Part shown: positions 1-64,000 of the stretch, one piece after another
Layout: every line of letters starts with the position of its first letter
Position numbering within the stretch: position 1 is the stretch's first letter
NCBI GenBank assembly: GCA_027483535.1
Contig: JAIXUN010000002.1
Coordinates: 248,001-312,000, forward strand
Direction: 5' to 3'
DNA from: a bacterium
GTDB lineage: Bacteria > Armatimonadota > Fimbriimonadia > Fimbriimonadales > Fimbriimonadaceae
Length of the DNA stretch: 64,000 nt
Translations under genes and position numbers: made by a program
The notes under the pieces: generated by a model
Databases searched by the model: none
What the model was told of the DNA's origin: nothing
The model's input: only the letters and a program-made list of their open reading frames with translations

Positions 1-1
1 C

Positions 2-457
2 TTGGTTGAAAAAATAGGTGTGCGGGCGATTGCTCCCGAAGGAACCGTCAGTGAAACCGTCCGATCCGTTTGGGAAGCCGGGGCAGACGTGGTGGTGGAC
101 TGCACAGGCGCGCCGGGAGTTCTGCCCGAATCTATTCGCGCCATGCGGCAAGACCCCTGGCCGGAATGGGGCGCGGGTCCTAAGCTCGTTATTCAAGGCA
201 GCTACCCGGAAAACGTGGTGTTCAACTACCAAGAGGCGTTCCTCCACGAGTCCACCATTCTCATGCCTCGCGACTGCGCCGCCAGCGATGTTCGCGCCTC
301 GCTCGACGCAATGGCGGATGGGTCTTTCGACGTGAACGGTCTGGTCACCGAGTTCGTGACGCCCGAACAGGGTCAGGCAACCTACAACCGTCTGCGATCG
401 CCCAGCCAGGGTGGCGACCCCGAAGCCCTCACCTTCGCGTTCAACTGGCGGGCGTAG
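2..457 (+). CDS. Zinc-type (MDR) alcohol dehydrogenase-like protein, C-terminal part
   Basis: The gene is cut by the left edge, so only about 151 C-terminal residues are present and the true start lies outside. The visible part looks like the end of the Rossmann NAD(P)-binding domain and the closing strands of the catalytic domain of medium-chain dehydrogenases: a segment reading ADVVVDCTGAPGVL resembles the strand and loop after the nucleotide-binding motif, and LVTEFVTPEQGQATYNRL resembles the usual C-terminal region. The zinc-ligand part is not visible, so the substrate and even catalytic competence cannot be judged. The family assignment is by pattern recognition only. Confidence 0.6.
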   Translation: MVEKIGVRAIAPEGTVSETVRSVWEAGADVVVDCTGAPGVLPESIRAMRQDPWPEWGAGPKLVIQGSYPENVVFNYQEAFLHESTILMPRDCAASDVRASLDAMADGSFDVNGLVTEFVTPEQGQATYNRLRSPSQGGDPEALTFAFNWRA

Positions 458-465
458 TTCGAACC

Positions 466-511
466 CCCCGAGTAACCCCTAGTAGTAGCCCCGAGTAAGA
501 ACCCCTAGTAG
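466..511. repeat. Short direct repeat before the next gene
   Basis: Two near-identical copies of a unit of about 20 bases (466-485 and 489-511) share CCCCGAGTAA and ACCCCTAGTAG, the second with a 3-base insertion. They fill the gap between the dehydrogenase stop and the next start at 533. They could be a slippage product or tandem binding sites; nothing decides between these. Confidence 0.6.
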
Positions 512-532
512 AAGCATTGGGTCGGGGGTACC

Positions 533-877
533 ATGATAGCTAAGATGGTGAAGTGGAAAGAAGGCGATCAGGTTCGCATTGTAGAGCGAGAGGCGACCGC
601 CGAAGATCGGAAGAATCACCGCTACTACGCCCACATGGCCAACTTGGTCGGAACGGTGCAAAACATTTACGCCGAGAGTGAGATCGCGGTTCGAATCGAT
701 CCGGCGACCCTCACGCCCGTCACCCGAGACGTGCTGGACACCGCCACCAGGCGCATGCGAGAACGATTCCTAGACGGCGTGAGCGAAGAGCAAAAGAAGC
801 TGCTCACCAAAGAGGAACTCGAGTTCGACGTTCACTACATGCTGCTTTGCCACCAAGACGACTTGGTTAAGCCCTGA
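533..877 (+). CDS. Conserved-looking hypothetical protein
   Basis: A soluble, charged protein of 114 residues that I do not recognise. The first 60 residues (EGDQVRIVEREATAEDRK and VGTVQNIYAESEIAVRID) have the alternating pattern of a small beta-barrel such as SH3-like or KOW folds; the second half is rich in Arg, Glu and Lys and probably helical. There is no signal peptide or membrane segment. It lies 30 bases upstream of yajQ on the same strand, so co-transcription is likely. Codon use resembles its neighbours. Confidence 0.7.
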   Translation: MIAKMVKWKEGDQVRIVEREATAEDRKNHRYYAHMANLVGTVQNIYAESEIAVRIDPATLTPVTRDVLDTATRRMRERFLDGVSEEQKKLLTKEELEFDVHYMLLCHQDDLVKP

Positions 878-907
878 TTTCCACTTTTCATCGGTACCTA
901 AACAGCC

Positions 908-1405
908 ATGCCTCCTTCTGATTTCAGTTTCGACATCGTTTCCCGCGCCGACATGATGGAGCTCAAGAACGCGGTGCAACAAGCACAGCGCGAGCTTGAG
1001 AATCGGTACGACTTCAAGGGCTCTAAGGCCGATATCCAGTTCGAGAAAGACAAGCTCACTCTAGTCGCGGACGACGAGTTCAAGATGGACCAGCTCAAGG
1101 ACATCGTGTTCTCCAAGATGCTCAAGCGCGGCATCGACTCTCGCCAGATCAGTTGGACGAAGCTAGAGCCCGCCGCCGGAATCACCGTGAAGTGCGACCT
1201 GGAACTTCAAACCGGTATCTCGCAAGACAAGGCCAAGGCGCTCGTCAAGCAGATTCGAGACAACAAGGCTCTCAAGGTCCAGCCGCAGATTCAGGGCGAT
1301 GAAGTTCGCGTGAGTTCCAAGAGCAAAGACGACCTGCAGAAGGCGATCACCTTCGTGAAGGGTCTGGATTTGGACTACCCGGTCGACTTCGTCAACTTCC
1401 GCTAA
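908..1405 (+). CDS. yajQ: YajQ-family nucleotide-binding protein
   Basis: The 165-residue product matches the YajQ family (UPF0234) over its full usual length. The N-terminus FSFDIVSRADMMELKNAV, the middle ENRYDFKGSKADI and the C-terminal GLDLDYPVDFVNFR are family hallmarks. YajQ proteins have two ferredoxin-like halves, bind nucleotides, and in some bacteria bind cyclic di-GMP and act with transcription regulators; a diguanylate cyclase is encoded elsewhere in this window, but no direct link is shown. It acts in the cytoplasm. The preceding hypothetical gene is 30 bases upstream and could form one transcript with it. Confidence 0.95.
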   Translation: MPPSDFSFDIVSRADMMELKNAVQQAQRELENRYDFKGSKADIQFEKDKLTLVADDEFKMDQLKDIVFSKMLKRGIDSRQISWTKLEPAAGITVKCDLELQTGISQDKAKALVKQIRDNKALKVQPQIQGDEVRVSSKSKDDLQKAITFVKGLDLDYPVDFVNFR

Positions 1406-1426
1406 CTGAACGCTAGGCCAGACGAA

Positions 1427-1732
1427 CTAGGGAAGCGAGGTCACCACCGCGTAACCACTGCGCATCGTCGGCCGAATCGAAGAGACGGTTACGTTCTGCG
1501 GCACCATGGTGCTTGGCAGAGCGTTCTTGCACTGCTCAATGATCTCCTGTTCGGTGAATCGGTTGGCCTCGTGCAGGCATACGTGGGCGCACAGGTTTCC
1601 CTGATGGAGCCAAACGGACGCATCAGCCACATCGTCCAGCCCAAGCAGGAACGATTCCACCTTACGAAGCACGGCGCCGTTGCCGGTAGTGGTTTGCATG
1701 GCGATATTGTCCAGCAAATTTGATGAATTCAT
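1427..1732 (-). CDS. Orphan protein resembling the C-terminal domain of AMP-forming acyl-CoA synthetases
   Basis: This 101-residue protein stands alone but reads like the mobile C-terminal lid of AMP-binding enzymes: VESFLLGLDDVADASVW corresponds to the helix and strand that open that domain, TEQEIIEQCKNALPSTMVPQ to its second helix, and SIRPTMRSGYAV to the final loop, where true synthetases have a Ser-Gly-Lys with the catalytic lysine. Here the lysine position is tyrosine. No adenylation domain lies next to it. It could be a degenerated fragment that is still translated, or a stand-alone regulatory domain. The likeness is from memory of the family pattern, so the call is moderate. It converges with yajQ. 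Confidence 0.5.
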   Translation of the reverse strand: MNSSNLLDNIAMQTTTGNGAVLRKVESFLLGLDDVADASVWLHQGNLCAHVCLHEANRFTEQEIIEQCKNALPSTMVPQNVTVSSIRPTMRSGYAVVTSLP

Positions 1733-1870
1733 CAGTCCAATGTTCAGATATACAAGAAATCAGTGACATATCCCGCAATCTTTATCATCAGTGATGGGTT
1801 GAACGGCGTTGAAGCCTAATCATTGAGTTCAAAACAACGAATCATCCCCGTACAACCACCGGGGACGGAA

Positions 1871-2704
1871 CTAATCCACAACCGTGAGGGTGCTCTCGGT
1901 GGATTCTAGCCGGGTGAGCGACCGGCAAGCCTGCACCCATGGGCACTCTTTGCTCAGGGCTTCGGCTGCTTTCTGCGCACTTGCCTCATCCGTGAATCGA
2001 CCAAACACAGCCGAGCCCGACCCAGAGAGTCCAGCGTCTTTTGCTCCAAAAACTTGCAGCCGCTCGATGAGATCCAGCGACTCGCAAGGAGCAACCCGCT
2101 CGAAATCGTTGTAGAGACGGTCTTCCGCGGGGAAGTCGACAAAGTCGTACTGCTTTTCGTCCAGGCTTCGGTACATGCCCGGGGTTGAACAACTCACCGA
2201 ATGCTTGGCAAGCACGTAATGCTCCACCGGATCAGGGTCGGGCAACTTGGTGAGGATCTGACCGTAGCCTTCGCCTTTGGCCCTGCCGCCCACTAAGAAG
2301 AACGGGACGTCCGCGCCAATCGCCATCGTAATCGCCTTGTGCTCGCTATCGGAAAGGCGCATTTGCATCAGCTTTCGCGCCGCTCGAATGACGCCGGCGG
2401 CATCCGAGCTTCCGCCGCCAAGGCCAGATTCGCTGGGGATCCGCTTCTCAAGATGAATCGCCACTTTGGGGAAGTCCGCGACCTCCATCAGAAGCCTCGC
2501 CGCCTTGGTCACCGTGTTCTCTTCCGGAATCGTCGGGTCGTTGGTGGTGAAGCTCAGTTGGCTTGCGGGCTCAATGGTGAGCGTATCGTAAACCGAAACC
2601 GCCTGGAAAATCGTTCGGATGGGGTGATAGTTGCGGTGATCAACCGGACCAACTGCCAGGAACAGGTTGATCTTTGCGGGACATTGGACGATCACCTTGC
2701 TCAT
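1871..2704 (-). CDS. ispE: 4-diphosphocytidyl-2-C-methyl-D-erythritol kinase
   Basis: A 277-residue GHMP kinase that phosphorylates the 2-hydroxyl of CDP-methylerythritol in the non-mevalonate route to isoprenoids. The N-terminal PAKINLFLAVG is the IspE substrate-binding signature, with the usual Lys and Asn. The ATP loop ESGLGGGSSDAAGVIRA lies near residue 90, and LSGSGSAVFG near residue 225 is the third GHMP motif. Length is typical. Its ATG overlaps the stop of the upstream membrane protein by four bases (ATGA), which indicates translational coupling. The protein is cytoplasmic. Confidence 0.95.
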   Translation of the reverse strand: MSKVIVQCPAKINLFLAVGPVDHRNYHPIRTIFQAVSVYDTLTIEPASQLSFTTNDPTIPEENTVTKAARLLMEVADFPKVAIHLEKRIPSESGLGGGSSDAAGVIRAARKLMQMRLSDSEHKAITMAIGADVPFFLVGGRAKGEGYGQILTKLPDPDPVEHYVLAKHSVSCSTPGMYRSLDEKQYDFVDFPAEDRLYNDFERVAPCESLDLIERLQVFGAKDAGLSGSGSAVFGRFTDEASAQKAAEALSKECPWVQACRSLTRLESTESTLTVVD

Positions 2705-3726
2705 GCGTTTTCTTGCCCTTCTTCGTATTGTGACGCCTGAGAGTTCCCCAGCGGGGTTTGACCCTGCGATTCTATGAACCCCGCCGAAGGTCGAAACGGG
2801 GGCGGCGTCGGTGGCTGAAAGGTACCGGGGTGACCCGCTGAGGAGGGTGCCGGTCCCGGACCATCCCCCGACTCCTTGAGGAACGAGGGCAGAATCGTTT
2901 CGTCCATCCCTTTCAGGTCCGCCTCGCTAAAGGAAGGGTCCTTCTGCATCTGGTTCTCCGGAACGTAAACGGCTCGCGGGAAGTGCCCCAGGTCCAGCTC
3001 CTCAAGGGCGGTGTCGATGGCTTGCAGTTGGGCGCGTGCCTCGGCGATTCCGGTCAGGAACAATTCTGTATCGAGAGCGGGTGACTTGCCCGTTAGACGA
3101 TAGCTCAGCACCTTCAACCTCAGGCTGTCTAGGGTGGTGACAAAAACCGCCGCTTGGGCTTCGGTTCGGTGGACTCCGGCGAGGATCTCGCTGTAGTGGG
3201 CGCGATACTCCGCAATATTGCGATCGGCGATGCCATACAGCGCCTTCGCCTGAGCGTCGGCGGGCATTGCCGAGGGGGCAGAAGGCTTCCGGCGAACCAC
3301 ATGCTCCGACTCCGCAACTTCCTTGAAAATCAGATCGGCTCGGCGCAGGGCGATGTAGAGCGCGTTCGCGATCTTGTCGACCGTCTGAGGGAGTTCGTAA
3401 AGATCGGCCACGCCGTTCTTGCCAAGCTTGGCAACCGCCTGCTGAAAGGCGTCGAGGCGCTCGGCGCAGTCGTCCCACATGGATTTAAATCGTTGGTGGA
3501 CGAACAGCTTTTTGGACGCCATTCCCCATGCCAGGAACCAGTGAACCGCCCAACCTGCCGCAATGAGGGTGAGTCCGGTAAGGAACCCGGAAATTGAGAA
3601 TCCGAACCGACTCACAATGGCAAAGACGCTGCCCGTCCAAAGAACCTGCAGGATGATGCGTCGTAACGAGAAAACTTCACGCAGGTGGATCCGCCTGTCA
3701 TGTTTGCGGATCTCATCCATAGCCAT
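2701..3726 (-). CDS. Hypothetical membrane-anchored protein upstream of ispE
   Basis: The product has 341 residues. Two hydrophobic segments lie near residues 25-45 and 47-68 (VLWTGSVFAIVSRFGF and LTLIAAGWAVHWFLAWG); the rest is a soluble, largely helical region followed by a proline-rich, probably disordered tail after about residue 280. No family was recognised. A second in-frame ATG two codons downstream is equally possible. The four-base stop/start overlap with ispE suggests one transcript, though no functional tie to isoprenoid synthesis is evident. Confidence 0.75.
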   Translation of the reverse strand: MAMDEIRKHDRRIHLREVFSLRRIILQVLWTGSVFAIVSRFGFSISGFLTGLTLIAAGWAVHWFLAWGMASKKLFVHQRFKSMWDDCAERLDAFQQAVAKLGKNGVADLYELPQTVDKIANALYIALRRADLIFKEVAESEHVVRRKPSAPSAMPADAQAKALYGIADRNIAEYRAHYSEILAGVHRTEAQAAVFVTTLDSLRLKVLSYRLTGKSPALDTELFLTGIAEARAQLQAIDTALEELDLGHFPRAVYVPENQMQKDPSFSEADLKGMDETILPSFLKESGDGPGPAPSSAGHPGTFQPPTPPPFRPSAGFIESQGQTPLGNSQASQYEEGQENA

Positions 3727-3772
3727 AGGTTACGAGTTTTTGCCCTCTTACGGTGCAGTGCGCTTTGTGCAA

Positions 3773-5239
3773 TTACAGCAGTTGAGGCGTGTGCTGAACG
3801 TCTGCAAACTCTCTTTCCACGGCATACGCCGCTGCGAGCAACGCTTCGTCCGCCATCGGGGCGCCCATGAGCTGAAGTCCAACCGGGAGACCGTCGCTGT
3901 AGCCCACGTTGAGCGAGATCGCAGGTGCGCCGATCATGTTCGCCGGGATGGTGCAGTAGTCGAGCAGCTTCATCGCCAAGGGGTCGGCATCAAACTCGCC
4001 GAGCTTGAACGCCGTGACCGGGCTTGTCGGCGAAACGACGAAATCGAACTCTTGGAAGGTCTGCAAGAACTTCTCGCGCATGTGCGCTCGAACTTGTTGC
4101 GCCTTGGTGTAGAAGGCGTCGTAGTAGCCCGCGCTGAGCGCGTAGGTACCGATCATGATCCGAGCCTTCACCTCGTGACCAAAGCCCTCGCCCCGAGTCT
4201 TCTCGACCAGGCCGATGTGCCCTTTCGACTCTTGTCGAGCGCCGTAGCGAATCCCATCGAAGCGGGCAAGGTTGGAACTGGCCTCAGCCGGAGCGATGAT
4301 GTAGTAAGTCGTGACTCCGTACTTGATCTCCTCGATGGAGACCTCGGTAACGGTTGCCCCGGCGGCTCGCAATCTATCGAGCGCGTCTTGAATCAACGCT
4401 GCTACTTTGGGATCGCCGGAATCGCCGAACATCTCCACCGGGAGCGCCAGTTTCATCCCCTTGAGACTGCCTTCCTTTAGGCCGGAAAGATCGATTCCGG
4501 GCGACTGAATGGACGTCGAATCCATTGCGTCATGACCGGTGGTGGCGGCGGCTAAGATCGCGGCGTCTTCCACGTTCTTTCCGAACGGCCCGATCTGGTC
4601 CAAGCTGGAACCGAATGCGATGAGACCATAGCGACTGCATCGGCCGTAAGTGGGCTTGAACCCAACGATGCCGCAAAGAGAGGCCGGAAGTCGAATGGAA
4701 CCGCCCGTGTCGGACCCAAGGGAGAGCGGAGCCAAGTTGCCTGCTACCGCCGCCGCCGAGCCGCCCGAAGAACCGCCTGGGGTACGAGTGGTATCCCACG
4801 GGTTTCGAGTGAGTTTGTACGCGGAGGTTTCGGTCGAGCTACCCATCGCGAACTCGTCCAGGTTGGTTTTTCCGAGGATCACCGCGCCCTGAGCCTTGAG
4901 CATGGACACCACCGTTGCATCGAACGGGGGAACGTATCCCTTTAGAATCTTGGAAGCACAGGTGGTCTCGATCCCGGTGGTGGAGATGTTGTCTTTGATC
5001 GCGACCGGAACACCCGTGAGCGGACCTGCATCGCCAGAGTCCAGCAAGCTTTGAGCCTTTTCTGCTTCGGCGATCGCCTTTTCACGATCAACCGCAAGGA
5101 ATGCCCCATAAGTGGGATCGACCGAGTCGATTCGGTCGAGGAAAGCGGTGGTGACCTCTACCGCCGAAAGCTCTTTCGCCTTGAGTTTTGCACTCAGATC
5201 GGCGGCGGAAAGGGAGGTGATCGTTTCTTGGTTGCTCAT
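3773..5239 (-). CDS. gatA: Aspartyl/glutamyl-tRNA(Asn/Gln) amidotransferase subunit A
   Basis: GatA (488 residues) is the glutamine-hydrolysing amidase of the GatCAB complex, which converts misacylated Glu-tRNA(Gln) or Asp-tRNA(Asn) to the correct aminoacyl-tRNA. The Ser-cisSer-Lys machinery is visible: VPVAIKDNIS carries the lysine, and GGSSGGSAAAVAG with the later SDTGGSIRLPAS carries the two serines. Length is that of the family. It follows gatC by only six bases. GatB is not in the window, so the third subunit must be encoded elsewhere. Confidence 0.97.
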   Translation of the reverse strand: MSNQETITSLSAADLSAKLKAKELSAVEVTTAFLDRIDSVDPTYGAFLAVDREKAIAEAEKAQSLLDSGDAGPLTGVPVAIKDNISTTGIETTCASKILKGYVPPFDATVVSMLKAQGAVILGKTNLDEFAMGSSTETSAYKLTRNPWDTTRTPGGSSGGSAAAVAGNLAPLSLGSDTGGSIRLPASLCGIVGFKPTYGRCSRYGLIAFGSSLDQIGPFGKNVEDAAILAAATTGHDAMDSTSIQSPGIDLSGLKEGSLKGMKLALPVEMFGDSGDPKVAALIQDALDRLRAAGATVTEVSIEEIKYGVTTYYIIAPAEASSNLARFDGIRYGARQESKGHIGLVEKTRGEGFGHEVKARIMIGTYALSAGYYDAFYTKAQQVRAHMREKFLQTFQEFDFVVSPTSPVTAFKLGEFDADPLAMKLLDYCTIPANMIGAPAISLNVGYSDGLPVGLQLMGAPMADEALLAAAYAVEREFADVQHTPQLL

Positions 5240-5245
5240 CGATCC

Positions 5246-5536
5246 CTACTCCTCGATGATCATGGGCACAATGAACAAACCTGCTTTCGAGACAGGTGCG
5301 TTCTTCAGGGCGGCATCGCGGGGAAGCATCGGTCCCACCAGATCCTCGGCCCACGCGTTCACGTGCGAAACGGCGTGGCTCTGACCTTCGGCACCACCCA
5401 TGTTCAACGAGGCGATGTCCGAGAAATGGCCCAAAAGTGCGTTCAATTCAGCCTGAAAAGAGAGGACCTCTGACTCGTCGAGTTCCAATCTCGCCAATTT
5501 GGCGACGTGGCGTACCTCATCGAGGGAGATCGACAT
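5246..5536 (-). CDS. gatC: Aspartyl/glutamyl-tRNA(Asn/Gln) amidotransferase subunit C
   Basis: A 96-residue GatC, the small subunit that wraps around GatA and stabilises the amidotransferase. The N-terminus EVRHVAKLARLELDESE is the family signature, and the region around EDLVGPMLPRDAALKNAP is the conserved C-terminal stretch. It precedes gatA by six bases in the same operon. A -10-like TATACT lies nine bases before the ATG on the coding strand. Confidence 0.95.
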   Translation of the reverse strand: MSISLDEVRHVAKLARLELDESEVLSFQAELNALLGHFSDIASLNMGGAEGQSHAVSHVNAWAEDLVGPMLPRDAALKNAPVSKAGLFIVPMIIEE

Positions 5537-5670
5537 AGCGGTTGGAGTATAGCCCAGGGGACCCCCTTGCTTCCACGGGGCGAAGACGGGGTTTCGAATT
5601 CACCCCTGCCGACTATCGCTCTGTTGCTAGATAAGGCAGAATCTAAAGAGAGGTTCCCCGCAGTTCTCTA

Positions 5671-7692
5671 ATGAACAAACCGCCTTTCACCGTTGCCGCC
5701 GGAGTGGTCGTCTTCCTCTCCGTTTTGGGCATGGCACGAGTGGCGGTTGAGAAGTCTCTCACCCCTTCCGGAGTTGCGGGTCTCAGGGCAAAATCGCCCA
5801 TCATCTCCAACGCTTCCATTCGCTGGCGTACCTTTAACGAAGAGCTTTTTCTGGAGGCCAAGCGAAGTCAGAAGCCGATGTTCCTCTGCTTTGTGGCTCC
5901 CTACAGTTGGTACGCCTCGTCCAACACGGCGCGGTTTTCTGACGCTCCGGAGACGAGCCGTCTGGCAAACCGAAGATTCTTAAACGCAAAAATCGACCTG
6001 GGCGAGCGACCCGACCTGGAAACCATTTTTCTTCCGCTTGGAAGAACTCAGTTCTTTGTGGTCTCCGATCTGACCATGTTGGTCATCGATTCCGATGGGA
6101 CGGTCGTCGATTACCTGCTGTCCACCACGCCCACTCAGACAATTGGTCCGGAACTGGTCACGGGATTTCTGCGCCGGGCGCTCGGTCAAATCGAACTCAG
6201 ACGCAAAGATCCGTCGTTCGTGACTCGCGCCGAGGAAGTTCGCCAGCAGGACGCAAGGCGCCTTGAGGCGAAGTCGGCTATGGGCCTCCCTTCTTTTGCC
6301 GAAGCGGATGCCCGACTCGCTCAATCCATTGATTCAAAAACGGGCCTCATCGAATTCGGCGGAATGTATCGCGTCGCACCGTCGGCGTTTCGGTTTGGTA
6401 TGCGGCTGGGTAGCGACTGGGCGCGGGAATCGTTGGAAAAGACCATTGCCAGCAGCCTTTTCGACTTGGTCGACGGTGGATTCTTCCGCATAGCCCGGGC
6501 CGGAGACGCCTTATTTGTCGATACTAGTAAGCGCACTCTGAGCAATGCGGCCATGCTGGAAGTTTTGGCGGTGGCGAGCAAGCAATACGGTCCGGCTCCT
6601 TTTGATTACGCCTATCGTCGCACCCTGGACGGGCTGCTGAACGATCTCTTTCGATCCGACACGTTCGGCCTTTGCCGGATCAGCGATCAGACGTTGGACG
6701 GCAGATCGCCACGCTCTTCCGTCACCTTCCGAAAACTGTCTCAGGTTCCGACCGCGAAGAGTCGCCAACTACTTTCTAGACTCCTCACGGCCGATACCAC
6801 CGAAGCCCAGGGTCTGCTCCGAATCCCGTATCAGGGCCCGCCGGAAGGTTTGGACGAGGCCCTCAACGACTACCGAAAAGTGGCTCCCCCGGTGCCGCAG
6901 CTTTCTCACACCGGAAGGGTGGACGTGGTGATGTACGCCTTTGCTCGCATGTTGCGAGCGGCTCGCCTGCGAGGAGACCAGGAATTGGTGTTCTCGGTAG
7001 GTTCCGCGCTGGATCGACTGTTGTCGGACGACGCGGTTGTAGAAGCGCCGCCGATGTTTTTTGGCGGTGAGACAGGGAGTTTTCTTGGATCCGGACTGGG
7101 CATTGCCGATGCCTGTTTGGCCGACTATATCTGCACGGGTCGACTTGAATCTTTGGAGAGAGGACGCCGGGCGCTGAATGGCGCGGTCGACCGGTTTTGG
7201 GATGAAGACCGGGAGGTCCTGAACGCCAACCTTCGCGATCCGGTGCTGCCTGTGTTAGGGCGTCAACCCTCGCTCAACGACGCGGATGCAGAGTCTTGGA
7301 CGGCGGTGGCGCTTCGGCTTCTGCGAGACTACGGCGTGCTCTTTAACGACACGGCTGACGGCAAGAGCTTTTTGAAGCTTGGGAACCGAATGCTCACTCA
7401 CCTCAGCGGAGTCCTAAACGAGAGTCGAGTGGTGACGGCGGCGTTCTTCGATGCCGCCCTGGACTATGCCGACCCTCAGCACGTCATCGTGGTGGGTCCA
7501 AGATCGGTGGAAGACGCGGCTCGGCTGACTCAGCAATTCCCATCACGCCCGATCCTTCCTGCAAGCGGGCCCGTGCGAGCCGATTTAAAACAGAAAGGAA
7601 CCGGCTTTTATCTGATCGATGGCGTGAACATCGTCGGTCCTTTGAGCCGCGCTCAAGTGGCGGCGAAACTGGCTCCGAGCCCGCGCGTGTGA
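5671..7692 (+). CDS. YyaL/DUF255-like thioredoxin-fold protein lacking the active-site cysteines
   Basis: The 673-residue product begins with a hydrophobic segment (residues 8-24), then a DUF255-like thioredoxin domain and an alpha-toroid region resembling the YyaL/SPATA20 family. In that family a motif with two cysteines (CHWCH) follows a phrase like KPIFLSIGYSTCHWCH; here the aligned part reads KPMFLCFVAPYSWYASS, so both cysteines are gone, while the later IDLGERPDLETIF matches the family's conserved EERPDLD region well. A second shared point is GGFFRIARAG followed by TLSNAAMLEVLAVA. The protein may be a non-redox, membrane-attached paralogue. It stands alone, divergent from gatC. Confidence 0.7.
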   Translation: MNKPPFTVAAGVVVFLSVLGMARVAVEKSLTPSGVAGLRAKSPIISNASIRWRTFNEELFLEAKRSQKPMFLCFVAPYSWYASSNTARFSDAPETSRLANRRFLNAKIDLGERPDLETIFLPLGRTQFFVVSDLTMLVIDSDGTVVDYLLSTTPTQTIGPELVTGFLRRALGQIELRRKDPSFVTRAEEVRQQDARRLEAKSAMGLPSFAEADARLAQSIDSKTGLIEFGGMYRVAPSAFRFGMRLGSDWARESLEKTIASSLFDLVDGGFFRIARAGDALFVDTSKRTLSNAAMLEVLAVASKQYGPAPFDYAYRRTLDGLLNDLFRSDTFGLCRISDQTLDGRSPRSSVTFRKLSQVPTAKSRQLLSRLLTADTTEAQGLLRIPYQGPPEGLDEALNDYRKVAPPVPQLSHTGRVDVVMYAFARMLRAARLRGDQELVFSVGSALDRLLSDDAVVEAPPMFFGGETGSFLGSGLGIADACLADYICTGRLESLERGRRALNGAVDRFWDEDREVLNANLRDPVLPVLGRQPSLNDADAESWTAVALRLLRDYGVLFNDTADGKSFLKLGNRMLTHLSGVLNESRVVTAAFFDAALDYADPQHVIVVGPRSVEDAARLTQQFPSRPILPASGPVRADLKQKGTGFYLIDGVNIVGPLSRAQVAAKLAPSPRV

Positions 7693-7747
7693 TGGGTTCT
7701 AGACTCCAGGTGGAAAGCGATCCACGTTTTCGGGCATAATCTCCCTC

Positions 7748-7835
7748 GGACAGGTCGCATAGTGGTCTAGTGCGCCGCACTCGAAATGCGGTGTGTCGCA
7801 AGGCACCGTGGGTTCGAATCCCACCCTGTCCGCCA
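7748..7835 (+). tRNA. tRNA-Ser (anticodon CGA)
   Basis: A class II cloverleaf: the acceptor GGACAGG (7748-7754) pairs with CCTGTCC (7825-7831), discriminator G at 7832 and an encoded CCA at 7833-7835. The anticodon stem CCGCA/TGCGG encloses the loop CTCGAAA, giving anticodon CGA. A long variable arm follows, and the T arm GTGGG-TTCGAAT-CCCAC is canonical. A -10-like CATAAT ends at 7740, leaving almost no 5' leader. The 3' end is part of a perfect hairpin described separately. Confidence 0.95.
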
Positions 7836-7868
7836 TTACGGAGGGGGTGTTACCCCTCCGTAATGGCG
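7831..7868 (+). repeat. Perfect 16-bp inverted repeat overlapping the tRNA 3' end
   Basis: Bases 7831-7846 and 7853-7868 are exact reverse complements around a six-base loop (GTGTTA). The left arm includes the last acceptor base, discriminator and CCA of the tRNA. No T-run follows, so it is not a standard rho-independent terminator; it could be a transcript-end or processing structure, or a mobile-element scar that copied the tRNA end. Confidence 0.85.
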
Positions 7869-7880
7869 GTAGAGGCAGGG

Positions 7881-7975
7881 TGAAAACTCACCTGGGTTCG
7901 CAGGAAGAGTGAGCGGCGAGCGTACGAGAGGGCAAGCTTCGTAGGAAGCGTAGCGCCCCATCCCCGTGGGATGTA
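7881..7975 (+). other. Gene-free stretch with several small hairpins
   Basis: Three nested or consecutive hairpins can be drawn: CTCAC...GTGAG at 7887-7913 with an inner CCTG/CAGG, GCTTC/GAAGC at 7936-7949, and CATCC/GGATG at 7959-7973. No gene fits here. A structured RNA or untranslated leader is possible, but no known family was recognised. Confidence 0.35.
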
Positions 7976-8011
7976 ATTTGATCGTTCGTTCCACAAATTT
8001 CACTAAAGCGG

Positions 8012-8071
8012 TGTACGATAGTCATGGAATCCGACTCGTCGTGCTTTCCAAATCCGACCCCTCGACCTTGA
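8012..8071 (+). promoter_or_regulatory. TGTACGAT box with a 15-codon open frame
   Basis: The sequence TGTACGATAGTCATGGAA begins at 8012; TACGAT reads as a -10 element. Four bases later an ATG (8024) opens a 15-codon frame ending at 8071, five bases before the start of the next gene. Nearly the same box occurs at 17873 in the second accessory patch. It may be a promoter with a leader peptide, or just a shared promoter. Confidence 0.4.
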
Positions 8072-8075
8072 GGGT

Positions 8076-8450
8076 GTGAAAGGAGCCGCAACCATTCTCA
8101 GAACCTTCCTAAAACGAGCTCGCACAAATCTGAGCTCGCCGATCCCTTCTGGATGGTTGATTGCCATTTCGTTCACCATCTCCATGATCAACACAAAGAT
8201 CTGGTGGTTTGGCCTAGCTGGACTGTTACTGGCTCTGTTTAACGCAAAGTTCAAGTTGCGCGCAGAGGTTGTCTGTCTCTTTATTCTGGCGTGCCTAGGC
8301 TATCTCTTCCGAAGCAATTTGGAGGGCTTGTCTTCTAGCGTCCAAGTGAAAATGGTGGCAGTTCTTACTGTCTTGATCATTCTCTATCTCGCATTTAGGC
8401 CGAGGAGCGGTGCTTCCGTGAGTGCCGAGGCTCAAGGGAGCGTTGGTTGA
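8076..8450 (+). CDS. Small hypothetical membrane protein, first of an overlapping pair
   Basis: This 124-residue product starts at a GTG (8076) or at a later internal start. It has two or three hydrophobic segments, for example WLIAISFTISMI, IWWFGLAGLLLALFNA and KMVAVLTVLIILYLAF. No family was recognised. Its stop overlaps the TTG start of the following membrane gene (TTGA at 8447), so the two are probably coupled. The gene and its neighbours to about 9446 are visibly richer in A+T than the flanking genes, which suggests acquisition by transfer. Confidence 0.6.
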   Translation: MKGAATILRTFLKRARTNLSSPIPSGWLIAISFTISMINTKIWWFGLAGLLLALFNAKFKLRAEVVCLFILACLGYLFRSNLEGLSSSVQVKMVAVLTVLIILYLAFRPRSGASVSAEAQGSVG

Positions 8451-8791
8451 GAAACGTTAGTGGGTTTATTCGCTTCATTTATTGGACGATTTTCGTTATC
8501 TCCTTTGTAGGGATGATCATATTCTTTGGGACGCCTCAAGGGTTTTGGAAATTTACGCTCTTTATTCTCGCTCTAACGCAAATAATCGCTTTGCACCGAA
8601 ATCAAAGGATGCTGATTCTGTTTTTTGCGTTTGGGCATTTGGTGCAAAAATTCGATCCGGAAATGAGGCAGACGCAATTCCTGGCTGTAATTCTTCTTTC
8701 GGCTTCCATATTCGGATTACTCTCGAAAAAGGATGTATGGTACGCCCCGGTTTTGATAAGTAATCATAACGAGACTCAAGAAAATTCATGA
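8447..8791 (+). CDS. Small hypothetical membrane protein, second of an overlapping pair
   Basis: A 114-residue, very hydrophobic product with about four membrane segments, including FIYWTIFVISFVGMIIFFG, FWKFTLFILALTQIIAL and FLAVILLSASIFGLLS. The TTG start overlaps the previous stop; the arrangement rather than an obvious ribosome-binding site supports it. Function unknown. The pairing of two small membrane proteins by a TTGA overlap recurs at 18074-19065 in the second accessory patch. Confidence 0.6.
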   Translation: MRNVSGFIRFIYWTIFVISFVGMIIFFGTPQGFWKFTLFILALTQIIALHRNQRMLILFFAFGHLVQKFDPEMRQTQFLAVILLSASIFGLLSKKDVWYAPVLISNHNETQENS

Positions 8792-8819
8792 GGATTGCGG
8801 TCGGAGATTAGAATCGGTT

Positions 8820-9446
8820 TTGCAAATGAAAATTCACACGGAGGGATTAGAGAGGGTTGTTATCCCAGTAGGCGAGTACCCCGTCGGATGCGAAGAGATG
8901 CAAGTGCCTGGCGAGTATTTTGAGTGGTCACCTGCTCACTTAACCCAAGTCAAGTCATTTGCAGTTTCAGTCTTGCCCGTTACCCGGATACAGTTTGTGT
9001 CGACATTAAAGCAGCACGGATTAGAAGTACCCGGCGTTGTTATGGAAGAGGACTGCTGGGGAGCCAAGGGAACCCTTCCAGTTACAGGCATAACGGTTAG
9101 GGAGGCCGAACTGTTTAGCAATCTCGTAGGAGGACGCCTTCCAACGGAGGATGAGTGGGAAGTTGCCTTCAGGGGTCCAGCGGCGCTAGCACTACCCGTA
9201 ACGAACAACATCTGCCCAAACCTATTTGATTGGCGAGCCCCACACAAATTGCCTTTGGGACATTTTGGCGTTCGTGGCGGTATTTACTACGTAGATGAGT
9301 GGACCGGAACGTCTTTAGATGGTTTTCAAGTTGCGAAAGGGACTCCATACAACATGAAGGTCTCACACTTAGGTAGGCGATTCACGCTTCGCCCAAACGA
9401 CCGGTGGCTAATCACCGGATTCCGTGTTGCCTGGGATTTAGAGTAG
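8820..9446 (+). CDS. Compact SUMF1/formylglycine-generating-enzyme-fold protein
   Basis: The 208-residue product has the landmarks of the SUMF1 (FGE-sulfatase) domain: PVTRIQFVSTL near residue 56, LPVTGITVREAELFSNLVGG, then GRLPTEDEWEVAFRG, DEWTGTS and the closing WLITGFRVAWD. These match the fold's conserved phrases for sulfatase-modifying and related proteins. It is shorter than most members and lacks an evident pair of active cysteines, so oxidation of sulfatases is unlikely; many relatives bind ligands or act in other modification systems. Start may be TTG 8820 or ATG 8826. It sits at the end of the A+T-rich patch after the tRNA-Ser gene. Confidence 0.8.
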   Translation: MQMKIHTEGLERVVIPVGEYPVGCEEMQVPGEYFEWSPAHLTQVKSFAVSVLPVTRIQFVSTLKQHGLEVPGVVMEEDCWGAKGTLPVTGITVREAELFSNLVGGRLPTEDEWEVAFRGPAALALPVTNNICPNLFDWRAPHKLPLGHFGVRGGIYYVDEWTGTSLDGFQVAKGTPYNMKVSHLGRRFTLRPNDRWLITGFRVAWDLE

Positions 9447-9491
9447 CTGAAAAATTGAAGAGAGCCTAACCAGATGTCGGGCGCTCCGCTC

Positions 9492-9815
9492 CTACTCGAT
9501 CTTATCGATATCGACCTTGTTCTTCTCCGCCGCTTTGAACATCTCGCGCTTGGCCTTTGCCTTCTCGCGGACTTCCTTAAACTTGTCCGACCCCGTTGAA
9601 GGAGCCGTACCCTTCGGCTGACCCTGCTCTGGCACAGGCTCGCCCGAAAGAGCCTGAATCTTGTTCAAAACCGCCTTGGCGCGGGCGTCTTTAGTGGCCG
9701 ATTCCGCGACCGGACCGACCTTGGGCCCAAGGATGTAGAACCCGATCGCCCCCAAAGAAACCGGAACGAGGATCCATTTCACAAACTTGCCCAACGGGGT
9801 CAGCTCCAAAGCCAT
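9492..9815 (-). CDS. Small hypothetical membrane-anchored protein
   Basis: A 107-residue protein with one hydrophobic segment near residues 10-28 (FVKWILVPVSLGAIGFYIL) and a Lys/Glu-rich, probably helical remainder ending KNKVDIDKIE. The basic C-terminal part could contact nucleic acid or a partner on the cytoplasmic side; no family was recognised. A TAAACT hexamer lies eight bases before the ATG on its strand, which fits a promoter with a very short leader. It is divergent from the large DUF5107-like gene. Confidence 0.65.
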   Translation of the reverse strand: MALELTPLGKFVKWILVPVSLGAIGFYILGPKVGPVAESATKDARAKAVLNKIQALSGEPVPEQGQPKGTAPSTGSDKFKEVREKAKAKREMFKAAEKNKVDIDKIE

Positions 9816-9910
9816 ACGCCCCTAGTTTACGTTGAAATCTCTGGAATCGCACCGAAATGCCCAGGCCGGTCAACGCGCCCAGACTCGGCGGCAACGTAGA
9901 ATCTAAGTTC

Positions 9911-11980
9911 ATGAGCGACTCGATCTCCCCCCAGCCATCCGGTTCGGAGCCAACCCCAGCGGGGATGGCGGAGGTCTTCGAAGACGCCATCGACCTCCAC
10001 ATCGACCTTGTGGACACCGTCCCGCTGGACGCGGAGAATCTAGAATCTCTCGCCGCCTATCCGTTTCCGCTCCTAAACAAGCGTGGCGAGCAGGAGACCC
10101 GGCGATTCCGCACCGTCATCCTGGAAAACGACTACCTTCGAGCCACCTTTGTCCCGGCGCTCGGCGGACGATTGCTCTCGCTCTTCGACAAGCGGGTGTC
10201 GCGCGAGGTGCTGAAACCAGACTCTGAGTTTGTGCTGGAGGAGGTCTACACCCGTAACGCGGGCAACCGAGAAGGGCTCTTCTTGGATTGGTCGGAAAGT
10301 GAGCGTTACAACCTTTTGGGCAACGTCGACTACCGTCCGGTGCCTCCATCGGCGGAAGACGACCCCGCGGCGGCCTGGTTTGCGGAAGTGTTTGCTCCGG
10401 ATGAAAAGTTTGGTCGCCTGTCTCTTTCTTGGTGCGTGGGCGTGGCTCCTCTCTTCGCGGCTTTGGAGTGGGAGGTCCGAATCGGAAACCGGGCCCGGGG
10501 AACAACCATCGCTCACCCGGCGATTGCTCTTGGCATAGAGGTCGGTTCGTCGGCCGACGTACAAGCCCCTGAGGGCTTCGCAGGCACCTGCCTTAGATTG
10601 CCGGAGGGCGGGCTAGGCATTCTGTTCGAAGAGGGGGAATTGGAGGACGGATACGACCAGTTCTTCATGTGGAGCATCCGCCGGAACAGTGGTCCGAAAG
10701 GGTTGGCTTCCAGACAGCAAGACCGCTTCCGGGTCACGTTCATTCCTTACTCCTTCGCGCAGAGCGAACCTGAGATCCCTGCCGGAACCGTCGAAATGAT
10801 TTCGGTTTCAGAAAGCGGTGTTGCACGAATGCGAGGGTCGGTGTTTTGCTTCCATGCGACCAAACCCATCCTTGGAGCGAAGCTGGAAGTGTTGACCGAA
10901 GAGGGCAGCTTTGCCGCGCCTGTTGATTTCCATCCCGAAAAGCCCGCGACGGTCGCCTTAGATGGCGTTCCCGGTCGAATTCACACCGTTGCCCTGGTTT
11001 CAAGTTCGAACCATGTTCTCTGCACGATTAAGCTCGTGCCAACTGAGTTCAATCAGGTGCCCATTGGCGGAGACGATGACTCGGAGGAAGGCATCGATCT
11101 TGGGCAGGCGTACGGATATGAATCCGATGTGGTGGAAGATGAGACGGACGCTGATGGTCCCATTTATTTCTCGGAGTTGGACGAGGACGATGAGGATGAC
11201 GAGGACCCGTATGAAGACTTTCCGATGGCGATTGCCGATGTAAAGGATGGTCTAGAAGCCGACGATCCTCTAGGACATCGGTTCGGCAACTTCGTGGAGA
11301 TCGACTGGGCAAACCGCGAGACCTCTGCCCTTCGGGCTGATCTGGGCGTATTCAGTCGCCGAGTCCCCGCCGCCATCGAACTCGCCATCCGAGCGACCAT
11401 CGCCACCGACTACGCCAAAGCCGATGCTTTGCTCGATCAGGTGCTCACTTGGAACGGAGACGACCCCCTGGCGTGGTGGCAGAAAGCGGTCATTAGACGG
11501 TTGGGTTCGTTGCAAGAAGAGGGAGAAGAGGACGTGGCAAGAATGAACGCCCACTTCCTATCGCCCCTCGAACCCGCTCTGAGAGCCGAGGCGTTCCTTT
11601 CGATGGAGCAGACCCACGGCAAAGACCCTCACCCGCTGGTCGAGCCGCTCACCGACAATCCGGAGAACCTGGTGGAGGTCGCCTGTCTTTATATCGAACA
11701 CGGGTTTTACGTCGACGCGGGCAGATGGATCGACGAGGCACTGCGGCACAAAGACCTGGCGATTCTGCACTACCTGCAGGCGTTCCTATTCCTTACGCAG
11801 AGCCAAATGAAAGCCCAGGCCGCCGAGCATTTGAGTCGAGCCGCCAAAGCTCAAGAAACCCCGCTCCCGTGGCGACCCATCGAGCGAAAAGCCATTCAAG
11901 CTCTCGTGGAAGCCTTCCCAACCGATTCGCGACTGAAACGGCTGCAAACGATCCTCGATCAGGTCTTTTCTAGGACCTGA
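9911..11980 (+). CDS. DUF5107-like protein with C-terminal tetratricopeptide-like helices
   Basis: About 689 residues. The N-terminal half resembles DUF5107, a sugar-mutarotase-like beta-sandwich: RFRTVILENDYLRATFVPAL followed by GGRLLSLFDKRVSREVL and GLFLDWSESERYNLLGN fits the usual opening. A strongly acidic linker near residues 400-440 (SELDEDDEDDEDPYED) leads to helical repeats of TPR type at the C-terminus. DUF5107 proteins are often linked to carbohydrate metabolism, but no substrate can be given. I prefer the ATG at 9911, preceded by TAGAAT eight bases upstream; an in-frame ATG at 9857 adds 18 residues. Its 3' end overlaps the convergent RNase HIII gene by 22 bases. Confidence 0.7.
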   Translation: MSDSISPQPSGSEPTPAGMAEVFEDAIDLHIDLVDTVPLDAENLESLAAYPFPLLNKRGEQETRRFRTVILENDYLRATFVPALGGRLLSLFDKRVSREVLKPDSEFVLEEVYTRNAGNREGLFLDWSESERYNLLGNVDYRPVPPSAEDDPAAAWFAEVFAPDEKFGRLSLSWCVGVAPLFAALEWEVRIGNRARGTTIAHPAIALGIEVGSSADVQAPEGFAGTCLRLPEGGLGILFEEGELEDGYDQFFMWSIRRNSGPKGLASRQQDRFRVTFIPYSFAQSEPEIPAGTVEMISVSESGVARMRGSVFCFHATKPILGAKLEVLTEEGSFAAPVDFHPEKPATVALDGVPGRIHTVALVSSSNHVLCTIKLVPTEFNQVPIGGDDDSEEGIDLGQAYGYESDVVEDETDADGPIYFSELDEDDEDDEDPYEDFPMAIADVKDGLEADDPLGHRFGNFVEIDWANRETSALRADLGVFSRRVPAAIELAIRATIATDYAKADALLDQVLTWNGDDPLAWWQKAVIRRLGSLQEEGEEDVARMNAHFLSPLEPALRAEAFLSMEQTHGKDPHPLVEPLTDNPENLVEVACLYIEHGFYVDAGRWIDEALRHKDLAILHYLQAFLFLTQSQMKAQAAEHLSRAAKAQETPLPWRPIERKAIQALVEAFPTDSRLKRLQTILDQVFSRT

Positions 11981-12594
11981 TCCGAGGTTCGGAAGTGCAT
12001 CTTGGCAACTTTCGGCAACGCTTCCGCACCGTGCATCGCCACCAGTTTCTTGCCCGGACCAATGACGTTGGTGGCTCCCTTGGGTAGCTCCATGCCGAAG
12101 TCTTGCCCGAGTCGCTTGAGCTTGTTCAGGAACTCGGCGCGAGCAAGAATGGATGCGGCGGCGACTGCCAAATCGGCCTCGGCGCGCACTCGGCTTACGA
12201 ACTCCACGCCCTTGCCCTTCTCGAACAAAGCCGCCTTCACCACGTTGCCTCCGGCGGCGAACTGGTCGGAAATCACGCGCTTGGCGTCCACCTCTTCAAG
12301 CACATTTTCAATCGCCCGGGCATGACCCCAAGCCAGTAGCTTGTTCAAGTTTCGAAACTTGAGATAGAGCTCGTTGTACTTTTCCGGACCGATGGCGATG
12401 ATGGAGTGGGGGCAGGTCGCTTTTATGGTTTGCGCCAACTTGAGCGCCTGAATATCGGTGAGCTTTTTGGAGTCTTTCACCCCGTCCAGCTCGGCAAGGT
12501 GCTCCGGACCCACATAGCAGGCGGCAACGACAAGGGGACCGAAAAAGTCTCCCTTGCCGCTTTCGTCTACACCGATTCTTCCTTCTTCTGCCAT
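11959..12594 (-). CDS. rnhC: Ribonuclease HIII
   Basis: RNase HIII removes RNA from RNA:DNA hybrids. The opening GRIGVDESGKGDFFGPLVVA holds the Asp-Glu catalytic pair and the basic GKG motif specific to HII/HIII; SDQFAAGGN carries another Asp, and EADLAVAAASILARAEF the fourth acidic site. The GKGD form and the DSKKLTD segment favour HIII over HII. At 211 residues it lacks the N-terminal TBP-like substrate-binding domain typical of Firmicutes HIII (about 300 residues), as in some other phyla. The purine-rich GGGAGGGATGAAGG before the ATG could serve as ribosome-binding site. Confidence 0.88.
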   Translation of the reverse strand: MAEEGRIGVDESGKGDFFGPLVVAACYVGPEHLAELDGVKDSKKLTDIQALKLAQTIKATCPHSIIAIGPEKYNELYLKFRNLNKLLAWGHARAIENVLEEVDAKRVISDQFAAGGNVVKAALFEKGKGVEFVSRVRAEADLAVAAASILARAEFLNKLKRLGQDFGMELPKGATNVIGPGKKLVAMHGAEALPKVAKMHFRTSDQVLEKT

Positions 12595-12650
12595 CTCGCC
12601 TTCATCCCTCCCAATGCCCGGTGTTGAAACCTTTGAAGGCGATAGGGGGA

Positions 12651-13970
12651 CTAGACGGTACCCGCTGGAACACCGGGTTGATCAACGATCTTTACTTCGT
12701 CGTCCGGCAGGACCGCAGAAGGCAATACCGCCTGCTCGTCGGGCATCTCGGCTTCGCGGAACCGCTTGTCAAGAACCGGAGCCACGCCGCTGAGGCCGAA
12801 TCCGAGTCCCATCACCGCGTAGCAGGCCTGAACGCCCAGTCGGTTCAACAACTGACCGCCCATCGCCATACCCACCGGCTGAACACCCATCATGATCATG
12901 TTCTTGATCGACATCACCCGGCCGCGATACGAGTCCGGAACCGCCAACTGCATGTACGTCATCATCGGCAGGTCCACAAACGCAATCGCGATTCCGGCAA
13001 GGAAGTTCCACAGGAAGAACAGCCAGAAGTTCTTGCTGAACGCCATGAGGAACACCATGAGGCCCGTTCCACCGATAGCCCCTGCAAACGCCCAGCCCGG
13101 CTTTTTGATCTTGATCTTTGAAATCAGCAGGCTGGTGAAGAAGAGACCGGCAACGAACCCACCTTCTATCAGCGCCAAGGTCTCTGGCTTGCCCCCGAAC
13201 CACCGCTCGTTGGTGGCGATGTACACCACAAAGAACGGCGCGATGAACAAGCTGATTCCGAACTGAGCCAGGATGCTGAGATAGATCACCCGATCGGTTT
13301 TGGCAAAGCGTAACCCCGCCTTGATCTCGTCTCGCGTCGATTCGTGCTGCTCGCCCGATTTTTCCGGTTGAATCTCTGGCAAGAGCTTGATGAAGTACGC
13401 CGAGCCAAGGAAGCTAGCCATGTTCACCGTCATCAAGGAAATGTAGAACCAGTACGGGTTCAACACGTACAGACCCGCTAGGATCGCGCCCGAGACGGCC
13501 ATGCTCGCCAGCCAGATCAACTGGTCGGTCATCATGCTGTACGCGTTCGCTTGCAGAAGCTTTTCGCTGGGTACCAGCCTCGGCACTGCCGCATTCTTCG
13601 CGGGCATAAAGAACGACCTCGCCGTGCTCAGCAAAAAGCCCGTTACGAACAGACTCCACACGGGTGGCGTCTTGCAGATGGCTGTGACCACGATGAATCC
13701 GGTGAGGATGATCGCCGCCGCAAGGTCGGACCAGAGCATGATCTTCCTTCGGTCGATCTTGTCTGCCAGCGTTCCGGCATAGGGGCTGAACAGCAGGTAG
13801 GGAAGCGTTTCCGCCGCACCTACGTAGCCCACCATAGCGTCCGATCCGGTGACTTTGCGGACCATGAACAGGAATCCAAGGTAGTAGAGCGCGTCTCCGA
13901 AACGCGAGATGACCTGACCTAACCAGAGGTCTCTGAACGAGCGAATAGCAAATAAATCTTTTGGAAACAT
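12651..13970 (-). CDS. MFS transporter
   Basis: A major facilitator of about 439 residues with twelve expected membrane segments. The cytoplasmic loop motif between helices 2 and 3 appears as GTLADKIDRRKIML, the classic MFS GxLaDrxgRrkxl signature. It resembles the drug-efflux and enterobactin-exporter-like MFS group (MFS_3), but the substrate is unknown. I chose the ATG at 13970, which is preceded by AAGGTG at suitable spacing; an upstream in-frame start at 14006 would add a run of twelve unlikely residues. The gene is followed within 60 bases by the start of rnhC on the same strand. Confidence 0.9.
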   Translation of the reverse strand: MFPKDLFAIRSFRDLWLGQVISRFGDALYYLGFLFMVRKVTGSDAMVGYVGAAETLPYLLFSPYAGTLADKIDRRKIMLWSDLAAAIILTGFIVVTAICKTPPVWSLFVTGFLLSTARSFFMPAKNAAVPRLVPSEKLLQANAYSMMTDQLIWLASMAVSGAILAGLYVLNPYWFYISLMTVNMASFLGSAYFIKLLPEIQPEKSGEQHESTRDEIKAGLRFAKTDRVIYLSILAQFGISLFIAPFFVVYIATNERWFGGKPETLALIEGGFVAGLFFTSLLISKIKIKKPGWAFAGAIGGTGLMVFLMAFSKNFWLFFLWNFLAGIAIAFVDLPMMTYMQLAVPDSYRGRVMSIKNMIMMGVQPVGMAMGGQLLNRLGVQACYAVMGLGFGLSGVAPVLDKRFREAEMPDEQAVLPSAVLPDDEVKIVDQPGVPAGTV

Positions 13971-14333
13971 AGGCACCTTGCCCCCAAGTGAGGAGGGCGG
14001 ACCCACGACAGAGGTGGGTCGAAAAGGGTTTGGGCACCAGACGAGTAGATGACCTCAATGCGGCAAGGGCCGGGAGGTCGGATGCGAGAGGAATCGTCGG
14101 TCGGTGCGGAGCGAGATCCCTTTTCAGCGTTTGAGCAAGGTCATATCAGTCCAAAGAAGATACCCAATGTTGCTCGAAGTTGGTTCCCATGGGACCATTG
14201 GCTCACCCGATCGCGGCTGCGTTGACGCCCATCGCATAAATCCGAACTTCAAGTAGCGGGAGAGAAAATCCCCTCGACCCTTCCCTTTTTCAGGAAGGAA
14301 AGAGCGTGACCGAAAGACCGCCGCATCCCAAGT

Positions 14334-14384
14334 GCCCTCTCACCTCTGGGGGAGAGGGTGGCCGAAGGCCGGGTGAGGGGTCCG
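14334..14384. repeat. Imperfect inverted repeat of the CTCTC-GGGGGAGAG type
   Basis: The segment combines CCCTCTCACC, TCTGGGGGAGAGGGTGG and a second GGCCGAAGGCC stem before GGGTGAGGGG. Similar dispersed REP-like units occur in many bacterial genomes. No coding content. Confidence 0.6.
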
Positions 14385-14484
14385 ATCAAACCATTGCGAT
14401 CCAATTCTTGTAAAGATCCGACCAGCTAAATTCCCCTTCCCGATTAATGGGGGAGGGGAATGTGGTTTGTCACCTCTTTAATAC

Positions 14485-14520
14485 AGGTCCGGAGGACCGG
14501 CAAGAGTGTTAGCCCAGACC
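14485..14520 (+). repeat. Dispersed repeat, form 1, copy a
   Basis: A 36-base unit beginning AGGTCCGGAGGACCGGCAAG and ending TTAGCCCAGACC. The first part is a palindrome (GGTCCGGAGGACC). Copy b at 14947 differs by one base. Confidence 0.85.
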
Positions 14521-14544
14521 TCTTGTAGCGAGCCGATGGACCAA

Positions 14545-14585
14545 ATTCCCCTCTATGGAGGGGTGCCCCAGGGGGGCGGGGTGGT
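14545..14585 (+). repeat. Repeat with CCCCTCTATGGAGGGG palindrome, copy a
   Basis: ATTCCCCTCTATGGAGGG followed by GCGGGGTGGT. A second copy with the same order lies at 15193-15220, a few bases shorter between the two parts. Confidence 0.75.
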
Positions 14586-14751
14586 CTCCGGAGATCGTGT
14601 TCTCCATAGGCCTGGCACCCGAATTGCCATCAAAAAACGAGTGTCGGTTGAAACTGGCGACCACCCCGTTCCCGATTTATCGGGACCACCCATCCAGTAC
14701 CTGCCCCAATTCTTCGGGGAGGGGAATCTCGGTTGGTCAGCGTTGAAAAAC

Positions 14752-14779
14752 GGGTCCGGCAGGACCGACCAGATACTCC
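14752..14779 (+). repeat. Dispersed repeat, form 2, copy a
   Basis: GGGTCCGGCAGGACCGACCA followed by GATACTCC. It shares the GTCCGG-AGGACCG head with form 1 but has a different tail. Copy b is at 15017. Confidence 0.8.
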
Positions 14780-14853
14780 CTAGGAACCAATGAATAGAGG
14801 CGACCAGAGTAAGGCGGCGGAGCCGTGTAGTTGCCCTTTTTCTCCCCTCCGAT

Positions 14854-14880
14854 GCCCGTCCGGATTGATCGGGGACGGGC
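14854..14880. repeat. Palindromic repeat
   Basis: GCCCGTCC (14854-14861) and GGACGGGC (14873-14880) are exact reverse complements around an 11-base centre containing GATCGG. A related palindrome, TCCCGATTTATCGGGA, lies at about 14670. Confidence 0.75.
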
Positions 14881-14946
14881 CTCTTCGCACCCCTATGCGC
14901 TCCACTTTCACTTAAATCTCCTGGCTCGCCTAGATCTCCTTCCCGT

Positions 14947-14982
14947 AGGTCCGGAGGACCGGCAAGACTGTTAGCCCAGACC
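14947..14982 (+). repeat. Dispersed repeat, form 1, copy b
   Basis: Same 36-base unit as 14485-14520 with a single change (GACTGTT for GAGTGTT). It is followed by CTAGGTCTGGGT, which can pair with the CCAGACC end of the repeat. Confidence 0.85.
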
Positions 14983-15016
14983 GCTAGGTCTGGGTAGGGC
15001 CGTCGGAAAAGCCCAA

Positions 15017-15043
15017 AGGTCCGGAGGACCGACCAGATACTCC
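15017..15043 (+). repeat. Dispersed repeat, form 2, copy b
   Basis: AGGTCCGGAGGACCGACCAG followed by ATACTCC, which joins the form 1 head to the form 2 tail. Confidence 0.85.
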
Positions 15044-15114
15044 GGGGATATCCATTTATGAGACGCGATTGCCAGGGCTCCGCCCTTCTGGGTTTTTGGG
15101 GGCTGACTCCTTTT

Positions 15115-15134
15115 CCCAGGGTTGAAACCCTGGG
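15115..15134. repeat. Palindrome CCCAGGGTT-GAAACCCTGGG
   Basis: A near-perfect palindrome followed by a GGGGCTCCGCCCC hairpin (about 15148-15161). A related GGGCTCCGCCC stands just upstream near 15074. The two-part element resembles dispersed non-coding repeats seen in Planctomycetes-like genomes. Confidence 0.7.
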
Positions 15135-15192
15135 CTGCGATGCTTGCCGGGGCTCCGCCCCTTTGCGGAGTCTGTGGCGGGATTCCAGACTC

Positions 15193-15220
15193 ATTCCCCT
15201 CTATGGAGGGACGGGGTGGT
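15193..15220 (+). repeat. Repeat with CCCCTCTATGGAGGG palindrome, copy b
   Basis: Second copy of the 14545 unit: ATTCCCCTCTATGGAGGG then ACGGGGTGGT. Confidence 0.75.
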
Positions 15221-15365
15221 TTTCAAAAACATATTTAGCCCGAAGGTTTTGCCCCTCACATACCCATCTCGGGGAGACCTCTCCGCCAAACCGCGCTCTC
15301 GTTACCATTCCGTTCTACCGACCAACGGACCTGAAAAACACCGCTCCCGGTATTCTTGCACGCAT

Positions 15366-16325
15366 ATGTCGACTCGAAAGATCGCCGCGATTTTCCCCGG
15401 ACAGGGCTCCCAAACGCCCGGCATGGGCAAAGACCTTTACGATTCCCACCCGGCGGCGCAGGCCGTTTTTGGAATGGTGCAGTCCGCAACCGGAATCGAC
15501 ATCGCCAAGCTCTGTTTCGAGGCCGATTCCGCCACGCTCACCCTCACCCAGAACGCCCAGTTGGCTCTTTACGCCACCTCGGTAGCCGCATACGAATGCC
15601 TACGATCCGCGGGCGTGGAGGCGGAAGTCTTCGCCGGACACAGCGTGGGCGAATACGCCGCCCTTGCCTGCGCGGGATGGGTTTCCATTGAAGAAGGCGC
15701 CAAGCTGGTGCAAACCCGAGGCAACCTCATGGCGGCGGTGGGCGAAATGAAAGACGCCAACGGCAACCCGGTGGTCGGCGGAATGGCGGCGGTTCTGGGC
15801 CTGGAGCGAGACGCGATTCAGGCGGTTCTCGATACGGTGGACGGCGTGGTGGTGATCGCCAACGATAACTGCCCGGGTCAGTTGGTGATCAGTGGCGAGA
15901 AGAGCGCGGTCGAAGCAGCCGCTCCCAAGCTCACCGAAGCCGGAGCCAAGCGAGTGCTGCCGCTCAACGTGAGCGGCGCCTTCCACTCCCCGCTCATGGA
16001 AACCCCCGCCAAAGAGATGCGCTCCGCTCTAGACGCCGCCTCTTGGTCGGACGGCAAAACGGTTTACGCCAACGTCACCGCGTCGGCGGTGAAGGCGGGC
16101 GAAAAGGGATCGTGGCCGCAGTTGCTAGAAGACCAACTCCGCTCCCCCGTTCGATGGACGGAATCGGTGCAGGCGATGTTGGCAGATGGCTTCACCGACT
16201 TCGTGGAGTGCGGCGCGGGTCAGGTGCTGGTCGGCCTGCTAAAGCGGATCGATCGCGAAGCGCACGGGCACTCGGTCATCGACGCCGCATCGCTGGATGT
16301 GACGGTCGGTGTGGTTAAGGGCTAG
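15366..16325 (+). CDS. fabD: Malonyl-CoA:ACP transacylase
   Basis: FabD (319 residues) moves malonyl groups from CoA to acyl carrier protein at the start of fatty-acid synthesis. The start at 15366 gives the standard N-terminus, with FPGQGSQTPGMGKDLY carrying the conserved glutamine of the oxyanion region. The nucleophile elbow GHSVGEYAAL holds the catalytic serine, and GAFHSPLM the catalytic histidine. The frame is open further upstream into the repeat region, but those residues have no family support. fabG, acpP and fabF follow on the same strand, separated by inserted genes. The last 36 codons have a second, diverged copy at 16974-17138. Confidence 0.96.
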   Translation: MSTRKIAAIFPGQGSQTPGMGKDLYDSHPAAQAVFGMVQSATGIDIAKLCFEADSATLTLTQNAQLALYATSVAAYECLRSAGVEAEVFAGHSVGEYAALACAGWVSIEEGAKLVQTRGNLMAAVGEMKDANGNPVVGGMAAVLGLERDAIQAVLDTVDGVVVIANDNCPGQLVISGEKSAVEAAAPKLTEAGAKRVLPLNVSGAFHSPLMETPAKEMRSALDAASWSDGKTVYANVTASAVKAGEKGSWPQLLEDQLRSPVRWTESVQAMLADGFTDFVECGAGQVLVGLLKRIDREAHGHSVIDAASLDVTVGVVKG

Positions 16326-16385
16326 TTTCTGTCTTGGATCACCGACGAGGGTCCGGCTCCCGATCAGAGCAAGTAGGCTACGCAC

Positions 16386-16940
16386 GTGGATCTAACCCGC
16401 CAGGAAACGATCGAGATTGCATCACAAGTGTTGATGCTTTTGAAAGAGCTTGGTTTTGAATCCAAGTTGGACGAAGGGCAGATCGAAAGCAAGGAATTCT
16501 CGGGGTGGGTGACGCCTATGATCCTCGAGAATGCTCTTCAACCCTCGGTGAACTACGGCGTTGGTCATCAACAATTTCAGGTGGCTCGAATGTGTTGTAT
16601 CGTCATCGCTCTCTATCCAACCGACCACGCCATCGATGAGTCGTTGTTGCTGCTCGACTCATTTGAGAAGGATTCGATTCACAGGATCATTTCTCAATCT
16701 TTTCTCAGATCGTTGAGCAAAGGTCAATCCTTGAAAGAGGCTTTGGCCTACCAGGGCAACCGCCCGCTGGTCCTTCGTTGCTTAGCTGAGGTTTGGCATA
16801 TCGCTACCGGTAAGGCGATGAAGTCGTTGCCTGACTCGCGTCATGTACGCCCGGGTTTCAGGACTCTCTTGAACACTAGCTTGCAGGAGCGATTAGTTCA
16901 AATTCGATTAGTAGAGATTGAGAGGGCAACCGGAGAGTGA
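16386..16940 (+). CDS. Hypothetical protein in the fabD-fabG insertion
   Basis: A soluble protein of 184 residues, mostly helical in appearance, with no signal peptide and no recognised family. The GTG start follows TAGGCT by exactly six bases, as expected for a leaderless transcript. It lies between fabD and a duplicated fabD tail, so it probably arrived together with that copy. Base composition is richer in A+T than fabD. Confidence 0.6.
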   Translation: MDLTRQETIEIASQVLMLLKELGFESKLDEGQIESKEFSGWVTPMILENALQPSVNYGVGHQQFQVARMCCIVIALYPTDHAIDESLLLLDSFEKDSIHRIISQSFLRSLSKGQSLKEALAYQGNRPLVLRCLAEVWHIATGKAMKSLPDSRHVRPGFRTLLNTSLQERLVQIRLVEIERATGE

Positions 16941-16973
16941 GCCGATCGGGCGATCTCACAAAATGCATTCGCC

Positions 16974-17138
16974 ATGACAGACTTCGTTGAGTGCGGCGCG
17001 GGTCAGGTGCTGGTCGGCCTGGTGAAGCGAATCGATCGAGAAGCGCACGGGCACTCGGTCATCGATGCCGCTTTGCTCGTGGTCGAAAGAATTTTTGGTA
17101 AAGCACCCGGAACCCATGGTGGAGCTACTGGGTTTTGA
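16974..17138 (+). pseudogene. Second, truncated copy of the fabD 3' end
   Basis: From 16980 the sequence repeats the fabD tail: DFVECGAGQVLVGLVKRIDR and the following EAHGHSVIDAA match residues encoded at about 16198-16290. Most differences from fabD are third-base changes (for example GTG/GTT, CGG/CGA, CGC/CGA, GAC/GAT), with one Leu-to-Val change, then the match ends after about 35 codons. The frame remains open from an ATG at 16974 to a TGA at 17138 with an unrelated C-terminal end. The silent-change pattern suggests that the copy came from the fabD of a relative through recombination, rather than from recent local duplication and decay. Confidence 0.8.
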
Positions 17139-17172
17139 TTCAAGTTAGGCACTGACAAGGAATCGTTGAAAA

Positions 17173-17850
17173 ATGGGTCGTTTTGTTCGGGCAGCAATTG
17201 TTCGTGTAGGCGTTCAAGAGGATCGTCTGAATGAGTTAATCGAGATCCTTATCGAACGAAAAGCCTACGAGACCCAGGAATCGGCTCGAAAATATCTTGA
17301 AGAAGTTGGGTCCTGGCATTCTGCCGAATCGGCGGCGATTATGAGTGATTTGATCACCCCAGAAGATTGCTTGAAAAGGCCTTTTTGGGGATGTATTTGG
17401 GAGGCGTGTACGTATCAGGAGAAGGAGTTTTTGGGGGACCAGTTCCCTTACCACAACAAACCCCTGCGAGTACCCTTCTGGATTGCGTCGGTCTTTGCTC
17501 AACTAGACGGTGGGCAGCTACCGACTTACGGTCAACTGCAACTTTTCCACGATGCGCATAGCCAGGTCGATGATGATACGGCGACCCCATTGATGGACTC
17601 TCCTTCGAAAGGCTGTTCGTCCACCAACCTCGACTGTGGGGAATGGACGATGACACCCCTTGTGATGTGGCCCACTCACAGCCGGCTACACCATTCCGAG
17701 GTTGCCATTTTCCCGTGCCACGATTTGCTTACCGTGCAACTTGAGCCAGACGAGGGAAGAACGGCGAGGTACCAAGACGGTGAAGAGGGACGGGAAGCTG
17801 ACTTATCCGACACTTTCTATTTTCGCTGCTCTGAAAATACGTTTGAATAA
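17173..17850 (+). CDS. Hypothetical protein in the fabD-fabG insertion
   Basis: A soluble 225-residue product without a recognised family. The N-terminal 60 residues are helical and charged (LNELIEILIERKAYETQESA); the middle contains aromatic-rich segments such as KRPFWGCIWEACTYQEKEF. It has no secretion signal. AAGGAATCG upstream of the ATG may serve as ribosome-binding site. The context of orphan genes within a broken operon suggests horizontal origin. Confidence 0.55.
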   Translation: MGRFVRAAIVRVGVQEDRLNELIEILIERKAYETQESARKYLEEVGSWHSAESAAIMSDLITPEDCLKRPFWGCIWEACTYQEKEFLGDQFPYHNKPLRVPFWIASVFAQLDGGQLPTYGQLQLFHDAHSQVDDDTATPLMDSPSKGCSSTNLDCGEWTMTPLVMWPTHSRLHHSEVAIFPCHDLLTVQLEPDEGRTARYQDGEEGREADLSDTFYFRCSENTFE

Positions 17851-17872
17851 GTTACTTTGCTAACAAATCTGT

Positions 17873-17929
17873 TGTACGATGTTCATGGAACCAGAGCGTC
17901 AAGGATCACGCCCAGAGAATGCCGCCTGA
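17873..17929 (+). promoter_or_regulatory. TGTACGAT box with a 14-codon open frame
   Basis: TGTACGATGTTCATGGAACC starts at 17873 and matches the box at 8012 in 17 of 20 positions. TACGAT may be a -10 element; an ATG four bases later (17885) opens a frame of 14 codons ending at 17929. A pair of overlapping membrane-protein genes lies downstream, as at the first site. Confidence 0.4.
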
Positions 17930-18073
17930 GTACCGGGCCGCGGATCGTTTTTTTCAGACCAGGGTATCTCTGCACTTCTCTTTTCAGCCGATGAAGACAC
18001 GCCGTTTGAAGATCGATGTTGCTGCTTGTTCGACCGTTTTTGGTTATGGCCGTTTGAGTGTAGTCAGAAACTA

Positions 18074-18586
18074 ATGTTTGCTCGGGTTCTGGAGATGATC
18101 GGCGATTTCCTAGGTGCTTTCGCTTGCATGGCATGCGTTTTGTTACTTTGCCAAATCTCAAGCAAAAAGTATCGCACCAATCTCGAAAGGGTTACGGCAT
18201 GTACCTTTCCAGCTTTCCGGTGGCGATATCAAAAGGTAGTCGTTAAGCCTGACTTTAATCTCGGAAGGTTCTGGCGACATTGTGATGATCTCGCGACCGA
18301 AGCCAGAGTCGATTCTAATATTGGCTTTGCCGACACGGGTGACGAGCTGAAATTCAATCTGAAGCTAACCGTCAAGAACGGATTTCTCTACATACGACCG
18401 AAGAGAATTATTATCTTGCACCCAGGTTTGTTTGTGCTGATGGGGACCCTTGCTGTGCGACCAGTGATTGGCGCGGTTTGGGCACTAGGATATCTCCTCA
18501 TCTTTACCTTTGACTTTGATGGCGAAGCCAGCGCTGTCAGGGTTCTTGCTGAGAAATACTCGCGTGGAACGGTTCAATCAATTTGA
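18074..18586 (+). CDS. Small hypothetical membrane protein, first of an overlapping pair
   Basis: About 170 residues from the ATG at 18074; a TTG at 18026 would add 16. A hydrophobic segment near the N-terminus (IGDFLGAFACMACVLLLCQI) is followed by a soluble region and a hydrophobic C-terminal part (LFVLMGTLAVRPVIGAVWAL). No family was recognised. The stop TGA overlaps the TTG start of the next gene. Low G+C and the lack of relatives among nearby genes fit acquired DNA. Confidence 0.55.
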   Translation: MFARVLEMIGDFLGAFACMACVLLLCQISSKKYRTNLERVTACTFPAFRWRYQKVVVKPDFNLGRFWRHCDDLATEARVDSNIGFADTGDELKFNLKLTVKNGFLYIRPKRIIILHPGLFVLMGTLAVRPVIGAVWALGYLLIFTFDFDGEASAVRVLAEKYSRGTVQSI

Positions 18587-19065
18587 CAGAAGAGCAAAAA
18601 AGTGAGGGTTTTGAGCGACCCCGAGAGTTATCGATGAAAATGCGAAAGCGCAAGACGACTTGGTTTGCGTTGATGGCATCATCGATAATCCTAATGACTT
18701 GTCTTAATGAGCAAAGGGATGTTCACTCACGTCTTTACTCGAATCTTCACAGCCTTGTGGGCCTCTTTATCTTCCAGTTGGTCCTAAGCATAAGCGTGGT
18801 TGCGGTTAAAGAGTTTCGAAGCGTGCCCAGAATTCTTTTCCTATCTTCTGCCGGAATCTTAACTCTTCTTGCGTTGATTCCTTCGAGCGGAACAATTCCG
18901 GTAGGAGTGAAGGCGATTTGTTGCTTTATCGTGATCGCTGAACTAGGCTTCGTTTGGGACCGGTGGTTTATAGGTTTTGAGGCGATGTTGCAGAAGTTTC
19001 TATCACCTAGCAAAGTCGTAAATGATCGGTTGTCGAACTCTGACGATCGGGCGGGAATGGACTAA
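18583..19065 (+). CDS. Small hypothetical membrane protein, second of an overlapping pair
   Basis: This product of 160 residues starts at TTG 18583, overlapping the previous stop, or at the ATG near 18634. Four hydrophobic segments are visible, among them TWFALMASSIILMTCL, LVGLFIFQLVLSISVVAV and ILFLSSAGILTLLALI. No recognised family. It closes the accessory insertion; the fabG start lies about 120 bases downstream. Confidence 0.55.
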   Translation: MTEEQKSEGFERPRELSMKMRKRKTTWFALMASSIILMTCLNEQRDVHSRLYSNLHSLVGLFIFQLVLSISVVAVKEFRSVPRILFLSSAGILTLLALIPSSGTIPVGVKAICCFIVIAELGFVWDRWFIGFEAMLQKFLSPSKVVNDRLSNSDDRAGMD

Positions 19066-19186
19066 CCTCCGAACTTTAGAGGTCCATTCGAACGAGCAAC
19101 GAAAGGGCATGCCGTGCAGATCACTCTCACCCGACTCGGTATCCTGATCCACATCGAATCCAATGGGTTTGGAGAAGCGAAGACAG

Positions 19187-19927
19187 ATGAGCGGAATGCG
19201 TTTTCAAGATCAAGTGGTTGTTGTCACCGGAGCCAGTAGAGGCATCGGCAAGTCCATCGCCGAGGCATTCGCCGCCGAGGGCGCGAAAGTAGCTTGCGTG
19301 GCAACCACGGAAGCCGGGGCTAAGGCAACCGCCGACGCCATCGGAAACGGCGCCATCGGCCTCGCGTGCGACGTCAGCGACTCCGCCGCCGTCGATTCCA
19401 TGATCGAGGCCGTTCTAGAGCAGCTCGGAACCCCGTCGGTCATCGTGAACAACGCGGGCATCACCCGAGACACCTTGATGCTGCGCATGAAGGAAGAAGA
19501 CTGGGACCGCGTGATGGCGGTGAACCTGAAAGGCGCGTTCCTGGTGACCAAAGCGGCCAGCAAGAGCATGATGAAGGCTCGCTACGGTCGAATCGTGAAC
19601 ATCACCAGTGTCATCGGACTGCACGGTCAAGCCGGACAAGCCAACTACGCCGCTTCCAAGGCCGGGCTCATCGGACTCACGCTCACCACGGCCAAGGAGT
19701 ACGGTAGCCGAGGAATCACCTGCAACGCCATCGCCCCGGGGTTCATCGAAAGCGACATGACCGAGAATCTGCCCGAGGACTTTAAGAACGACGTGGTGAG
19801 CCGAGCGCCTGCGGGTCGACTCGGAACGCCGAAAGACATCGCGGCGGCAGTGCTGTTCATCGCCTCGCCAGATGCGGCGTACATCACGGGTCAAACGCTC
19901 ACCGTAGACGGCGGTCTCTTCCTCTAA
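19187..19927 (+). CDS. fabG: 3-oxoacyl-ACP reductase
   Basis: A short-chain dehydrogenase of 246 residues that reduces 3-oxoacyl-ACP with NADPH. The cofactor loop VVVTGASRGIGKSIAEAF, the NNAGITRDTLMLRM segment and the catalytic YAASKAGLIGL (Tyr and Lys) are all typical of FabG, and the C-terminal ITGQTLTVDGGLFL closes the family pattern. I chose the ATG at 19187, with GGAG 12 bases upstream; upstream and downstream ATGs in frame are possible. It would normally follow fabD directly; here about 2.9 kb of accessory DNA lies between them. Confidence 0.95.
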   Translation: MSGMRFQDQVVVVTGASRGIGKSIAEAFAAEGAKVACVATTEAGAKATADAIGNGAIGLACDVSDSAAVDSMIEAVLEQLGTPSVIVNNAGITRDTLMLRMKEEDWDRVMAVNLKGAFLVTKAASKSMMKARYGRIVNITSVIGLHGQAGQANYAASKAGLIGLTLTTAKEYGSRGITCNAIAPGFIESDMTENLPEDFKNDVVSRAPAGRLGTPKDIAAAVLFIASPDAAYITGQTLTVDGGLFL

Positions 19928-19939
19928 CCTCGAATCGAG

Positions 19940-20950
19940 TTAAAGGGAAGAGCCTCGAATCACCAAGTTCGCCTGGAGAACCGCCTGCTGATCGGCAATG
20001 GCAGGATCTTCCAGGCGATTTTTCATGAAATCCCACGCCATGGTGCACATCTGCTCGGTGGGCTGAACCACCGATGAGATCGGCGGGTCCATGTATTCCA
20101 AATCGTCGATGCCGTCGCAACCGATTAGGGCCACGTCGTCGGGCACCTTCAGCCCCGCATCCAACACGGCTCGATAGGCGCCGATGGCCATTTCGTCGCT
20201 GAAGGCAATGATCGCATCAAACTGCTTGCCTGCAGCTAAAGTGGCGGTGACCACTTTTCTGGCCGCCTCTTTGGTCGCCCTTTCCGCAATCAGAACGTTG
20301 GGCTCGAACCCGAAGTGCGCGCTGGACTCGAAGTAGGCGTCCCGACGGGTGTCGCCCTCTCGGTTGCCCCACCGGTTCACGAGGTAGGCGATCTTGCGGC
20401 GACCTCGGCTGACTAGGTGGTGATACGCCTGACAAGAGCCGTCGTGAAGGTCTACGCCCACGTAGTCGCCTTTGCGGTGGTAGTACACACCCAAGCGCAC
20501 AACGGGGGTGCCAGATTTCGGTTCTTCCTCGTCGTCAATGATGTTAAAGGCGAGAATGCCGTCGCACGCCCAGTCAGATATTGCGTGCGGAGTCGTCTTA
20601 ATATCACCCCCGGGTAAGGCGGCGGAGACGCGCTTGATCACTAATTCGTGGCCGTCTAAGGCTAGCCTGTCATGGAGCACCTTCATCACGTCCGACTGAA
20701 GTCGAATGGTGGTGCCCCCCATCCAAAGCGAGACTAATCGGGTGCGCCCGCTCACCAGCGCTCGGGCGGCCATGTTCGGCCGGTAACCAAGCGAGGCGGC
20801 TGCTTCCAGAACCCGTCTCCTAGTGGATTCAGGGATGGAAACATCGGCCCGCCCGTTCAAAACGTACGAGACCGTGGTGCGCGAGACGTCGGCAAGTTTG
20901 GCGACATCAACACTTCGAACGCGACCGGGAGGTGTCGATTCTCTACTCAT
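19940..20950 (-). CDS. LacI-family transcriptional regulator
   Basis: The 336-residue product opens with the LacI helix-turn-helix and hinge: VDVAKLADVSRTTVSYVLNG followed by the RPNMAARALVSGRT segment. The rest is a periplasmic-binding-protein-like sensor domain ending in a typical ISSVVQPTEQM stretch. LacI members usually respond to sugars or nucleosides. It is inverted between fabG and acpP and reads away from acpP across their shared upstream region (20951-21223), so it may repress itself and possibly acpP-fabF; that is inference. Start at MSRES (20950); an upstream start is less likely. Confidence 0.93.
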   Translation of the reverse strand: MSRESTPPGRVRSVDVAKLADVSRTTVSYVLNGRADVSIPESTRRRVLEAAASLGYRPNMAARALVSGRTRLVSLWMGGTTIRLQSDVMKVLHDRLALDGHELVIKRVSAALPGGDIKTTPHAISDWACDGILAFNIIDDEEEPKSGTPVVRLGVYYHRKGDYVGVDLHDGSCQAYHHLVSRGRRKIAYLVNRWGNREGDTRRDAYFESSAHFGFEPNVLIAERATKEAARKVVTATLAAGKQFDAIIAFSDEMAIGAYRAVLDAGLKVPDDVALIGCDGIDDLEYMDPPISSVVQPTEQMCTMAWDFMKNRLEDPAIADQQAVLQANLVIRGSSL

Positions 20951-21223
20951 GAGACAGATAAATGCGAAAAGCGTGTGTCCAACGACAAACAAGACAATAA
21001 AGGCAAGGTCGCTTGGATTCGTCGATCCAGCGATAAACGGGTTTATTCTAGTCTCTCCGAACTCGTCTGGCTAGGAGAAAAAAGGGACGCTTTCTCGGGA
21101 CTTGTCAGCCCCTTCCAATCTCTCAGGCAACGGTATGAATATTGCGAATCAAATCGCAAGGATGCAACCTTTCTTGTTCACCCGGTCAGAGTTCTCTGAT
21201 AACTGGGTATCTTTGCTTGGATT

Positions 21224-21460
21224 ATGTCCCAGGACATCTTAAACCGCGTCATCAAGGTGACCGTGAAGGAACTCAGCGTCAAAGCTGAAGACGTCACCGA
21301 AACCTCGAGCTTCACTGAGGATCTCGGTGCAGACTCCCTCGACGTCGTCGAACTCGTTATGGCTTTTGAAGACGAGTTTGGCATTAGCATCCCCGATGAG
21401 GAAGTCGGAGAGATCAAGACCGTCGGCGATGCCGTCAACTACATCTCGAAGAAGCTTTGA
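21224..21460 (+). CDS. acpP: Acyl carrier protein
   Basis: A 78-residue acidic helical protein that carries growing fatty acids on a phosphopantetheine arm. The attachment serine sits in [20 protein letters not shown], identical in form to the AcpP signature. Length is standard. It is followed without a gap by fabF, whose TTG start overlaps the acpP stop (21457-21460). Confidence 0.97.
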
Positions 21461-22722
21461 GTTTAGAAAAACCTAGCTACGTGCCTTCTGGGCGCGTCGT
21501 GGTCACCGGTTTCGGGGGTCTTTGCGCTCTCGGGACCGGAGTCGAGAAATTCTGGCCGGAACTCCTCGCCGGTAAGTCCGGTGTCGGCAAAATTACTCGA
21601 CTCGACCCAACCAACTTCACCACCCATATCGCCGCAGAAATGCAAGATTTCAATGCGAGCGATTGGATGGATCCCAAGGAAGCGCGTCGCGCCGATACCT
21701 TTCTTGCCTTTTCTCTGGCCGCTTCCCGCATGGCTCTTGAGCACAGCGGTCTGCAGCTAGATGAAGAGTTGAAGGAGGATACGGGCGTCCTGATCGGTTC
21801 GGGAATCGGCGGTCTCACGCTGATGGCCGAGCAGAGCCGCATTCTTTACGAACGCGGTCCTTCCAAGGTCTCTCCGTTCTGGGTTCCCTACATGATCGCA
21901 GACATGGCCTCGGGTCTGGTCTCGATCCATCTCGATTTGCGCGGTCCTAACCACAGCGTGGTTTCGGCATGTTCCACCGGTGCCACCGCTCTTGGCGATG
22001 CTTATCACATCGTGAAGAGAGGCGACGCTCGAGTGATGCTTGCGGGCGGTGCGGAAGCACCCGTCAACGAAATTGCTCTCGCTGCGTTCTGCGCCTCGCG
22101 AGCCCTTTCCACCAACAACGATAACGCTTCCACCGCTTGTCGACCCTTCGACAAAACCCGTGACGGCTTCGTGATGGGTGAAGGCGGCGCGGTTCTGGTG
22201 CTGGAAGATCGCGAACACGCGATCGCTCGTGGCGCAACCATCTATGCCGAGGTCCTCGGATACGGCATGAGTGCGGATGCGTACCACATCACCGCTCCCC
22301 ACCCCGAAGGTCGAGGTGCGGTTTCGGCGATGTCGAAGGCGATCCGCCAGGCGGGTATTCAACCCGATCAGATCGGCTACATCAACGCTCACGCGACCTC
22401 TACCGAAATCGGCGATCCGATGGAAGTGGGAGCGATCAAGAAGGTTTTTGGCGATCATGCTTACAACCTAAAGGTCAGTTCCACCAAGTCCATGCACGGT
22501 CACACGCTCGGTGCGGCAGGTGCGTTGGAATCGCTGATTTGTATCTTGGCTATGCGAGACGGAATGGTTCCGCCGACCATCAACCAAGAAACGCCCGACG
22601 AGCGATGCGATCTGAACCACGTTCCAAACGTGGCACAAGAGGCAAAGTTGGATTACGTTCTTAACAATTCGTTCGGCTTCGGGGGTCACAACGTGGCTCT
22701 CGTGTTCGGTAAAGGCAACTAA
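21457..22722 (+). CDS. fabF: 3-oxoacyl-ACP synthase II
   Basis: FabF (about 421 residues) condenses malonyl-ACP with acyl-ACP in chain elongation. The catalytic cysteine lies in [14 protein letters not shown], and the two histidines in [13 protein letters not shown] and [16 protein letters not shown], the order Cys-His-His expected for KAS I/II. The TTG start overlaps the acpP stop; a GTG at 21481 would remove eight residues. A strong terminator hairpin follows at 22741. Confidence 0.96.
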
Positions 22723-22740
22723 GCTTCAAGAACCACATCC

Positions 22741-22777
22741 TGGCGGCAAGGCTACTGAACGCTTTGCCGCCATTTTT
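22741..22777 (+). terminator. Rho-independent terminator after fabF
   Basis: TGGCGGCAA (22741-22749) pairs with TTGCCGCCA (22764-22772) and is followed by TTTTTCG. It closes the acpP-fabF transcript. Confidence 0.85.
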
Positions 22778-22833
22778 CGTCCAAAGGTTATGCAGGTCGG
22801 TCGGGCAGACTGACTGAAGTTTCTTTGCCGCTA

Positions 22834-23781
22834 ATGGATGCGCCCATCTTGCCTGAAGAACTGAAAGGTGCCGTCGTCGCCGAATGGGTCGATCACTTTC
22901 TGGCGCATTTGGCTCCAAGAAGATCCGCCGCGACGGTTCGTGCCTACGGGGCCGACCTTAGGCAGTTGGTGGAAGATCTGGGCGACCATCGAGCGTTTAC
23001 TTCTGATTCTCTCAAGCGCTATCTGCGCGCCAACGCTTCTACGCCGGTGACTCGTGCCCGCAAACTCAGCACCCTTCGCACCTTCGCGAAGTACCTGAAG
23101 TCTCAGGGAGTCCTCGCCTCAGACCCAACCGATCTTCTGGAAGCGCCTTTCCGGCGTCGCAACCTTCCAAAGGCGCTCAACACCGGGCAAGCGGGAGCTC
23201 TCTTGGATCAAGAAGATCAGGGTCGAACCCCCAAACGAGATCGGGCCCTGTTGGAGCTTCTCTATTCCGCCGGGTTACGTGCTGCGGAACTGGTGTCCAT
23301 CGACCTCGGCCGTCTCGACCTTGAGCAGATGTCGGTGGAGGTGATCGGTAAAGGGGACAAAGAGCGCCGGACCTACTTTGGCAAGACCTGCGCGTTCGCC
23401 CTGCAAGACTACATCGCCTCAGAGCGGGTCGCGACGTTGGAAGAGCAGAAGGGAGCCGTGCGTCGTGGTCAAGCGATTCCGCTCTTTACGAACTCGAAAG
23501 GCAAGCGGCTCACCACTCGAACCGTTCAAAACGTGGTGAAGAGATGGGCGCTTTCGGTGGGGCTGGATCCTTCCATCAGCCCGCACACGTTGAGGCATAG
23601 CTTCGCCACGCACTTGCTCGATGGTGGGGCCGACCTTAAGACCGTTCAGCAGCTACTGGGGCATACCAGCTTGGAAACCACGCAGATCTACACCCACGTG
23701 AGCATTCAGAAGCTTAAGGAAGCGGTTGAAAAGGCTCACCCGATGGGTGGGAACAAGTCTGGCGAGCCCAAGGAAGAATAA
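22834..23781 (+). CDS. xerC: Tyrosine recombinase of the XerC/XerD type
   Basis: A 315-residue tyrosine recombinase. The N-terminal core-binding (SAM-like) domain contains RSAATVRAYGADLRQLVEDL; the catalytic domain has YSAGLRAAELVSIDL with the first arginine, SPHTLRHSFATHLLDGG with the His-Arg pair, QLLGHTSLETTQIYTHV with the second histidine and the tyrosine nucleophile. Size and full-length match to chromosomal Xer proteins favour dimer resolution over phage integration; XerC and XerD cannot be separated by eye. Start at ATG 22834. Confidence 0.9.
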   Translation: MDAPILPEELKGAVVAEWVDHFLAHLAPRRSAATVRAYGADLRQLVEDLGDHRAFTSDSLKRYLRANASTPVTRARKLSTLRTFAKYLKSQGVLASDPTDLLEAPFRRRNLPKALNTGQAGALLDQEDQGRTPKRDRALLELLYSAGLRAAELVSIDLGRLDLEQMSVEVIGKGDKERRTYFGKTCAFALQDYIASERVATLEEQKGAVRRGQAIPLFTNSKGKRLTTRTVQNVVKRWALSVGLDPSISPHTLRHSFATHLLDGGADLKTVQQLLGHTSLETTQIYTHVSIQKLKEAVEKAHPMGGNKSGEPKEE

Positions 23782-23808
23782 GGTCCAGCGGGTCAGATCG
23801 AGCGATCG

Positions 23809-24174
23809 TTAGACCCAGGTGCTGGCGCGTCGGAAAATCTTGTAATTGATCGGACGCCGAACGTTGGCAAACACAAAATTGGGCCAACCCGCCATGAAGT
23901 CCAGTTCGTAATCGTCGGGTGGGCTGATCAAGACAAGCGGAACGCCCTTCGCGACCTCGTGACCCATCTTCGCCATGGCGAAGTTCTCGTAACCCGCAAT
24001 CTTGTTGGGCTCTTCAAGGGTGGCGAGAAGATCGACGAACATGAGGTCCGCCCCTTCGGAAGCGTCCAGAGCCTCTTGCCAAGATTCGAAACTCGAAAAC
24101 TCGTCGCTAGGGTGAAAACCCTGCTTTGCTTCCGAGACCATCTCAATATCCTTGGTGATCAGGATGAACTTCAT
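23809..24174 (-). CDS. Divergent receiver-like small protein
   Basis: The 121-residue product begins KFILITKDIEMVSEA, contains GADLMFVDLLATLEE near residue 45, GVPLVLISPPDD near residue 78 and ends VRRPINYKIFRRAS. This order matches a response-regulator receiver: an acidic first strand, an Asp at the end of the third strand (FVD), a Ser after the fourth strand and RRP in place of the usual Lys-Pro after the fifth. The lysine replaced by arginine argues against normal phosphotransfer. The ATG at 24174 follows AAGGGTTAC; longer starts lack support. No kinase is nearby. Confidence 0.5.
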   Translation of the reverse strand: MKFILITKDIEMVSEAKQGFHPSDEFSSFESWQEALDASEGADLMFVDLLATLEEPNKIAGYENFAMAKMGHEVAKGVPLVLISPPDDYELDFMAGWPNFVFANVRRPINYKIFRRASTWV

Positions 24175-24462
24175 GTAACCCTTGGAACCCCCTTTTTGAA
24201 CCCACGCCCAAGGGCGCACACCCGTTGGCACTGAATTCTATCAGAATCGCACGCGGAATGTTTGACTGAGTCGTTCAGACCCGCTCGCTTTGCCCAGAAC
24301 CCTCCTACAATAAAGGAGGTCCATCGAGATCATTTTAAGGGGGCGTGATAAAAAAGGAACTAACTTTTCCCCAATATATGTTCTTACTAGTGATACATCC
24401 TCGTTAATCCATCAGTCGTGCATGATAATTAAAGAGGGAAGAGCTCAATTGAGCCCCGACCG

Positions 24463-25095
24463 ATGGAAAGGACCAGAACTGCTATGAACATGATCGAGAT
24501 TCCAGAATCGCAAGAATCGAGCGTCACCGCGCGTAGCGAACAAGACCTCCGCCGTTTCCAAGAAATGATGGGTGACACGAAGCGCCGCGCCTACACCATG
24601 GCTCTTCAACTAACCCGAAACCCGTCCGACGCCGAAGACCTCGTGCAAGACACCTTCGTCAAAGCATGGCGTGGCTTCGATTCCTACATCCCCGGACGAC
24701 CCTTCCTCAACTGGCTTCTTCGCATCATGCAGCGAGCGTATTTAGACTCTCGTCGCCGCGAAAATCCGATTCGAAAGGCCGAATCGCTCAACTCGATGAT
24801 CTCGCCCTCCGACGGTGAGGTGCAAGAGCTCCCGATCGCCGACAAGGGTCCGAATCCCGACGAAGAGATTTTGTACGGAGAGTTCCGTGACCATCTCTAC
24901 GCGGCTCTCGACCAACTCCCTGAGGTTTATCGCTCTGCCATCCAAATGTGCGACATCGATGGACTCAGCTACAACGAGATCGCCGACATCCAAGATACGA
25001 CCATCGGCACCGTCCGATCGCGAATCCACCGAGGTCGAAGGCTGCTGCGAGACATTATCTCCAAGAGCGGCTACCAGTTCCCAAGATCGTTCTGA
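24463..25095 (+). CDS. ECF-type RNA polymerase sigma factor
   Basis: A 210-residue group IV sigma-70 factor. Region 2 appears as NPSDAEDLVQDTFVKAWRGF and NWLLRIMQRAYLDSRRR, region 4 as YNEIADIQDTTIGTVRSRIH. Such factors direct polymerase to stress or envelope promoters. No anti-sigma factor with zinc-binding or membrane features lies immediately downstream, which is unusual for RpoE-like members. Two starts are possible, ATG 24463 and ATG 24484, the latter after GGAAAGGA. A strong terminator follows at 25135. Confidence 0.93.
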   Translation: MERTRTAMNMIEIPESQESSVTARSEQDLRRFQEMMGDTKRRAYTMALQLTRNPSDAEDLVQDTFVKAWRGFDSYIPGRPFLNWLLRIMQRAYLDSRRRENPIRKAESLNSMISPSDGEVQELPIADKGPNPDEEILYGEFRDHLYAALDQLPEVYRSAIQMCDIDGLSYNEIADIQDTTIGTVRSRIHRGRRLLRDIISKSGYQFPRSF

Positions 25096-25134
25096 TCCTT
25101 CGATCGCGATCCGTCAGTTCGGCATCCTTTCCAT

Positions 25135-25170
25135 AACGACCAGAAGCAGCAGCTTCTGGTCGTTTCTGTT
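25135..25170 (+). terminator. Rho-independent terminator after the sigma factor gene
   Basis: A perfect 13-bp stem, AACGACCAGAAGC (25135-25147) and GCTTCTGGTCGTT (25152-25164), with the loop AGCA, followed by TCTGTTTT. Confidence 0.9.
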
Positions 25171-25313
25171 TTGCGCTCCCACATTTTCTGGCAAGTGGGA
25201 GGCGTGTGATGTACCGCACAGATACGGTGTAATGCGGCTCCTTCTTGATTCTCCTGTTTGATTCGATACTTCTTTCAACGCAGCCGAACCCGCGTTTTAG
25301 GTGGAGAAAGAAG

Positions 25314-25820
25314 ATGAAAACAATTGAGAGAACCGACGAACCAGATCAGACCGCAACTCAGGTTGCGCCTTTTCTGGAGCGAGTTTCGAACGTGCTAGCC
25401 ACTCCGTTCCTCGTGCCCGCCGCGATCCCGGTTGGAGAGCGCTTGGCTCCGGTTGCAGAATCCGCGCTTGCCCAGACCTACAACCGTGCCCGCCGCCGAC
25501 TTCAGGCGATCCTCGCTCGGTCGATGGGTGCGACCCCAATGATGCGCCGAAACGTGTACGGCTACGTTTTCCAAGAGAACGCGTGCACGGGTTGGGTGGT
25601 TATCGAGGGGCCTGGTCTCTATCAGGCGGTGCGAACCTATCCGCACGTCCTTGGTCGAGGTGCAATGCGGTTTCACCTGAACGGTTTGTTGGTGAATCAA
25701 TCGTATCGAATCACCCACGTGTCCGACCTAGGACACTGGCACTCGATCAAGATCTTCGTGGAGGATGGCATGACCGACTTGAAGGTCCCGAACCTGCTTT
25801 CCTATCAGAGCAAGCAGTGA
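25314..25820 (+). CDS. Hypothetical soluble protein
   Basis: About 168 residues from the ATG at 25314, which follows a clear ribosome-binding site (GGAGAAAGAAG). The second half has regular beta-strand patterns (CTGWVVIEGPGLYQAVRTY, RFHLNGLLVNQSYRITHV), and the protein may be a small beta-rich ligand-binding protein. No family recognised. It lies after the sigma factor terminator and therefore should have its own promoter; a role downstream of the sigma factor is possible but not shown. Confidence 0.65.
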   Translation: MKTIERTDEPDQTATQVAPFLERVSNVLATPFLVPAAIPVGERLAPVAESALAQTYNRARRRLQAILARSMGATPMMRRNVYGYVFQENACTGWVVIEGPGLYQAVRTYPHVLGRGAMRFHLNGLLVNQSYRITHVSDLGHWHSIKIFVEDGMTDLKVPNLLSYQSKQ

Positions 25821-25837
25821 GGCTTCAGATGCGGTTC

Positions 25838-26716
25838 TTACTTCCTAGACACGTAGACGGCCCGATGAGCGTAATCCACGATCAACTCACGGTCGGCAAA
25901 GAGTCCGCTGCCAATGTTTCCCGGCTCGTGTCGACCGTTGCGCGCAGCGCGCGTGGTCGGGTCGATACCAACGGATTTGAGTTCGATGGTCTCCGTATCG
26001 AATCGAACGCCCTTGATTCTTGATTTCTTCCCCTTGCGCATTCCACCAACTCCACCCACCCAGCCAGATTCTTCTAGGGGCATCGATTTCTCTTCGGCAA
26101 GAGATTCGGGGAGAGACATCGACTCGTTGGCACCAGTGTCTAAGAGCATCGAATGCTCCATTTCTGCTCCCGATTCGAGAATAATCGTCGCGCGCACAAA
26201 CGGACGCCGACCACGGATGTCGATAGGCAATCGGGCGTACTTGGAAAGGTTTGGCTCCCATTGGATGGGTAGATGGCCCAGTTCCTTGGTCTTGTAGTCA
26301 ATTCGAACGATGCGATCGACGAAGTAATCGTAGCCAAGGATCCCGTCGATTCGGGTTGCCATGAGCTTCCCGATTCCACCGATGGGTGTTCCGATCGCCG
26401 GAACCGAGATTTTCTCCTTCATCAGGTCCAAGGTGACGGACTCAATTCGCTTGGTGGTGACCGATCCACCCGTCCCAATCGCCTCGAGCTCGCCCACGAC
26501 TTTGAGTCCGAGCGATTCGATGAACGAGTCGTCGACAACCGTCATCCCGGCTCCGGTATCGACGATGAATCTCAGCGATGCAGGAGCAGCGTTTTCCTTC
26601 AGGTTCTGCGTGTTAATGGTGGCGATCGGCAAAGACCGGACCAACTCGATTCCAACCGTCCGGTTCTGCGGTCCCGCCCCGAGACCGAGAACGAATGCGA
26701 CGAGCGGGGCGATCAT
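25838..26716 (-). CDS. Retropepsin-like aspartic protease, exported
   Basis: The 292-residue product has a hydrophobic N-terminus (APLVAFVLGLG) that may be a short signal peptide or anchor. Two aspartic-protease half-sites are visible: RFIVDTGAGMTVVDDSFI near residue 50 and SMLLDTGANESMSLP near residue 190. Bacterial members of clan AA (gag-like Asp_protease_2 families) carry both halves in one chain, like pepsin. Its substrate is unknown. The ATG follows TAAGGT by exactly six bases, which fits leaderless transcription. Confidence 0.85.
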   Translation of the reverse strand: MIAPLVAFVLGLGAGPQNRTVGIELVRSLPIATINTQNLKENAAPASLRFIVDTGAGMTVVDDSFIESLGLKVVGELEAIGTGGSVTTKRIESVTLDLMKEKISVPAIGTPIGGIGKLMATRIDGILGYDYFVDRIVRIDYKTKELGHLPIQWEPNLSKYARLPIDIRGRRPFVRATIILESGAEMEHSMLLDTGANESMSLPESLAEEKSMPLEESGWVGGVGGMRKGKKSRIKGVRFDTETIELKSVGIDPTTRAARNGRHEPGNIGSGLFADRELIVDYAHRAVYVSRK

Positions 26717-26787
26717 TCTTTAACCTTACGACGAAATGGCTTCGATTCATCACCGGAACAGTCCTAAGACCCATTCAGTAATTGAAT

Positions 26788-27855
26788 CTAGCGGAGCCCT
26801 TTGCCCTCAAAACGGTCTTTGAGCCTTTGTTCAACGCTCGCGGAGGCGCGCAGAGCGGCGTAAGCGAGCCCGCCCATTGGCGACCCGTCGCAATAAACGT
26901 GGCGAACGCCCTGGATGGTTCGTTGAGGTTTCCAACGACGCTTGTACGGTTCGTCTCCCCGCAGGAAGTCGAACGTGGTCTTGTGTTCTTCGATCGCTCG
27001 GCGAATGATCGCCGCGACAAGGGCGGTGCCGGGCGAAAGCGCTTTCGCATCCGGATCAAAGCCCGACTGGTAGAAGTGAACGGTGTCTCGGTGGGCGAGG
27101 GCGTACACCGCGCCAATTGTTTTAGTTGGGCCGCTCGCGGGCGTGTGATCAAGGAGCGTGAGCCAGAGAAGCCCCTCGCTAACCGCCTGTTGGGCAAAGG
27201 TGTGATGAAACCGCCTGGTCTTGGCAAAAAACGCTCCAGGGAGCCCTCGCTTGGTCCATCGGCGGTGATGAAGGTCAAAGAAGGTCTCAAGGTCGGCTCC
27301 GACCGTCTTCGGGGTTGCAAACCTCACCGTAAGGCTCGGGTCGCGCAGAGCCTTTCGAACGTCGTACCGCAAACTCTTGCCGAGTCCCTGGACGTACTTC
27401 TCGAAGGTATCCGGCAGATCCAATTGAAGGCACACCGAGTTTTTCGTGTTCACCGGAGACGGGCTCGGAAACAAGACCCCGAGGTCGTCTCGGCAATCCA
27501 TCCAGTCGAACATCGACTGCTGCTTGATTCGTTCAGATAAGGTCTTGAGCACAGCATCCCGATGCGTGGAGAGGATGATCGGCTGAAGGTAATCGGTAGG
27601 ACCAGAACCTAGAAAGCGATAGGTTCGGCCACCAAATCGGGTGGGCATGAGCGGCACGTACCCAACGGGATTGCCCTCGTTTGAAGCCTCCCAAATCACG
27701 ACCTTGTGCGCCAAGTGCGAGGCGGCCGACTTCTGCCAAGCCCAGCTTTGAAAGGCGGTCGCGTGGAGATCGTCACGGAAAACCCGCTCCCAGCCCGCTC
27801 GCAAGGAATCCGGCATGCCGTGAACCGTCTTCCAGGTGAGTTCTTGCCCGTGCAT
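26788..27855 (-). CDS. GNAT-fold acyltransferase of the FemAB/CelD type (BioF2-like)
   Basis: About 355 residues from the ATG at 27855. The central region PVGYVPLMPTRFGGRTYRFL and GPTDYLQPIILSTHR and the later TFDFLRGDEPYKRRW match the Acetyltransf_6/FemAB-like pattern, where YK near FLRGDEPYK is typical. Such proteins transfer acyl or aminoacyl groups in envelope or polysaccharide assembly. The true acceptor is unknown. A TAGAAC hexamer lies seven bases before the start on its strand. No polysaccharide operon is nearby, so the partner genes are not in this window. Confidence 0.75.
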   Translation of the reverse strand: MHGQELTWKTVHGMPDSLRAGWERVFRDDLHATAFQSWAWQKSAASHLAHKVVIWEASNEGNPVGYVPLMPTRFGGRTYRFLGSGPTDYLQPIILSTHRDAVLKTLSERIKQQSMFDWMDCRDDLGVLFPSPSPVNTKNSVCLQLDLPDTFEKYVQGLGKSLRYDVRKALRDPSLTVRFATPKTVGADLETFFDLHHRRWTKRGLPGAFFAKTRRFHHTFAQQAVSEGLLWLTLLDHTPASGPTKTIGAVYALAHRDTVHFYQSGFDPDAKALSPGTALVAAIIRRAIEEHKTTFDFLRGDEPYKRRWKPQRTIQGVRHVYCDGSPMGGLAYAALRASASVEQRLKDRFEGKGLR

Positions 27856-28089
27856 AAGCGTTGTTCTAGATCGAAGCGATGAGAAGTGTATCCCGAAGCT
27901 TCCTTTTGGTCGTGAAGTCCGGCAAAGCTCTGCTGCGCGGTGTCGATTTTTCGAACAAGCCGCGGCCGTACACGAATCTCCACCCGATCCCAAGGGCGAC
28001 TACAAGAAAAAGGACCCCGACAAACGCGGTCGGGGCCAAGATCGAGTTACTCGCGCGATCGTTGTCTGCGCGAGACCGTTGATTGGGCT

Positions 28090-29322
28090 TTAGGCGTAGA
28101 TGCCCAAAGGATTGAACTTTTGCCCTAGAACGATCTCGCTGTCGCCACCCATCCAGTGGTCGAGCGTTGCCGAGTAAACCTCTCTAAAGTCAATTTTGAA
28201 CTTTAAGTCGCCGTCTGCCAAGTTTGCCAGATCGGGCGTGCCGCCGTACAAACCACCTTTGACTTTCTTGCCGATGAGGAACATCGAACCTGCCGCGCCG
28301 TGGTCGGTACCAACGCTCGCGTTTTCTCGAACTCGTCGACCGAACTCAGAGAAGACAAGTACGACAACCTTATCGGCTTTACCGAGCGCTTCCATCTCGG
28401 CTTGGAAGGCGGTCACTGCTTCGCTGAACCGCTGAAGAAGATTGGCATGGGTATCGGTTTGGCGAGCGTGAGTGTCAAAGCCTCCCGCCGAGAAGTAGAC
28501 CACCCGTGTGGCGGGCGAGGCGCCGATCAGGTGCGCAATCTGCTTGAACCCTTTGCCGAACGCATCGTCTCCGTAGGTTTGTTTGGGTGCAAAAGTCTTG
28601 AGCTGCTTCGTGAGAACCGACATCGCGTCCAGAGCGGTTTTGTTCGCCTCTTGAACGGTTCGAAGCGGGCTGTCGCCCATTACGTCGTTGCCCTGAATCT
28701 CGCGGAGCATTTTCTCCGAATCGGCGTCGCCGATCATGTTCTGGACATCGGCAAGGGAGGCGAAACAAGGAATGCTCGCTTTGTCACCCATGAGCGCGAT
28801 CGGCTTCTCGGTGGAAAGACCCAGCGCGACAACCGGATTCATCGGACCCGTCTTCAGCTTTTGATCAAAGTGGCGACCGATCCAGCCGTACTTCTGCTTG
28901 TCATCCGGACTTGCCGATTGCCAGATGTCCATCGACTTGAAGTGAGATCGGTTCGGCTTCGGGTACCCGACGTTTTGAACAATGGCGACCTTGCCCTGCT
29001 TGTACATGTCGTGCACGCCCTTCAGCGATGGGTGCAATGCCGTGGTCTCGTTTAGTTTGAGAACATCGGTGTCCTTAAGGCCAAGCGTGGGTCGATTCTG
29101 ATAATAAAGAGAATCGGCGTAGGGGACAACGGTGTTCAATGCGTCGTTGCCACCGGAAAGCTGGCACACCACAAGAATCGTGTCGCCCGTGGCTTTGCTT
29201 CCTTTGCCCTGGCGCAAAAGGTCGGCCTCAGCGATGGTCGAAAGCCACCTCGGTGCGGTTAGACCAACTGCAATCAAGCCACCTTGCTTGATAAGATCTC
29301 TTCTCGATAAAACATCGCTCAT
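28090..29322 (-). CDS. DUF1501 protein with Tat-type signal
   Basis: A 410-residue member of DUF1501, a phosphatase-superfamily-like exported family of unknown function. The N-terminus SRRDLIKQGGLIAVGL has the twin-arginine pattern (SRRDLIK) and a hydrophobic stretch, pointing to folded export through Tat. Family landmarks include ILVVCQLSGGNDALNTVVP, GFDTHARQTDTHANLL and VLVFSEFGRRVRENASVG. DUF1501 genes commonly sit next to DUF1800 genes; the DUF1800 member here is at 31660-33066, on the opposite strand, with five unrelated genes between them. Confidence 0.9.
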   Translation of the reverse strand: MSDVLSRRDLIKQGGLIAVGLTAPRWLSTIAEADLLRQGKGSKATGDTILVVCQLSGGNDALNTVVPYADSLYYQNRPTLGLKDTDVLKLNETTALHPSLKGVHDMYKQGKVAIVQNVGYPKPNRSHFKSMDIWQSASPDDKQKYGWIGRHFDQKLKTGPMNPVVALGLSTEKPIALMGDKASIPCFASLADVQNMIGDADSEKMLREIQGNDVMGDSPLRTVQEANKTALDAMSVLTKQLKTFAPKQTYGDDAFGKGFKQIAHLIGASPATRVVYFSAGGFDTHARQTDTHANLLQRFSEAVTAFQAEMEALGKADKVVVLVFSEFGRRVRENASVGTDHGAAGSMFLIGKKVKGGLYGGTPDLANLADGDLKFKIDFREVYSATLDHWMGGDSEIVLGQKFNPLGIYA

Positions 29323-29425
29323 TGTTTTTGCACCTGTCCTTTATTATCGGACGAATCGTCCTCTTCCTGGTAAGCCCAAACGGAGCAAATTCGAGAATGT
29401 TCGGCTATCCCGGTAAGATCAATGC

Positions 29426-29863
29426 ATGAAGGGGGGCGGGGTTAAAGTTTCGCACGTGGTTCCAGGTTCAATTCTGGCCGTCGTCGTCCTCATCACCTTT
29501 ACAATTCTTAGGTCTTTCGGTCCAGAAAGCACCATTCGACTGTTCCACCAGGCCGTCATCACCTCCAACCTTCAAGAGGTCTCTGAACTCACAGAAGAGA
29601 AAAATCCGAACGACCCTGCGGTGATGTTGCTCGCCCAACGGGTGAGTTACCTCACCGACCGTCTGGGAGCGCGCTACACCATTCGCCGAAGCTACCGCGA
29701 TCCGGTCGAGCCGGGTCGAGTGTATGCAGCCGTGGAGTACCGATTGGACGGCGCTCCTCCGGTGGCGATGGTCTACGTTGTCGATCGTTCGCCCGGCAAG
29801 TCAGGATGGGTCGTCAATTCAAGGCTCACCCAACGCGCCAATGCTTTCGCCTCTGGCCTCTAA
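29426..29863 (+). CDS. Hypothetical membrane-anchored protein with NTF2-like region
   Basis: 145 residues: an N-terminal membrane segment (VPGSILAVVVLITFTILRSF) and an extracytoplasmic part starting STIRLFHQAVITSNLQEVSEL, which resembles the helical start of NTF2/SnoaL-like folds. The next gene (29990) has the same plan and may be a distant paralogue. The ATG follows TAAGAT by six bases. Function unknown. Confidence 0.6.
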   Translation: MKGGGVKVSHVVPGSILAVVVLITFTILRSFGPESTIRLFHQAVITSNLQEVSELTEEKNPNDPAVMLLAQRVSYLTDRLGARYTIRRSYRDPVEPGRVYAAVEYRLDGAPPVAMVYVVDRSPGKSGWVVNSRLTQRANAFASGL

Positions 29864-29989
29864 GGTAACGGGCCTCTAGGGTAAGCGGGAAGAATCTCCC
29901 GTTGGAACTATGGTGATTGCACGAGTTCCGCATCCCCGATCTCGCCTTTGGAACCGTTTGACCTCGGGAACGGGTTTAATACGGACAGA

Positions 29990-30445
29990 ATGCGACAACA
30001 CGGTCGGGTTAATCTCGTTGCCTTGATTGGCGTTTCCATGCTCTTATTGCTTGGCGCTGCGCTCGGTTCGGCTCTGCTGCGGGAATCTCTTTCCTCAACC
30101 GCATCGAAGTTCATGGATGCTCTGGCAAGGGGAGACGCGGAGACCCTTACCGATCTTACTTATCGGGGAGAACTTTCTCGTGAGCAGCTTTTGGACCAGT
30201 GGAAATTCACCACTCAAGTTGCGGGCAAGCACTACTTGTTCCGATGGCAGATCATCGATGAGAAGCAGTCGGACCAGGATCAGGGAACGGTCCAAATGTT
30301 CATCTGGCGAAACTACGGTCCGAGCTCCTACGAGGAGCGATACGGCCTGGAGCTTCGCAAAGAAGAGGGCAAATGGAAAGTGGACGTGTCTGCCATCGCT
30401 CGAAACATGTACCCCTCGCTTCCCCGACTTGACGGCACAATGTAA
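29990..30445 (+). CDS. Hypothetical membrane-anchored protein with NTF2-like region
   Basis: About 151 residues from the ATG at 29990; the frame extends upstream but without a supported start. A membrane segment (VNLVALIGVSMLLLLGAALG) precedes SSTASKFMDALARGDAETLTDL, again like an NTF2-fold start, then strands such as KHYLFRWQIIDEKQ. It resembles the preceding protein in architecture. Followed by a tandem repeat and a strong terminator. Confidence 0.6.
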   Translation: MRQHGRVNLVALIGVSMLLLLGAALGSALLRESLSSTASKFMDALARGDAETLTDLTYRGELSREQLLDQWKFTTQVAGKHYLFRWQIIDEKQSDQDQGTVQMFIWRNYGPSSYEERYGLELRKEEGKWKVDVSAIARNMYPSLPRLDGTM

Positions 30446-30457
30446 CTCTGGATTGGT

Positions 30458-30511
30458 GGGTAGCCCTGAATCAGAGGGTAGACCTCAATCGGAGGGTAGG
30501 TCCGACTACCT
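30458..30511 (+). repeat. Three tandem 18-bp units
   Basis: GGGTAGCCCTGAATCAGA (30458-30475), GGGTAGACCTCAATCGGA (30476-30493) and the more diverged GGGTAGGTCCGACTACCT (30494-30511) stand head to tail between a stop codon and a terminator. Confidence 0.75.
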
Positions 30512-30548
30512 ACAGACGGTCTTAAAAAGAAAATTCGTATTAGTAAGT

Positions 30549-30590
30549 AAAAAAAGCCAGGATAGGGAAAATCCCTCATCCTGGCTTTTT
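30549..30590. terminator. Bidirectional rho-independent terminator
   Basis: AAAAAGCCAGGAT pairs with ATCCTGGCTTTTT around an inner AGGGAAAATCCCT hairpin. The A-run and T-run make it usable from both sides, ending the 29990 gene and the convergent Fur-like gene. Confidence 0.93.
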
Positions 30591-30606
30591 CATGTCGGTT
30601 CCTTTC

Positions 30607-31047
30607 TTAGGACCGAGGGTTGTTGACCCGCGCTTCAATCACGAGATCTTCAAGGTTGTAACCGGCTCGACGAACTTCATCTTTCATCAGTTCGAAAATG
30701 CCGTCGGGCAGCTCCATGCCGTCCTTGGTTCCATCCGCATCGACGACGAGAGTCACTTCAAATCCATCCGGATTGAAGCGAGCCACGTAGCCTTCTGCCG
30801 AAGATAATCGGCTGGCAAGGCGAGCTTCTTGCAAAGTCGATAAAATTCGATAAACGCTTACAGCGTCGATTCGACCGCCCGTCGCTACGATTTCCTCGTG
30901 AATCTGCGATGCGGTTAGGGGGCGATCTGCAGCTGCAAGAACCCGAATGACCTCAACGCGAGGATTCGTGATACGGAATCCGCGCTCGCGTAACGCTTTT
31001 ATGGCTGTTCGCTCGTAGTCGAGCGCTGATCCTGCACGTGAACTCAT
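30607..31047 (-). CDS. Fur-superfamily winged-helix protein without metal ligands
   Basis: A 146-residue regulator. The DNA-binding part is Fur-like: RGFRITNPRVEVIRVLAAA, LTASQIHEEIVATGGRIDA and VSVYRILSTLQEARLASRL. Past this, where Fur, Zur and PerR have a His/Cys-rich metal site (HxHxxC...), the sequence reads YVARFNPDGFEVTLVVDADG: no cysteine and only one histidine in the whole protein. Metal sensing is therefore unlikely in the usual way. The start at 31047 has a GGAGAAAAAGCT ribosome-binding site. It diverges from the 64-residue gene at 31296 and may control it. Confidence 0.8.
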   Translation of the reverse strand: MSSRAGSALDYERTAIKALRERGFRITNPRVEVIRVLAAADRPLTASQIHEEIVATGGRIDAVSVYRILSTLQEARLASRLSSAEGYVARFNPDGFEVTLVVDADGTKDGMELPDGIFELMKDEVRRAGYNLEDLVIEARVNNPRS

Positions 31048-31295
31048 AGCTTTTTCTCCGTCTTTCGCACAAAAAGTCACAAAAAGGGAGCTTTTTGTTT
31101 GAAAAACACCCTCTGTAGCAACGATAAAACGTTACCACAACGATAGATAACGAAAGGCTGTTGGTGCAAGTTCCCAGAATCACGCTAGTTGCAAAACGAG
31201 AATTGAGTGTAATTGAACCTGATTGTGATATAGTTCCATCCGACAGCTTCGACCGCCTCATTTTTACTGGGCTCGCCGGTCGTACTGGAGGAAAG

Positions 31296-31490
31296 ATGCA
31301 GTTCTACAATCTGAAGACTCGCTCTCACGTTGATGTTCCGGAATCCGACGTCAAGAAGACCAAGATGATTCGCAAAACCAAGACGGGTGAGCAAACACGA
31401 TACGCCTTTACCGCCGTTCACGAGGGCCAGAAGCTCTTCAAGTTCGTCAACGAAGCCGCTTACAAGGCATCGTCGGCACCCGAAGCGTAA
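31296..31490 (+). CDS. Small basic hypothetical protein
   Basis: The 64-residue product (MQFYNLKTRSHVDVPESDVK at its start) is preceded by a strong ribosome-binding site, GGAGGAAAG. It is rich in lysine and has no membrane segment. No family recognised; it may bind nucleic acid. A terminator follows directly, so it is a monocistronic small gene, likely well expressed. Confidence 0.75.
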   Translation: MQFYNLKTRSHVDVPESDVKKTKMIRKTKTGEQTRYAFTAVHEGQKLFKFVNEAAYKASSAPEA

Positions 31491-31512
31491 GTTTCGGATT
31501 TAAATCATCTGG

Positions 31513-31546
31513 AGAGGGGAGGTCGAATTCGGCCTCCCCTCTTTGT
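31513..31546 (+). terminator. Rho-independent terminator
   Basis: AGAGGGGAGG (31513-31522) pairs with CCTCCCCTCT (31533-31542) and is followed by TTTGTTGTTT. Confidence 0.85.
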
Positions 31547-31659
31547 TGTTTGGGTTCCGCGTCTCTGCGAATGTGTTCGCCGCCGACCAATGTTAAACTT
31601 GAACGATAGTTACCGGGAGTGGTGAACCTCTCGAAACCAGCCATCGTCGGAGCCATCAA

Positions 31660-33066
31660 ATGCCCTTAACCGAACGAGAAAAGGTCGCCCACCTATTACG
31701 AAGATTTGGGCTTGGAGCGAGCGAGTCCGAAGTCGCTTTCTACAGTCAAAGCGGCTATGAAGGGGCGGTTGACGCGCTTTTGAACTGGGAGCAGATCCCA
31801 GAACTCGTCGAGATCAGCGCCGATGCGCTTCGAAACGACAAGGGTCAGTTGAACCCCCGAGGCTGCGTTGCTTGGTTCGGCGCCAACATCATGACCACTC
31901 GGCGACCGTTGCTCGCCAAGATGACCGTTTTTTGGCACAACCACTTCGCCACCAGCCTTGATAAGGTCACCAACGCGAACTTCATGGTTCAGCACGTGGA
32001 GACGCTCAAGACGCACGCAACCGGCAACTTCCGAACCCTCCTGGAGGCGATTTCTAAAGATCCCGCGATGCTTTGGTGGCTAGACAATCGCGAGAACATC
32101 AAGGGGCGAGCCAATGAAAATTTCGCCCGCGAGGTCATGGAGCTGTTCACCCTCGGCATTGGGAACTACTCCGAGCGAGACATCCAAGAGGCGGCAAGAG
32201 CCTTCACGGGTTGGCAATACAAGGCGGTTGGCAAGAATTCTGAGCGGCGAGGATTTGCCGAATACGTCTTCCGGCCCAATCTCCACGACGATTCCGAAAA
32301 GACAATTTTCGGAAAGACCGATCGGTTCTCCGGAGAGCAGGTCCTCTCGCTGTTGTGCGACAACCCAAGGACCGCCCAATTCCTCACCGAAAAGTTGTGG
32401 GTCTGGTTCGTAAGCCCAACCCCAGACGCTGCCGCCATCAAGAAGTACGCGAAGGTGCTCTACGATGCCAATTACGAAATCAAGCCGTGGTTGCGCGCCG
32501 TTATGCTCGGGCCGGAATTCCAGAACGACCGAACACCCCACACCCTCGTCAAGAACCCGCTGGAGTTCTGCATCTCCACGGCTCGTGCCCTTGGCATCGG
32601 CGAAGTCGCCGCAGCAAAGTTTTCTGAAGTGGGCGAAAATCCCGATGGCAAACGGCGTCAGGCTGGATTGCTAGGGGGTGTCACCACGGTGATGAAGAAC
32701 CAGGGCATGGAACTCCTTTATCCGCCCGACGTTGCGGGCTGGAAGATCGGTACCAACTGGATCACCACCGCCACCATGCTCGAGCGCGTGGCATGGGCAC
32801 CGAAGCTTTTCAGCACCGCGAATCGCATCAAGGATGTTTCCCGGAATCCGGTTTACGATCTCCTATCGGAAGATCCAACTCCGCAAGGGATCGCAACAAA
32901 GCTCTGCTCCTTATTCGACGCCCGCGTTCCGGGAGACAAGTTCGATCGCCTCACTCAGGCGGCGACCAAACTTTCGGGCGGGAAACTCACCGAACGGAAT
33001 GCGCTGAACGTGGCGGTTGGAGTCACGCGACTGATCTTCGGAATGCCCGAGTACCAGGTCGGCTAG
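31660..33066 (+). CDS. DUF1800 family protein
   Basis: A 468-residue protein of the DUF1800 family (function unknown, usually paired with DUF1501). The start KVAHLLRRFGLGASESEV is the family hallmark; other landmarks are FWHNHFATSLDKVTNANFM, NENFAREVMELFTLGIGNY and YPPDVAGWKIGTNWI. No clear signal peptide. Its last four bases overlap the convergent Rieske oxygenase gene. Confidence 0.93.
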   Translation: MPLTEREKVAHLLRRFGLGASESEVAFYSQSGYEGAVDALLNWEQIPELVEISADALRNDKGQLNPRGCVAWFGANIMTTRRPLLAKMTVFWHNHFATSLDKVTNANFMVQHVETLKTHATGNFRTLLEAISKDPAMLWWLDNRENIKGRANENFAREVMELFTLGIGNYSERDIQEAARAFTGWQYKAVGKNSERRGFAEYVFRPNLHDDSEKTIFGKTDRFSGEQVLSLLCDNPRTAQFLTEKLWVWFVSPTPDAAAIKKYAKVLYDANYEIKPWLRAVMLGPEFQNDRTPHTLVKNPLEFCISTARALGIGEVAAAKFSEVGENPDGKRRQAGLLGGVTTVMKNQGMELLYPPDVAGWKIGTNWITTATMLERVAWAPKLFSTANRIKDVSRNPVYDLLSEDPTPQGIATKLCSLFDARVPGDKFDRLTQAATKLSGGKLTERNALNVAVGVTRLIFGMPEYQVG

Positions 33067-34154
33067 TCCGTTGTCGTGAATGGGCGCACCGCTTCCGTGA
33101 GCAGACGGTGGAAGTGGTGCGTGCCGTCCTCGCGTGCCACCGAGTACCGGCCATGCTTGTAGAAGCGCGACCGTATGCCGCGCTGAACGGCCTCCACGAC
33201 CACTTCGTCTTCTCGCTCCACGCGGTCTAGAGCCGCGCCTGCGCCCTCGCCCATCTTGCTCGCGTCCCAGACGAAGCCGATGAAGGACACCCTGGTGAGA
33301 GAGGGTCCTAGGGGCTTTACCACGTTCACAGAGAGTCCCCACGGGTAGAAGTTGAACATCAGGTTCGGGAAGAACCAGTAGTAGTAGGCCGCAATCGGCT
33401 TGCCGTACTCGGGGCTGCTTGGTGGCAGGTCGAATACGGCCTCTCCGGGCTGTCCATAGGCCAGTTGCAGCACGCCATGAGGCAACTTTTCAACGTGGTA
33501 GTTTCCGTAGTCCAGAACCGAGTTCAAATCGGCATGGACAAACGGAATGTGAAAGCCTTCCAGATAGTTGTCGACGTAGAGAGCCCAGTTCGCTCGAACC
33601 ATGTAGTCGCGGGTCCGCTGCGGCTCGGGTTGAAACTCGTGGACGGGCATCCAAGCCAGCCTTTCGATCATCGGCGCAAAGACCTCCTCGGCAGGGACCG
33701 ACGGATTCGCCGAAGCGAAAAGGAATCTCGCCCATTGGAAGAACGAGACTTTCGGTAAGTCGTCGTCTTCGCAAGGGAAGTTCTGCACGCCCTCGAACTC
33801 GGGCATGTGCTGGAACTTACCGTCGAGCCCAAATCTCCGCCCGTGGTAGCGACAACGTAGGAACCGCTCGTTTCCTGCTGCCTCGCACACCGTCATGCCT
33901 CGGTGGGTGCAAACATTGGCGAAGCACCGAAGTTGATCGTCCATGTCGCGGACAAACACGATCGGCTCGTCCAGCGATCCTTCCAGCAGGGTTTGTGGCC
34001 ACGTGGCTCCAGGAACCCTCACCGCCACATCCTCGCCGATCCACTGCCAAGACCGGGCGAACGCTCCTTCTAGTACTTGCGGATAAACGGTTGGGTCGGT
34101 TATCAGCCTCTTATCTGGCGTCTTTGCCAAGGAGATGTCCGGATCAACGTGCAT
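33063..34154 (-). CDS. Rieske [2Fe-2S] ring-hydroxylating oxygenase alpha-subunit-like protein
   Basis: About 363 residues. The Rieske cluster ligands are visible: ANVCTHRGMTVCE (Cys-x-His) and RCRYHGRRF (Cys-x2-His), near residues 75-100. The mononuclear iron site lies in DNYLEGFHIPFVHADLN (Asp, His, His). Members oxidise aromatic rings, demethylate or open amines; this one is of the compact single-subunit type resembling choline or carnitine monooxygenases and related demethylases, and no reductase gene is nearby. The start at 34154 follows CATAAT by six bases. Confidence 0.9.
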   Translation of the reverse strand: MHVDPDISLAKTPDKRLITDPTVYPQVLEGAFARSWQWIGEDVAVRVPGATWPQTLLEGSLDEPIVFVRDMDDQLRCFANVCTHRGMTVCEAAGNERFLRCRYHGRRFGLDGKFQHMPEFEGVQNFPCEDDDLPKVSFFQWARFLFASANPSVPAEEVFAPMIERLAWMPVHEFQPEPQRTRDYMVRANWALYVDNYLEGFHIPFVHADLNSVLDYGNYHVEKLPHGVLQLAYGQPGEAVFDLPPSSPEYGKPIAAYYYWFFPNLMFNFYPWGLSVNVVKPLGPSLTRVSFIGFVWDASKMGEGAGAALDRVEREDEVVVEAVQRGIRSRFYKHGRYSVAREDGTHHFHRLLTEAVRPFTTTD

Positions 34155-34420
34155 GAACACATTATGCGGGCACCGCAGGAATCGATCAAAGGCAGATAAA
34201 ACGCACTGTGCCGGTGGACTCCGTAAAATTACGAGGATTCGGCTTCCGACCGGAAACCCCGCATTTTTGCCGTAGGAGATTTCACCGGGAAAGGAGGATT
34301 CTAACCCTGCGGTTCTCACTGGGGAATCGCGAGACCAGAGGTTGGGCGTTCGTCCTCCGACTTCCTTCGACGGCGCCCACTTTTTTCGCCCACGACCTCG
34401 GTCCGATTGAACTCAACGCT

Positions 34421-35638
34421 CTACCGAAAGGCCCCGATGGGGAGGGTTATGACCTTCTCGTCCAGTCTTTTAGCTGTGCCGGAAGGCGTGAGCAAGACTC
34501 CGCCGACAAATGCCTCCGGTGCGATCGACTGGACGTATTGAATCCGGTCCATGGCTCCGGGCGGCAACTCGTTCTGAGGTTCAAAGTCGATCGCGAACAA
34601 TTGCCCACCGCGTGTTTCGAGTAAGAAGGGAACCTCTTTGTTCTTGACCGTTCGCAGGTGGAAAAGCTCCACGCCGCCTTCCGACATGGTGCAGAGTCGG
34701 TGCAGTTCGCAAGCGACAAATGCCTCCATCTGTCGCCGTTTACGATCCCAATCCGATGGGCCAGGCGCTCCCGCAAGAAACTCAGCCAGTCCTGGATCGA
34801 TCAAGTAAGCCTTCGGAGTACGTGCCAACCGAACTTCGAGGTCGGCCGACCAAGCCGGGACGGTGAACACCAAATAGAGGGCCTTCAGAAGGTCTAGGTA
34901 CCTAGTGAGCGTTGTCGCGGCGATTCCGGTCTCCCGACTCAGGCTGGAGACGTTGAGGGTTGCCCCGGTTTGGGTCGCCAGAAGCTTGAGCAAGCGTGGC
35001 AACTGGGTGAGACCTTCGATGTTCGCCAAGTCACGGGCGTCGCGCTCCACAAGCGTTCGAAGATAGGATTGGAACCACGCTTCTTGTCGCTTCGGTTGGC
35101 GAGCCAGGGGTTCGGGAAAGCCGCCCGTGGTAGAAATCTTCGGCCATTCGACAATGGGGAAGGCCGACGCGAAAAACCGATCGTCCCATCTCTCGGGCTC
35201 AAAGAACTCGTCCACCAAGTTCCGCGAGCTTCCCGCAATCTCCGCCTGGGTGAGGGGCCAGAGTTCTAACACCTCCATGCGTCCGGCGAGCGATTCGCTC
35301 ACCTTCGGAAGGGCGAGAACGTTTGCGCTTCCGGTGAGAAGAAATCGACCCGGCTGCCGATCTCGATCGACGGCTGCCTTGATCGCGGGGAGAAGCTCGG
35401 GAGCGCGCTGCACCTCGTCGATGGCAACCGGAAGACGTTGGGCGGCCACGAAGCCCGCCGGGTTCGACTGGGCGCGATAAAGGGTGTCTGGATCGTCCAG
35501 AGTGACGTAGGTGAAACCGAGGTCTGCCACCAAATTGGCAAGCGTGCTTTTCCCAACCTGCCTAGGACCCACGATCATCACCACCGGGGTATCGGCGAGA
35601 GCGTCTCGAAGCCAGGGTTCACGCGTCCGTGCGAACAT
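34421..35638 (-). CDS. AAA ATPase with DUF4143 (ATP-binding protein of the BREX-unrelated ExsA-like group)
   Basis: A 405-residue ATPase with Walker A GPRQVGKSTLANLV, Walker B VAIDEVQRAPELL and a downstream LTGSANVLAL sensor. The C-terminal DUF4143 appears in YLDLLKALYLVFTVPAW and TPKAYLIDPGLAEFLAGA. Such proteins are common, often mobile, and of unclear function; some are tied to DNA binding or toxin-like operons. It stands alone here. Start ATG 35638 fits the family; an in-frame TTG at 35671 is possible. Confidence 0.88.
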   Translation of the reverse strand: MFARTREPWLRDALADTPVVMIVGPRQVGKSTLANLVADLGFTYVTLDDPDTLYRAQSNPAGFVAAQRLPVAIDEVQRAPELLPAIKAAVDRDRQPGRFLLTGSANVLALPKVSESLAGRMEVLELWPLTQAEIAGSSRNLVDEFFEPERWDDRFFASAFPIVEWPKISTTGGFPEPLARQPKRQEAWFQSYLRTLVERDARDLANIEGLTQLPRLLKLLATQTGATLNVSSLSRETGIAATTLTRYLDLLKALYLVFTVPAWSADLEVRLARTPKAYLIDPGLAEFLAGAPGPSDWDRKRRQMEAFVACELHRLCTMSEGGVELFHLRTVKNKEVPFLLETRGGQLFAIDFEPQNELPPGAMDRIQYVQSIAPEAFVGGVLLTPSGTAKRLDEKVITLPIGAFR

Positions 35639-35752
35639 TCCAGTACGGAGAATACCGATCGATGGGGTCAAGGAGGTTCAGTAGTGGGGAAAAATTCACC
35701 ACAAAACCCGCCCGTTGGAACCCTTTTGTAGGTTGGTAAACTCTATACAACT

Positions 35753-36214
35753 GTGCAGGCGCTCCTTCTTGCTTTGAGAAGACGGCAATCGGGAATCCAT
35801 ATGGTTCTTCAGCTTGCTCTTGCCTGTGTAGTCTGGTTCGCCGCTATTGGGGCAGCGTTTCCAAAGTCGGTATCGGGGAAGCATTGTCCCACCGCTCCGG
35901 TGCAGTTGGTCGTCCGGTCTGAGAAGACGGAAGCCTGTTGCGGTTCGAAACGTGCCTGCAACGAACGGGTTGAAATCTCTGCTCCGCGCCCGGGCGAAGC
36001 GCACTTTCAGCAATGCCTTTGTGCAGACAAGCGATCGAAGCCGCTCGAAAGCGGGTACGAGTTTGGATCGGCCTCTCTCCCGGCGATCTTGTCTGCCTTC
36101 CCGAGCGTTTCGTTACCGCTCGATCCCATCTCGAAGGAATCTCCCCAACACGGCACCTCGTTGGTACCTGCCGGCTCGAGGCAGCCGAGTGTCCCGCCCC
36201 CGAACGCGTCCTAG
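35753..36214 (+). CDS. Cysteine-rich exported hypothetical protein
   Basis: 153 residues. The N-terminus has a basic patch (LRRRQSGIH) and then a hydrophobic signal-like stretch VLQLALACVVWFAAIGAAF. The mature part has six or more cysteines, KTEACCGSKRACNERVE and FQQCLCADK, suggesting disulfides or metal binding outside the membrane. TATACA lies just before the GTG start. It precedes the thioredoxin-like gene by 105 bases, which may keep these cysteines in order. Confidence 0.55.
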   Translation: MQALLLALRRRQSGIHMVLQLALACVVWFAAIGAAFPKSVSGKHCPTAPVQLVVRSEKTEACCGSKRACNERVEISAPRPGEAHFQQCLCADKRSKPLESGYEFGSASLPAILSAFPSVSLPLDPISKESPQHGTSLVPAGSRQPSVPPPNAS

Positions 36215-36319
36215 ATCCCTATCGTTTTGGCAGAGCGTCCCACCCAACCTCACGAGTCCCATCGAAAGGTTGTGATCTGATGGTGGCGAGCCCTTTGCCC
36301 ACGCCACGCGTTCGAACAC

Positions 36320-36871
36320 ATGAAAAAACTTATCGCCTTAACATTCATCGTATCCACCGTCACCGCGTTTGCGGGTCGACAAGAGACCTGCGAGTGCAAG
36401 CCGCTTCCGAAGTTTTCCGGAAAGGCTTCCGATGGAAAGACCTACAGTTCCACCGAACTGGTGAAGAAGCCCACCGTTGTCTTCTTCCTCAAGGCGGGTT
36501 GCCCGCACAATCCGAAGTCGACTCCGCTTCTGAACAAGTTGAAAGCCGCGATTGGCCCGAAGGTCAACTTCGTCGCCGTCACGAACCTCACGCAGGCAGA
36601 AGCAACGAAATACGCCAAAGAACTCGGCGCCACGTTCCCCCTCATCGCAGATGCGGACAAGAAGATCGTGAAAGGCTTCGGAGCCTCTAACAGCCTCGAC
36701 TTCGCGCTGCTTTGCCCGGACGACAAGAAGGTTGCAAGAACCTGGCACGGCTACAACCGGAAGATAATGGGCGAGTTCTTGACCGAACTCGCGAACCACA
36801 AGGGGCCAAAGAAGATCGCCTTCGACCTCAATTCGGTTCCGAAGGGTCTGCAATCCGGCTGCGGATTCTAG
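36320..36871 (+). CDS. Exported thioredoxin-fold (AhpC/TSA-like) protein
   Basis: A 183-residue product with a signal peptide (KKLIALTFIVSTVTAFAG). The fold is like TlpA or peroxiredoxins: TVVFFLKAGCPHNPKSTPLL gives one cysteine at the position of the peroxidatic or N-terminal redox cysteine; the second CxxC cysteine is missing (CPHN). A terminal CGF tail carries another cysteine. It may reduce or trap partners such as the upstream Cys-rich protein. A 13-bp hairpin terminator follows. Confidence 0.8.
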   Translation: MKKLIALTFIVSTVTAFAGRQETCECKPLPKFSGKASDGKTYSSTELVKKPTVVFFLKAGCPHNPKSTPLLNKLKAAIGPKVNFVAVTNLTQAEATKYAKELGATFPLIADADKKIVKGFGASNSLDFALLCPDDKKVARTWHGYNRKIMGEFLTELANHKGPKKIAFDLNSVPKGLQSGCGF

Positions 36872-36880
36872 CCGCGCGAT

Positions 36881-36917
36881 TCAACTGGGTTCACTTACGG
36901 TGAACCCAGTTGAACAT
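36881..36917. terminator. 13-bp hairpin between convergent genes
   Basis: TCAACTGGGTTCA (36881-36893) and TGAACCCAGTTGA (36901-36913) are exact reverse complements around CTTACGG. On the + strand ACATTTT follows. The right-hand gene's stop codon lies inside the left arm. Confidence 0.75.
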
Positions 36918-38486
36918 TTTCGTGGGCGTAAACGGTCGGGTGACATTGCCCGGGACCATCTCGGTGTTGATCTTGGTCAACGCATCGAGGTTCAGGTTTC
37001 CTCCGGTAGCCGCATATGGGTCGTACTTCACCACGAAGGAAGCGCCTCCGCCGGGTGCAATATTGATCCCGCCCGTTTGGCCCTTGCCGCCCGCCAAGAT
37101 CATTCCCGTGATTTCTGCATTCGAGCTTTCGACCTTGATGCCGCCGTTTGCGGCGTAGATCAGGCCGGAGGTCGTGGAAGAACTGGTTGTCCAGGTGATG
37201 GCGTTGGCACTCTTGTTCAGCGAAATGAAGTTGCTGCGCATCAGCACCATTTCTCGGGTCTGGAACGGGCTTCCTTGGGTGTCTACTTTGTATTCAGCAC
37301 CCGCTCCATCGGTGTACTTTCCTTCAAACACAAGGGTGACCCCCAGGTTGAGAAGCTGGCCCAGATTCTGGACGTTGCCCCGCACATACACGACGTTGTC
37401 TTTCGGATTGGTGGAGTTGGGCATCAGCCGAATTTGCTGACCTTGTCGGACCAGCAAATCGCCATCGACATACGCCGGGCTCTGGATGATCCGCCACTGA
37501 TCGCCCTGCCGTTGAGGGTGCGTCGCACTGTCAACGGGTCCAAGTTTGTTTCCGTCAGTTGCGGTGGCGCGAGCTTTCCAGTTGGTCGCCCACTTTGCGA
37601 CCGTTGCTTCGTTGGCAAAGTCGATCGCACCCGGCATCGCGACCACCGTATCGGCGGCGACTCCGGCAAAGTTGCCCGACTTGGGAATGGCAGGCGACCG
37701 ATAGTTCTTCTTTCCGTTCGGGTTTCCTAGCCAGCCCGCCTCTTGAGTGCGTTGCCACACTCCGCCTTGTGGGACCAAGTAGTTGCCTTGGATATCGAGA
37801 ATGTTCGGGTTCTCAAAGCTGTTTTTGGAACCAGAAGACGGGTCCCATTTGATTCCTTCGTTCGCGATCACGTGGGCGTCTCGACCGTTCGGCGAGTAGG
37901 TTCTCAGCCCCTGATTGGTCGTGATTTGAATGCGGTCGTTCGAAACAATCGCGCCCGCCGGGAAGTGAAAACTCTCGGGAGGCGGAGCGGTTTGCACGAT
38001 GGTTTGTCGAGCAACGATTTCGCGGTCGTAAGTGCCGGTGAAGGTCGCTCGAATCACGCTTTCTGTGCCTCGATTAGTGATTCCGGTTCCTTCCACGGTA
38101 AAGGTGTGCGTGTAGCGTCGAACGTCGCGACCGCTAACCTTCATGTCCGTTTGAACTTCTCGGTGGCTCACCAGCGTGGCGCTTTGGTCGCCCACAACCG
38201 AATCCCTGCCATTGATCGGCATCAAAACTTGTTGCTTGTTCAGTCGAAAGGGGTACGACAAGTCGCTGATCATCATCCGACGGATTTGGTCGAAGTAGAT
38301 CTGGTTAGCGCTTTCGGCAAGAGCGTCGGATTGGAACTTATCGGTGGCTTTGGCCGCATTGGTTTGCTGCCCTGCGGTTACGGATAGAACTCCCAAACCC
38401 AGCACACTGAATCCAAGAACAAACGAAAGGGCGAGCGCGGTGCTAGAGCCGCGGCTCATTCGGAAAGAAGGTGAAAGAGTTCTCAT
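36891..38486 (-). CDS. Large exported protein of the pseudopilin operon (PilX-like)
   Basis: 531 residues with one N-terminal hydrophobic segment (ALALSFVLGFSVLGLGVL) after MSRGSS, similar to PilX-type minor pilin N-termini; the rest is a large extracellular beta-rich region with repeats of asparagine, glycine and serine and low similarity to anything known. It follows two prepilin-type genes with four-base overlap (38483-38486), so it is likely part of the same surface filament or secretion apparatus. No Gly-Phe prepilin-peptidase site is evident. Confidence 0.7.
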   Translation of the reverse strand: MRTLSPSFRMSRGSSTALALSFVLGFSVLGLGVLSVTAGQQTNAAKATDKFQSDALAESANQIYFDQIRRMMISDLSYPFRLNKQQVLMPINGRDSVVGDQSATLVSHREVQTDMKVSGRDVRRYTHTFTVEGTGITNRGTESVIRATFTGTYDREIVARQTIVQTAPPPESFHFPAGAIVSNDRIQITTNQGLRTYSPNGRDAHVIANEGIKWDPSSGSKNSFENPNILDIQGNYLVPQGGVWQRTQEAGWLGNPNGKKNYRSPAIPKSGNFAGVAADTVVAMPGAIDFANEATVAKWATNWKARATATDGNKLGPVDSATHPQRQGDQWRIIQSPAYVDGDLLVRQGQQIRLMPNSTNPKDNVVYVRGNVQNLGQLLNLGVTLVFEGKYTDGAGAEYKVDTQGSPFQTREMVLMRSNFISLNKSANAITWTTSSSTTSGLIYAANGGIKVESSNAEITGMILAGGKGQTGGINIAPGGGASFVVKYDPYAATGGNLNLDALTKINTEMVPGNVTRPFTPTKMFNWVHRK

Positions 38487-39325
38487 CGGTTCATCAGCAT
38501 CACTCGGCTTTCGAGCTTGAGATCTGCGCCTAGTTCGCGATAGCTTCGGTTCTTGGCTCGGGGCGAGTAAACGATTTGCAACGCCAGCACGTTGGCCACG
38601 TTGACTCGGTCGGTCGAGGACGATACGGTTGGGTCGACTTGGTAAGTCACATCGATCGGGACCTGATTTTCGGGGGCGAGCTTAAACGTGACCTTGTCCC
38701 CGCTTCTCGTTGCCCAGCCATCCAACAACCGATTAGTGCCTCCAACAAGAACTTGCTCGGGGGCGAGGGAGTCGGCCGTAACCGGTCGTGTGACCAATCG
38801 GAACGTGAGAGTGGTCCGATTTCCGAAGAAAACCTCGTTCGCCACCGCTCGATAAGTCAATCGGTTGACCCTGGTGGCGATGATCCCACGGTTGGCTGTT
38901 GCCGATTCGGTGCCGTTGTCCACCTGAGCTTGGTAGTGCCGAATCGCGTTCGGGGATTGATCTCCCGTTGCCGTCTCAAGAACAAAAATGTCCACCTGAA
39001 AACGGTTGGGAATGGGCTCACCCTGAGCATTGAAAACCGGATTCCGCAGAATCAGGGTTCGATCTTTATTTGCGGCGAAGGCCGCCTTCCCCGTGCTTGG
39101 GTACCGAGTGAGAAGACCGTTCGCGGTTCGAGCGCACATCAAGATTTTCTGAAACGCATTCCGACCATCGCCGGCGATTTTGCTCGTCGTGCTCACTCGG
39201 GCGATGCTTTGGGACGCTCCCAGCCCGGCCTCGATGGCGATCAGGGTGATCACCACCGTGAGGGCGGTCGCCACAATCCCCTCGACAAGGGTCATGCCCC
39301 GTAGTAGGCGCCGTTTCACTGCCAT
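38483..39325 (-). CDS. Prepilin-type protein (PilW/GspJ-like)
   Basis: 280 residues with the prepilin N-terminus RGMTLVEGIVATALTVVIT: cleavage would follow glycine, leaving Met-Thr-Leu-Val-Glu with the conserved Glu at +5. A soluble, beta-rich part follows. It lies second in the operon, overlapping both neighbours (39316-39325, 38483-38486), as in minor pilin clusters that prime type IV pilus or type II secretion fibres. Confidence 0.85.
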   Translation of the reverse strand: MAVKRRLLRGMTLVEGIVATALTVVITLIAIEAGLGASQSIARVSTTSKIAGDGRNAFQKILMCARTANGLLTRYPSTGKAAFAANKDRTLILRNPVFNAQGEPIPNRFQVDIFVLETATGDQSPNAIRHYQAQVDNGTESATANRGIIATRVNRLTYRAVANEVFFGNRTTLTFRLVTRPVTADSLAPEQVLVGGTNRLLDGWATRSGDKVTFKLAPENQVPIDVTYQVDPTVSSSTDRVNVANVLALQIVYSPRAKNRSYRELGADLKLESRVMLMNR

Positions 39326-40098
39326 TTGCTCCCGTAGGTCCCAGGCGACCAGGTGGACGTTGTATTGTTCTGAGTGTTAGAGGTACCGCCACCGTTGGAA
39401 CTCTGAGAGGTTCCGTTTCCGCCAGATGTCGAGCCTGTGCTACCCGAACCTCCATTGCCCGAATTGTTGTTGCCCGAATTGTTTCCGGGTGTGGACGTGT
39501 TCCCGCCTGGGGTCGACGTATTCGATCCCCCCGAGTTGTTGTTCGTCGTCGGTGGCTTGGGTGGTGGAGGGGGTGGTGGCGTGTAGAAGTACTGATCGAT
39601 TCCGCGCGGGTTCCAGCCGTCAAAGGCGGTGGTCTCCATGTTTTCCACGCTGCTGACGGTTCGAATGAGGAAAATCGAGGACTGCTTGGCGTCTTTGTTG
39701 GCGGACGCGGCATTGACCCACCGTACGGTCACAAGAATGTTCTGCAGGTTCTTGCTCCCTGCCACGGGGCGAATGGAGTAGAGGGCCTCCATGTTGGTGG
39801 CATTCGACTTGCCCGAGAATTGCGCCTTCAGGTCGGCCGGAATCTCGATGGCTTCGTCGGTGACGCTCCTCCGGTTCCCCTGCGAGACGGAGACGATCTG
39901 CTCCATCGCTTGTCGACCGATCATCAGCGCAAGGCTCCTTGCTTCTGCCTGTCGAGCGACGTTTGCCGAGTAAGAAGTTACGGCCCCTACAGAGAGAATC
40001 CCCAGCAGGATTAACGACATTGCGACAATGATTTCAACGAGCGTGAACCCGCTCACATGCCTTTGCCGCCGTCTATCACCACGCTTCCTATCCAGCAT
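39316..40098 (-). CDS. Prepilin-type protein (PilV-like) with low-complexity tail
   Basis: 260 residues. The N-terminus VSGFTLVEIIVAMSLILLG is a classic type IV prepilin signal with Gly-Phe cleavage and Glu at +5, followed by an amphipathic helix. After residue 170 a proline run (YTPPPPPPPKPP) leads to about 80 residues built almost only of Asn, Gly, Ser and Thr, an unusual tail that must be exposed and flexible. AAGAGGG precedes the ATG. It heads the three-gene operon. Confidence 0.88.
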   Translation of the reverse strand: MLDRKRGDRRRQRHVSGFTLVEIIVAMSLILLGILSVGAVTSYSANVARQAEARSLALMIGRQAMEQIVSVSQGNRRSVTDEAIEIPADLKAQFSGKSNATNMEALYSIRPVAGSKNLQNILVTVRWVNAASANKDAKQSSIFLIRTVSSVENMETTAFDGWNPRGIDQYFYTPPPPPPPKPPTTNNNSGGSNTSTPGGNTSTPGNNSGNNNSGNGGSGSTGSTSGGNGTSQSSNGGGTSNTQNNTTSTWSPGTYGSKWQ

Positions 40099-40174
40099 CC
40101 CTCTTGTAACCCCACTGTTTGAGTCGGATACGAGAGAGGGATCGTGAATACTTTCGGGCTAGAATCCGATGAAA

Positions 40175-42157
40175 TTACGAGGAAGCGTGGATCACGGGAC
40201 GCCGATTTGGGTCTGGCTCGGTTCGTCTTAGGATCTCTCGCGTGAGCGGAGCGACATCGCCCTCGCCCGAGAGGAAGTACCGAATCAAGAAGAGGAACGG
40301 CGAGCGTTCGCCCCAGTTGAAGTAGGCGTGGGCTCGTTTGCCCGTGAGCTTTCCAATGTGAAGCGCCAGCGCGGCGATCGCGTTGGGGATCGCATTGCCT
40401 GTGCACCTCAGAACTCGGTACGGACCCACTTCCACCCCTCGAACAACCAAGTCGCCTTGGAAGTTGGACGCGTCTCGTACGTTGATCTCGACGAAGATGA
40501 TCGGGACGTCCTCGGGAATGTCGTGATCGCGACGAGTTTCCGCCATCTTCAGCGTGTATTCCGCTTCATCTTTGGCGTCTGGCTTATTGGGCACCAAGCG
40601 AATGCTCCCGCCTCGCATCGCGGCTTCGCGGACAAACTGGATGGCCCGAAGGTCCAAGTCGACGCCGCTGACGCGGAGTTCGAGGGTGCGCCAAATGCGC
40701 GAGACGAAAGAAACCACCACGATCGCCAGGATGAAAACACCCGCGATCTTGATGCCGTCCGGACGCGTGATGATGTTCATCACCAGCGTGTAAAGGAAGA
40801 TCACCGCAATGGTTCCGAAGAAGAACCTTTGGCGTTTCTCTTTCTTTCTCGCCGTGAGGGTAACGGCAACGGCGCCGCTCAGCATCAACGCCAACACTCC
40901 CGTGGCGTATGCGCCTCCTTGAGCTTGCACGTTGGCCTTGAAGATGATGACGATAAAGACCGAGATGGCGGTGAAAACGAGCACCAAGGGCCGAATGGCC
41001 GAGGTCCACTCGGGTGCCATGCCGTACTTGGGCAGGTATCGCGGCACGATGTTCAACAAGCCCGCTAGTGCGGAAGAACCCGCAAACCAGAGGATCAAGA
41101 TCGTGCTGACGTCGTAAACGGTTCCGACGGTGTCGCCGAAGAACTTGTGGCAAAGGAAGGCAAGGGCTCGCTCCTTGGCTTCGCCCTCAAACTGCTCGGG
41201 AGTGATCAGCAGAACAGTCGAGAGACTCGATCCAATCAAGAAGACCGACATGATCACCGCAGCGGTGAGCAGCAGTTTTCGTGTGTTTCGGATCCGGCCA
41301 TGAGGCGAATCGTGACTGTCCTTCTTATCCCCCCGGACAAGAGTCATCACCGCTACGCCCGTTTCAAAACCTGAGAGTCCGAGCGCAATCTTTGGAAAGA
41401 CGAGAATGACCAACAGGGCGACGGCGGCGGGGTTCCCCGCCTTGGGCACTGCGGTGAGTGCAGTTTGCCACGTCGCGAAATACTCTGGATGGGCGAAAAT
41501 TTCTTGGAACGAGCGGAAGATGATGACCGCATTCAGTCCCATGTAGACGGCGACCAAGAACACGGCGATTCCGACCGCCTCCTTGAAGCCCTTCAGGAAC
41601 ACCGCCCCAAGCAAGAGAACCAGCACCAAAGTGACCGGAACCGCTCCCCCGTGATGCAAGAACGAGAGCGCGGGTGCGTCTTTGATGATTGGATTTTCTA
41701 GAAAGTGAGCGGTTGCGTCTGAAGCCGAAAGAGTGATCGTGATGATGAAGTCTGTGGCCGCGAATCCAAGCAAGACCAAGACGAAGAGTTTGCCTTGCCA
41801 CCACGTAAGCATCCGCGTGAGGATTGAAATCGAGCCCTCGCCATGGGGACTCTCTCGCGCAATTCGGCTATAGACCGGGAAAGCTCCGAGCAACGTAACC
41901 AGGACCAACACGATCGTTGCAAGCGGAGAAAGCGCTTTTGCCGCTTCGTAAGCGATGTACGGTTGGTAGGCCAACGTGGAGAAGTAGTCCACGCCTGTAA
42001 GGCACATCACCTGCCACCAAGGGTGCGTTTTGTGATGCGACTGAGCCCTTTCGCGTTCGTAAGGACCTTCCGGTTCTTCGACATCCCGTTGCAGAAGCCA
42101 CTTTACAAAAGGGGAATCATTCCGCGGCTTAAAGGAACTTGGGAGCTTAATCTCCAT
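40175..42157 (-). CDS. APC-superfamily amino acid/polyamine permease
   Basis: A 660-residue transporter with about twelve membrane segments and a C-terminal cytosolic region of roughly 150 residues. The opening [18 protein letters not shown] resembles the first APC helix. Members exchange or symport amino acids, and some larger ones carry potassium-transporter-like tails. The substrate cannot be told. The ATG at 42157 abuts a CTGCGA-ATAC-TCGCAG palindrome that might be an operator. It diverges from the M42 peptidase gene. Confidence 0.85.
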
Positions 42158-42160
42158 ATG

Positions 42161-42176
42161 CTGCGAATACTCGCAG
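42161..42176. promoter_or_regulatory. Palindrome next to the permease start
   Basis: CTGCGA (42161-42166) and TCGCAG (42171-42176) flank ATAC, three bases upstream of the permease ATG and within the divergent promoter region. It could be a repressor site or a small hairpin over the start codon. Confidence 0.4.
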
Positions 42177-42291
42177 TTGTTAGAATAGCCGAAATTGACC
42201 GAGAACCCGTTCGGTCTTCATTAAGATTACAAAGGGTGATACGGTGGACGGGTAAAACGCACGGAAGGGGAGTTTCCCACTCAGAGACGCC

Positions 42292-43338
42292 ATGGCTCGA
42301 TTTGAAATCTCGCACGATTACCTCCAGCGATTCCTTGTGGACTTGCTGAACACTCCCAGTCCAACTGGATTCACTGAATACGCGATCAGCTTCGTGGAAG
42401 GGGAGTTCATGAGCATGGGTGTGCCAACCAGCCGTACCAACAAGGGCGCGCTGCTAGTGCACTTAGAAGGCCTCCAGGGCAACCGCCCTCGAGCGGTTAC
42501 CGCTCACGTCGACACCCTTGGAGCGGTTGTCAAAGAGATCAAGCCGAATGGTCGTCTCAAGCTTTCGGCTCTGAACGGAGTGATGTGGCCGACCGTGGAG
42601 AGTGAGGGCGTTCACATCCTCACCCGATCCGGACGACAAACTCGTGGATCGATCGTTCTAGAGAACGGCGCGGTCCACGTGAACAAAGACGCCCGAACTG
42701 CCTTGCGAACGGAAGAGAACCTCGAGGTCCGAATCGACGAGCGCACGACGACTTCGGAAGAGACCCGATTCTTGGGAATCGAGGTGGGAGACTACGTTGC
42801 GTTCGACCCTCGCGTTGAGATTAGCGAGGCAGGATTCATTCGATCTCGCTTCTTGGACGATAAAGCCTGCGTCGCGGCGCTGTTGGCGGCGGTGCATACG
42901 CTCAAGGAAAACGGACTCACGGCGGCCCAAAACACAACCCTCTTGATCAGCAACTTCGAGGAGGTTGGTCACGGTGGCATGGATTCCTTGCCGAGCAACC
43001 TTTCGGAGATGCTCGTTCTGGACATGGCGTGCATCGGTAAGGGGCAGCAAGGCAGTGAGTTCAACTGCTCGATCTGCGTCAAAGATTCCTCTGGTCCTTA
43101 CAGCAAGGCGCTCACGGACAGAGTCCGAGACCTTGCCGATCGTCGCGGAATCGTTCTCGTTCCAGACGTGTATCCGTACTACGGTTCGGACGGAAGCGCC
43201 TACTGGCGAAGCGGCGGCACGGCGGAAGTTGCGCTCATCGGTCCGGGAGTGGACACGTCGCACGGATACGAACGCACGCACTTGGAAGCACTGCACGATA
43301 CGGCCCAACTCGTGGCCGAGTACCTCCTCGACGGTTAG
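42292..43338 (+). CDS. M42-family metallopeptidase
   Basis: 348 residues, matching the M42 glutamyl aminopeptidase family, particularly the branch described with the NAGGN osmoprotectant system (TAHVDTLGAVVKEIKPNGRL). Metal ligands are visible: His in TAHVDTLG, Asp in SRFLDDKACVAALL, the Glu pair in LLISNFEEVGHGGMD, Asp in LVLDMACIG and the final His in DTSHGYERTH. None of the N-acetylglutaminylglutamine amide synthesis genes is in the window. Divergent from the permease gene. Confidence 0.88.
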   Translation: MARFEISHDYLQRFLVDLLNTPSPTGFTEYAISFVEGEFMSMGVPTSRTNKGALLVHLEGLQGNRPRAVTAHVDTLGAVVKEIKPNGRLKLSALNGVMWPTVESEGVHILTRSGRQTRGSIVLENGAVHVNKDARTALRTEENLEVRIDERTTTSEETRFLGIEVGDYVAFDPRVEISEAGFIRSRFLDDKACVAALLAAVHTLKENGLTAAQNTTLLISNFEEVGHGGMDSLPSNLSEMLVLDMACIGKGQQGSEFNCSICVKDSSGPYSKALTDRVRDLADRRGIVLVPDVYPYYGSDGSAYWRSGGTAEVALIGPGVDTSHGYERTHLEALHDTAQLVAEYLLDG

Positions 43339-43349
43339 TCGGGAGCGCG

Positions 43350-44783
43350 TTAGGCGGCAATCGCGGGACTGAAAACGGTCACGCGATTGCGCCCGCCCTT
43401 CTTGGAAGCGTATAGGGCAAGATCGGCTTGCTCGATCAAGGCTTTACGATCGCGATCCGAACCGAGGACAGATGCCCCTACGCTGACCGTTACCTGTCGA
43501 TAGGGCCACTCCTGCTCTTCGATTTTTGCTCGCAAGAGTTCTGCAAAGGTTTGAACCTCGGAGAGGTTTTCGTAGGGGAAGATCACGGCGAACTCTTCAC
43601 CGCCGTACCTTGCCGCCGTTCCCGTTCCTTCCGTGAATCGTGTTAGAACCTGCCCAACACCCTTTAGAACCTCGTCGCCCCCGGGGTGACCGTAGGTGTC
43701 GTTGAACTCCTTAAACTTGTCGACATCCATCAAGATCAGCGCAACTCGAAGGTCTTGCGCAATCTGCTCGGCGAGTCGGGTCTGGAACGTTCGGTGGTTC
43801 AGGAGTCCGGTGAGGCCATCGATCTCCGCGAGGCGGCGAAGCTCCGAATTGACCGTTTCTAGTTCTTGACGATTGAGCTCGAGTTCAACTTGAGCCTCCG
43901 AAAGCTCCTGGACATAGTTGGTCACTGCTTCGAGGCTAGCCCTTTGGGCGGTGATGTCCCGCGTATGCAGAATCAGCCCGTCGCCGATGGGGCCGCCTTG
44001 GGTGCGCCTAATGAGGCGAATATGGAGATACCCGTTCTGACCGTCTCCGCCCGAGAAGGAAACTTCGAAGTCTCTGACAAACGATTCTTTGATGTACAGG
44101 GCGGTCCAAACGTCGGGGTGCGATTCTTGACCCAGCAAATCGAAGATGGACTTCCCAAACAACTCTGCCTCGGATGATCGGAACAGGTTTGCAATGGCTT
44201 GGTTGCCACGGAGAATGTGCCCTTCGTTGTCTAACCAGGCGACCCCTTCCAGGGCATCCTCCAAAACGGACATTTGATTCTTTAGATCAAGTTCACGAAG
44301 CTTCTCGGTAGTGATGTCGGAGGCGATACCGACGATTCGTTGCGGCACTCCCTGATGGTCCCGATCGAGCACGTTATCCCGACTTCGGAGCCAAACATAG
44401 TCGCCAAAAATGTCTTTGATTCGGTACTCGGTGATCACGACTTCGCCGTCGGCAGCGTTGAAAAGCCGCCCACGATTCTCTTCGATCAGCGGCAAATCGT
44501 CGGGATGAACGAGGGTTGCGAGAAACAGTTCTCCCATCGCCGCAATGTCTTGAGGCGTGTACCCAAGGGCTGTCCAGATAGACCGATTGCAGTACAAGTT
44601 CGATCTTGCTCCAAGATCGTAGACGTACAAAACGTCCACCATTCCCTCAGCGGCGGATGGCAACCAGCCTCCGTCAAAATTCTCGATATTCGGTTCCTGG
44701 CGGTTCACTGTGTCTTCCGGTACGGCAACTAAGAGAAATCGGGAATATTCCCACAACGAATTAACACCACCTATCGTTGGCAA
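43350..44783 (-). CDS. Diguanylate cyclase with two PAS domains
   Basis: The product has about 477 residues. Two PAS regions occupy roughly residues 35-165 and 170-300 (the first with DYVWLRSRDNVLDRDHQGVP, the second with WLDNEGHILRGNQAIANLF). After a short coiled coil comes the GGDEF domain with ARYGGEEFAVIFPYENLSE, an active-type GGEEF. The inhibitory I-site (RxxD five residues earlier) is absent: TEGTGTAARYGGEEF. It would make cyclic di-GMP in response to a PAS-sensed signal. The start is uncertain; the TTG at 44783 is the longest option and a GTG near residue 26 is possible. Confidence 0.9.
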   Translation of the reverse strand: MPTIGGVNSLWEYSRFLLVAVPEDTVNRQEPNIENFDGGWLPSAAEGMVDVLYVYDLGARSNLYCNRSIWTALGYTPQDIAAMGELFLATLVHPDDLPLIEENRGRLFNAADGEVVITEYRIKDIFGDYVWLRSRDNVLDRDHQGVPQRIVGIASDITTEKLRELDLKNQMSVLEDALEGVAWLDNEGHILRGNQAIANLFRSSEAELFGKSIFDLLGQESHPDVWTALYIKESFVRDFEVSFSGGDGQNGYLHIRLIRRTQGGPIGDGLILHTRDITAQRASLEAVTNYVQELSEAQVELELNRQELETVNSELRRLAEIDGLTGLLNHRTFQTRLAEQIAQDLRVALILMDVDKFKEFNDTYGHPGGDEVLKGVGQVLTRFTEGTGTAARYGGEEFAVIFPYENLSEVQTFAELLRAKIEEQEWPYRQVTVSVGASVLGSDRDRKALIEQADLALYASKKGGRNRVTVFSPAIAA

Positions 44784-44840
44784 ATGAGAAACGATTCTCT
44801 AGGGGCTATCTCCCTTTCTGGGAGTCACGCTTTTCCGGTT

Positions 44841-45131
44841 CTAAGATAGATCGTTGATCTGGTGGGCCAGGTCGAAGTCCTTCACCGATATTCCCGACAC
44901 ATCGTGCGTGTTCAAACTCACGGTTACTTTTTGGTAGCCGATGACGATTGTCGGGTGGTGGTCGGCACGATCCGCCAAGTGCCCGACAACCGAAGCAAAA
45001 ACCAACCCATCTTTGTAGGTGGCGAAGGTAAAGGTTCGAGCGATTTCATCGCCCACGAGATTCCACTGTTCAAGGGTTTTGAGACCTTCCTGAATCTCTT
45101 CCGAAGAGAGCCGGACCAGATTTGTTGCCAT
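44841..45131 (-). CDS. phhB: 4a-hydroxytetrahydrobiopterin dehydratase
   Basis: A pterin-4a-carbinolamine dehydratase (96 residues), which recycles the oxidised pterin made by aromatic amino acid hydroxylases. The signature ADRADHHPTIVIGYQKVTVS with two histidines and THDVSGISVKDFDLAH is complete, and length is standard. No hydroxylase gene lies nearby. The ATG follows TAGGAT by exactly six bases, as expected of leaderless expression. Confidence 0.95.
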   Translation of the reverse strand: MATNLVRLSSEEIQEGLKTLEQWNLVGDEIARTFTFATYKDGLVFASVVGHLADRADHHPTIVIGYQKVTVSLNTHDVSGISVKDFDLAHQINDLS

Positions 45132-45276
45132 TACCGAATCCTACAACCCGGCCCAGCGTTTTGACGCGCAAGAAAAAAACTATCGCCGAAAACATTCATT
45201 TCCACTTTTCGCGGAATCAATGAATGATCGACTGGGTTAAGATGAATCAGCCCGAAGGTTGGTTTTTATCAGTCCC

Positions 45277-46947
45277 ATGAGCAGTTCCGAACAAGATGGC
45301 CTCCAATCCCTTCTCGCCGTCGATCCCCGAACGGCGAAAGAGGGCCCTTTTGAGGGGCTCACCACGAAACATTGGAAGGACGACATGGCTGCGGGGCTGG
45401 TCGTTTTTCTGGTGGCGCTTCCCCTTTGTTTGGGAATTGCTCTTGCGAGCGCGGGTCCGGAAAGGCTCTTTGCGGGCATCATTGCCGGAGTCCTTGGTGG
45501 CATCGTTGTCGGAGCGCTTTCCGGATCGCACATCAGCGTGAGCGGCCCCGCCGCAGGCTTGGCGGTGATTGTGTTCGGCGCGATCCAGTCGCTGAACTCG
45601 TTCCCCAAGTTTCAACTCGCGCTCGTGATAGCGGGCGTTTTGCAACTTGTTTTCACCAAGGTGCGGTTTGGCGCCCTGGCGAACTTCGTTCCGCACTCGG
45701 TGATCAAAGGGATGCTGGCCGGAATCGGCGTTGTGATCATCATGAAGCAGATTCCCCACGCCCTTGGGCGAGACAAAGACTACGAAGGGGATTTCTCGTT
45801 CTTAGAGGCGGGTGAAAACACCTCCCTCAGCGAGATTGCCGCCGCATTGGCATCGGCTTCACCGGGCGCAATCATCATTTCTGTGATTGGCCTGAGCCTG
45901 CTGATCCTGTGGGACACCAAGAAGTTCAAGCAGTTTTCATTCACCAAGATGCTTCCTGGGCCTTTGGCGGCTGTCGTAGCCGGAGCTGGAATCAACGAAC
46001 TCCTGAAGGTCGTGGCTCCCAACCTAGCCATGACCGAAAAGCAGCACCTGGTCGACCTTCCGGTCTTTCAGAGTTTCCAGCAGCTCGCGGGGGCGTTTCA
46101 ACTTCCTGACTTTTCTGCCATCAATCAGCAAGCGGTTTGGACGGTGGGTCTCACGATCGCGATTGTGGCGAGCTTAGAGTCGCTCCTTTCGTTAGACGCA
46201 GCCGACAAACTTGACCCGCAACGGCGCCTTTCCTCGCCCGACCGCGAACTCATGGCCCAAGGAGTTGGCAACACTCTAGCCGGACTTGTGGGTGGCCTCC
46301 CGATCACCAGCGTGGTCGTACGCTCCTCTGCAAACGCCTATAGCGGCGCTAAAACCAAGCTGAGCACCATTATTCACGGCGGATTTCTCGCCGTGGCTGT
46401 TCTTGCCGTGCCGTTCGTCTTGAACCGGATCCCCCTGGCCTGCCTTGCCGCCGTGCTGCTGACCGTTGGCTACAAACTCGCCTCCCCGAAGGTGTTCAAA
46501 ACGATCTATGCCGAGGGCCGGTCTCAGTTTCTACCGTTCGTGCTCACCCTTCTGGGCGTTGTCTTCATTGACCTGCTCAAGGGAGTCGTCGTGGGACTCG
46601 TGGTCGGGCTCTACTACGTCCTCAAGACGAACTATCACAACGGACTGACCGTTGTGAATGACGGCGACTACTATCTGATCCGGATCAACAAGGATCTTTC
46701 CTTCCTCAACAAGACGGAGTTGAAAGATAAGTTGCTCGCGCTTCCGAACGGGTGTACGGTTCTCATTAAAGGTCGCGAAGGTCTCTTTATCGATCACGAC
46801 ATTTTCGAGGTGATTGAAGATTTCAAATCAGGTGGAGACTCTCGCGGCATCACCGTTCTTATCGAAGACGTCTACGTCAGCTCTGTTCTCTCCCGGACTT
46901 CACGCAAGAAGCGCCTTGCTGATGCAGGGATCGTGAAAGATCACTGA
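45277..46947 (+). CDS. SulP-family anion transporter, probably bicarbonate
   Basis: About 556 residues from the ATG at 45277. Membrane helices with the SulP signature are visible in [20 protein letters not shown] and [17 protein letters not shown], and a C-terminal STAS domain appears from about residue 440 ([20 protein letters not shown]). The next gene, 26 bases downstream, is a beta-carbonic anhydrase; this pairing is found where the SulP protein carries bicarbonate (BicA-like) rather than sulfate. That role is inferred from context. Confidence 0.9.
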
Positions 46948-46972
46948 AGCAACTGCTAAGGAAGAAAAACCG

Positions 46973-47611
46973 ATGGAATCACACAAGAAGTTATTGCTTG
47001 CGAACAAAGCGTGGGCAGCGGATCGGCTCTCCGTCGAACCGGAATACTTTGAGCATCTGGCTCAAAGTCAGCAACCCGAGTTTCTTTGGATCGGTTGCTC
47101 GGATAGCCGTGTCCCAGCGGAAGAGATCACGGGTACTCACCCCGGAGAACTGTTCGTCCATCGCAACGTTGCCAACATGGTGATTCACACCGACTTCAAC
47201 ATGCTGTCCGTCTTGCAGTATTCGGTGGAGGTTCTAGGCGTCAAGCACGTGATTGTTTGCGGTCACTACGGCTGTGGCGGCGTGTACAACTCGATGACCC
47301 ACAAGAATCTGGGACTCATCAACAAGTGGTTGCGCCACATTAAAGACGTTTACCGCTTCCACGAGCGCGAATTGGACTCGATTCCCGAGTTTCAGTCGCG
47401 GTTTGACCGTCTGGTCGAGCTGAACGTGATGGAGCAGGTCATGAATCTGGCAGAGACCAGCATCATCCAGACTTCATGGAAGAATCGGCTTCTCCCTTCC
47501 GTTCACGGATGGGTTTACGACATGAAGACCGGCTTGCTGAAAGAGATCGCTTCGCTGAATCACGAGAGCCATCTTGAAGATATTTACCAATATCGAGACG
47601 ATGGAACGTAG
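46973..47611 (+). CDS. can: Beta-type carbonic anhydrase
   Basis: A 212-residue enzyme that interconverts CO2 and bicarbonate. The zinc ligands are present: [16 protein letters not shown] (Cys and Asp-Arg pair) and [13 protein letters not shown] (His and Cys). Length and the C-terminal [13 protein letters not shown] fit the family (Can/YadF type). AAGGAAGAAAAACCG precedes the ATG. Downstream of the SulP gene; together they would feed bicarbonate to carboxylases such as acetyl-CoA carboxylase. Confidence 0.95.
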
Positions 47612-47671
47612 GTGAGAACCCTGATGCCGGCAGGAATTCGCGCCGACAAGATATAATTCATCCGTTCACGT

Positions 47672-47763
47672 GGGTAGATGGCTGAGTGGACGAAAGCGCC
47701 CGCCTGCTAAGTGGGTAGGGGAGTAAATTCCTCTCTCGGGTTCGAATCCCGATCTGCCCGCCA
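47672..47763 (+). tRNA. tRNA-Ser (anticodon GCT)
   Basis: The acceptor GGGTAGA (47672-47678) pairs with TCTGCCC (47753-47759) with one G-T pair; discriminator G and an encoded CCA end at 47763. The anticodon loop CTGCTAA gives GCT. A long variable arm and the T arm TCGGG-TTCGAAT-CCCGA are present. A -10 element TATAAT is at 47652-47657. Confidence 0.95.
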
Positions 47764-47856
47764 CTTTCTTTTTCCGGTTATCTCCGATTCGACTGACCGG
47801 ATTCGCTCATCTAGACCGATAATGAAAGTGGGTCTCTTGGAGTCCACACCAATCGC

Positions 47857-48900
47857 ATGTCTTTCCGACTCTGCCGCGTCTCCAACGTTTCGCTAAGAAC
47901 CCTAACCGTTGCGCTAGGGGTCTTTGGAGTCGCCGCGAGTTATGCGGGCCAGGCTCAGGCAGGCCAAGGTCCGGCGCCGCTCGCTGGAGACAATAAGTCT
48001 TACAAAGAGCTTCGAAAGAAGCTTGGGATCCAACGACCCGTATCGCCTGAGGCCCTCGACGTATTTGTTGGGAAACGAACCATCGAGCTAAAGGGCTGGG
48101 TGAAAGGAACGTTTGAAGTGGATGGCAAACGTTCGATCCTTCTGGAAACAGAAAACAAAGAATCGGAAGTCTTTGAAGCTTCTGCCATTCCCGAATGGAT
48201 GACGGGGCAGGACATTCCCGTTCGAGTCTTGATCGAAGCGAGGCGAGCTTCAGAGTTTGACCCACTCTCGGTGAAACTTCTTGGTGCCGCTCCGGAGGCG
48301 TTTGCACGGACTCTTGACCCGAAACCGGTCACGCTGAAGCCCAAGAATACAAAACCCTCGGCAAGCAAGAATTCAACGGCTTCAACAAGTCGGGGAGGCG
48401 GTGCGAATCGACGTGTCGTCCCTGTCCACGAACTGGTCCCGGTCTACGCAAACTTTGTAAAACGACAAAATCCGAAGCTCAGCGATGCAAAAGCCCTTGA
48501 GATTGCCAACGGAGTGATTGGCTTCAGCCTTCGATACGGTGTGGACGCTCGGCTCATCATGGCGATCGTCTACTGCGAGAGCACGTTCAACCCAAACGAC
48601 ACCAGCCATACCGGTGCGATGGGCTTAGGACAGTTGATGCCCGATACGGCGAGGGAACTGGGCGTTACGAACGCCTACGACACCACCCAAAATCTTTACG
48701 GCACGGTCAAGCTCATCCGCTCTCACCTAGACAAGTACGGCAAATCGCACGACGATTTTAGGGCGCTCGTTCTAAGTTTGGCCGCCTACAATGCGGGCCC
48801 GGGTGCGGTGAAGCGACACGGTGGCGTTCCGCCCTATCGAGAAACCCAGCGCTACGTCCAAAAAGTAATTGCTGTTTACAAACAGTTATGCGGGCAATAA
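47857..48900 (+). CDS. Lytic transglycosylase (SLT family)
   Basis: A 347-residue exported protein with a signal-like N-terminus (LTVALGVFGVAASYAGQAQA) and, after about residue 210, an SLT domain: IMAIVYCESTFNPNDTSHT with the catalytic glutamate, GAMGLGQLMPDTARELGV, and LAAYNAGPGAVKRHGGVPPY. It cleaves peptidoglycan glycan strands in the periplasm. The N-terminal 190 residues form an unrecognised domain of mixed strands and helices, perhaps a wall-binding part. A GTACGATG box lies near the start of the following gene. Confidence 0.93.
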   Translation: MSFRLCRVSNVSLRTLTVALGVFGVAASYAGQAQAGQGPAPLAGDNKSYKELRKKLGIQRPVSPEALDVFVGKRTIELKGWVKGTFEVDGKRSILLETENKESEVFEASAIPEWMTGQDIPVRVLIEARRASEFDPLSVKLLGAAPEAFARTLDPKPVTLKPKNTKPSASKNSTASTSRGGGANRRVVPVHELVPVYANFVKRQNPKLSDAKALEIANGVIGFSLRYGVDARLIMAIVYCESTFNPNDTSHTGAMGLGQLMPDTARELGVTNAYDTTQNLYGTVKLIRSHLDKYGKSHDDFRALVLSLAAYNAGPGAVKRHGGVPPYRETQRYVQKVIAVYKQLCGQ

Positions 48901-48998
48901 CCAGGTTCTAATACTAGATTCACCCGTAAACCTCGTACGATGCCCAGCCACTAAAAGAGGACACCTCAAGCAGCATATAGCTGTCTCGGAGTTTCTCT

Positions 48999-49643
48999 AT
49001 GGCAAATATTTTTGGGCAAAAAGGGGGGGCGATTGTTTTAGCAATGGTCGCCGTGGCGGGAGCTCACGCCAATCTTGTTAACAACGGTAGTTTCGAACTC
49101 GGAACCAACCCTGGTTCCTTCACCACAGTCACCACGGGTGGCTCCAACATCACGGGTTGGAACGTCACGTCCGGTTCGGTCGACTACATCGGCACCTACT
49201 GGCAGTCTGCAGACGGCAGCCGAAACGTCGATATGTCGGGCAGCTCGCTCGGTCGACTTTCGCAGTCGTTCGCAACCGTCGCGGGTGTTCTTTACGACGT
49301 CACCTTCGCGTACAGCGCAAACCCTGACTCTCCGAACGGCGGTCTTCGCAAGACGGACGTCAACATTCGAGAGACCGATACGTCCAATCTCTTGTCTTCT
49401 CTTCAAGTGACTTGGGATGTTCCTACCGAGGGCAACACCAAGACGAACATGAAGTGGAAGACCGCTTCGTTCAGCTTTGTTGCGGTTGATGCAGCTACGA
49501 CGATCCAGTTCGACAGCCTTGCCACCAATTCGTTCGGCATCGCCGTTGACGATGTAAAGGTCGTGCAAGCGGTTCCGGAGCCTGCCACCATCGCCGGTCT
49601 CGGCATGGCAGCAATTGCCTTCCTTCGACGCAAGAAGAAGTAA
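48999..49643 (+). CDS. PEP-CTERM surface protein with choice-of-anchor C domain
   Basis: 214 residues: signal peptide (GAIVLAMVAVAGAHANL), a beta-sandwich starting NLVNNGSFELGTNPGSF, of the choice-of-anchor C/DUF642 type, and a C-terminal PEP-CTERM sorting signal VPEPATIAGLGMAAIAFLRR with basic end. An exosortase elsewhere would cut and anchor it. It may bind polysaccharide or extracellular matrix. A terminator hairpin follows. Confidence 0.92.
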   Translation: MANIFGQKGGAIVLAMVAVAGAHANLVNNGSFELGTNPGSFTTVTTGGSNITGWNVTSGSVDYIGTYWQSADGSRNVDMSGSSLGRLSQSFATVAGVLYDVTFAYSANPDSPNGGLRKTDVNIRETDTSNLLSSLQVTWDVPTEGNTKTNMKWKTASFSFVAVDAATTIQFDSLATNSFGIAVDDVKVVQAVPEPATIAGLGMAAIAFLRRKKK

Positions 49644-49670
49644 GCAACCACCCCGCCTCCTAAGGCATTA

Positions 49671-49712
49671 CGCCTATCGCCGACCCAATCCGGCGATAGG
49701 CGCTTTTCTTTA
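49671..49712 (+). terminator. Rho-independent terminator
   Basis: CGCCTATCGCCG (49671-49682) pairs with CGGCGATAGGCG (49691-49702) and is followed by CTTTTCTTT. It ends the PEP-CTERM gene. Confidence 0.9.
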
Positions 49713-50345
49713 TGAGCGGATGGCTATGGTGAGAGTTCGCCCGCGTTCGGAGTGGTAGGAAGCGCCAATACCGAATCGCTTGTGAACCCAAATTCGGGTT
49801 CCAAATGACACCGCGACGAAACCTTGCTGAGTCTCGCCGAGGTTGTACAGGATGTTGAGCCCAGGGACTCTTCCCACGGCGACTTCCGATTGGGAATACA
49901 GTCCCAAACCAACAAAGAGTTCGGCGTCCCTAGAACCGAAGAAGTAAAGAACATCGGCGCCTAGTAGCGGACCCTTGTTGAAAATCCCGGCTGGAATAAC
50001 GCCAAAGGGAGGGAAGGAGCCGGAAACGCTGTTCGGTTCCACCTCGCTGGTATCAGAGAAGCCGAGTTCGAACCCGAAACCCTTTATCCGATAATCTCGC
50101 CACCCGATCGCTCCTCCGGAAGTGGTTCCACGTTTGCTGTAGGAGAGCCAGTAGGAGGTTTTAGGCGTGTAGGGTGCGATCTCGAACTCGTCACGCTGTT
50201 TACGCGCCGCCGGATCAGCGACTAGCTCGGAGGACAGCCGGAAGGGATCGCTTGCAGGGTCAACTCCGGCCATTGCGTAGGATCCCATAGAGCAAGTAAG
50301 GACCAAGGCTGCGGCTCGGCAGAAGACTTCGGACGTGCTGTTCAT
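49710..50345 (-). CDS. Exported beta-barrel-like hypothetical protein
   Basis: 211 residues from the ATG at 50345 (MNSTSEVF...). A signal peptide (AAALVLTCSMGSYAMAG) is followed by alternating hydrophobic strands rich in Gly, Tyr and Phe (YWLSYSKRGTTSGGAIG, FGFELGFSD, ADVLYFFGSRDAELFVGLGL) and a terminal strand, as in small outer-membrane barrels. The family was not recognised. It is convergent with the PEP-CTERM gene. Confidence 0.65.
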   Translation of the reverse strand: MNSTSEVFCRAAALVLTCSMGSYAMAGVDPASDPFRLSSELVADPAARKQRDEFEIAPYTPKTSYWLSYSKRGTTSGGAIGWRDYRIKGFGFELGFSDTSEVEPNSVSGSFPPFGVIPAGIFNKGPLLGADVLYFFGSRDAELFVGLGLYSQSEVAVGRVPGLNILYNLGETQQGFVAVSFGTRIWVHKRFGIGASYHSERGRTLTIAIRS

Positions 50346-50433
50346 TGAATGTTCCCAGACTTTCGATGAACCTGACGCCTTCCCGTTACGAGCAATGTCC
50401 GCAGGGCGGATCAAAGCCCGTATTGTTCAACAA

Positions 50434-51075
50434 CTACGGTCGCAAACCGTACGGATTGAGACGGATCGTTCGTTCAGGTCCAGAGTCCCTAACGATTCCT
50501 ACGAGAAAGCCACCTAGCCGATACCCCGAATCAATATCTCCGTACTTCCCGTTGAGCGATCTGAGTAAATAAGACCCTTGTTCGTAGACAACCATCTTCG
50601 CCACCCACGATCCATCGGCGAGCTCTGCCGCCATGACAAAGCCTGGCTTGGGCGTGAACCAATCGCGAAAGATGGCGATATCACTCGATTCCAGGAACGG
50701 CATCATCGAATCGCCCTCGACTACCAATGCGCCGTAGTCTTCTCTGGCGAACTGAGGTGGAACGTCGAGTTCGGTGAGTTCGAACGAGGTCGTGGAACCG
50801 GTCCCGGCTGAGATCCCTCCGTAAACCTTGAGTGTGCCCATCGGCTGAGCGCGTGGGCGGGGAAGTCTTCCCGACGGCTCTTCGGTGAGATCTGTCAAGC
50901 GGACGTTGAGCACCTCGGCAATTTTCATCAGAACGTCCACCGGAGGGTCCGTCCGTTCAACCTCATACTGGGCCAATCGGCTTCGCTTTATCTGGCAGGC
51001 TTCCGCAAGCTGCTCCTGAGTAAATGGAGGTTCGTGCCCCAATCGAGCCATTTTGATTCGCGCGCCGATACCCAC
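50434..51075 (-). CDS. LexA/phage-repressor-like protein (HTH plus S24 peptidase)
   Basis: 213 residues from a GTG at 51075. An XRE-type helix-turn-helix (FTQEQLAEACQIKRSRLAQY) is followed by an S24 peptidase domain: the nucleophile in VVEGDSMMPFLES, the lysine in DGSWVAKMVVYEQG, and a possible self-cleavage segment GGISAGTG before it. Such repressors are cut when RecA is active and control prophage or SOS-like genes. It is divergent from an excisionase-like gene; TGTAACA sites stand between them. A downstream ATG at 51051 is also possible. Confidence 0.88.
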   Translation of the reverse strand: MGIGARIKMARLGHEPPFTQEQLAEACQIKRSRLAQYEVERTDPPVDVLMKIAEVLNVRLTDLTEEPSGRLPRPRAQPMGTLKVYGGISAGTGSTTSFELTELDVPPQFAREDYGALVVEGDSMMPFLESSDIAIFRDWFTPKPGFVMAAELADGSWVAKMVVYEQGSYLLRSLNGKYGDIDSGYRLGGFLVGIVRDSGPERTIRLNPYGLRP

Positions 51076-51081
51076 ACTCGT

Positions 51082-51111
51082 ATTGTAACAGACGTGACAA
51101 TCCTGTAACAA
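51082..51111 (-). promoter_or_regulatory. Repressor promoter overlapped by TGTAACA sites
   Basis: On the minus strand, TTGTTA (complement of 51106-51111) and TACAAT (complement of 51082-51087) are separated by 18 bases, a good sigma-70 promoter for the repressor. Two direct TGTAACA sites, 51084-51090 and 51104-51110, 20 bases apart, overlap it and could serve as operators for autorepression. Confidence 0.65.
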
Positions 51112-51140
51112 GAGTTTTCGATTTGTTGTATGATGTGACG

Positions 51141-51659
51141 GTGAGTAACAAAGATCGACTGAGCGCCTCGAAGATCCTCTCTTTGGCCGCAGATTCCGTT
51201 CGTGGAAAGAGCACCTCTTGTCGAAATCCAATCGGGTTTCAGACTCGAAATGACCATGTTGACCTAAGGGAACCCGCCTGGGTTTGGCTTCAGAATCGGG
51301 AGTGGTGGTGCTTAGAACTTGAATGTGTTTTCCGTGATTACTGGGTGAAAGGTCGCCCATTTGAATCGGCATCGGACCCAGATCGGGACGGGCTTGTAAC
51401 ATTGTTACATCTTGTTGAGCAGGACCAAGAGGGTTACGCGACTCGATTCCTCCCGCCTGGTTCGGGTGTGGTGCAAACTCCGCTGCAAGGCGTTTGGCTA
51501 ACGGTGGAGCGAGCCGCTGAAGAGTCCGGTCTGACGGTTAAGACACTTTGGGAGTACCTGCGAAGAGACAAGATCAAGGGGGCGAAGAAGGTTGGGAATC
51601 GTTGGTGGATCCCTCTGGAATGGACCCGGGAGAGAAAATCGCGTGCTTCTTCAGCGTGA
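51141..51659 (+). CDS. Protein with C-terminal excisionase-like helix-turn-helix
   Basis: 172 residues from a GTG at 51141, which follows TATGAT by six bases. The N-terminal 100 residues are not recognised. The C-terminal end, VWLTVERAAEESGLTVKTLW followed by YLRRDKIKGAKKVGNRWWIP, is a MerR/excisionase-type HTH (HTH_17). No integrase is next to it, so it is either a regulator or a relic of a mobile element. Controlled by the divergent LexA-like repressor through shared sites, by inference. An internal TGTAACA palindrome lies at 51395. Confidence 0.7.
   Translation: MSNKDRLSASKILSLAADSVRGKSTSCRNPIGFQTRNDHVDLREPAWVWLQNREWWCLELECVFRDYWVKGRPFESASDPDRDGLVTLLHLVEQDQEGYATRFLPPGSGVVQTPLQGVWLTVERAAEESGLTVKTLWEYLRRDKIKGAKKVGNRWWIPLEWTRERKSRASSA
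51395..51409. promoter_or_regulatory. TGTAACA palindrome inside the excisionase-like gene
   Basis: TGTAACA-T-TGTTACA, two inverted copies of the heptamer found twice in the divergent promoter. A full dyad is a plausible high-affinity repressor site. Confidence 0.55.
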
Positions 51660-51711
51660 TCTTTGCATTTTCGATCTTCAATCCTCTTAGAAAGGCGCCG
51701 ATAACAAAGCT

Positions 51712-51897
51712 ATGAACGTTGGGTCTTCCACAACTGCCGCCATGCAGGCGCTTCAATCTGTCGGCGAAGCCGAACAGGTGAAGACGAAGGCTCAGGTTTC
51801 CCTGCTGAAGAAATCGCTCGATTCTCAGCAAGACGCTGCTGCTCAACTTCTCAAGATGTTGGAAGGCAAGGGTCAGCAAATCGACATCCGCGTCTAA
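51712..51897 (+). CDS. YjfB-type putative motility protein
   Basis: A 61-residue helical protein resembling the YjfB family of small proteins that co-occur with flagella: AEQVKTKAQVSLLKKSLDSQ followed by QDAAAQLLKMLEG. The remaining part is short and unstructured. Its function in the family is unknown. fliS and a FliT-like gene occur 8 kb away. Confidence 0.75.
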   Translation: MNVGSSTTAAMQALQSVGEAEQVKTKAQVSLLKKSLDSQQDAAAQLLKMLEGKGQQIDIRV

Positions 51898-51970
51898 CCT
51901 CCTTTCCTAGCTCAAGCAAGGTTCTGGATCCTCAAAGAGGGGATGGAGAAGGGGAAGGTACAATTTAAGG

Positions 51971-52219
51971 GTGAGCGAGGCGAAACCGAAGCAGAAGCCG
52001 AATTGGGTGAAGAACACCTATTTCTGGCTTGCGGGCATCTTGCTCATCATTGCGATCGCCGGGATTGCCGGAGGAGACTCGCTTATTCGCGACCCTGGTC
52101 AAAAGAGGGAGAACAACCTTTATCTCCTCTATCTTGGCGCGGCGGCAGTGATGGCCGTGAATGGTGTGCTTAGCCACCGTTTGACGGTTAAAGATTTTGA
52201 AGAGGAACAAGAAGGTTAA
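51971..52219 (+). CDS. Small hypothetical membrane protein
   Basis: 82 residues with two membrane segments (FWLAGILLIIAIAGIAGG and LYLLYLGAAAVMAVNGVL). The GTG start follows TACAAT by six bases. No family recognised. The next gene starts nine bases after its stop, so the two form one transcript. Confidence 0.7.
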   Translation: MSEAKPKQKPNWVKNTYFWLAGILLIIAIAGIAGGDSLIRDPGQKRENNLYLLYLGAAAVMAVNGVLSHRLTVKDFEEEQEG

Positions 52220-52227
52220 TTCGATTT

Positions 52228-52428
52228 ATGGTTAATTGCACCTGTGGTAAGCCGCTTGATAAAGTCCCAGCCTGGCTCGAGGGCATTAAGGTGGACTTCA
52301 TCTGCAACAACTGTCCTAACCGACAGACGAAGAACATTGCTTTCATCAGCCTGGACACGGGCGTGAAGTCGGAAGCTAAGTCGATCGACGACGATCTCGG
52401 TCCGATCGAAGACGAAGACGAAGAGTAA
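52228..52428 (+). CDS. Small zinc-ribbon-like protein
   Basis: 66 residues. MVNCTCGKPLDKVP and DFICNNCPNR supply four cysteines in a Cys-x-Cys ... Cys-x2-Cys arrangement like a zinc ribbon. An acidic tail ends DEDEE. It follows the small membrane gene within nine bases, and a terminator hairpin follows. Function unknown. Confidence 0.65.
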   Translation: MVNCTCGKPLDKVPAWLEGIKVDFICNNCPNRQTKNIAFISLDTGVKSEAKSIDDDLGPIEDEDEE

Positions 52429-52449
52429 AGTTTTCGTTGGATCGTCAAG

Positions 52450-52498
52450 CAACGGGTTGGTTTGCGCTCTGCGCTAACCGACCCGTCTCTTTTTGGTC
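52450..52498 (+). terminator. Probable terminator
   Basis: ACGGGTTGGTT and an AACCGACCCGT arm flank a TGCGCTCTGCGC centre, followed by CTCTTTTTGG. Imperfect pairing but clear T-run. Confidence 0.65.
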
Positions 52499-52506
52499 AG
52501 ACCGGG

Positions 52507-53277
52507 TTAGGGCAACATCTTCGTGAAGAACCCGAGAGCGTTCTCGGTGGTTTGATCCGCGCACTCTTCCACGCTGACTTGCTGAAGCTCGGCCAAAACC
52601 GAGACAATGTTCGGAATATAGGCGGGCTCGTTGCGCTTGCCGCGATACGGCACCGGAGCCATATAAGGCGAGTCTGTCTCGAGCACGATTCGGCTGGGCG
52701 GGATGATCGAGAAGGTGTTTCTCAGCTCTTCCGCATTCTTGTACGTGAGCGGTCCATCGACCCCCACAAGGCCGCCAAGACGAATCACCCGGCGCATTTC
52801 CTCTTTCGAGCCCGTGAAGCAGTGGAACAGGTAGGGCCGAGCGGGTCGGCGCTCGAGCACGTCCAAGAGATCCGAGTAAGCCTCGCGGGCATGAAACACC
52901 ACGGGCAGATCCATCGCCTCGGCAAGTTTCAGTTGATCCTTGAGCGCTTGATGCTGAATGGAGTGCGGGGCGTAATCCCAGTGATAATCCAGACCAATTT
53001 CGCCCATTGCCACGATCTTTGGGTGTCGTAGGACGTGGGCGAGCTTAGGCAAGTCGATAGGATCGTATTCGGCGGTGTAGTTGGGATGCCAGCCGCAAAT
53101 GGCGTACACGTCCTCGTGCTGTTCGGCAAACTCCAGAGCCCGATACCAATCGGCGGGTTGAACGCCCACCACAACAAACCGGTAGACCCCGGCTTCTCGT
53201 GCGCGATCAAGCGCTTCGTTGGCGTCCGGGAAGGCTTCTAGGTCGTGAACGTGACAGTGCGTTTCGATCAGCTTCAT
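52507..53277 (-). CDS. tatD: TatD-family metal-dependent hydrolase
   Basis: 256 residues of the TatD DNase family (3'-5' exonuclease-like; repair and RNA or DNA turnover). Metal ligands: IETHCHVHDLEAF, MGEIGLDYHWDYAP, PVVFHAREAY and YLFHCFTGSKEE, and the closing LETDSPYMAPVP. The ATG at 53277 is favoured over the TTG six bases upstream. It follows map with a gap of about 65 bases and could be cotranscribed with the ribosomal block. Confidence 0.93.
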   Translation of the reverse strand: MKLIETHCHVHDLEAFPDANEALDRAREAGVYRFVVVGVQPADWYRALEFAEQHEDVYAICGWHPNYTAEYDPIDLPKLAHVLRHPKIVAMGEIGLDYHWDYAPHSIQHQALKDQLKLAEAMDLPVVFHAREAYSDLLDVLERRPARPYLFHCFTGSKEEMRRVIRLGGLVGVDGPLTYKNAEELRNTFSIIPPSRIVLETDSPYMAPVPYRGKRNEPAYIPNIVSVLAELQQVSVEECADQTTENALGFFTKMLP

Positions 53278-53343
53278 GAGCAACTCGCCAAAGCCCTAAG
53301 TCGTTCAAACGGCCTCGTTTGAATGAGAGGTCCTGACACGGGG

Positions 53344-54096
53344 TCAGTCCTCCTTAGTAAGAATCTCGGGACCGTTCTCCGTGATGGCAATGGTGTGCTC
53401 GAAGTGTGCCGAGGGCTTCCCATCGGCAGTGACGACGGTCCATTTGTCGTCCAGAATCTTCACTTTGTGCGTGCCGACCGCAACCATCGGTTCGATGCAG
53501 ATGGTGTGACCCACCTTCAGCTTGTGACCCGTATTCGACTTGCCGTACATGGGAATGTCGCGAGGATCATCGTGCAGGCGTTGACCAATTCCGTGGCCTA
53601 CGAAGTCGCGAATCACGCTGTAGCCGTTGGATTCCACGTACTTCTGAACCGCATGACCGATATCGCCCGTTGTGCTTCCGGCTTTGGCTTTTGCGATTGC
53701 CTGAAAGAGGGCTTCTCGCGTCACGTTCATCAAACGCTTCTTCTCGGCAGAAATCTCGCCGACCGCGAAGGTCCAGGCGCTATCGGCGTGCCAACCGTCT
53801 TTCACCACTCCAAAGTCGAGACTGATGATGTCGCCTTCTTGGAGCGGGCGCTCGTCCGGCACACCGTGAATGATGGCCTCGTTGACCGAGATGCAAGTGG
53901 CGGCTGGGTACGGAGGGGTGCCGTAGTTCAAAAAGTTGGGAACGCCCCCTTCCTCGAGAATCAGCTTTTCGGCCAGATCGTTGAGATGCTTCGGAGTTAC
54001 CCCGGGTTCGATGGCCTGGGAGACCAGTCGTAGGGTTCGGGCGACGATGCGTCCGGACTCCTTCATCAACTTAATCTGATCTTTCGTTTTTAACAT
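53344..54096 (-). CDS. map: Methionine aminopeptidase, type I
   Basis: 250 residues; removes the initiator methionine. The di-metal ligands are visible in ISLDFGVVKDGWHADSAWTF (two Asp), FVGHGIGQRLHDDP (His) and ICIEPMVA (Glu). Start with GGAG seven bases upstream. It is last in the block rpsN-...-secY-adk-map, the usual order after adk, and infA, rpmJ and rpsM, which normally follow, are missing. Confidence 0.96.
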   Translation of the reverse strand: MLKTKDQIKLMKESGRIVARTLRLVSQAIEPGVTPKHLNDLAEKLILEEGGVPNFLNYGTPPYPAATCISVNEAIIHGVPDERPLQEGDIISLDFGVVKDGWHADSAWTFAVGEISAEKKRLMNVTREALFQAIAKAKAGSTTGDIGHAVQKYVESNGYSVIRDFVGHGIGQRLHDDPRDIPMYGKSNTGHKLKVGHTICIEPMVAVGTHKVKILDDKWTVVTADGKPSAHFEHTIAITENGPEILTKED

Positions 54097-54099
54097 GGT

Positions 54100-54747
54100 T
54101 TAGGCTCCGATTTCTCCAACGATAACTTTGAAGACGGTCTCGGGATCCTGCCGACCATCGACAAGTTGGAGCAGTCCTTTCTCGCCGTAGTAGTCGATAA
54201 CCGGAGAGGTTTGCTCGTGGAAAATCTGCAGGCGGGCGCGGATCGCTTCGGCACGATCGTCCTGCCGAACGAAGAGGGGGCCATCGCACTTGTCGCAGAG
54301 TCCTTCTCGCTTGGGTGGCTTATTGCGTGCGTGGTAGATCTCTCCACACTTCGTGCATCCAATTCGGCCGCTAAGGCGGGCGACGATGATTTCATCATCC
54401 GCAGAAATGGAAACCACTTTATCGAGCGGCTTGCCCATGTCGCTGAGCAGTTCGTCGAGTGCTTCGGCCTGGGGGATGGTTCGGGGGAACCCGTCCAACA
54501 CGAAACCGGCCTTCATGACATCGAGCTGTCCGATTCGCTTGGCCATCATTTCGATGGTCACCTCGTTGGGGACCAACTGGCCCTGCGAGATGAAGCGGTT
54601 GGCGAGTCGACCCAAGTCGGTTTGCGCGTCGATCTCGCGTCGGAAGATTTCTCCGGAGCTCAGCGTCACCAAACCTTTCCTCTGCACGAGAAGGGCGCTT
54701 TGGGTCCCCTTTCCAACGCCAGGGGGGCCGATGAGGATGAGTCGCAT
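54100..54747 (-). CDS. adk: Adenylate kinase
   Basis: 215 residues; AMP + ATP to 2 ADP. P-loop GPPGVGKGTQSALL, VLDGFPRTIPQAEAL for the AMP region, and a LID with four cysteines (CTKCGEIYHARNKPP ... CDKCDG), a zinc-binding LID of long-form Adk. The start lies downstream of a hairpin that separates it from secY. Three bases separate it from map. Confidence 0.97.
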   Translation of the reverse strand: MRLILIGPPGVGKGTQSALLVQRKGLVTLSSGEIFRREIDAQTDLGRLANRFISQGQLVPNEVTIEMMAKRIGQLDVMKAGFVLDGFPRTIPQAEALDELLSDMGKPLDKVVSISADDEIIVARLSGRIGCTKCGEIYHARNKPPKREGLCDKCDGPLFVRQDDRAEAIRARLQIFHEQTSPVIDYYGEKGLLQLVDGRQDPETVFKVIVGEIGA

Positions 54748-54765
54748 GAAAGGTTCCTTGAAAAT

Positions 54766-54813
54766 GAAAAATCCCGCCGACGAGCCGACTAAGTCGATTC
54801 GCCGACGGGAGTT
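54766..54813 (-). terminator. Possible attenuator between secY and adk
   Basis: On the minus strand AACTCCCGTCGGCGAA and GCTCGTCGGCGGGA form an imperfect stem around GACTTAGTCGG, followed by TTTTTC. It lies in the 69-base gap between secY and adk and could reduce read-through into adk and map. Confidence 0.4.
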
Positions 54814-54816
54814 AGT

Positions 54817-56205
54817 TTACTGGTATTGCTTCATCAGCAGGTTCGCCTCGATCTGTCGCATGGTCTCAAGGGCCACGCTAACCATGATCAAGAGCGACGT
54901 ACCGCCAACGATGCCGACACCGTACTGGTAGGTCAAGTTGGTCACCGCCGGAGCGATGTACTGCATCAGAGCGACAATGGCAATGAAGCCTGCACCCGCA
55001 AGGGTGATGCGCGAGATGATGCCGTCCAAGAAGTCCTTGGTTTGCTTGCCTGGTCGAACGCCTGGAACATAAGATCCGGCTCGCTTCAGGTTGTTGCTGA
55101 TGTCTTCCACGTTGTACTGGATTGCGGTCCAGAAGTAGGTGAAGAACAGGATGAGTCCCGCGTAAAGGATCGAAGCAAAGAATCCGATCGGAACGGGGAA
55201 GTAGGGGTGAACCACTCGAGCCGTTGCCGGACTGAGCCATTCGCCCATTCCCTTGAGGAAGCCTCCCAGCGGGGTGGTCTCGCCAACCATCGTTGCGAAT
55301 TGGTAGGGAAGGCCCACCAACGAGCTAGCAAAGATGATCGGAAGAACGCCCGCCATGAGCAGCGAAAGCGGAAGGTAGCTTGTTTTGCCACCGATCACCT
55401 TCGTGCCGTAGTTGCGCCTCATGTGCTGAATCGGAATGCGTCGTTGAGCCGCGGTGAAGTAAACGATCGCCCAAGTGGAAGCCACAAAGAGGATTCCCAG
55501 CGCGATCACGCTCCACCACTGAACCAAGCCGTTCGAAAGTCCAGAAGACAGTTTCTGAGCCTGGTAGGGCAAGCCAACGATGATGCCGACGAAGATGACG
55601 AGGGACACACCGTTGCCGATGCCGCGCTCGCTGATCTGCTCGCCGATCCACAGACAGAACATGGCTCCTGCGGTCCACATCGTAATGATCATGAATCGGT
55701 CTTGAAGGGCAATGTTCTTGCCCAGACCTTGCATGATCATTTGAAGGAAGCCGCTACCTTGGAAGATACAAAGAACGAGCGTAAGACCGCGCGTCCACTT
55801 GTTCTGCTTGTTCCGTGCGTACTGACCGCCCTCTTCCAGTTCCTTCTTCAGCGAAGGAACGGCGGTGGTCATGATCTGGATGACGATCGACGCGGTGATG
55901 TACGGGTTGAGACCCAGTGCAAACACCGAAAGACGGCGCAAGGCGCCGCCGCCAAACGAATCCAAGAATTGGAAGATGTACTGTTTCGAAAGGGCTTCGT
56001 AAACCTCATCCGAAGAGATGTTGGGGATCGGTACCGGAACGTGTACGCCGAACGTAAACACGGCGAACATGATCAGGATGAAGATCAACCTCTGCTTGAG
56101 GTCTGGGTCCTGCCAAGCCAGCTTAAAGATCTGCGTTAGAGGAAGCGAGAGCCCTTTATCGCCCCCGCCGCCTCCTGCCGCGCCTCCGAATCCCCCGAAG
56201 CTCAA
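54817..56205 (-). CDS. secY: Preprotein translocase subunit SecY
   Basis: 462 residues with ten expected membrane segments; forms the SecYEG channel. The N-terminal [17 protein letters not shown] fits TM1, [20 protein letters not shown] the cytosolic loop, and [12 protein letters not shown] the last loop. Between the TM1 and start, a short glycine-rich extension ([15 protein letters not shown]) is unusual. It overlaps the rplO stop by four bases. Confidence 0.95.
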
Positions 56206-56642
56206 AGGATAACCGCCTCTCCGCCCTTTGCCTTAATAGCTTCCTCAGCGGTCTTGCTGAACTTGTGAGCCTTGACCGTGAGTTTCTTATCGAGTTCGCC
56301 AAAGGCGAGAATCTTAACGCCGTCTTTCACTTTAGAGATAATCCCCTTTTGGATTAACGCCTCAGGAGTGACCTCCGCTCCGTCCTCGAAATACAATTGC
56401 AAGTCATCGAGGTTTACAACCGCAAATTCCTTGTGGTTGATGTTTCGGAAGCCCTTCTTAACCGGAAGTCGGCGCTGAATAGGGGTTTGACCGCCTTCAA
56501 AATTCGGGTGAATTTGTCGGCGAGCCTTTTGACCCTTGGTACCGCGCGTGGCGGTCTTACCCATGCCAGATCCGATACCGCGAGCGACACGTCGCTTCTT
56601 GAAGGTGCTACCCGGGCTCGGGCTAAAGTTGTGAAGTCCCAT
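56202..56642 (-). CDS. rplO: Ribosomal protein L15
   Basis: 146 residues; the signature [20 protein letters not shown] near the start, and the Gly/Arg-rich [20 protein letters not shown] of L15. It assembles early on the large subunit. Its start overlaps the rpmD stop by one base, and its stop overlaps the secY start. Confidence 0.96.
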
Positions 56643-56956
56643 TAGTTCGATTCCTCCGCAGCGGCCTTCTTGGATTTCTTAGGCTTGGCTTCGGCGACGG
56701 CCTCCACGACCGGAGCTGCTTCCACAGCCTCGGCGGCGACCTTCTTGCCCTTCTTCACATGGTTGCGTGCCTTGGGCGTACCCTCGACAACTTCCACATG
56801 AAGGAGTTCTTTGACGTTGTGGATCATGCCGCGAATAACGGGCGTGTCCTCGTGCTCAACAACGTGGTGAACGCGCTTCAGCCCAAGGGCCTCGACGGTT
56901 CGTCGGTTGCGCGGATTGTGCGCAACCGTGCTCTTAATCAGCTTAATACGCAGCAT
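56642..56956 (-). CDS. rpmD: Ribosomal protein L30 with an extended C-terminal tail
   Basis: 104 residues from the ATG at 56956. The first 60 residues are ordinary L30 ([20 protein letters not shown] and LHVEVVEG). The remaining 40 or so are Ala, Glu, Val and Lys repeats ([20 protein letters not shown]), about two-thirds longer than usual L30. The start overlaps the rpsE stop by 14 bases. The tail is likely a disordered surface extension. Confidence 0.93.
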
Positions 56957-57518
56957 GTTCGGCTTCCTCCTTTCGGGCTCGCTCGATCCACGGCACCAAT
57001 TGCTTGGTCTCCATTCCTCGTCGAGCGGCGATGTCTTCAGGAGAGGTGAGGCTCTTGAAGGCTTCGATGGTGGCGTACGCCATGTTGATCGCGTTTCGGC
57101 TGCCCAAAGACTTTGCAAGCACGTTGTGCACGCCTGCAGCTTCCAAGCAAGCTCGAACAGCGCCGCCTGCCTTAACACCAGTACCGGGTGCGGCGGGTCG
57201 AAGAACAACTTCAGCGGTGCCAGAGGTAGCGACGATCTCGTGAGGGATCGTGTCGCCGATCATCGGGACCTTGAACATGTTCTTTCGAGCGGCTTCTTCG
57301 GCCTTTCGAATGGCGTCGGGAATACCCCGAGCCTTACCAAGACCGAGTCCTACGCTACCCTTGTTGTCGCCAACAACCACAAGGATCGACCAAGATGCGG
57401 TCTTTCCACCCTTGTGGGTTTTGAAAACCTTGTTGGTTCGAATGATCCGAACGTCTAACTGAGGACCTTCGGTGTTGCGGCTCTCTCGCTTACCGCTAAG
57501 GCGATTCATCATTCTCAT
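56943..57518 (-). CDS. rpsE: Ribosomal protein S5
   Basis: 191 residues with the S5 double-stranded RNA-binding start (IIRTNKVFKTHKGGKTASWS, VVVGDNKGSVGLGLGKARGI) and the C-terminal PGTGVKAGGAVRACLEAAGV. It helps translational fidelity. Between rplR (2-base gap) and rpmD (overlap). Confidence 0.97.
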   Translation of the reverse strand: MRMMNRLSGKRESRNTEGPQLDVRIIRTNKVFKTHKGGKTASWSILVVVGDNKGSVGLGLGKARGIPDAIRKAEEAARKNMFKVPMIGDTIPHEIVATSGTAEVVLRPAAPGTGVKAGGAVRACLEAAGVHNVLAKSLGSRNAINMAYATIEAFKSLTSPEDIAARRGMETKQLVPWIERARKEEAEHAAY

Positions 57519-57520
57519 GA

Positions 57521-57874
57521 TTAGAACTCCAGCCCGGCTTCACGAGCGCCGTCCGCAAGGGATGCGACGCGACCGTGGTACTGGAAGCCTCCACGATCAA
57601 AAACCACCTTGTCCACTCCGGCCGACTTTGCGCGCTCGGCAAGTGCCTTGCCAACGAGCTTCGCACCTTCGGCGTTACCCGATGCCTTCAGGTCCTTCTC
57701 AAGGGAAGAAGCCGAAACCAGCGTGATGCCCTGGGTGTCGTCGATGATTTGAGCAGAGATGTGCTTCAGACTGCGATAGACCGCAAGGCGAGGTCGCTCC
57801 GGAGTACCGGTGACACGCTTGCGAATTCGCGCGTGACGAGCCACGCGCAGATCGTTTCTAGATTTAGTTGCCAT
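57521..57874 (-). CDS. rplR: Ribosomal protein L18
   Basis: 117 residues; binds 5S r[23 protein letters not shown] and the ending [20 protein letters not shown] are family landmarks. Normal length. Confidence 0.96.
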
Positions 57875-57889
57875 TGTCTACGGTTCTCC

Positions 57890-58456
57890 TTACTTCTTGC
57901 CGCCTGCGCGCTTACCGGCCTTGAGCTTGATGACTTCGCCTTGATAGCGAATACCCTTGCCCTTGTACGGTTCCGGCTTGCGGACCTTGCGGACGTCGGC
58001 GGCGACTTGACCAACAGCGGCCTTGTCGATACCAGAGATGACGATGTAAAGGGTTCGAGCTTTGTCGTCTGCCTTAACTTCGAAGTTGACTCCCTCAGGA
58101 GCGGCAACTCGAACGGGGTGCGAGTAACCCATGTTGAGAAGAAGATTCTTGCCTTCCATCGCCGCACGGTAACCAACACCTAGGACTTGCAGAGTTTTGC
58201 TGTGACCCTTGGTGACGCCTTCAACCATGTTGAAGAGAAGGGTTCGAGCAAGACCGTGTTGGCTGCGAGCTTCTCGCAGGTTGTTCGGTCGCTCAAGCCA
58301 AAGCTTGCCCTCTTCTTGCTTCACGGTCAGCAGCCGAGAAATCGACTGGTGGAGTTCGCCCTTCGGACCCGCGACTTTGACGACGTTGGTCGCCTCATCA
58401 ACGGTGATGGTGACGTTCTTCGGAACTTCGATCGGTTGGATTCCAATTCGCGACAT
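57890..58456 (-). CDS. rplF: Ribosomal protein L6
   Basis: 188 residues. Two repeated alpha/beta halves; MSRIGIQPIEVPKNVTITVD at the start and PEPYKGKGIRYQGEVIKLKA near the end are typical. Its start shares one base with the rpsH stop. Confidence 0.97.
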   Translation of the reverse strand: MSRIGIQPIEVPKNVTITVDEATNVVKVAGPKGELHQSISRLLTVKQEEGKLWLERPNNLREARSQHGLARTLLFNMVEGVTKGHSKTLQVLGVGYRAAMEGKNLLLNMGYSHPVRVAAPEGVNFEVKADDKARTLYIVISGIDKAAVGQVAADVRKVRKPEPYKGKGIRYQGEVIKLKAGKRAGGKK

Positions 58457-58851
58457 TAGTTCACCTCACAAAGGACCTCACCGCCAACGTGTCGTCGGCG
58501 AGCCTCTCGGTCGGTCATGAGCCCTTGGCTGGTGGTAAGAATTCGAGTCGTCAAACCGTTTCGAATCGGGCGAAGAGAATCTTTGCCCTTGTAAACGCGA
58601 AGACCCGGCGTCGAAACGCGCTTGATCGTGTTGATCAGCGGCTTGCGTCGGTGGTCGTATCGAAGAGTGACTCGGATATTCGGGAACTTGGTCTCGTTCG
58701 TGACCTCGTGTCCGGAAAGGTATCCCTCTTGCTCTAAGATCTTGACGATTTCAAGTTTGATCTTGCTGTGCGGAACGTCGACGCTAATGGCTCGAGCCTT
58801 GTATCCGTTTCGGATACGCGTCAAAAGGTCCGCGATTGGATCGCTGTGCAT
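58456..58851 (-). CDS. rpsH: Ribosomal protein S8
   Basis: 131 residues; binds 16S rRNA and in many bacteria its own mRNA. Start SDPIADLLTRIRNGYKARAI and end MTDREARRRHVGGEVLCEVN are standard S8. Confidence 0.97.
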   Translation of the reverse strand: MHSDPIADLLTRIRNGYKARAISVDVPHSKIKLEIVKILEQEGYLSGHEVTNETKFPNIRVTLRYDHRRKPLINTIKRVSTPGLRVYKGKDSLRPIRNGLTTRILTTSQGLMTDREARRRHVGGEVLCEVN

Positions 58852-58875
58852 TTTCTTTGTTTCTCCTTTTGAGCG

Positions 58876-59061
58876 TTACCAGCTCGACTTGGTCACTCCG
58901 GGCAGTTCGCCGCGGTGCGCCTTTTCACGCAGACAGATTCGGCAGAGGCCGAAGAATCGGATATAGCCACTTGCGCGACCGCAAAGGCTGCAGCGATTGT
59001 ATGAGCGCACCTTGAACTTGGGCTTGCTCTGCTGCTTTTCAATTAAGCACTGTTTTGCCAT
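58876..59061 (-). CDS. rpsN: Ribosomal protein S14, zinc-binding type
   Basis: 61 residues with the zinc motif [20 protein letters not shown] of the short S14. It heads the ribosomal block. Normally rplE (L5) would precede it; instead about 230 gene-free bases and a gene on the other strand lie there, so the block has its own promoter, which I could not pinpoint. Confidence 0.97.
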
Positions 59062-59294
59062 AGGTATCCCCGTTGTCGGATCGGTTCAAATGAGCTTGGC
59101 TCGCCCATTCGCCTGATCCGTGGTCAGGTTTTCAACGCGTGAAGACACGCGCAACGAGGAAGGGTACCCAACTGGGTTGGAAAAATGTGAATCGAATCTC
59201 GGAATTCAATCGTCTACGCCCGCTTGGTCGACCCAACAACACCCCGACCGTCGATGCAAAAGATGCACAATGAAGGCGGAGACCGCATAAACAC
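59062..59294. other. Gene-free stretch upstream of the ribosomal block
   Basis: 233 bases with no supported gene. It must hold the promoter for rpsN on the minus strand and for the membrane gene at 59295 on the plus strand. No repeat or strong -35/-10 pair was evident. Confidence 0.5.
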
Positions 59295-59792
59295 GTGGCG
59301 CTAGATCCTCTAAAGACCGATGAAACGCTCGACACTCCGGTTCGAGCCGAAGCAGATACGGATACAGTGATGCTTTGGGGTTGCGGAGCGTTCACAACGC
59401 TTTCGTTCACGGTGTTCTTTGTCTCTTGCTGGCCCTACTTTATCTGGCTGAACGTCAGCACCCTCGCCGACCTCGGTCGGGCATCGCTGTTGGGGCTACT
59501 CCCTGCGACCATTGTTAGCATCATCGGTGCAAGGCTAAGGGGCCTGGCTGCCTCGTGCGGGGCGGTGGCGGGTTTCACCGTGGTCGCCGTGTTTCTCTAC
59601 ATGAGAATTCAGCAAGCGTTCGTTGCCGGAATGATGAAACAGGCCCCCATGCCAGAGTTTGGGAGAGAGTGGGCGTATCTGTTGCCCGCGTGCGTGGTGA
59701 TTGGAAGCTTCATCCTGGCGTTTCTTTTCACTCGAAAAGACCACGATCGCAAAGCCGTGGAAGAAGCGGTGGATTCTTTCACCGTTCACTGA
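59295..59792 (+). CDS. Hypothetical membrane protein
   Basis: 165 residues from a GTG at 59295. Four hydrophobic segments (TLSFTVFFVSCWPYFIWL, ASLLGLLPATIVSIIGARL, SCGAVAGFTVVAVFLYM, AYLLPACVVIGSFILAFLF). No recognised family. It precedes fliS by about 70 bases on the same strand; whether it takes part in motility is not known. Confidence 0.6.
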   Translation: MALDPLKTDETLDTPVRAEADTDTVMLWGCGAFTTLSFTVFFVSCWPYFIWLNVSTLADLGRASLLGLLPATIVSIIGARLRGLAASCGAVAGFTVVAVFLYMRIQQAFVAGMMKQAPMPEFGREWAYLLPACVVIGSFILAFLFTRKDHDRKAVEEAVDSFTVH

Positions 59793-59865
59793 AAAAGCGA
59801 GAAAGGAAACCCCGCATTTACTCTAGGGATTTCCTGGCAGGAATGCCGATATCTCCCTGTAGGAG

Positions 59866-60297
59866 ATGGCATTGTCTTATTCCAAGCAGATTGGTGAATA
59901 CAAAAAGAACGCCGCAATCGGTGCATCCCCGGTGGGCCTCGTTGTGATGCTCTACGATGGGGCGCTGCGTTTTCTCGATCAAGGGAAGCGCGCCATGGTT
60001 CAAAAGAACTTGGAAGAACAAAACCGTTGTCTCCAACGAGCTCAGAAGATCGTCGCCGAACTGATGAGCAGCCTCAACATGAACGATGGGGGCGATGTGG
60101 CGAAGAACCTGCTCGCGCTCTACACCTATGCTTTGACGGAGATTGTCAATGGCAACATGGAAGACAATCCCAATGCCATCGACAATGCCGCCAAAACGCT
60201 CAGCGAGCTTCGCGAAGGGTGGGCCGCATTGGAAAGACAGCAGAAGTTGATGAACGCCGCACCGGAAGAGAGGTTGTCCATTGCTCAAGCAGCATAA
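59866..60297 (+). CDS. fliS: Flagellar export chaperone FliS
   Basis: 143 residues of the FliS family, which binds the C-terminus of flagellin and prevents early polymerisation. Start YSKQIGEYKKNAAIGASPVG, then LVVMLYDGALRFLDQGKRAM, match family hallmarks. TAGGAG stands before the ATG. It overlaps the next gene by 17 bases. No flagellin gene is in the window. Confidence 0.88.
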   Translation: MALSYSKQIGEYKKNAAIGASPVGLVVMLYDGALRFLDQGKRAMVQKNLEEQNRCLQRAQKIVAELMSSLNMNDGGDVAKNLLALYTYALTEIVNGNMEDNPNAIDNAAKTLSELREGWAALERQQKLMNAAPEERLSIAQAA

Positions 60298-60649
60298 TTC
60301 TCCGACGAATGTTGTCCATTCTCCGCATGCGGTGGTTGAGATAGCCGTCCCTGGCTCGGGGGCGAGCGCCTGGATGAACCGTTACCGTCTCACCACGCTG
60401 ACTCTGATCGAAAGCGTTTCCGCGGGTGATTACGCAAATGTCGAGCGCATGATGGCGCTCCGAGAGTCCCTGATCGCCCAGGCCGAAAGAGATCGACCTT
60501 CATTCAGCCCGGATGATAAGGCGTCGGTGGAGTCCCTCGAATCGAGCCTCATCCGAGCCCTTGAGAAGGAAAGAGACGGGGTGATGTCTCTGTTGGCGCA
60601 ACAAGGTCAGGCTAAGAAGGCCGCCAGCGCGTATAGAAAAGCCGCATAA
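60281..60649 (+). CDS. FliT-like small helical protein
   Basis: 122 residues from a TTG at 60281, all helix after a disordered start: WMNRYRLTTLTLIESVSAGD and ALRESLIAQAERDRPS. Position directly after fliS and size suggest a FliT-type chaperone or regulator of flagellar assembly; sequence likeness is weak. A palindromic terminator follows. Confidence 0.6.
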   Translation: MLKQHNSPTNVVHSPHAVVEIAVPGSGASAWMNRYRLTTLTLIESVSAGDYANVERMMALRESLIAQAERDRPSFSPDDKASVESLESSLIRALEKERDGVMSLLAQQGQAKKAASAYRKAA

Positions 60650-60666
60650 CGAGCGGCTCCAAAACG

Positions 60667-60707
60667 AAAATGGGCTTCGCCGAATTCGGCGAAGCCCATT
60701 TTTCTTA
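60667..60707. terminator. Bidirectional terminator, long perfect palindrome
   Basis: AAAATGGGCTTCGCCGAATT pairs with the following AATTCGGCGAAGCCCATTTT (60667-60702), then TTCTT. It ends the fliS transcript and the convergent secreted-protein gene. Confidence 0.93.
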
Positions 60708-60742
60708 TCTCTCCGTTATGTGCCGTGTATAACAGGTACGAG

Positions 60743-62827
60743 TTACGGAGCGAGCACGACCAACTGGTCGATACTCGCAGTAGTGGCAAGCGGAGCTCGA
60801 CCGTTCACGGTGTCGTTGAACACCTGGAAGATCAGATTCTCGCGATCCATGAATGGCGCCCAATCTGGGGAGATTTCAACCACCCGAGTGTGCGTTCCTG
60901 CCGGTAACTCAGTGACCTCGGCAGCATACGGGAAGCCGAAGACCGTCATGAACTGCGGCGCAATGGACGCCTTGTTCTTCAACGTAATCGTGTACTTGAT
61001 CCGAAGGGTGCCTTCGCCACTTGGCGGCATTGTTGCCCAGACACCGCCGATCTGCGTTCCCGTTCGCAACTGCGACGTCACAACATAGGCGTTTCCATCG
61101 ACGGCTGCAAGCGAAGCGGCGTTTCCACGAACGTATCGGCCAGGGTAGACCCGGGTCGCGATGGGTTGGTACTCGTTCAAGTCGGCATCAGGCAGCAGCA
61201 CTTGTACCGATCTAACGAAGGTTTGCCAGGTTCCCGGCAAACTGGCAACCATGCCAACTGCCCAGAATCGACCGTCGTCGGTTGGGTCGCGTTCAACGTC
61301 GAAGTAGTCGCCCCATCGGCTGGAAAATCCGGAATAGATTCCTCCAAGTGAAGGTTGAATGCTCGTCGGGTCAGACATCCAGTTTAATGGGTCGCCGCCT
61401 CGTCGAGCAGAGACCATCACCTCACCCGGTGTGCCCGGCTGAATGACGTTGCCTTCCTCGTCCAACAAATCTTCTTGAATGTGGGAGAACGTCATGAGCA
61501 TGTCGTTCCACTTGTTCACTGAGATCGCCGGGAAGGAATAGGCAGACCTTGAATCGAACGGTTCCACAAGGCCGCTTTGGTTGAGCTTGGGCGGCGTGAT
61601 GATGGCGGGCCAGCCGTTCATGTTCACGTCGTACCAGGCAACAGATGGTTGACCGCTAAAGTTACCAACCGTGTGCGCTGCCACCAACCGGTCGGACTTG
61701 GAATAGGCAGAGAGGACTCGCGAGTCGTTGGTTTGAACCCAGACACCGCCCGGTCCTACCGAGAAGCCTCGGTCTTGTTGCCACGCCGGAATAAGGACTG
61801 CCGTTGTCCGGAGTCGCCAGATGGCGCCCGTTCGGAAAATGGCATACACCCTCATGCGCGTCGAGTCGTAAATCTCGGCACCCAAGCAGTGCGGGTTCTC
61901 GCGGTCATCGCTCTTCGCCCACTGAACGGTGAAGGCTCCGCTCTCCGGGCTAAGGATGAACGCTTGGAACCGAAGGGTTCCGTTGATCAGTTGGTTCTTG
62001 TCGATCGCGTGCAGGTGAACTCCACCGTAGCCGCCATCGAATCCGAACATGTTGCCAGAAAGGACCACCGTGTCTCGGTTAAAGCCGAATCCGGGGTAGT
62101 CCAACCAGTAGTCGCCGAAGAAGTCTTCGGTCCGGTTCACAAATCGATACTGATACCAATCTCCGTTAGGGTCTCCGTCGTCAGAAACTCCCAAGAGGTA
62201 GTGGCTCTCGCGGGTCTCAAAATTCACGTCCAGAGCGACCACGAAGTATCGGTTCGAGCCTGGATCGTAGAACGCCTTGGGGTCGAAGATAAAGCTGGAT
62301 GGGTTCTGACCCGCAAAGAAGGTCGCAAACGGTTGTTGGAACTGTTCGTTGCCGTCCTTGTCGAACCACGCGAGCGAGGAGTTCACGACTTCCAGGACGT
62401 GGTTCTGGCCAACCGCGATATCGGCGTCGGGTGGTTCCCAGCCGGTTGCACCGATGCCGGGGAACATTTTGGAGTTCTTCAGCGAGGTTCGGGGCGGGAG
62501 CGAGCCAGGTCGGCGAACCAAAGAGTTCGCGGGTCCTTGCTTGTAGTCCCGTTTGAACTTGTGCTCGCGAACGAGTTTCTTGAACGGATTCTCCCGGTTG
62601 ATCTGAGGCTGAATGCTGGTCGATCGGAACTTCTTGGCAGCAATCGGCTGCGAGAGGCCCTTGTCCTCGAACTTAACCTCTCCGTTGAGAACGTCTTGGA
62701 TCAGGCTCACACTCCCCTGATCTTTTCCGGTACCGCTCCCCTGAACACTTGTGCTCTTCTGGGCGGCGCTGAGGGATACACACGCTAGGGCTAACCCCAA
62801 CATCCCAATCTTTAAAAATTTTCGCAT
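60743..62827 (-). CDS. Large secreted protein of unknown function
   Basis: 694 residues from the ATG at 62827. A signal peptide (FLKIGMLGLALACVSLSAAQ) is followed by PGIGATGWEPPDADIAVGQN and VVNSSLAWFDKDGNEQF, and later GVSDDGDPNGDWYQYRF; this plan recurs in large secreted proteins with beta-propeller or sandwich folds, but I cannot assign a family. Many Asp, Gly and Asn residues suggest calcium-binding turns. No C-terminal sorting signal was seen. TATAAT stands about 30 bases upstream of the ATG on its strand. Confidence 0.75.
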   Translation of the reverse strand: MRKFLKIGMLGLALACVSLSAAQKSTSVQGSGTGKDQGSVSLIQDVLNGEVKFEDKGLSQPIAAKKFRSTSIQPQINRENPFKKLVREHKFKRDYKQGPANSLVRRPGSLPPRTSLKNSKMFPGIGATGWEPPDADIAVGQNHVLEVVNSSLAWFDKDGNEQFQQPFATFFAGQNPSSFIFDPKAFYDPGSNRYFVVALDVNFETRESHYLLGVSDDGDPNGDWYQYRFVNRTEDFFGDYWLDYPGFGFNRDTVVLSGNMFGFDGGYGGVHLHAIDKNQLINGTLRFQAFILSPESGAFTVQWAKSDDRENPHCLGAEIYDSTRMRVYAIFRTGAIWRLRTTAVLIPAWQQDRGFSVGPGGVWVQTNDSRVLSAYSKSDRLVAAHTVGNFSGQPSVAWYDVNMNGWPAIITPPKLNQSGLVEPFDSRSAYSFPAISVNKWNDMLMTFSHIQEDLLDEEGNVIQPGTPGEVMVSARRGGDPLNWMSDPTSIQPSLGGIYSGFSSRWGDYFDVERDPTDDGRFWAVGMVASLPGTWQTFVRSVQVLLPDADLNEYQPIATRVYPGRYVRGNAASLAAVDGNAYVVTSQLRTGTQIGGVWATMPPSGEGTLRIKYTITLKNKASIAPQFMTVFGFPYAAEVTELPAGTHTRVVEISPDWAPFMDRENLIFQVFNDTVNGRAPLATTASIDQLVVLAP

Positions 62828-63022
62828 GACTAAGGACACATCTCGAACGTGAGATTTAGAGATTATAAACCCCGACTCGCGCTACTGCTAGACCCAAGTC
62901 GTTCATTCGTCATTCCTTAACGAACATTTATGGTGGGCAACCAACGGACCCCACCGGTTGGGGATTTGCACAAGCCAGAGCCAGACTCAATACGTCCGGT
63001 CCGAAGAGGTATCTTTACCCCT

Positions 63023-64000
63023 ATGCTGAACTTAGAACAGCAGGAAGCGCTGTCCAGGGCCCGCGGTCGCCTGGACGCTATTGGAGGTCATCTTTGACCT
63101 CGATAGTCTACGCCTCCAAATCGCCTCGCTAGAGGACCTCTCAGCACAGCCTGAGTTTTGGAACGACCCGTCTTCCGCGAACAAGACCCTTCAAAAGCTC
63201 AGCCGACTAAAAAACATATTGCAGCCTTACAAGCAACTCGTCAAAACCGAGACGGATATTCGTGAGCTTTACGAGATGCTGAAGCTGGAAGAAGATCCCG
63301 CTACGGAAGCAGAAGCTGACGAAATGGCGCTCAAGTTACTCAAAGACTTGGATGCCTACGAGCTGAAGACCTTGCTGAGTGGGGAGCACGATGGCCGGAA
63401 CGCCATCTTCGAAATCAACGCAGGTGCGGGTGGTTCGGAAGCTTGCGACTGGGCATCGATTCTGTTCCGACTCTACAGCCGTTGGTGCGAGCAAAAGGGC
63501 TACAAGATGGAAGTCCTTTCCGAAACACCGGGCGACGTAGTTGGCTATCGATCTGTCCAAATGCAGGTGACCGGAGAAAACGCCTATGGCTTCCTAAAGG
63601 CCGAAGGTGGGGTTCACCGATTGGTGCGAATCTCGCCGTTCGACGCCGCGTCGAGGCGACACACGTCGTTTGCCAAGGTCGAAGTTCTTCCTGAAATTGA
63701 AGAAAACGAAGTGACGATCAACCCCGACGATCTGAAGGTGGAAACCCTTCGAGCAGGTGGCGCGGGTGGTCAGCACGTTAACAAGACCGAGTCGGCGGTG
63801 CGGATCACGCACTTGCCAACGGGCATCGTGGTGTCTTGTCAAAACGAACGGAGTCAGCACAAGAACCGCGCCAGTGCGATGTCGGTTCTTTTGGCCCGAC
63901 TCAGTGAGTTGGAGCGAGCCCAGTCGGCGGAAAGGGTGGCCGAAATCAAAGGAGAAGGAGGACCCGCCGCATGGGGTCGCCAAATCCGGAGCTACGTCAT
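63023..64000 (+). CDS. prfB: Peptide chain release factor 2 with programmed +1 frameshift (3' end outside window)
   Basis: RF2 ends translation at UAA and UGA. The first frame (63023-63097) runs 24 codons to an in-frame TGA. Just before it stands GGAGGT-CAT-CTT-TGA-C, the canonical recoding signal: an internal Shine-Dalgarno, the slippery CTT, the UGA and a following C. After a +1 shift the frame continues from 63096 to the window edge. The GGQ peptidyl-hydrolysis motif ([14 protein letters not shown]) is at 63765-63773 and the SPF stop-recognition tripeptide sits in [16 protein letters not shown]. The shift lets RF2 control its own level. The C-terminus is missing. Confidence 0.97.

Follow-up and report, generated by a model that had tools for sequence, protein, structure and literature searches.

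Behind the intact fabD gene of this Armatimonadota genome lies a second, displaced copy of the fabD 3' end. The copy is real and marks an inner joint of a block of added genes; it is most likely a recombination scar, well preserved but of an ordinary kind. We favour, with somewhat better than even confidence, a reading in which the scar was left behind fabD by recombination with the DNA of a close relative that was homologous on one side only. The window, meaning the whole stretch of 64,000 nucleotides that was analysed (C1:248001-312000), belongs to a genome of 3.77 Mb in 4 contigs with a contamination of 0.05%, and its relevant features are collected in Table 1. The relatives of its fabD place the genome in Armatimonadota, close to Fimbriimonadaceae.

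Table 1. Features of the fabD-fabG region, in positions of the window.
Feature	Position	Strand	Evidence
fabD, intact malonyl-CoA:ACP transacylase gene, 319 aa	15366..16325	+	TIGR00128 290 bits, above cut-off; PF00698
Repeated fabD segment, codons 277 to ~310	16194..16294	+	sequence comparison
Orphan ORF P0001, 184 aa, G+C 0.50, between fabD and second tail	16386..16940	+	
Second fabD tail, 5'-truncated remnant	16977..17077	+	91% identity to 16194-16294; most differences silent
Predicted ATG..TGA frame, 54 codons: remnant plus 3' part without clear fabD homology	16974..17138	+	
Orphan ORF P0002, 225 aa, G+C 0.51	17173..17850	+	
Orphan ORF P0003, 170 aa, G+C 0.48	18074..18586	+	
Orphan ORF P0004, 160 aa, G+C 0.46	18583..19065	+	
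Whole extra stretch fabD-fabG	16326..19162	.	adjacency in relatives; composition
fabG, 3-oxoacyl-ACP reductase gene	19163..19927	+	PF13561; 54-73% identity to fabD-adjacent fabG of relatives

The second tail aligns with the last part of fabD at 92 of 101 bases, without gaps and in the same frame (E 1e-30 in a local comparison). In a search of the whole genome it is the sole other match to this fabD segment (E 1.2e-34). An in-frame ATG stands directly 5' of the match, and the frame runs open to a stop that ends at 17138. The first-pass annotation had described a match of about 110 bases from 16974; the repeat itself stands, but its supported extent is 101 bases from 16977. In a codon comparison up to 17078 we observed 10 differences over 102 nt, eight of them at third, one at first and one at second codon positions, which bears out the earlier remark that the changes fall mostly on third positions. 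Seven codons changed silently (ACC>ACA, GTG>GTT, CGG>CGA, CGC>CGA, GAC>GAT, GCA>GCT and CTG>CTC). Two changed the amino acid: CTA>GTG (L>V), a residue that occurs in the functional FabD of several relatives, and TCG>TTG (S>L), right at the margin of the match. The compared 102 nt contain no stop and no indel, and by the Nei-Gojobori method the remnant and fabD differ with a dN of 0.027 and a dS of 0.37 (dN/dS about 0.07).

The two edges of the homology differ in kind. At the 5' side it begins abruptly inside the conserved FabD core (TDFVEC), and at the 3' side it fades some 28 bases short of the local fabD stop, in the C-terminal region of FabD that varies among relatives too; the last codons of the remnant match no part of fabD. 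From this asymmetry we infer a true fabD 3' end, truncated on its 5' side and displaced downstream. No homology visible at the breakpoint explains the boundary of the remnant, and an Rfam search returned nothing at the repeat. We also considered whether the repeat continues past the fabD match into a second copy of the start of P0001; the candidate was a 20-base resemblance, CTTGGTTTTGAATCCAAGTT, with a shuffle P of ~0.02, and it was dropped. The remnant is most likely inactive now. In an unbroken 464 kb that comprises the window and its surroundings, we found no other case of a conserved gene whose 3' end has a short near-duplicate next to orphan genes; the remaining duplicate hits inspected there belonged to paralog families or other repeats, apart from one decayed redoxin copy.

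Comparison with relatives places the remnant inside a larger addition. The fabD stop and the fabG start lie 2.84 kb apart here, but about 0-40 bp apart in most relatives. The G+C content of the insert, about 0.46-0.54, is below the 0.58-0.64 of the flanking genes, and its codon usage, that of P0001 included, falls outside the range spanned by the other genes of the window. Within the insert the remnant stands 3' of P0001 and 5' of P0002, and parts one orphan gene from three others. It is thus an inner joint and not, as the first-pass annotation had it, one end of the insertion, a description that holds only if P0001 alone is counted as the insertion. The fabD-fabG junction is itself not fixed in the genus, because eight relatives have other genes behind fabD and no strong fabG match in the stretch fetched downstream of it; their breaks share none of the window's genes. 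One relative (G004, C52) carries a fabG-matching gene next to fabD on the opposite strand and a second fabG-like gene beyond it (2114-2884 and 3788-4504 of the fetched stretch). Upstream, the gap between fabD and a divergent MFS gene holds ~1.36 kb of apparently non-coding DNA (14007-15365) where relatives have about 90-310 bp, so that extra DNA is present on both sides of fabD here. Short repeats occur within it, for example at 14485-14520 and 14947-14982, together with a match to the Rfam Acido-Lenti-1 RNA on the plus strand at 15115-15162 (36.8 bits against a gathering score of 37).

The four orphan genes have no family match in Pfam. P0001 has no PADLOC match and only insignificant matches in PHROGs and NCBIfam, and P0002 has no match in any of these three collections, where P0003 and P0004 likewise gave nothing convincing. 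No convincing relative of P0001 was found among 113 genomes of the order, P0002 was found in no other of 291 genomes of the phylum at E<=0.001, and searches of the order or phylum gave nothing convincing for P0003 and P0004. P0001 and P0002, the only two searched against plasmids and viral contigs, had no convincing match there. Structure predictions made for the same two proteins without relatives were too poor for use (mean pLDDT 48 and 37).

The silent bias bears on the origin of the second tail. We ran simulations of 10 differences, both without mutational bias and with a bias towards A+T, and recorded the probability that at most two differences fall outside third positions and that, at the same time, no more than two amino acids change. 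It was 0.0002-0.002 where only the fragment drifts, 0.009-0.03 where a local duplicate drifts while the real fabD stays under selection, and 0.3-0.8 where both copies are selected. The bias (8 of 10 at third positions) and these simulations therefore favour a source copy that was under selection, on ten differences only. The earlier statement that selection "must" have acted was too strong, given a probability of about 0.01-0.03 for so biased a pattern in a local duplicate, although the bias does argue in that direction. Caution is also advised by a plainly decayed redoxin-like copy in the same genome, in which 52 of 86 differences lie at third positions. The first-pass annotation had further reasoned that its view would fail if the fragment best matched the local fabD with equal silent and replacement rates; the best match is indeed the local gene, but equal rates are not seen. 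The source was probably a fabD allele that once worked in a close, unsampled lineage. A near relative is the probable source, in line with the related strain proposed earlier, because no other match comes near that of the local fabD, and the remaining fabD genes found are all much more distant (protein identity of about 62% or less). Since the fabD comparisons, with one genome per species sampled, found no donor or strain-level relative, the attribution to another lineage rests on the ten base differences.

These observations are accommodated by a model in which two close lineages would have borne different extra genes behind fabD. DNA of one lineage would have entered the other, with homologous recombination on one side only, which we consider plausible: a second, truncated copy of a flanking gene does adjoin added non-homologous DNA. 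The homologous side could lie within fabD or further upstream, or within fabG or further downstream. The other end may have been joined without homology, by homology-facilitated illegitimate recombination, or a circle may have integrated by a single crossover; both processes have been described (PMC3240628). The product would be additive, namely the intact fabD, P0001, the ~34 terminal codons of a fabD from the other lineage, now displaced, P0002-P0004 and fabG, with P0002-P0004 as the orphan genes of the lineage that supplied the displaced tail. Either the intact fabD or the remnant might be the newcomer. Because the last remnant codons match no fabD, it is unproven that the remnant and P0002 are continuous, as a fabD and its natural downstream region would be. 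A gene for a ComEC-type competence protein is present in the genome, so DNA uptake is possible and presumably took place. It is also conceivable, though we give this little credence, that the fabD 3' end is a recurrent landing site in the lineage, where orphan modules were stacked and each displaced the previous fabD tail, much as T6SS and Rhs immunity arrays are extended, except that a housekeeping gene would stand in front.

Several known systems show parts of this anatomy. T6SS immunity arrays of V. cholerae and Rhs loci share with the fabD locus the order of conserved upstream gene, new gene, the replaced gene's shifted-back 3' end and older genes (PMC5361080), as well as the lack of an integrase, and the shifted-back 3' ends of the T6SS arrays have been explained by a model of homology-facilitated illegitimate recombination (PMC5361080). 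Unlike those loci, fabD is a housekeeping gene, the orphans have no known function, and no strain series is available here. In E. coli K-12, prophage e14 duplicated the 3' end of the housekeeping gene icd as a 165-bp repeat of 54 codons with 12 exchanges and two amino-acid changes (PMC11148124); there too the differences are mainly silent, the intact gene (icd) lies upstream and the displaced tail (icdC) downstream. However, the fabD locus has neither prophage nor integrase, and its copies are spaced by 783 bp with a single orphan ORF between them. Campbell integration of non-replicating DNA likewise leaves an intact and a truncated gene copy around the added DNA (PMC3240628), whereas no vector or plasmid genes lie between the fabD copies. 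The feature indicates no new mechanism; it is a small readable record of unrelated genes added between neighbouring core genes in Armatimonadota, in which the displaced tail exposes the joint between two additions.

Local duplication would account for the repeat without a donor: the end of the resident fabD would have been copied by tandem duplication or slippage, P0001 inserted later, and the copy left to drift while the real gene remained selected. The local fabD is by far the remnant's best match, the functional copy would supply part of the silent bias, and the redoxin-like copy shows that third-position differences can prevail despite indels and a stop. Yet the remnant has neither an indel nor a stop, and its ten differences are improbable under the duplicate-drift simulations, which leaves this origin rather unlikely. 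An assembly artefact, in which one contig combines the alleles of two strains that occurred together, can arise if the genome is a metagenome assembly, and the remnant does resemble the allele of another strain; the small number of contigs, the low contamination and the lack of further strain-like duplicates in the surrounding 464 kb make it improbable.

The likeness to icd and e14 (PMC11148124) raises the prospect that the locus is what remains of a small site-specific element which used the fabD 3' end as its target and rebuilt it with a copy of its own, the second tail being the displaced original end, and an intact fabD end does lie on one side of the added DNA with a displaced tail on the other. 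Only P0001 lies between the tails, however, without an integrase gene, and neither Pfam nor PHROGs gave an integrase match in P0001-P0004. The nearest tyrosine recombinase (22825-23781; PF00589 match 23179-23703) is outside the insert and syntenic with fabD-fabG in two relatives (G004 and G010); it is probably a resident Xer. A mobile element finds no support in flanking repeats or in copies among relatives. A second tail was seen in none of the 130 other fabD neighbourhoods examined, a sample in which most relatives' neighbourhoods span only +/-1.5 kb, some overlap or are identical, and many come from other phyla. Such an element is accordingly improbable. A transposon or insertion sequence was rejected, as there are no terminal inverted repeats and no transposase match in the insert ORFs. 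That the predicted frame is a working small gene of 54 codons would fit its ATG start, its open frame and its neat placement between P0001 and P0002, but its product would be a piece of FabD without the active-site domain, promoters in the region do not exceed chance expectation, no ribosome-binding site is evident, and it is not conserved elsewhere; we regard it as very unlikely.

The decayed redoxin-like copy, tentatively so named from its sequence, lies at C1:441972-442602, 3.35 kb upstream of the intact gene (445322-445954), with a 770-aa ORF between them. It is 85.6% identical to that gene, contains indels and a stop, and extends to the exact 3' end of the gene. Elsewhere in the window, a perfect 36-base inverted self-match at 60667-60702 forms a perfect palindrome.
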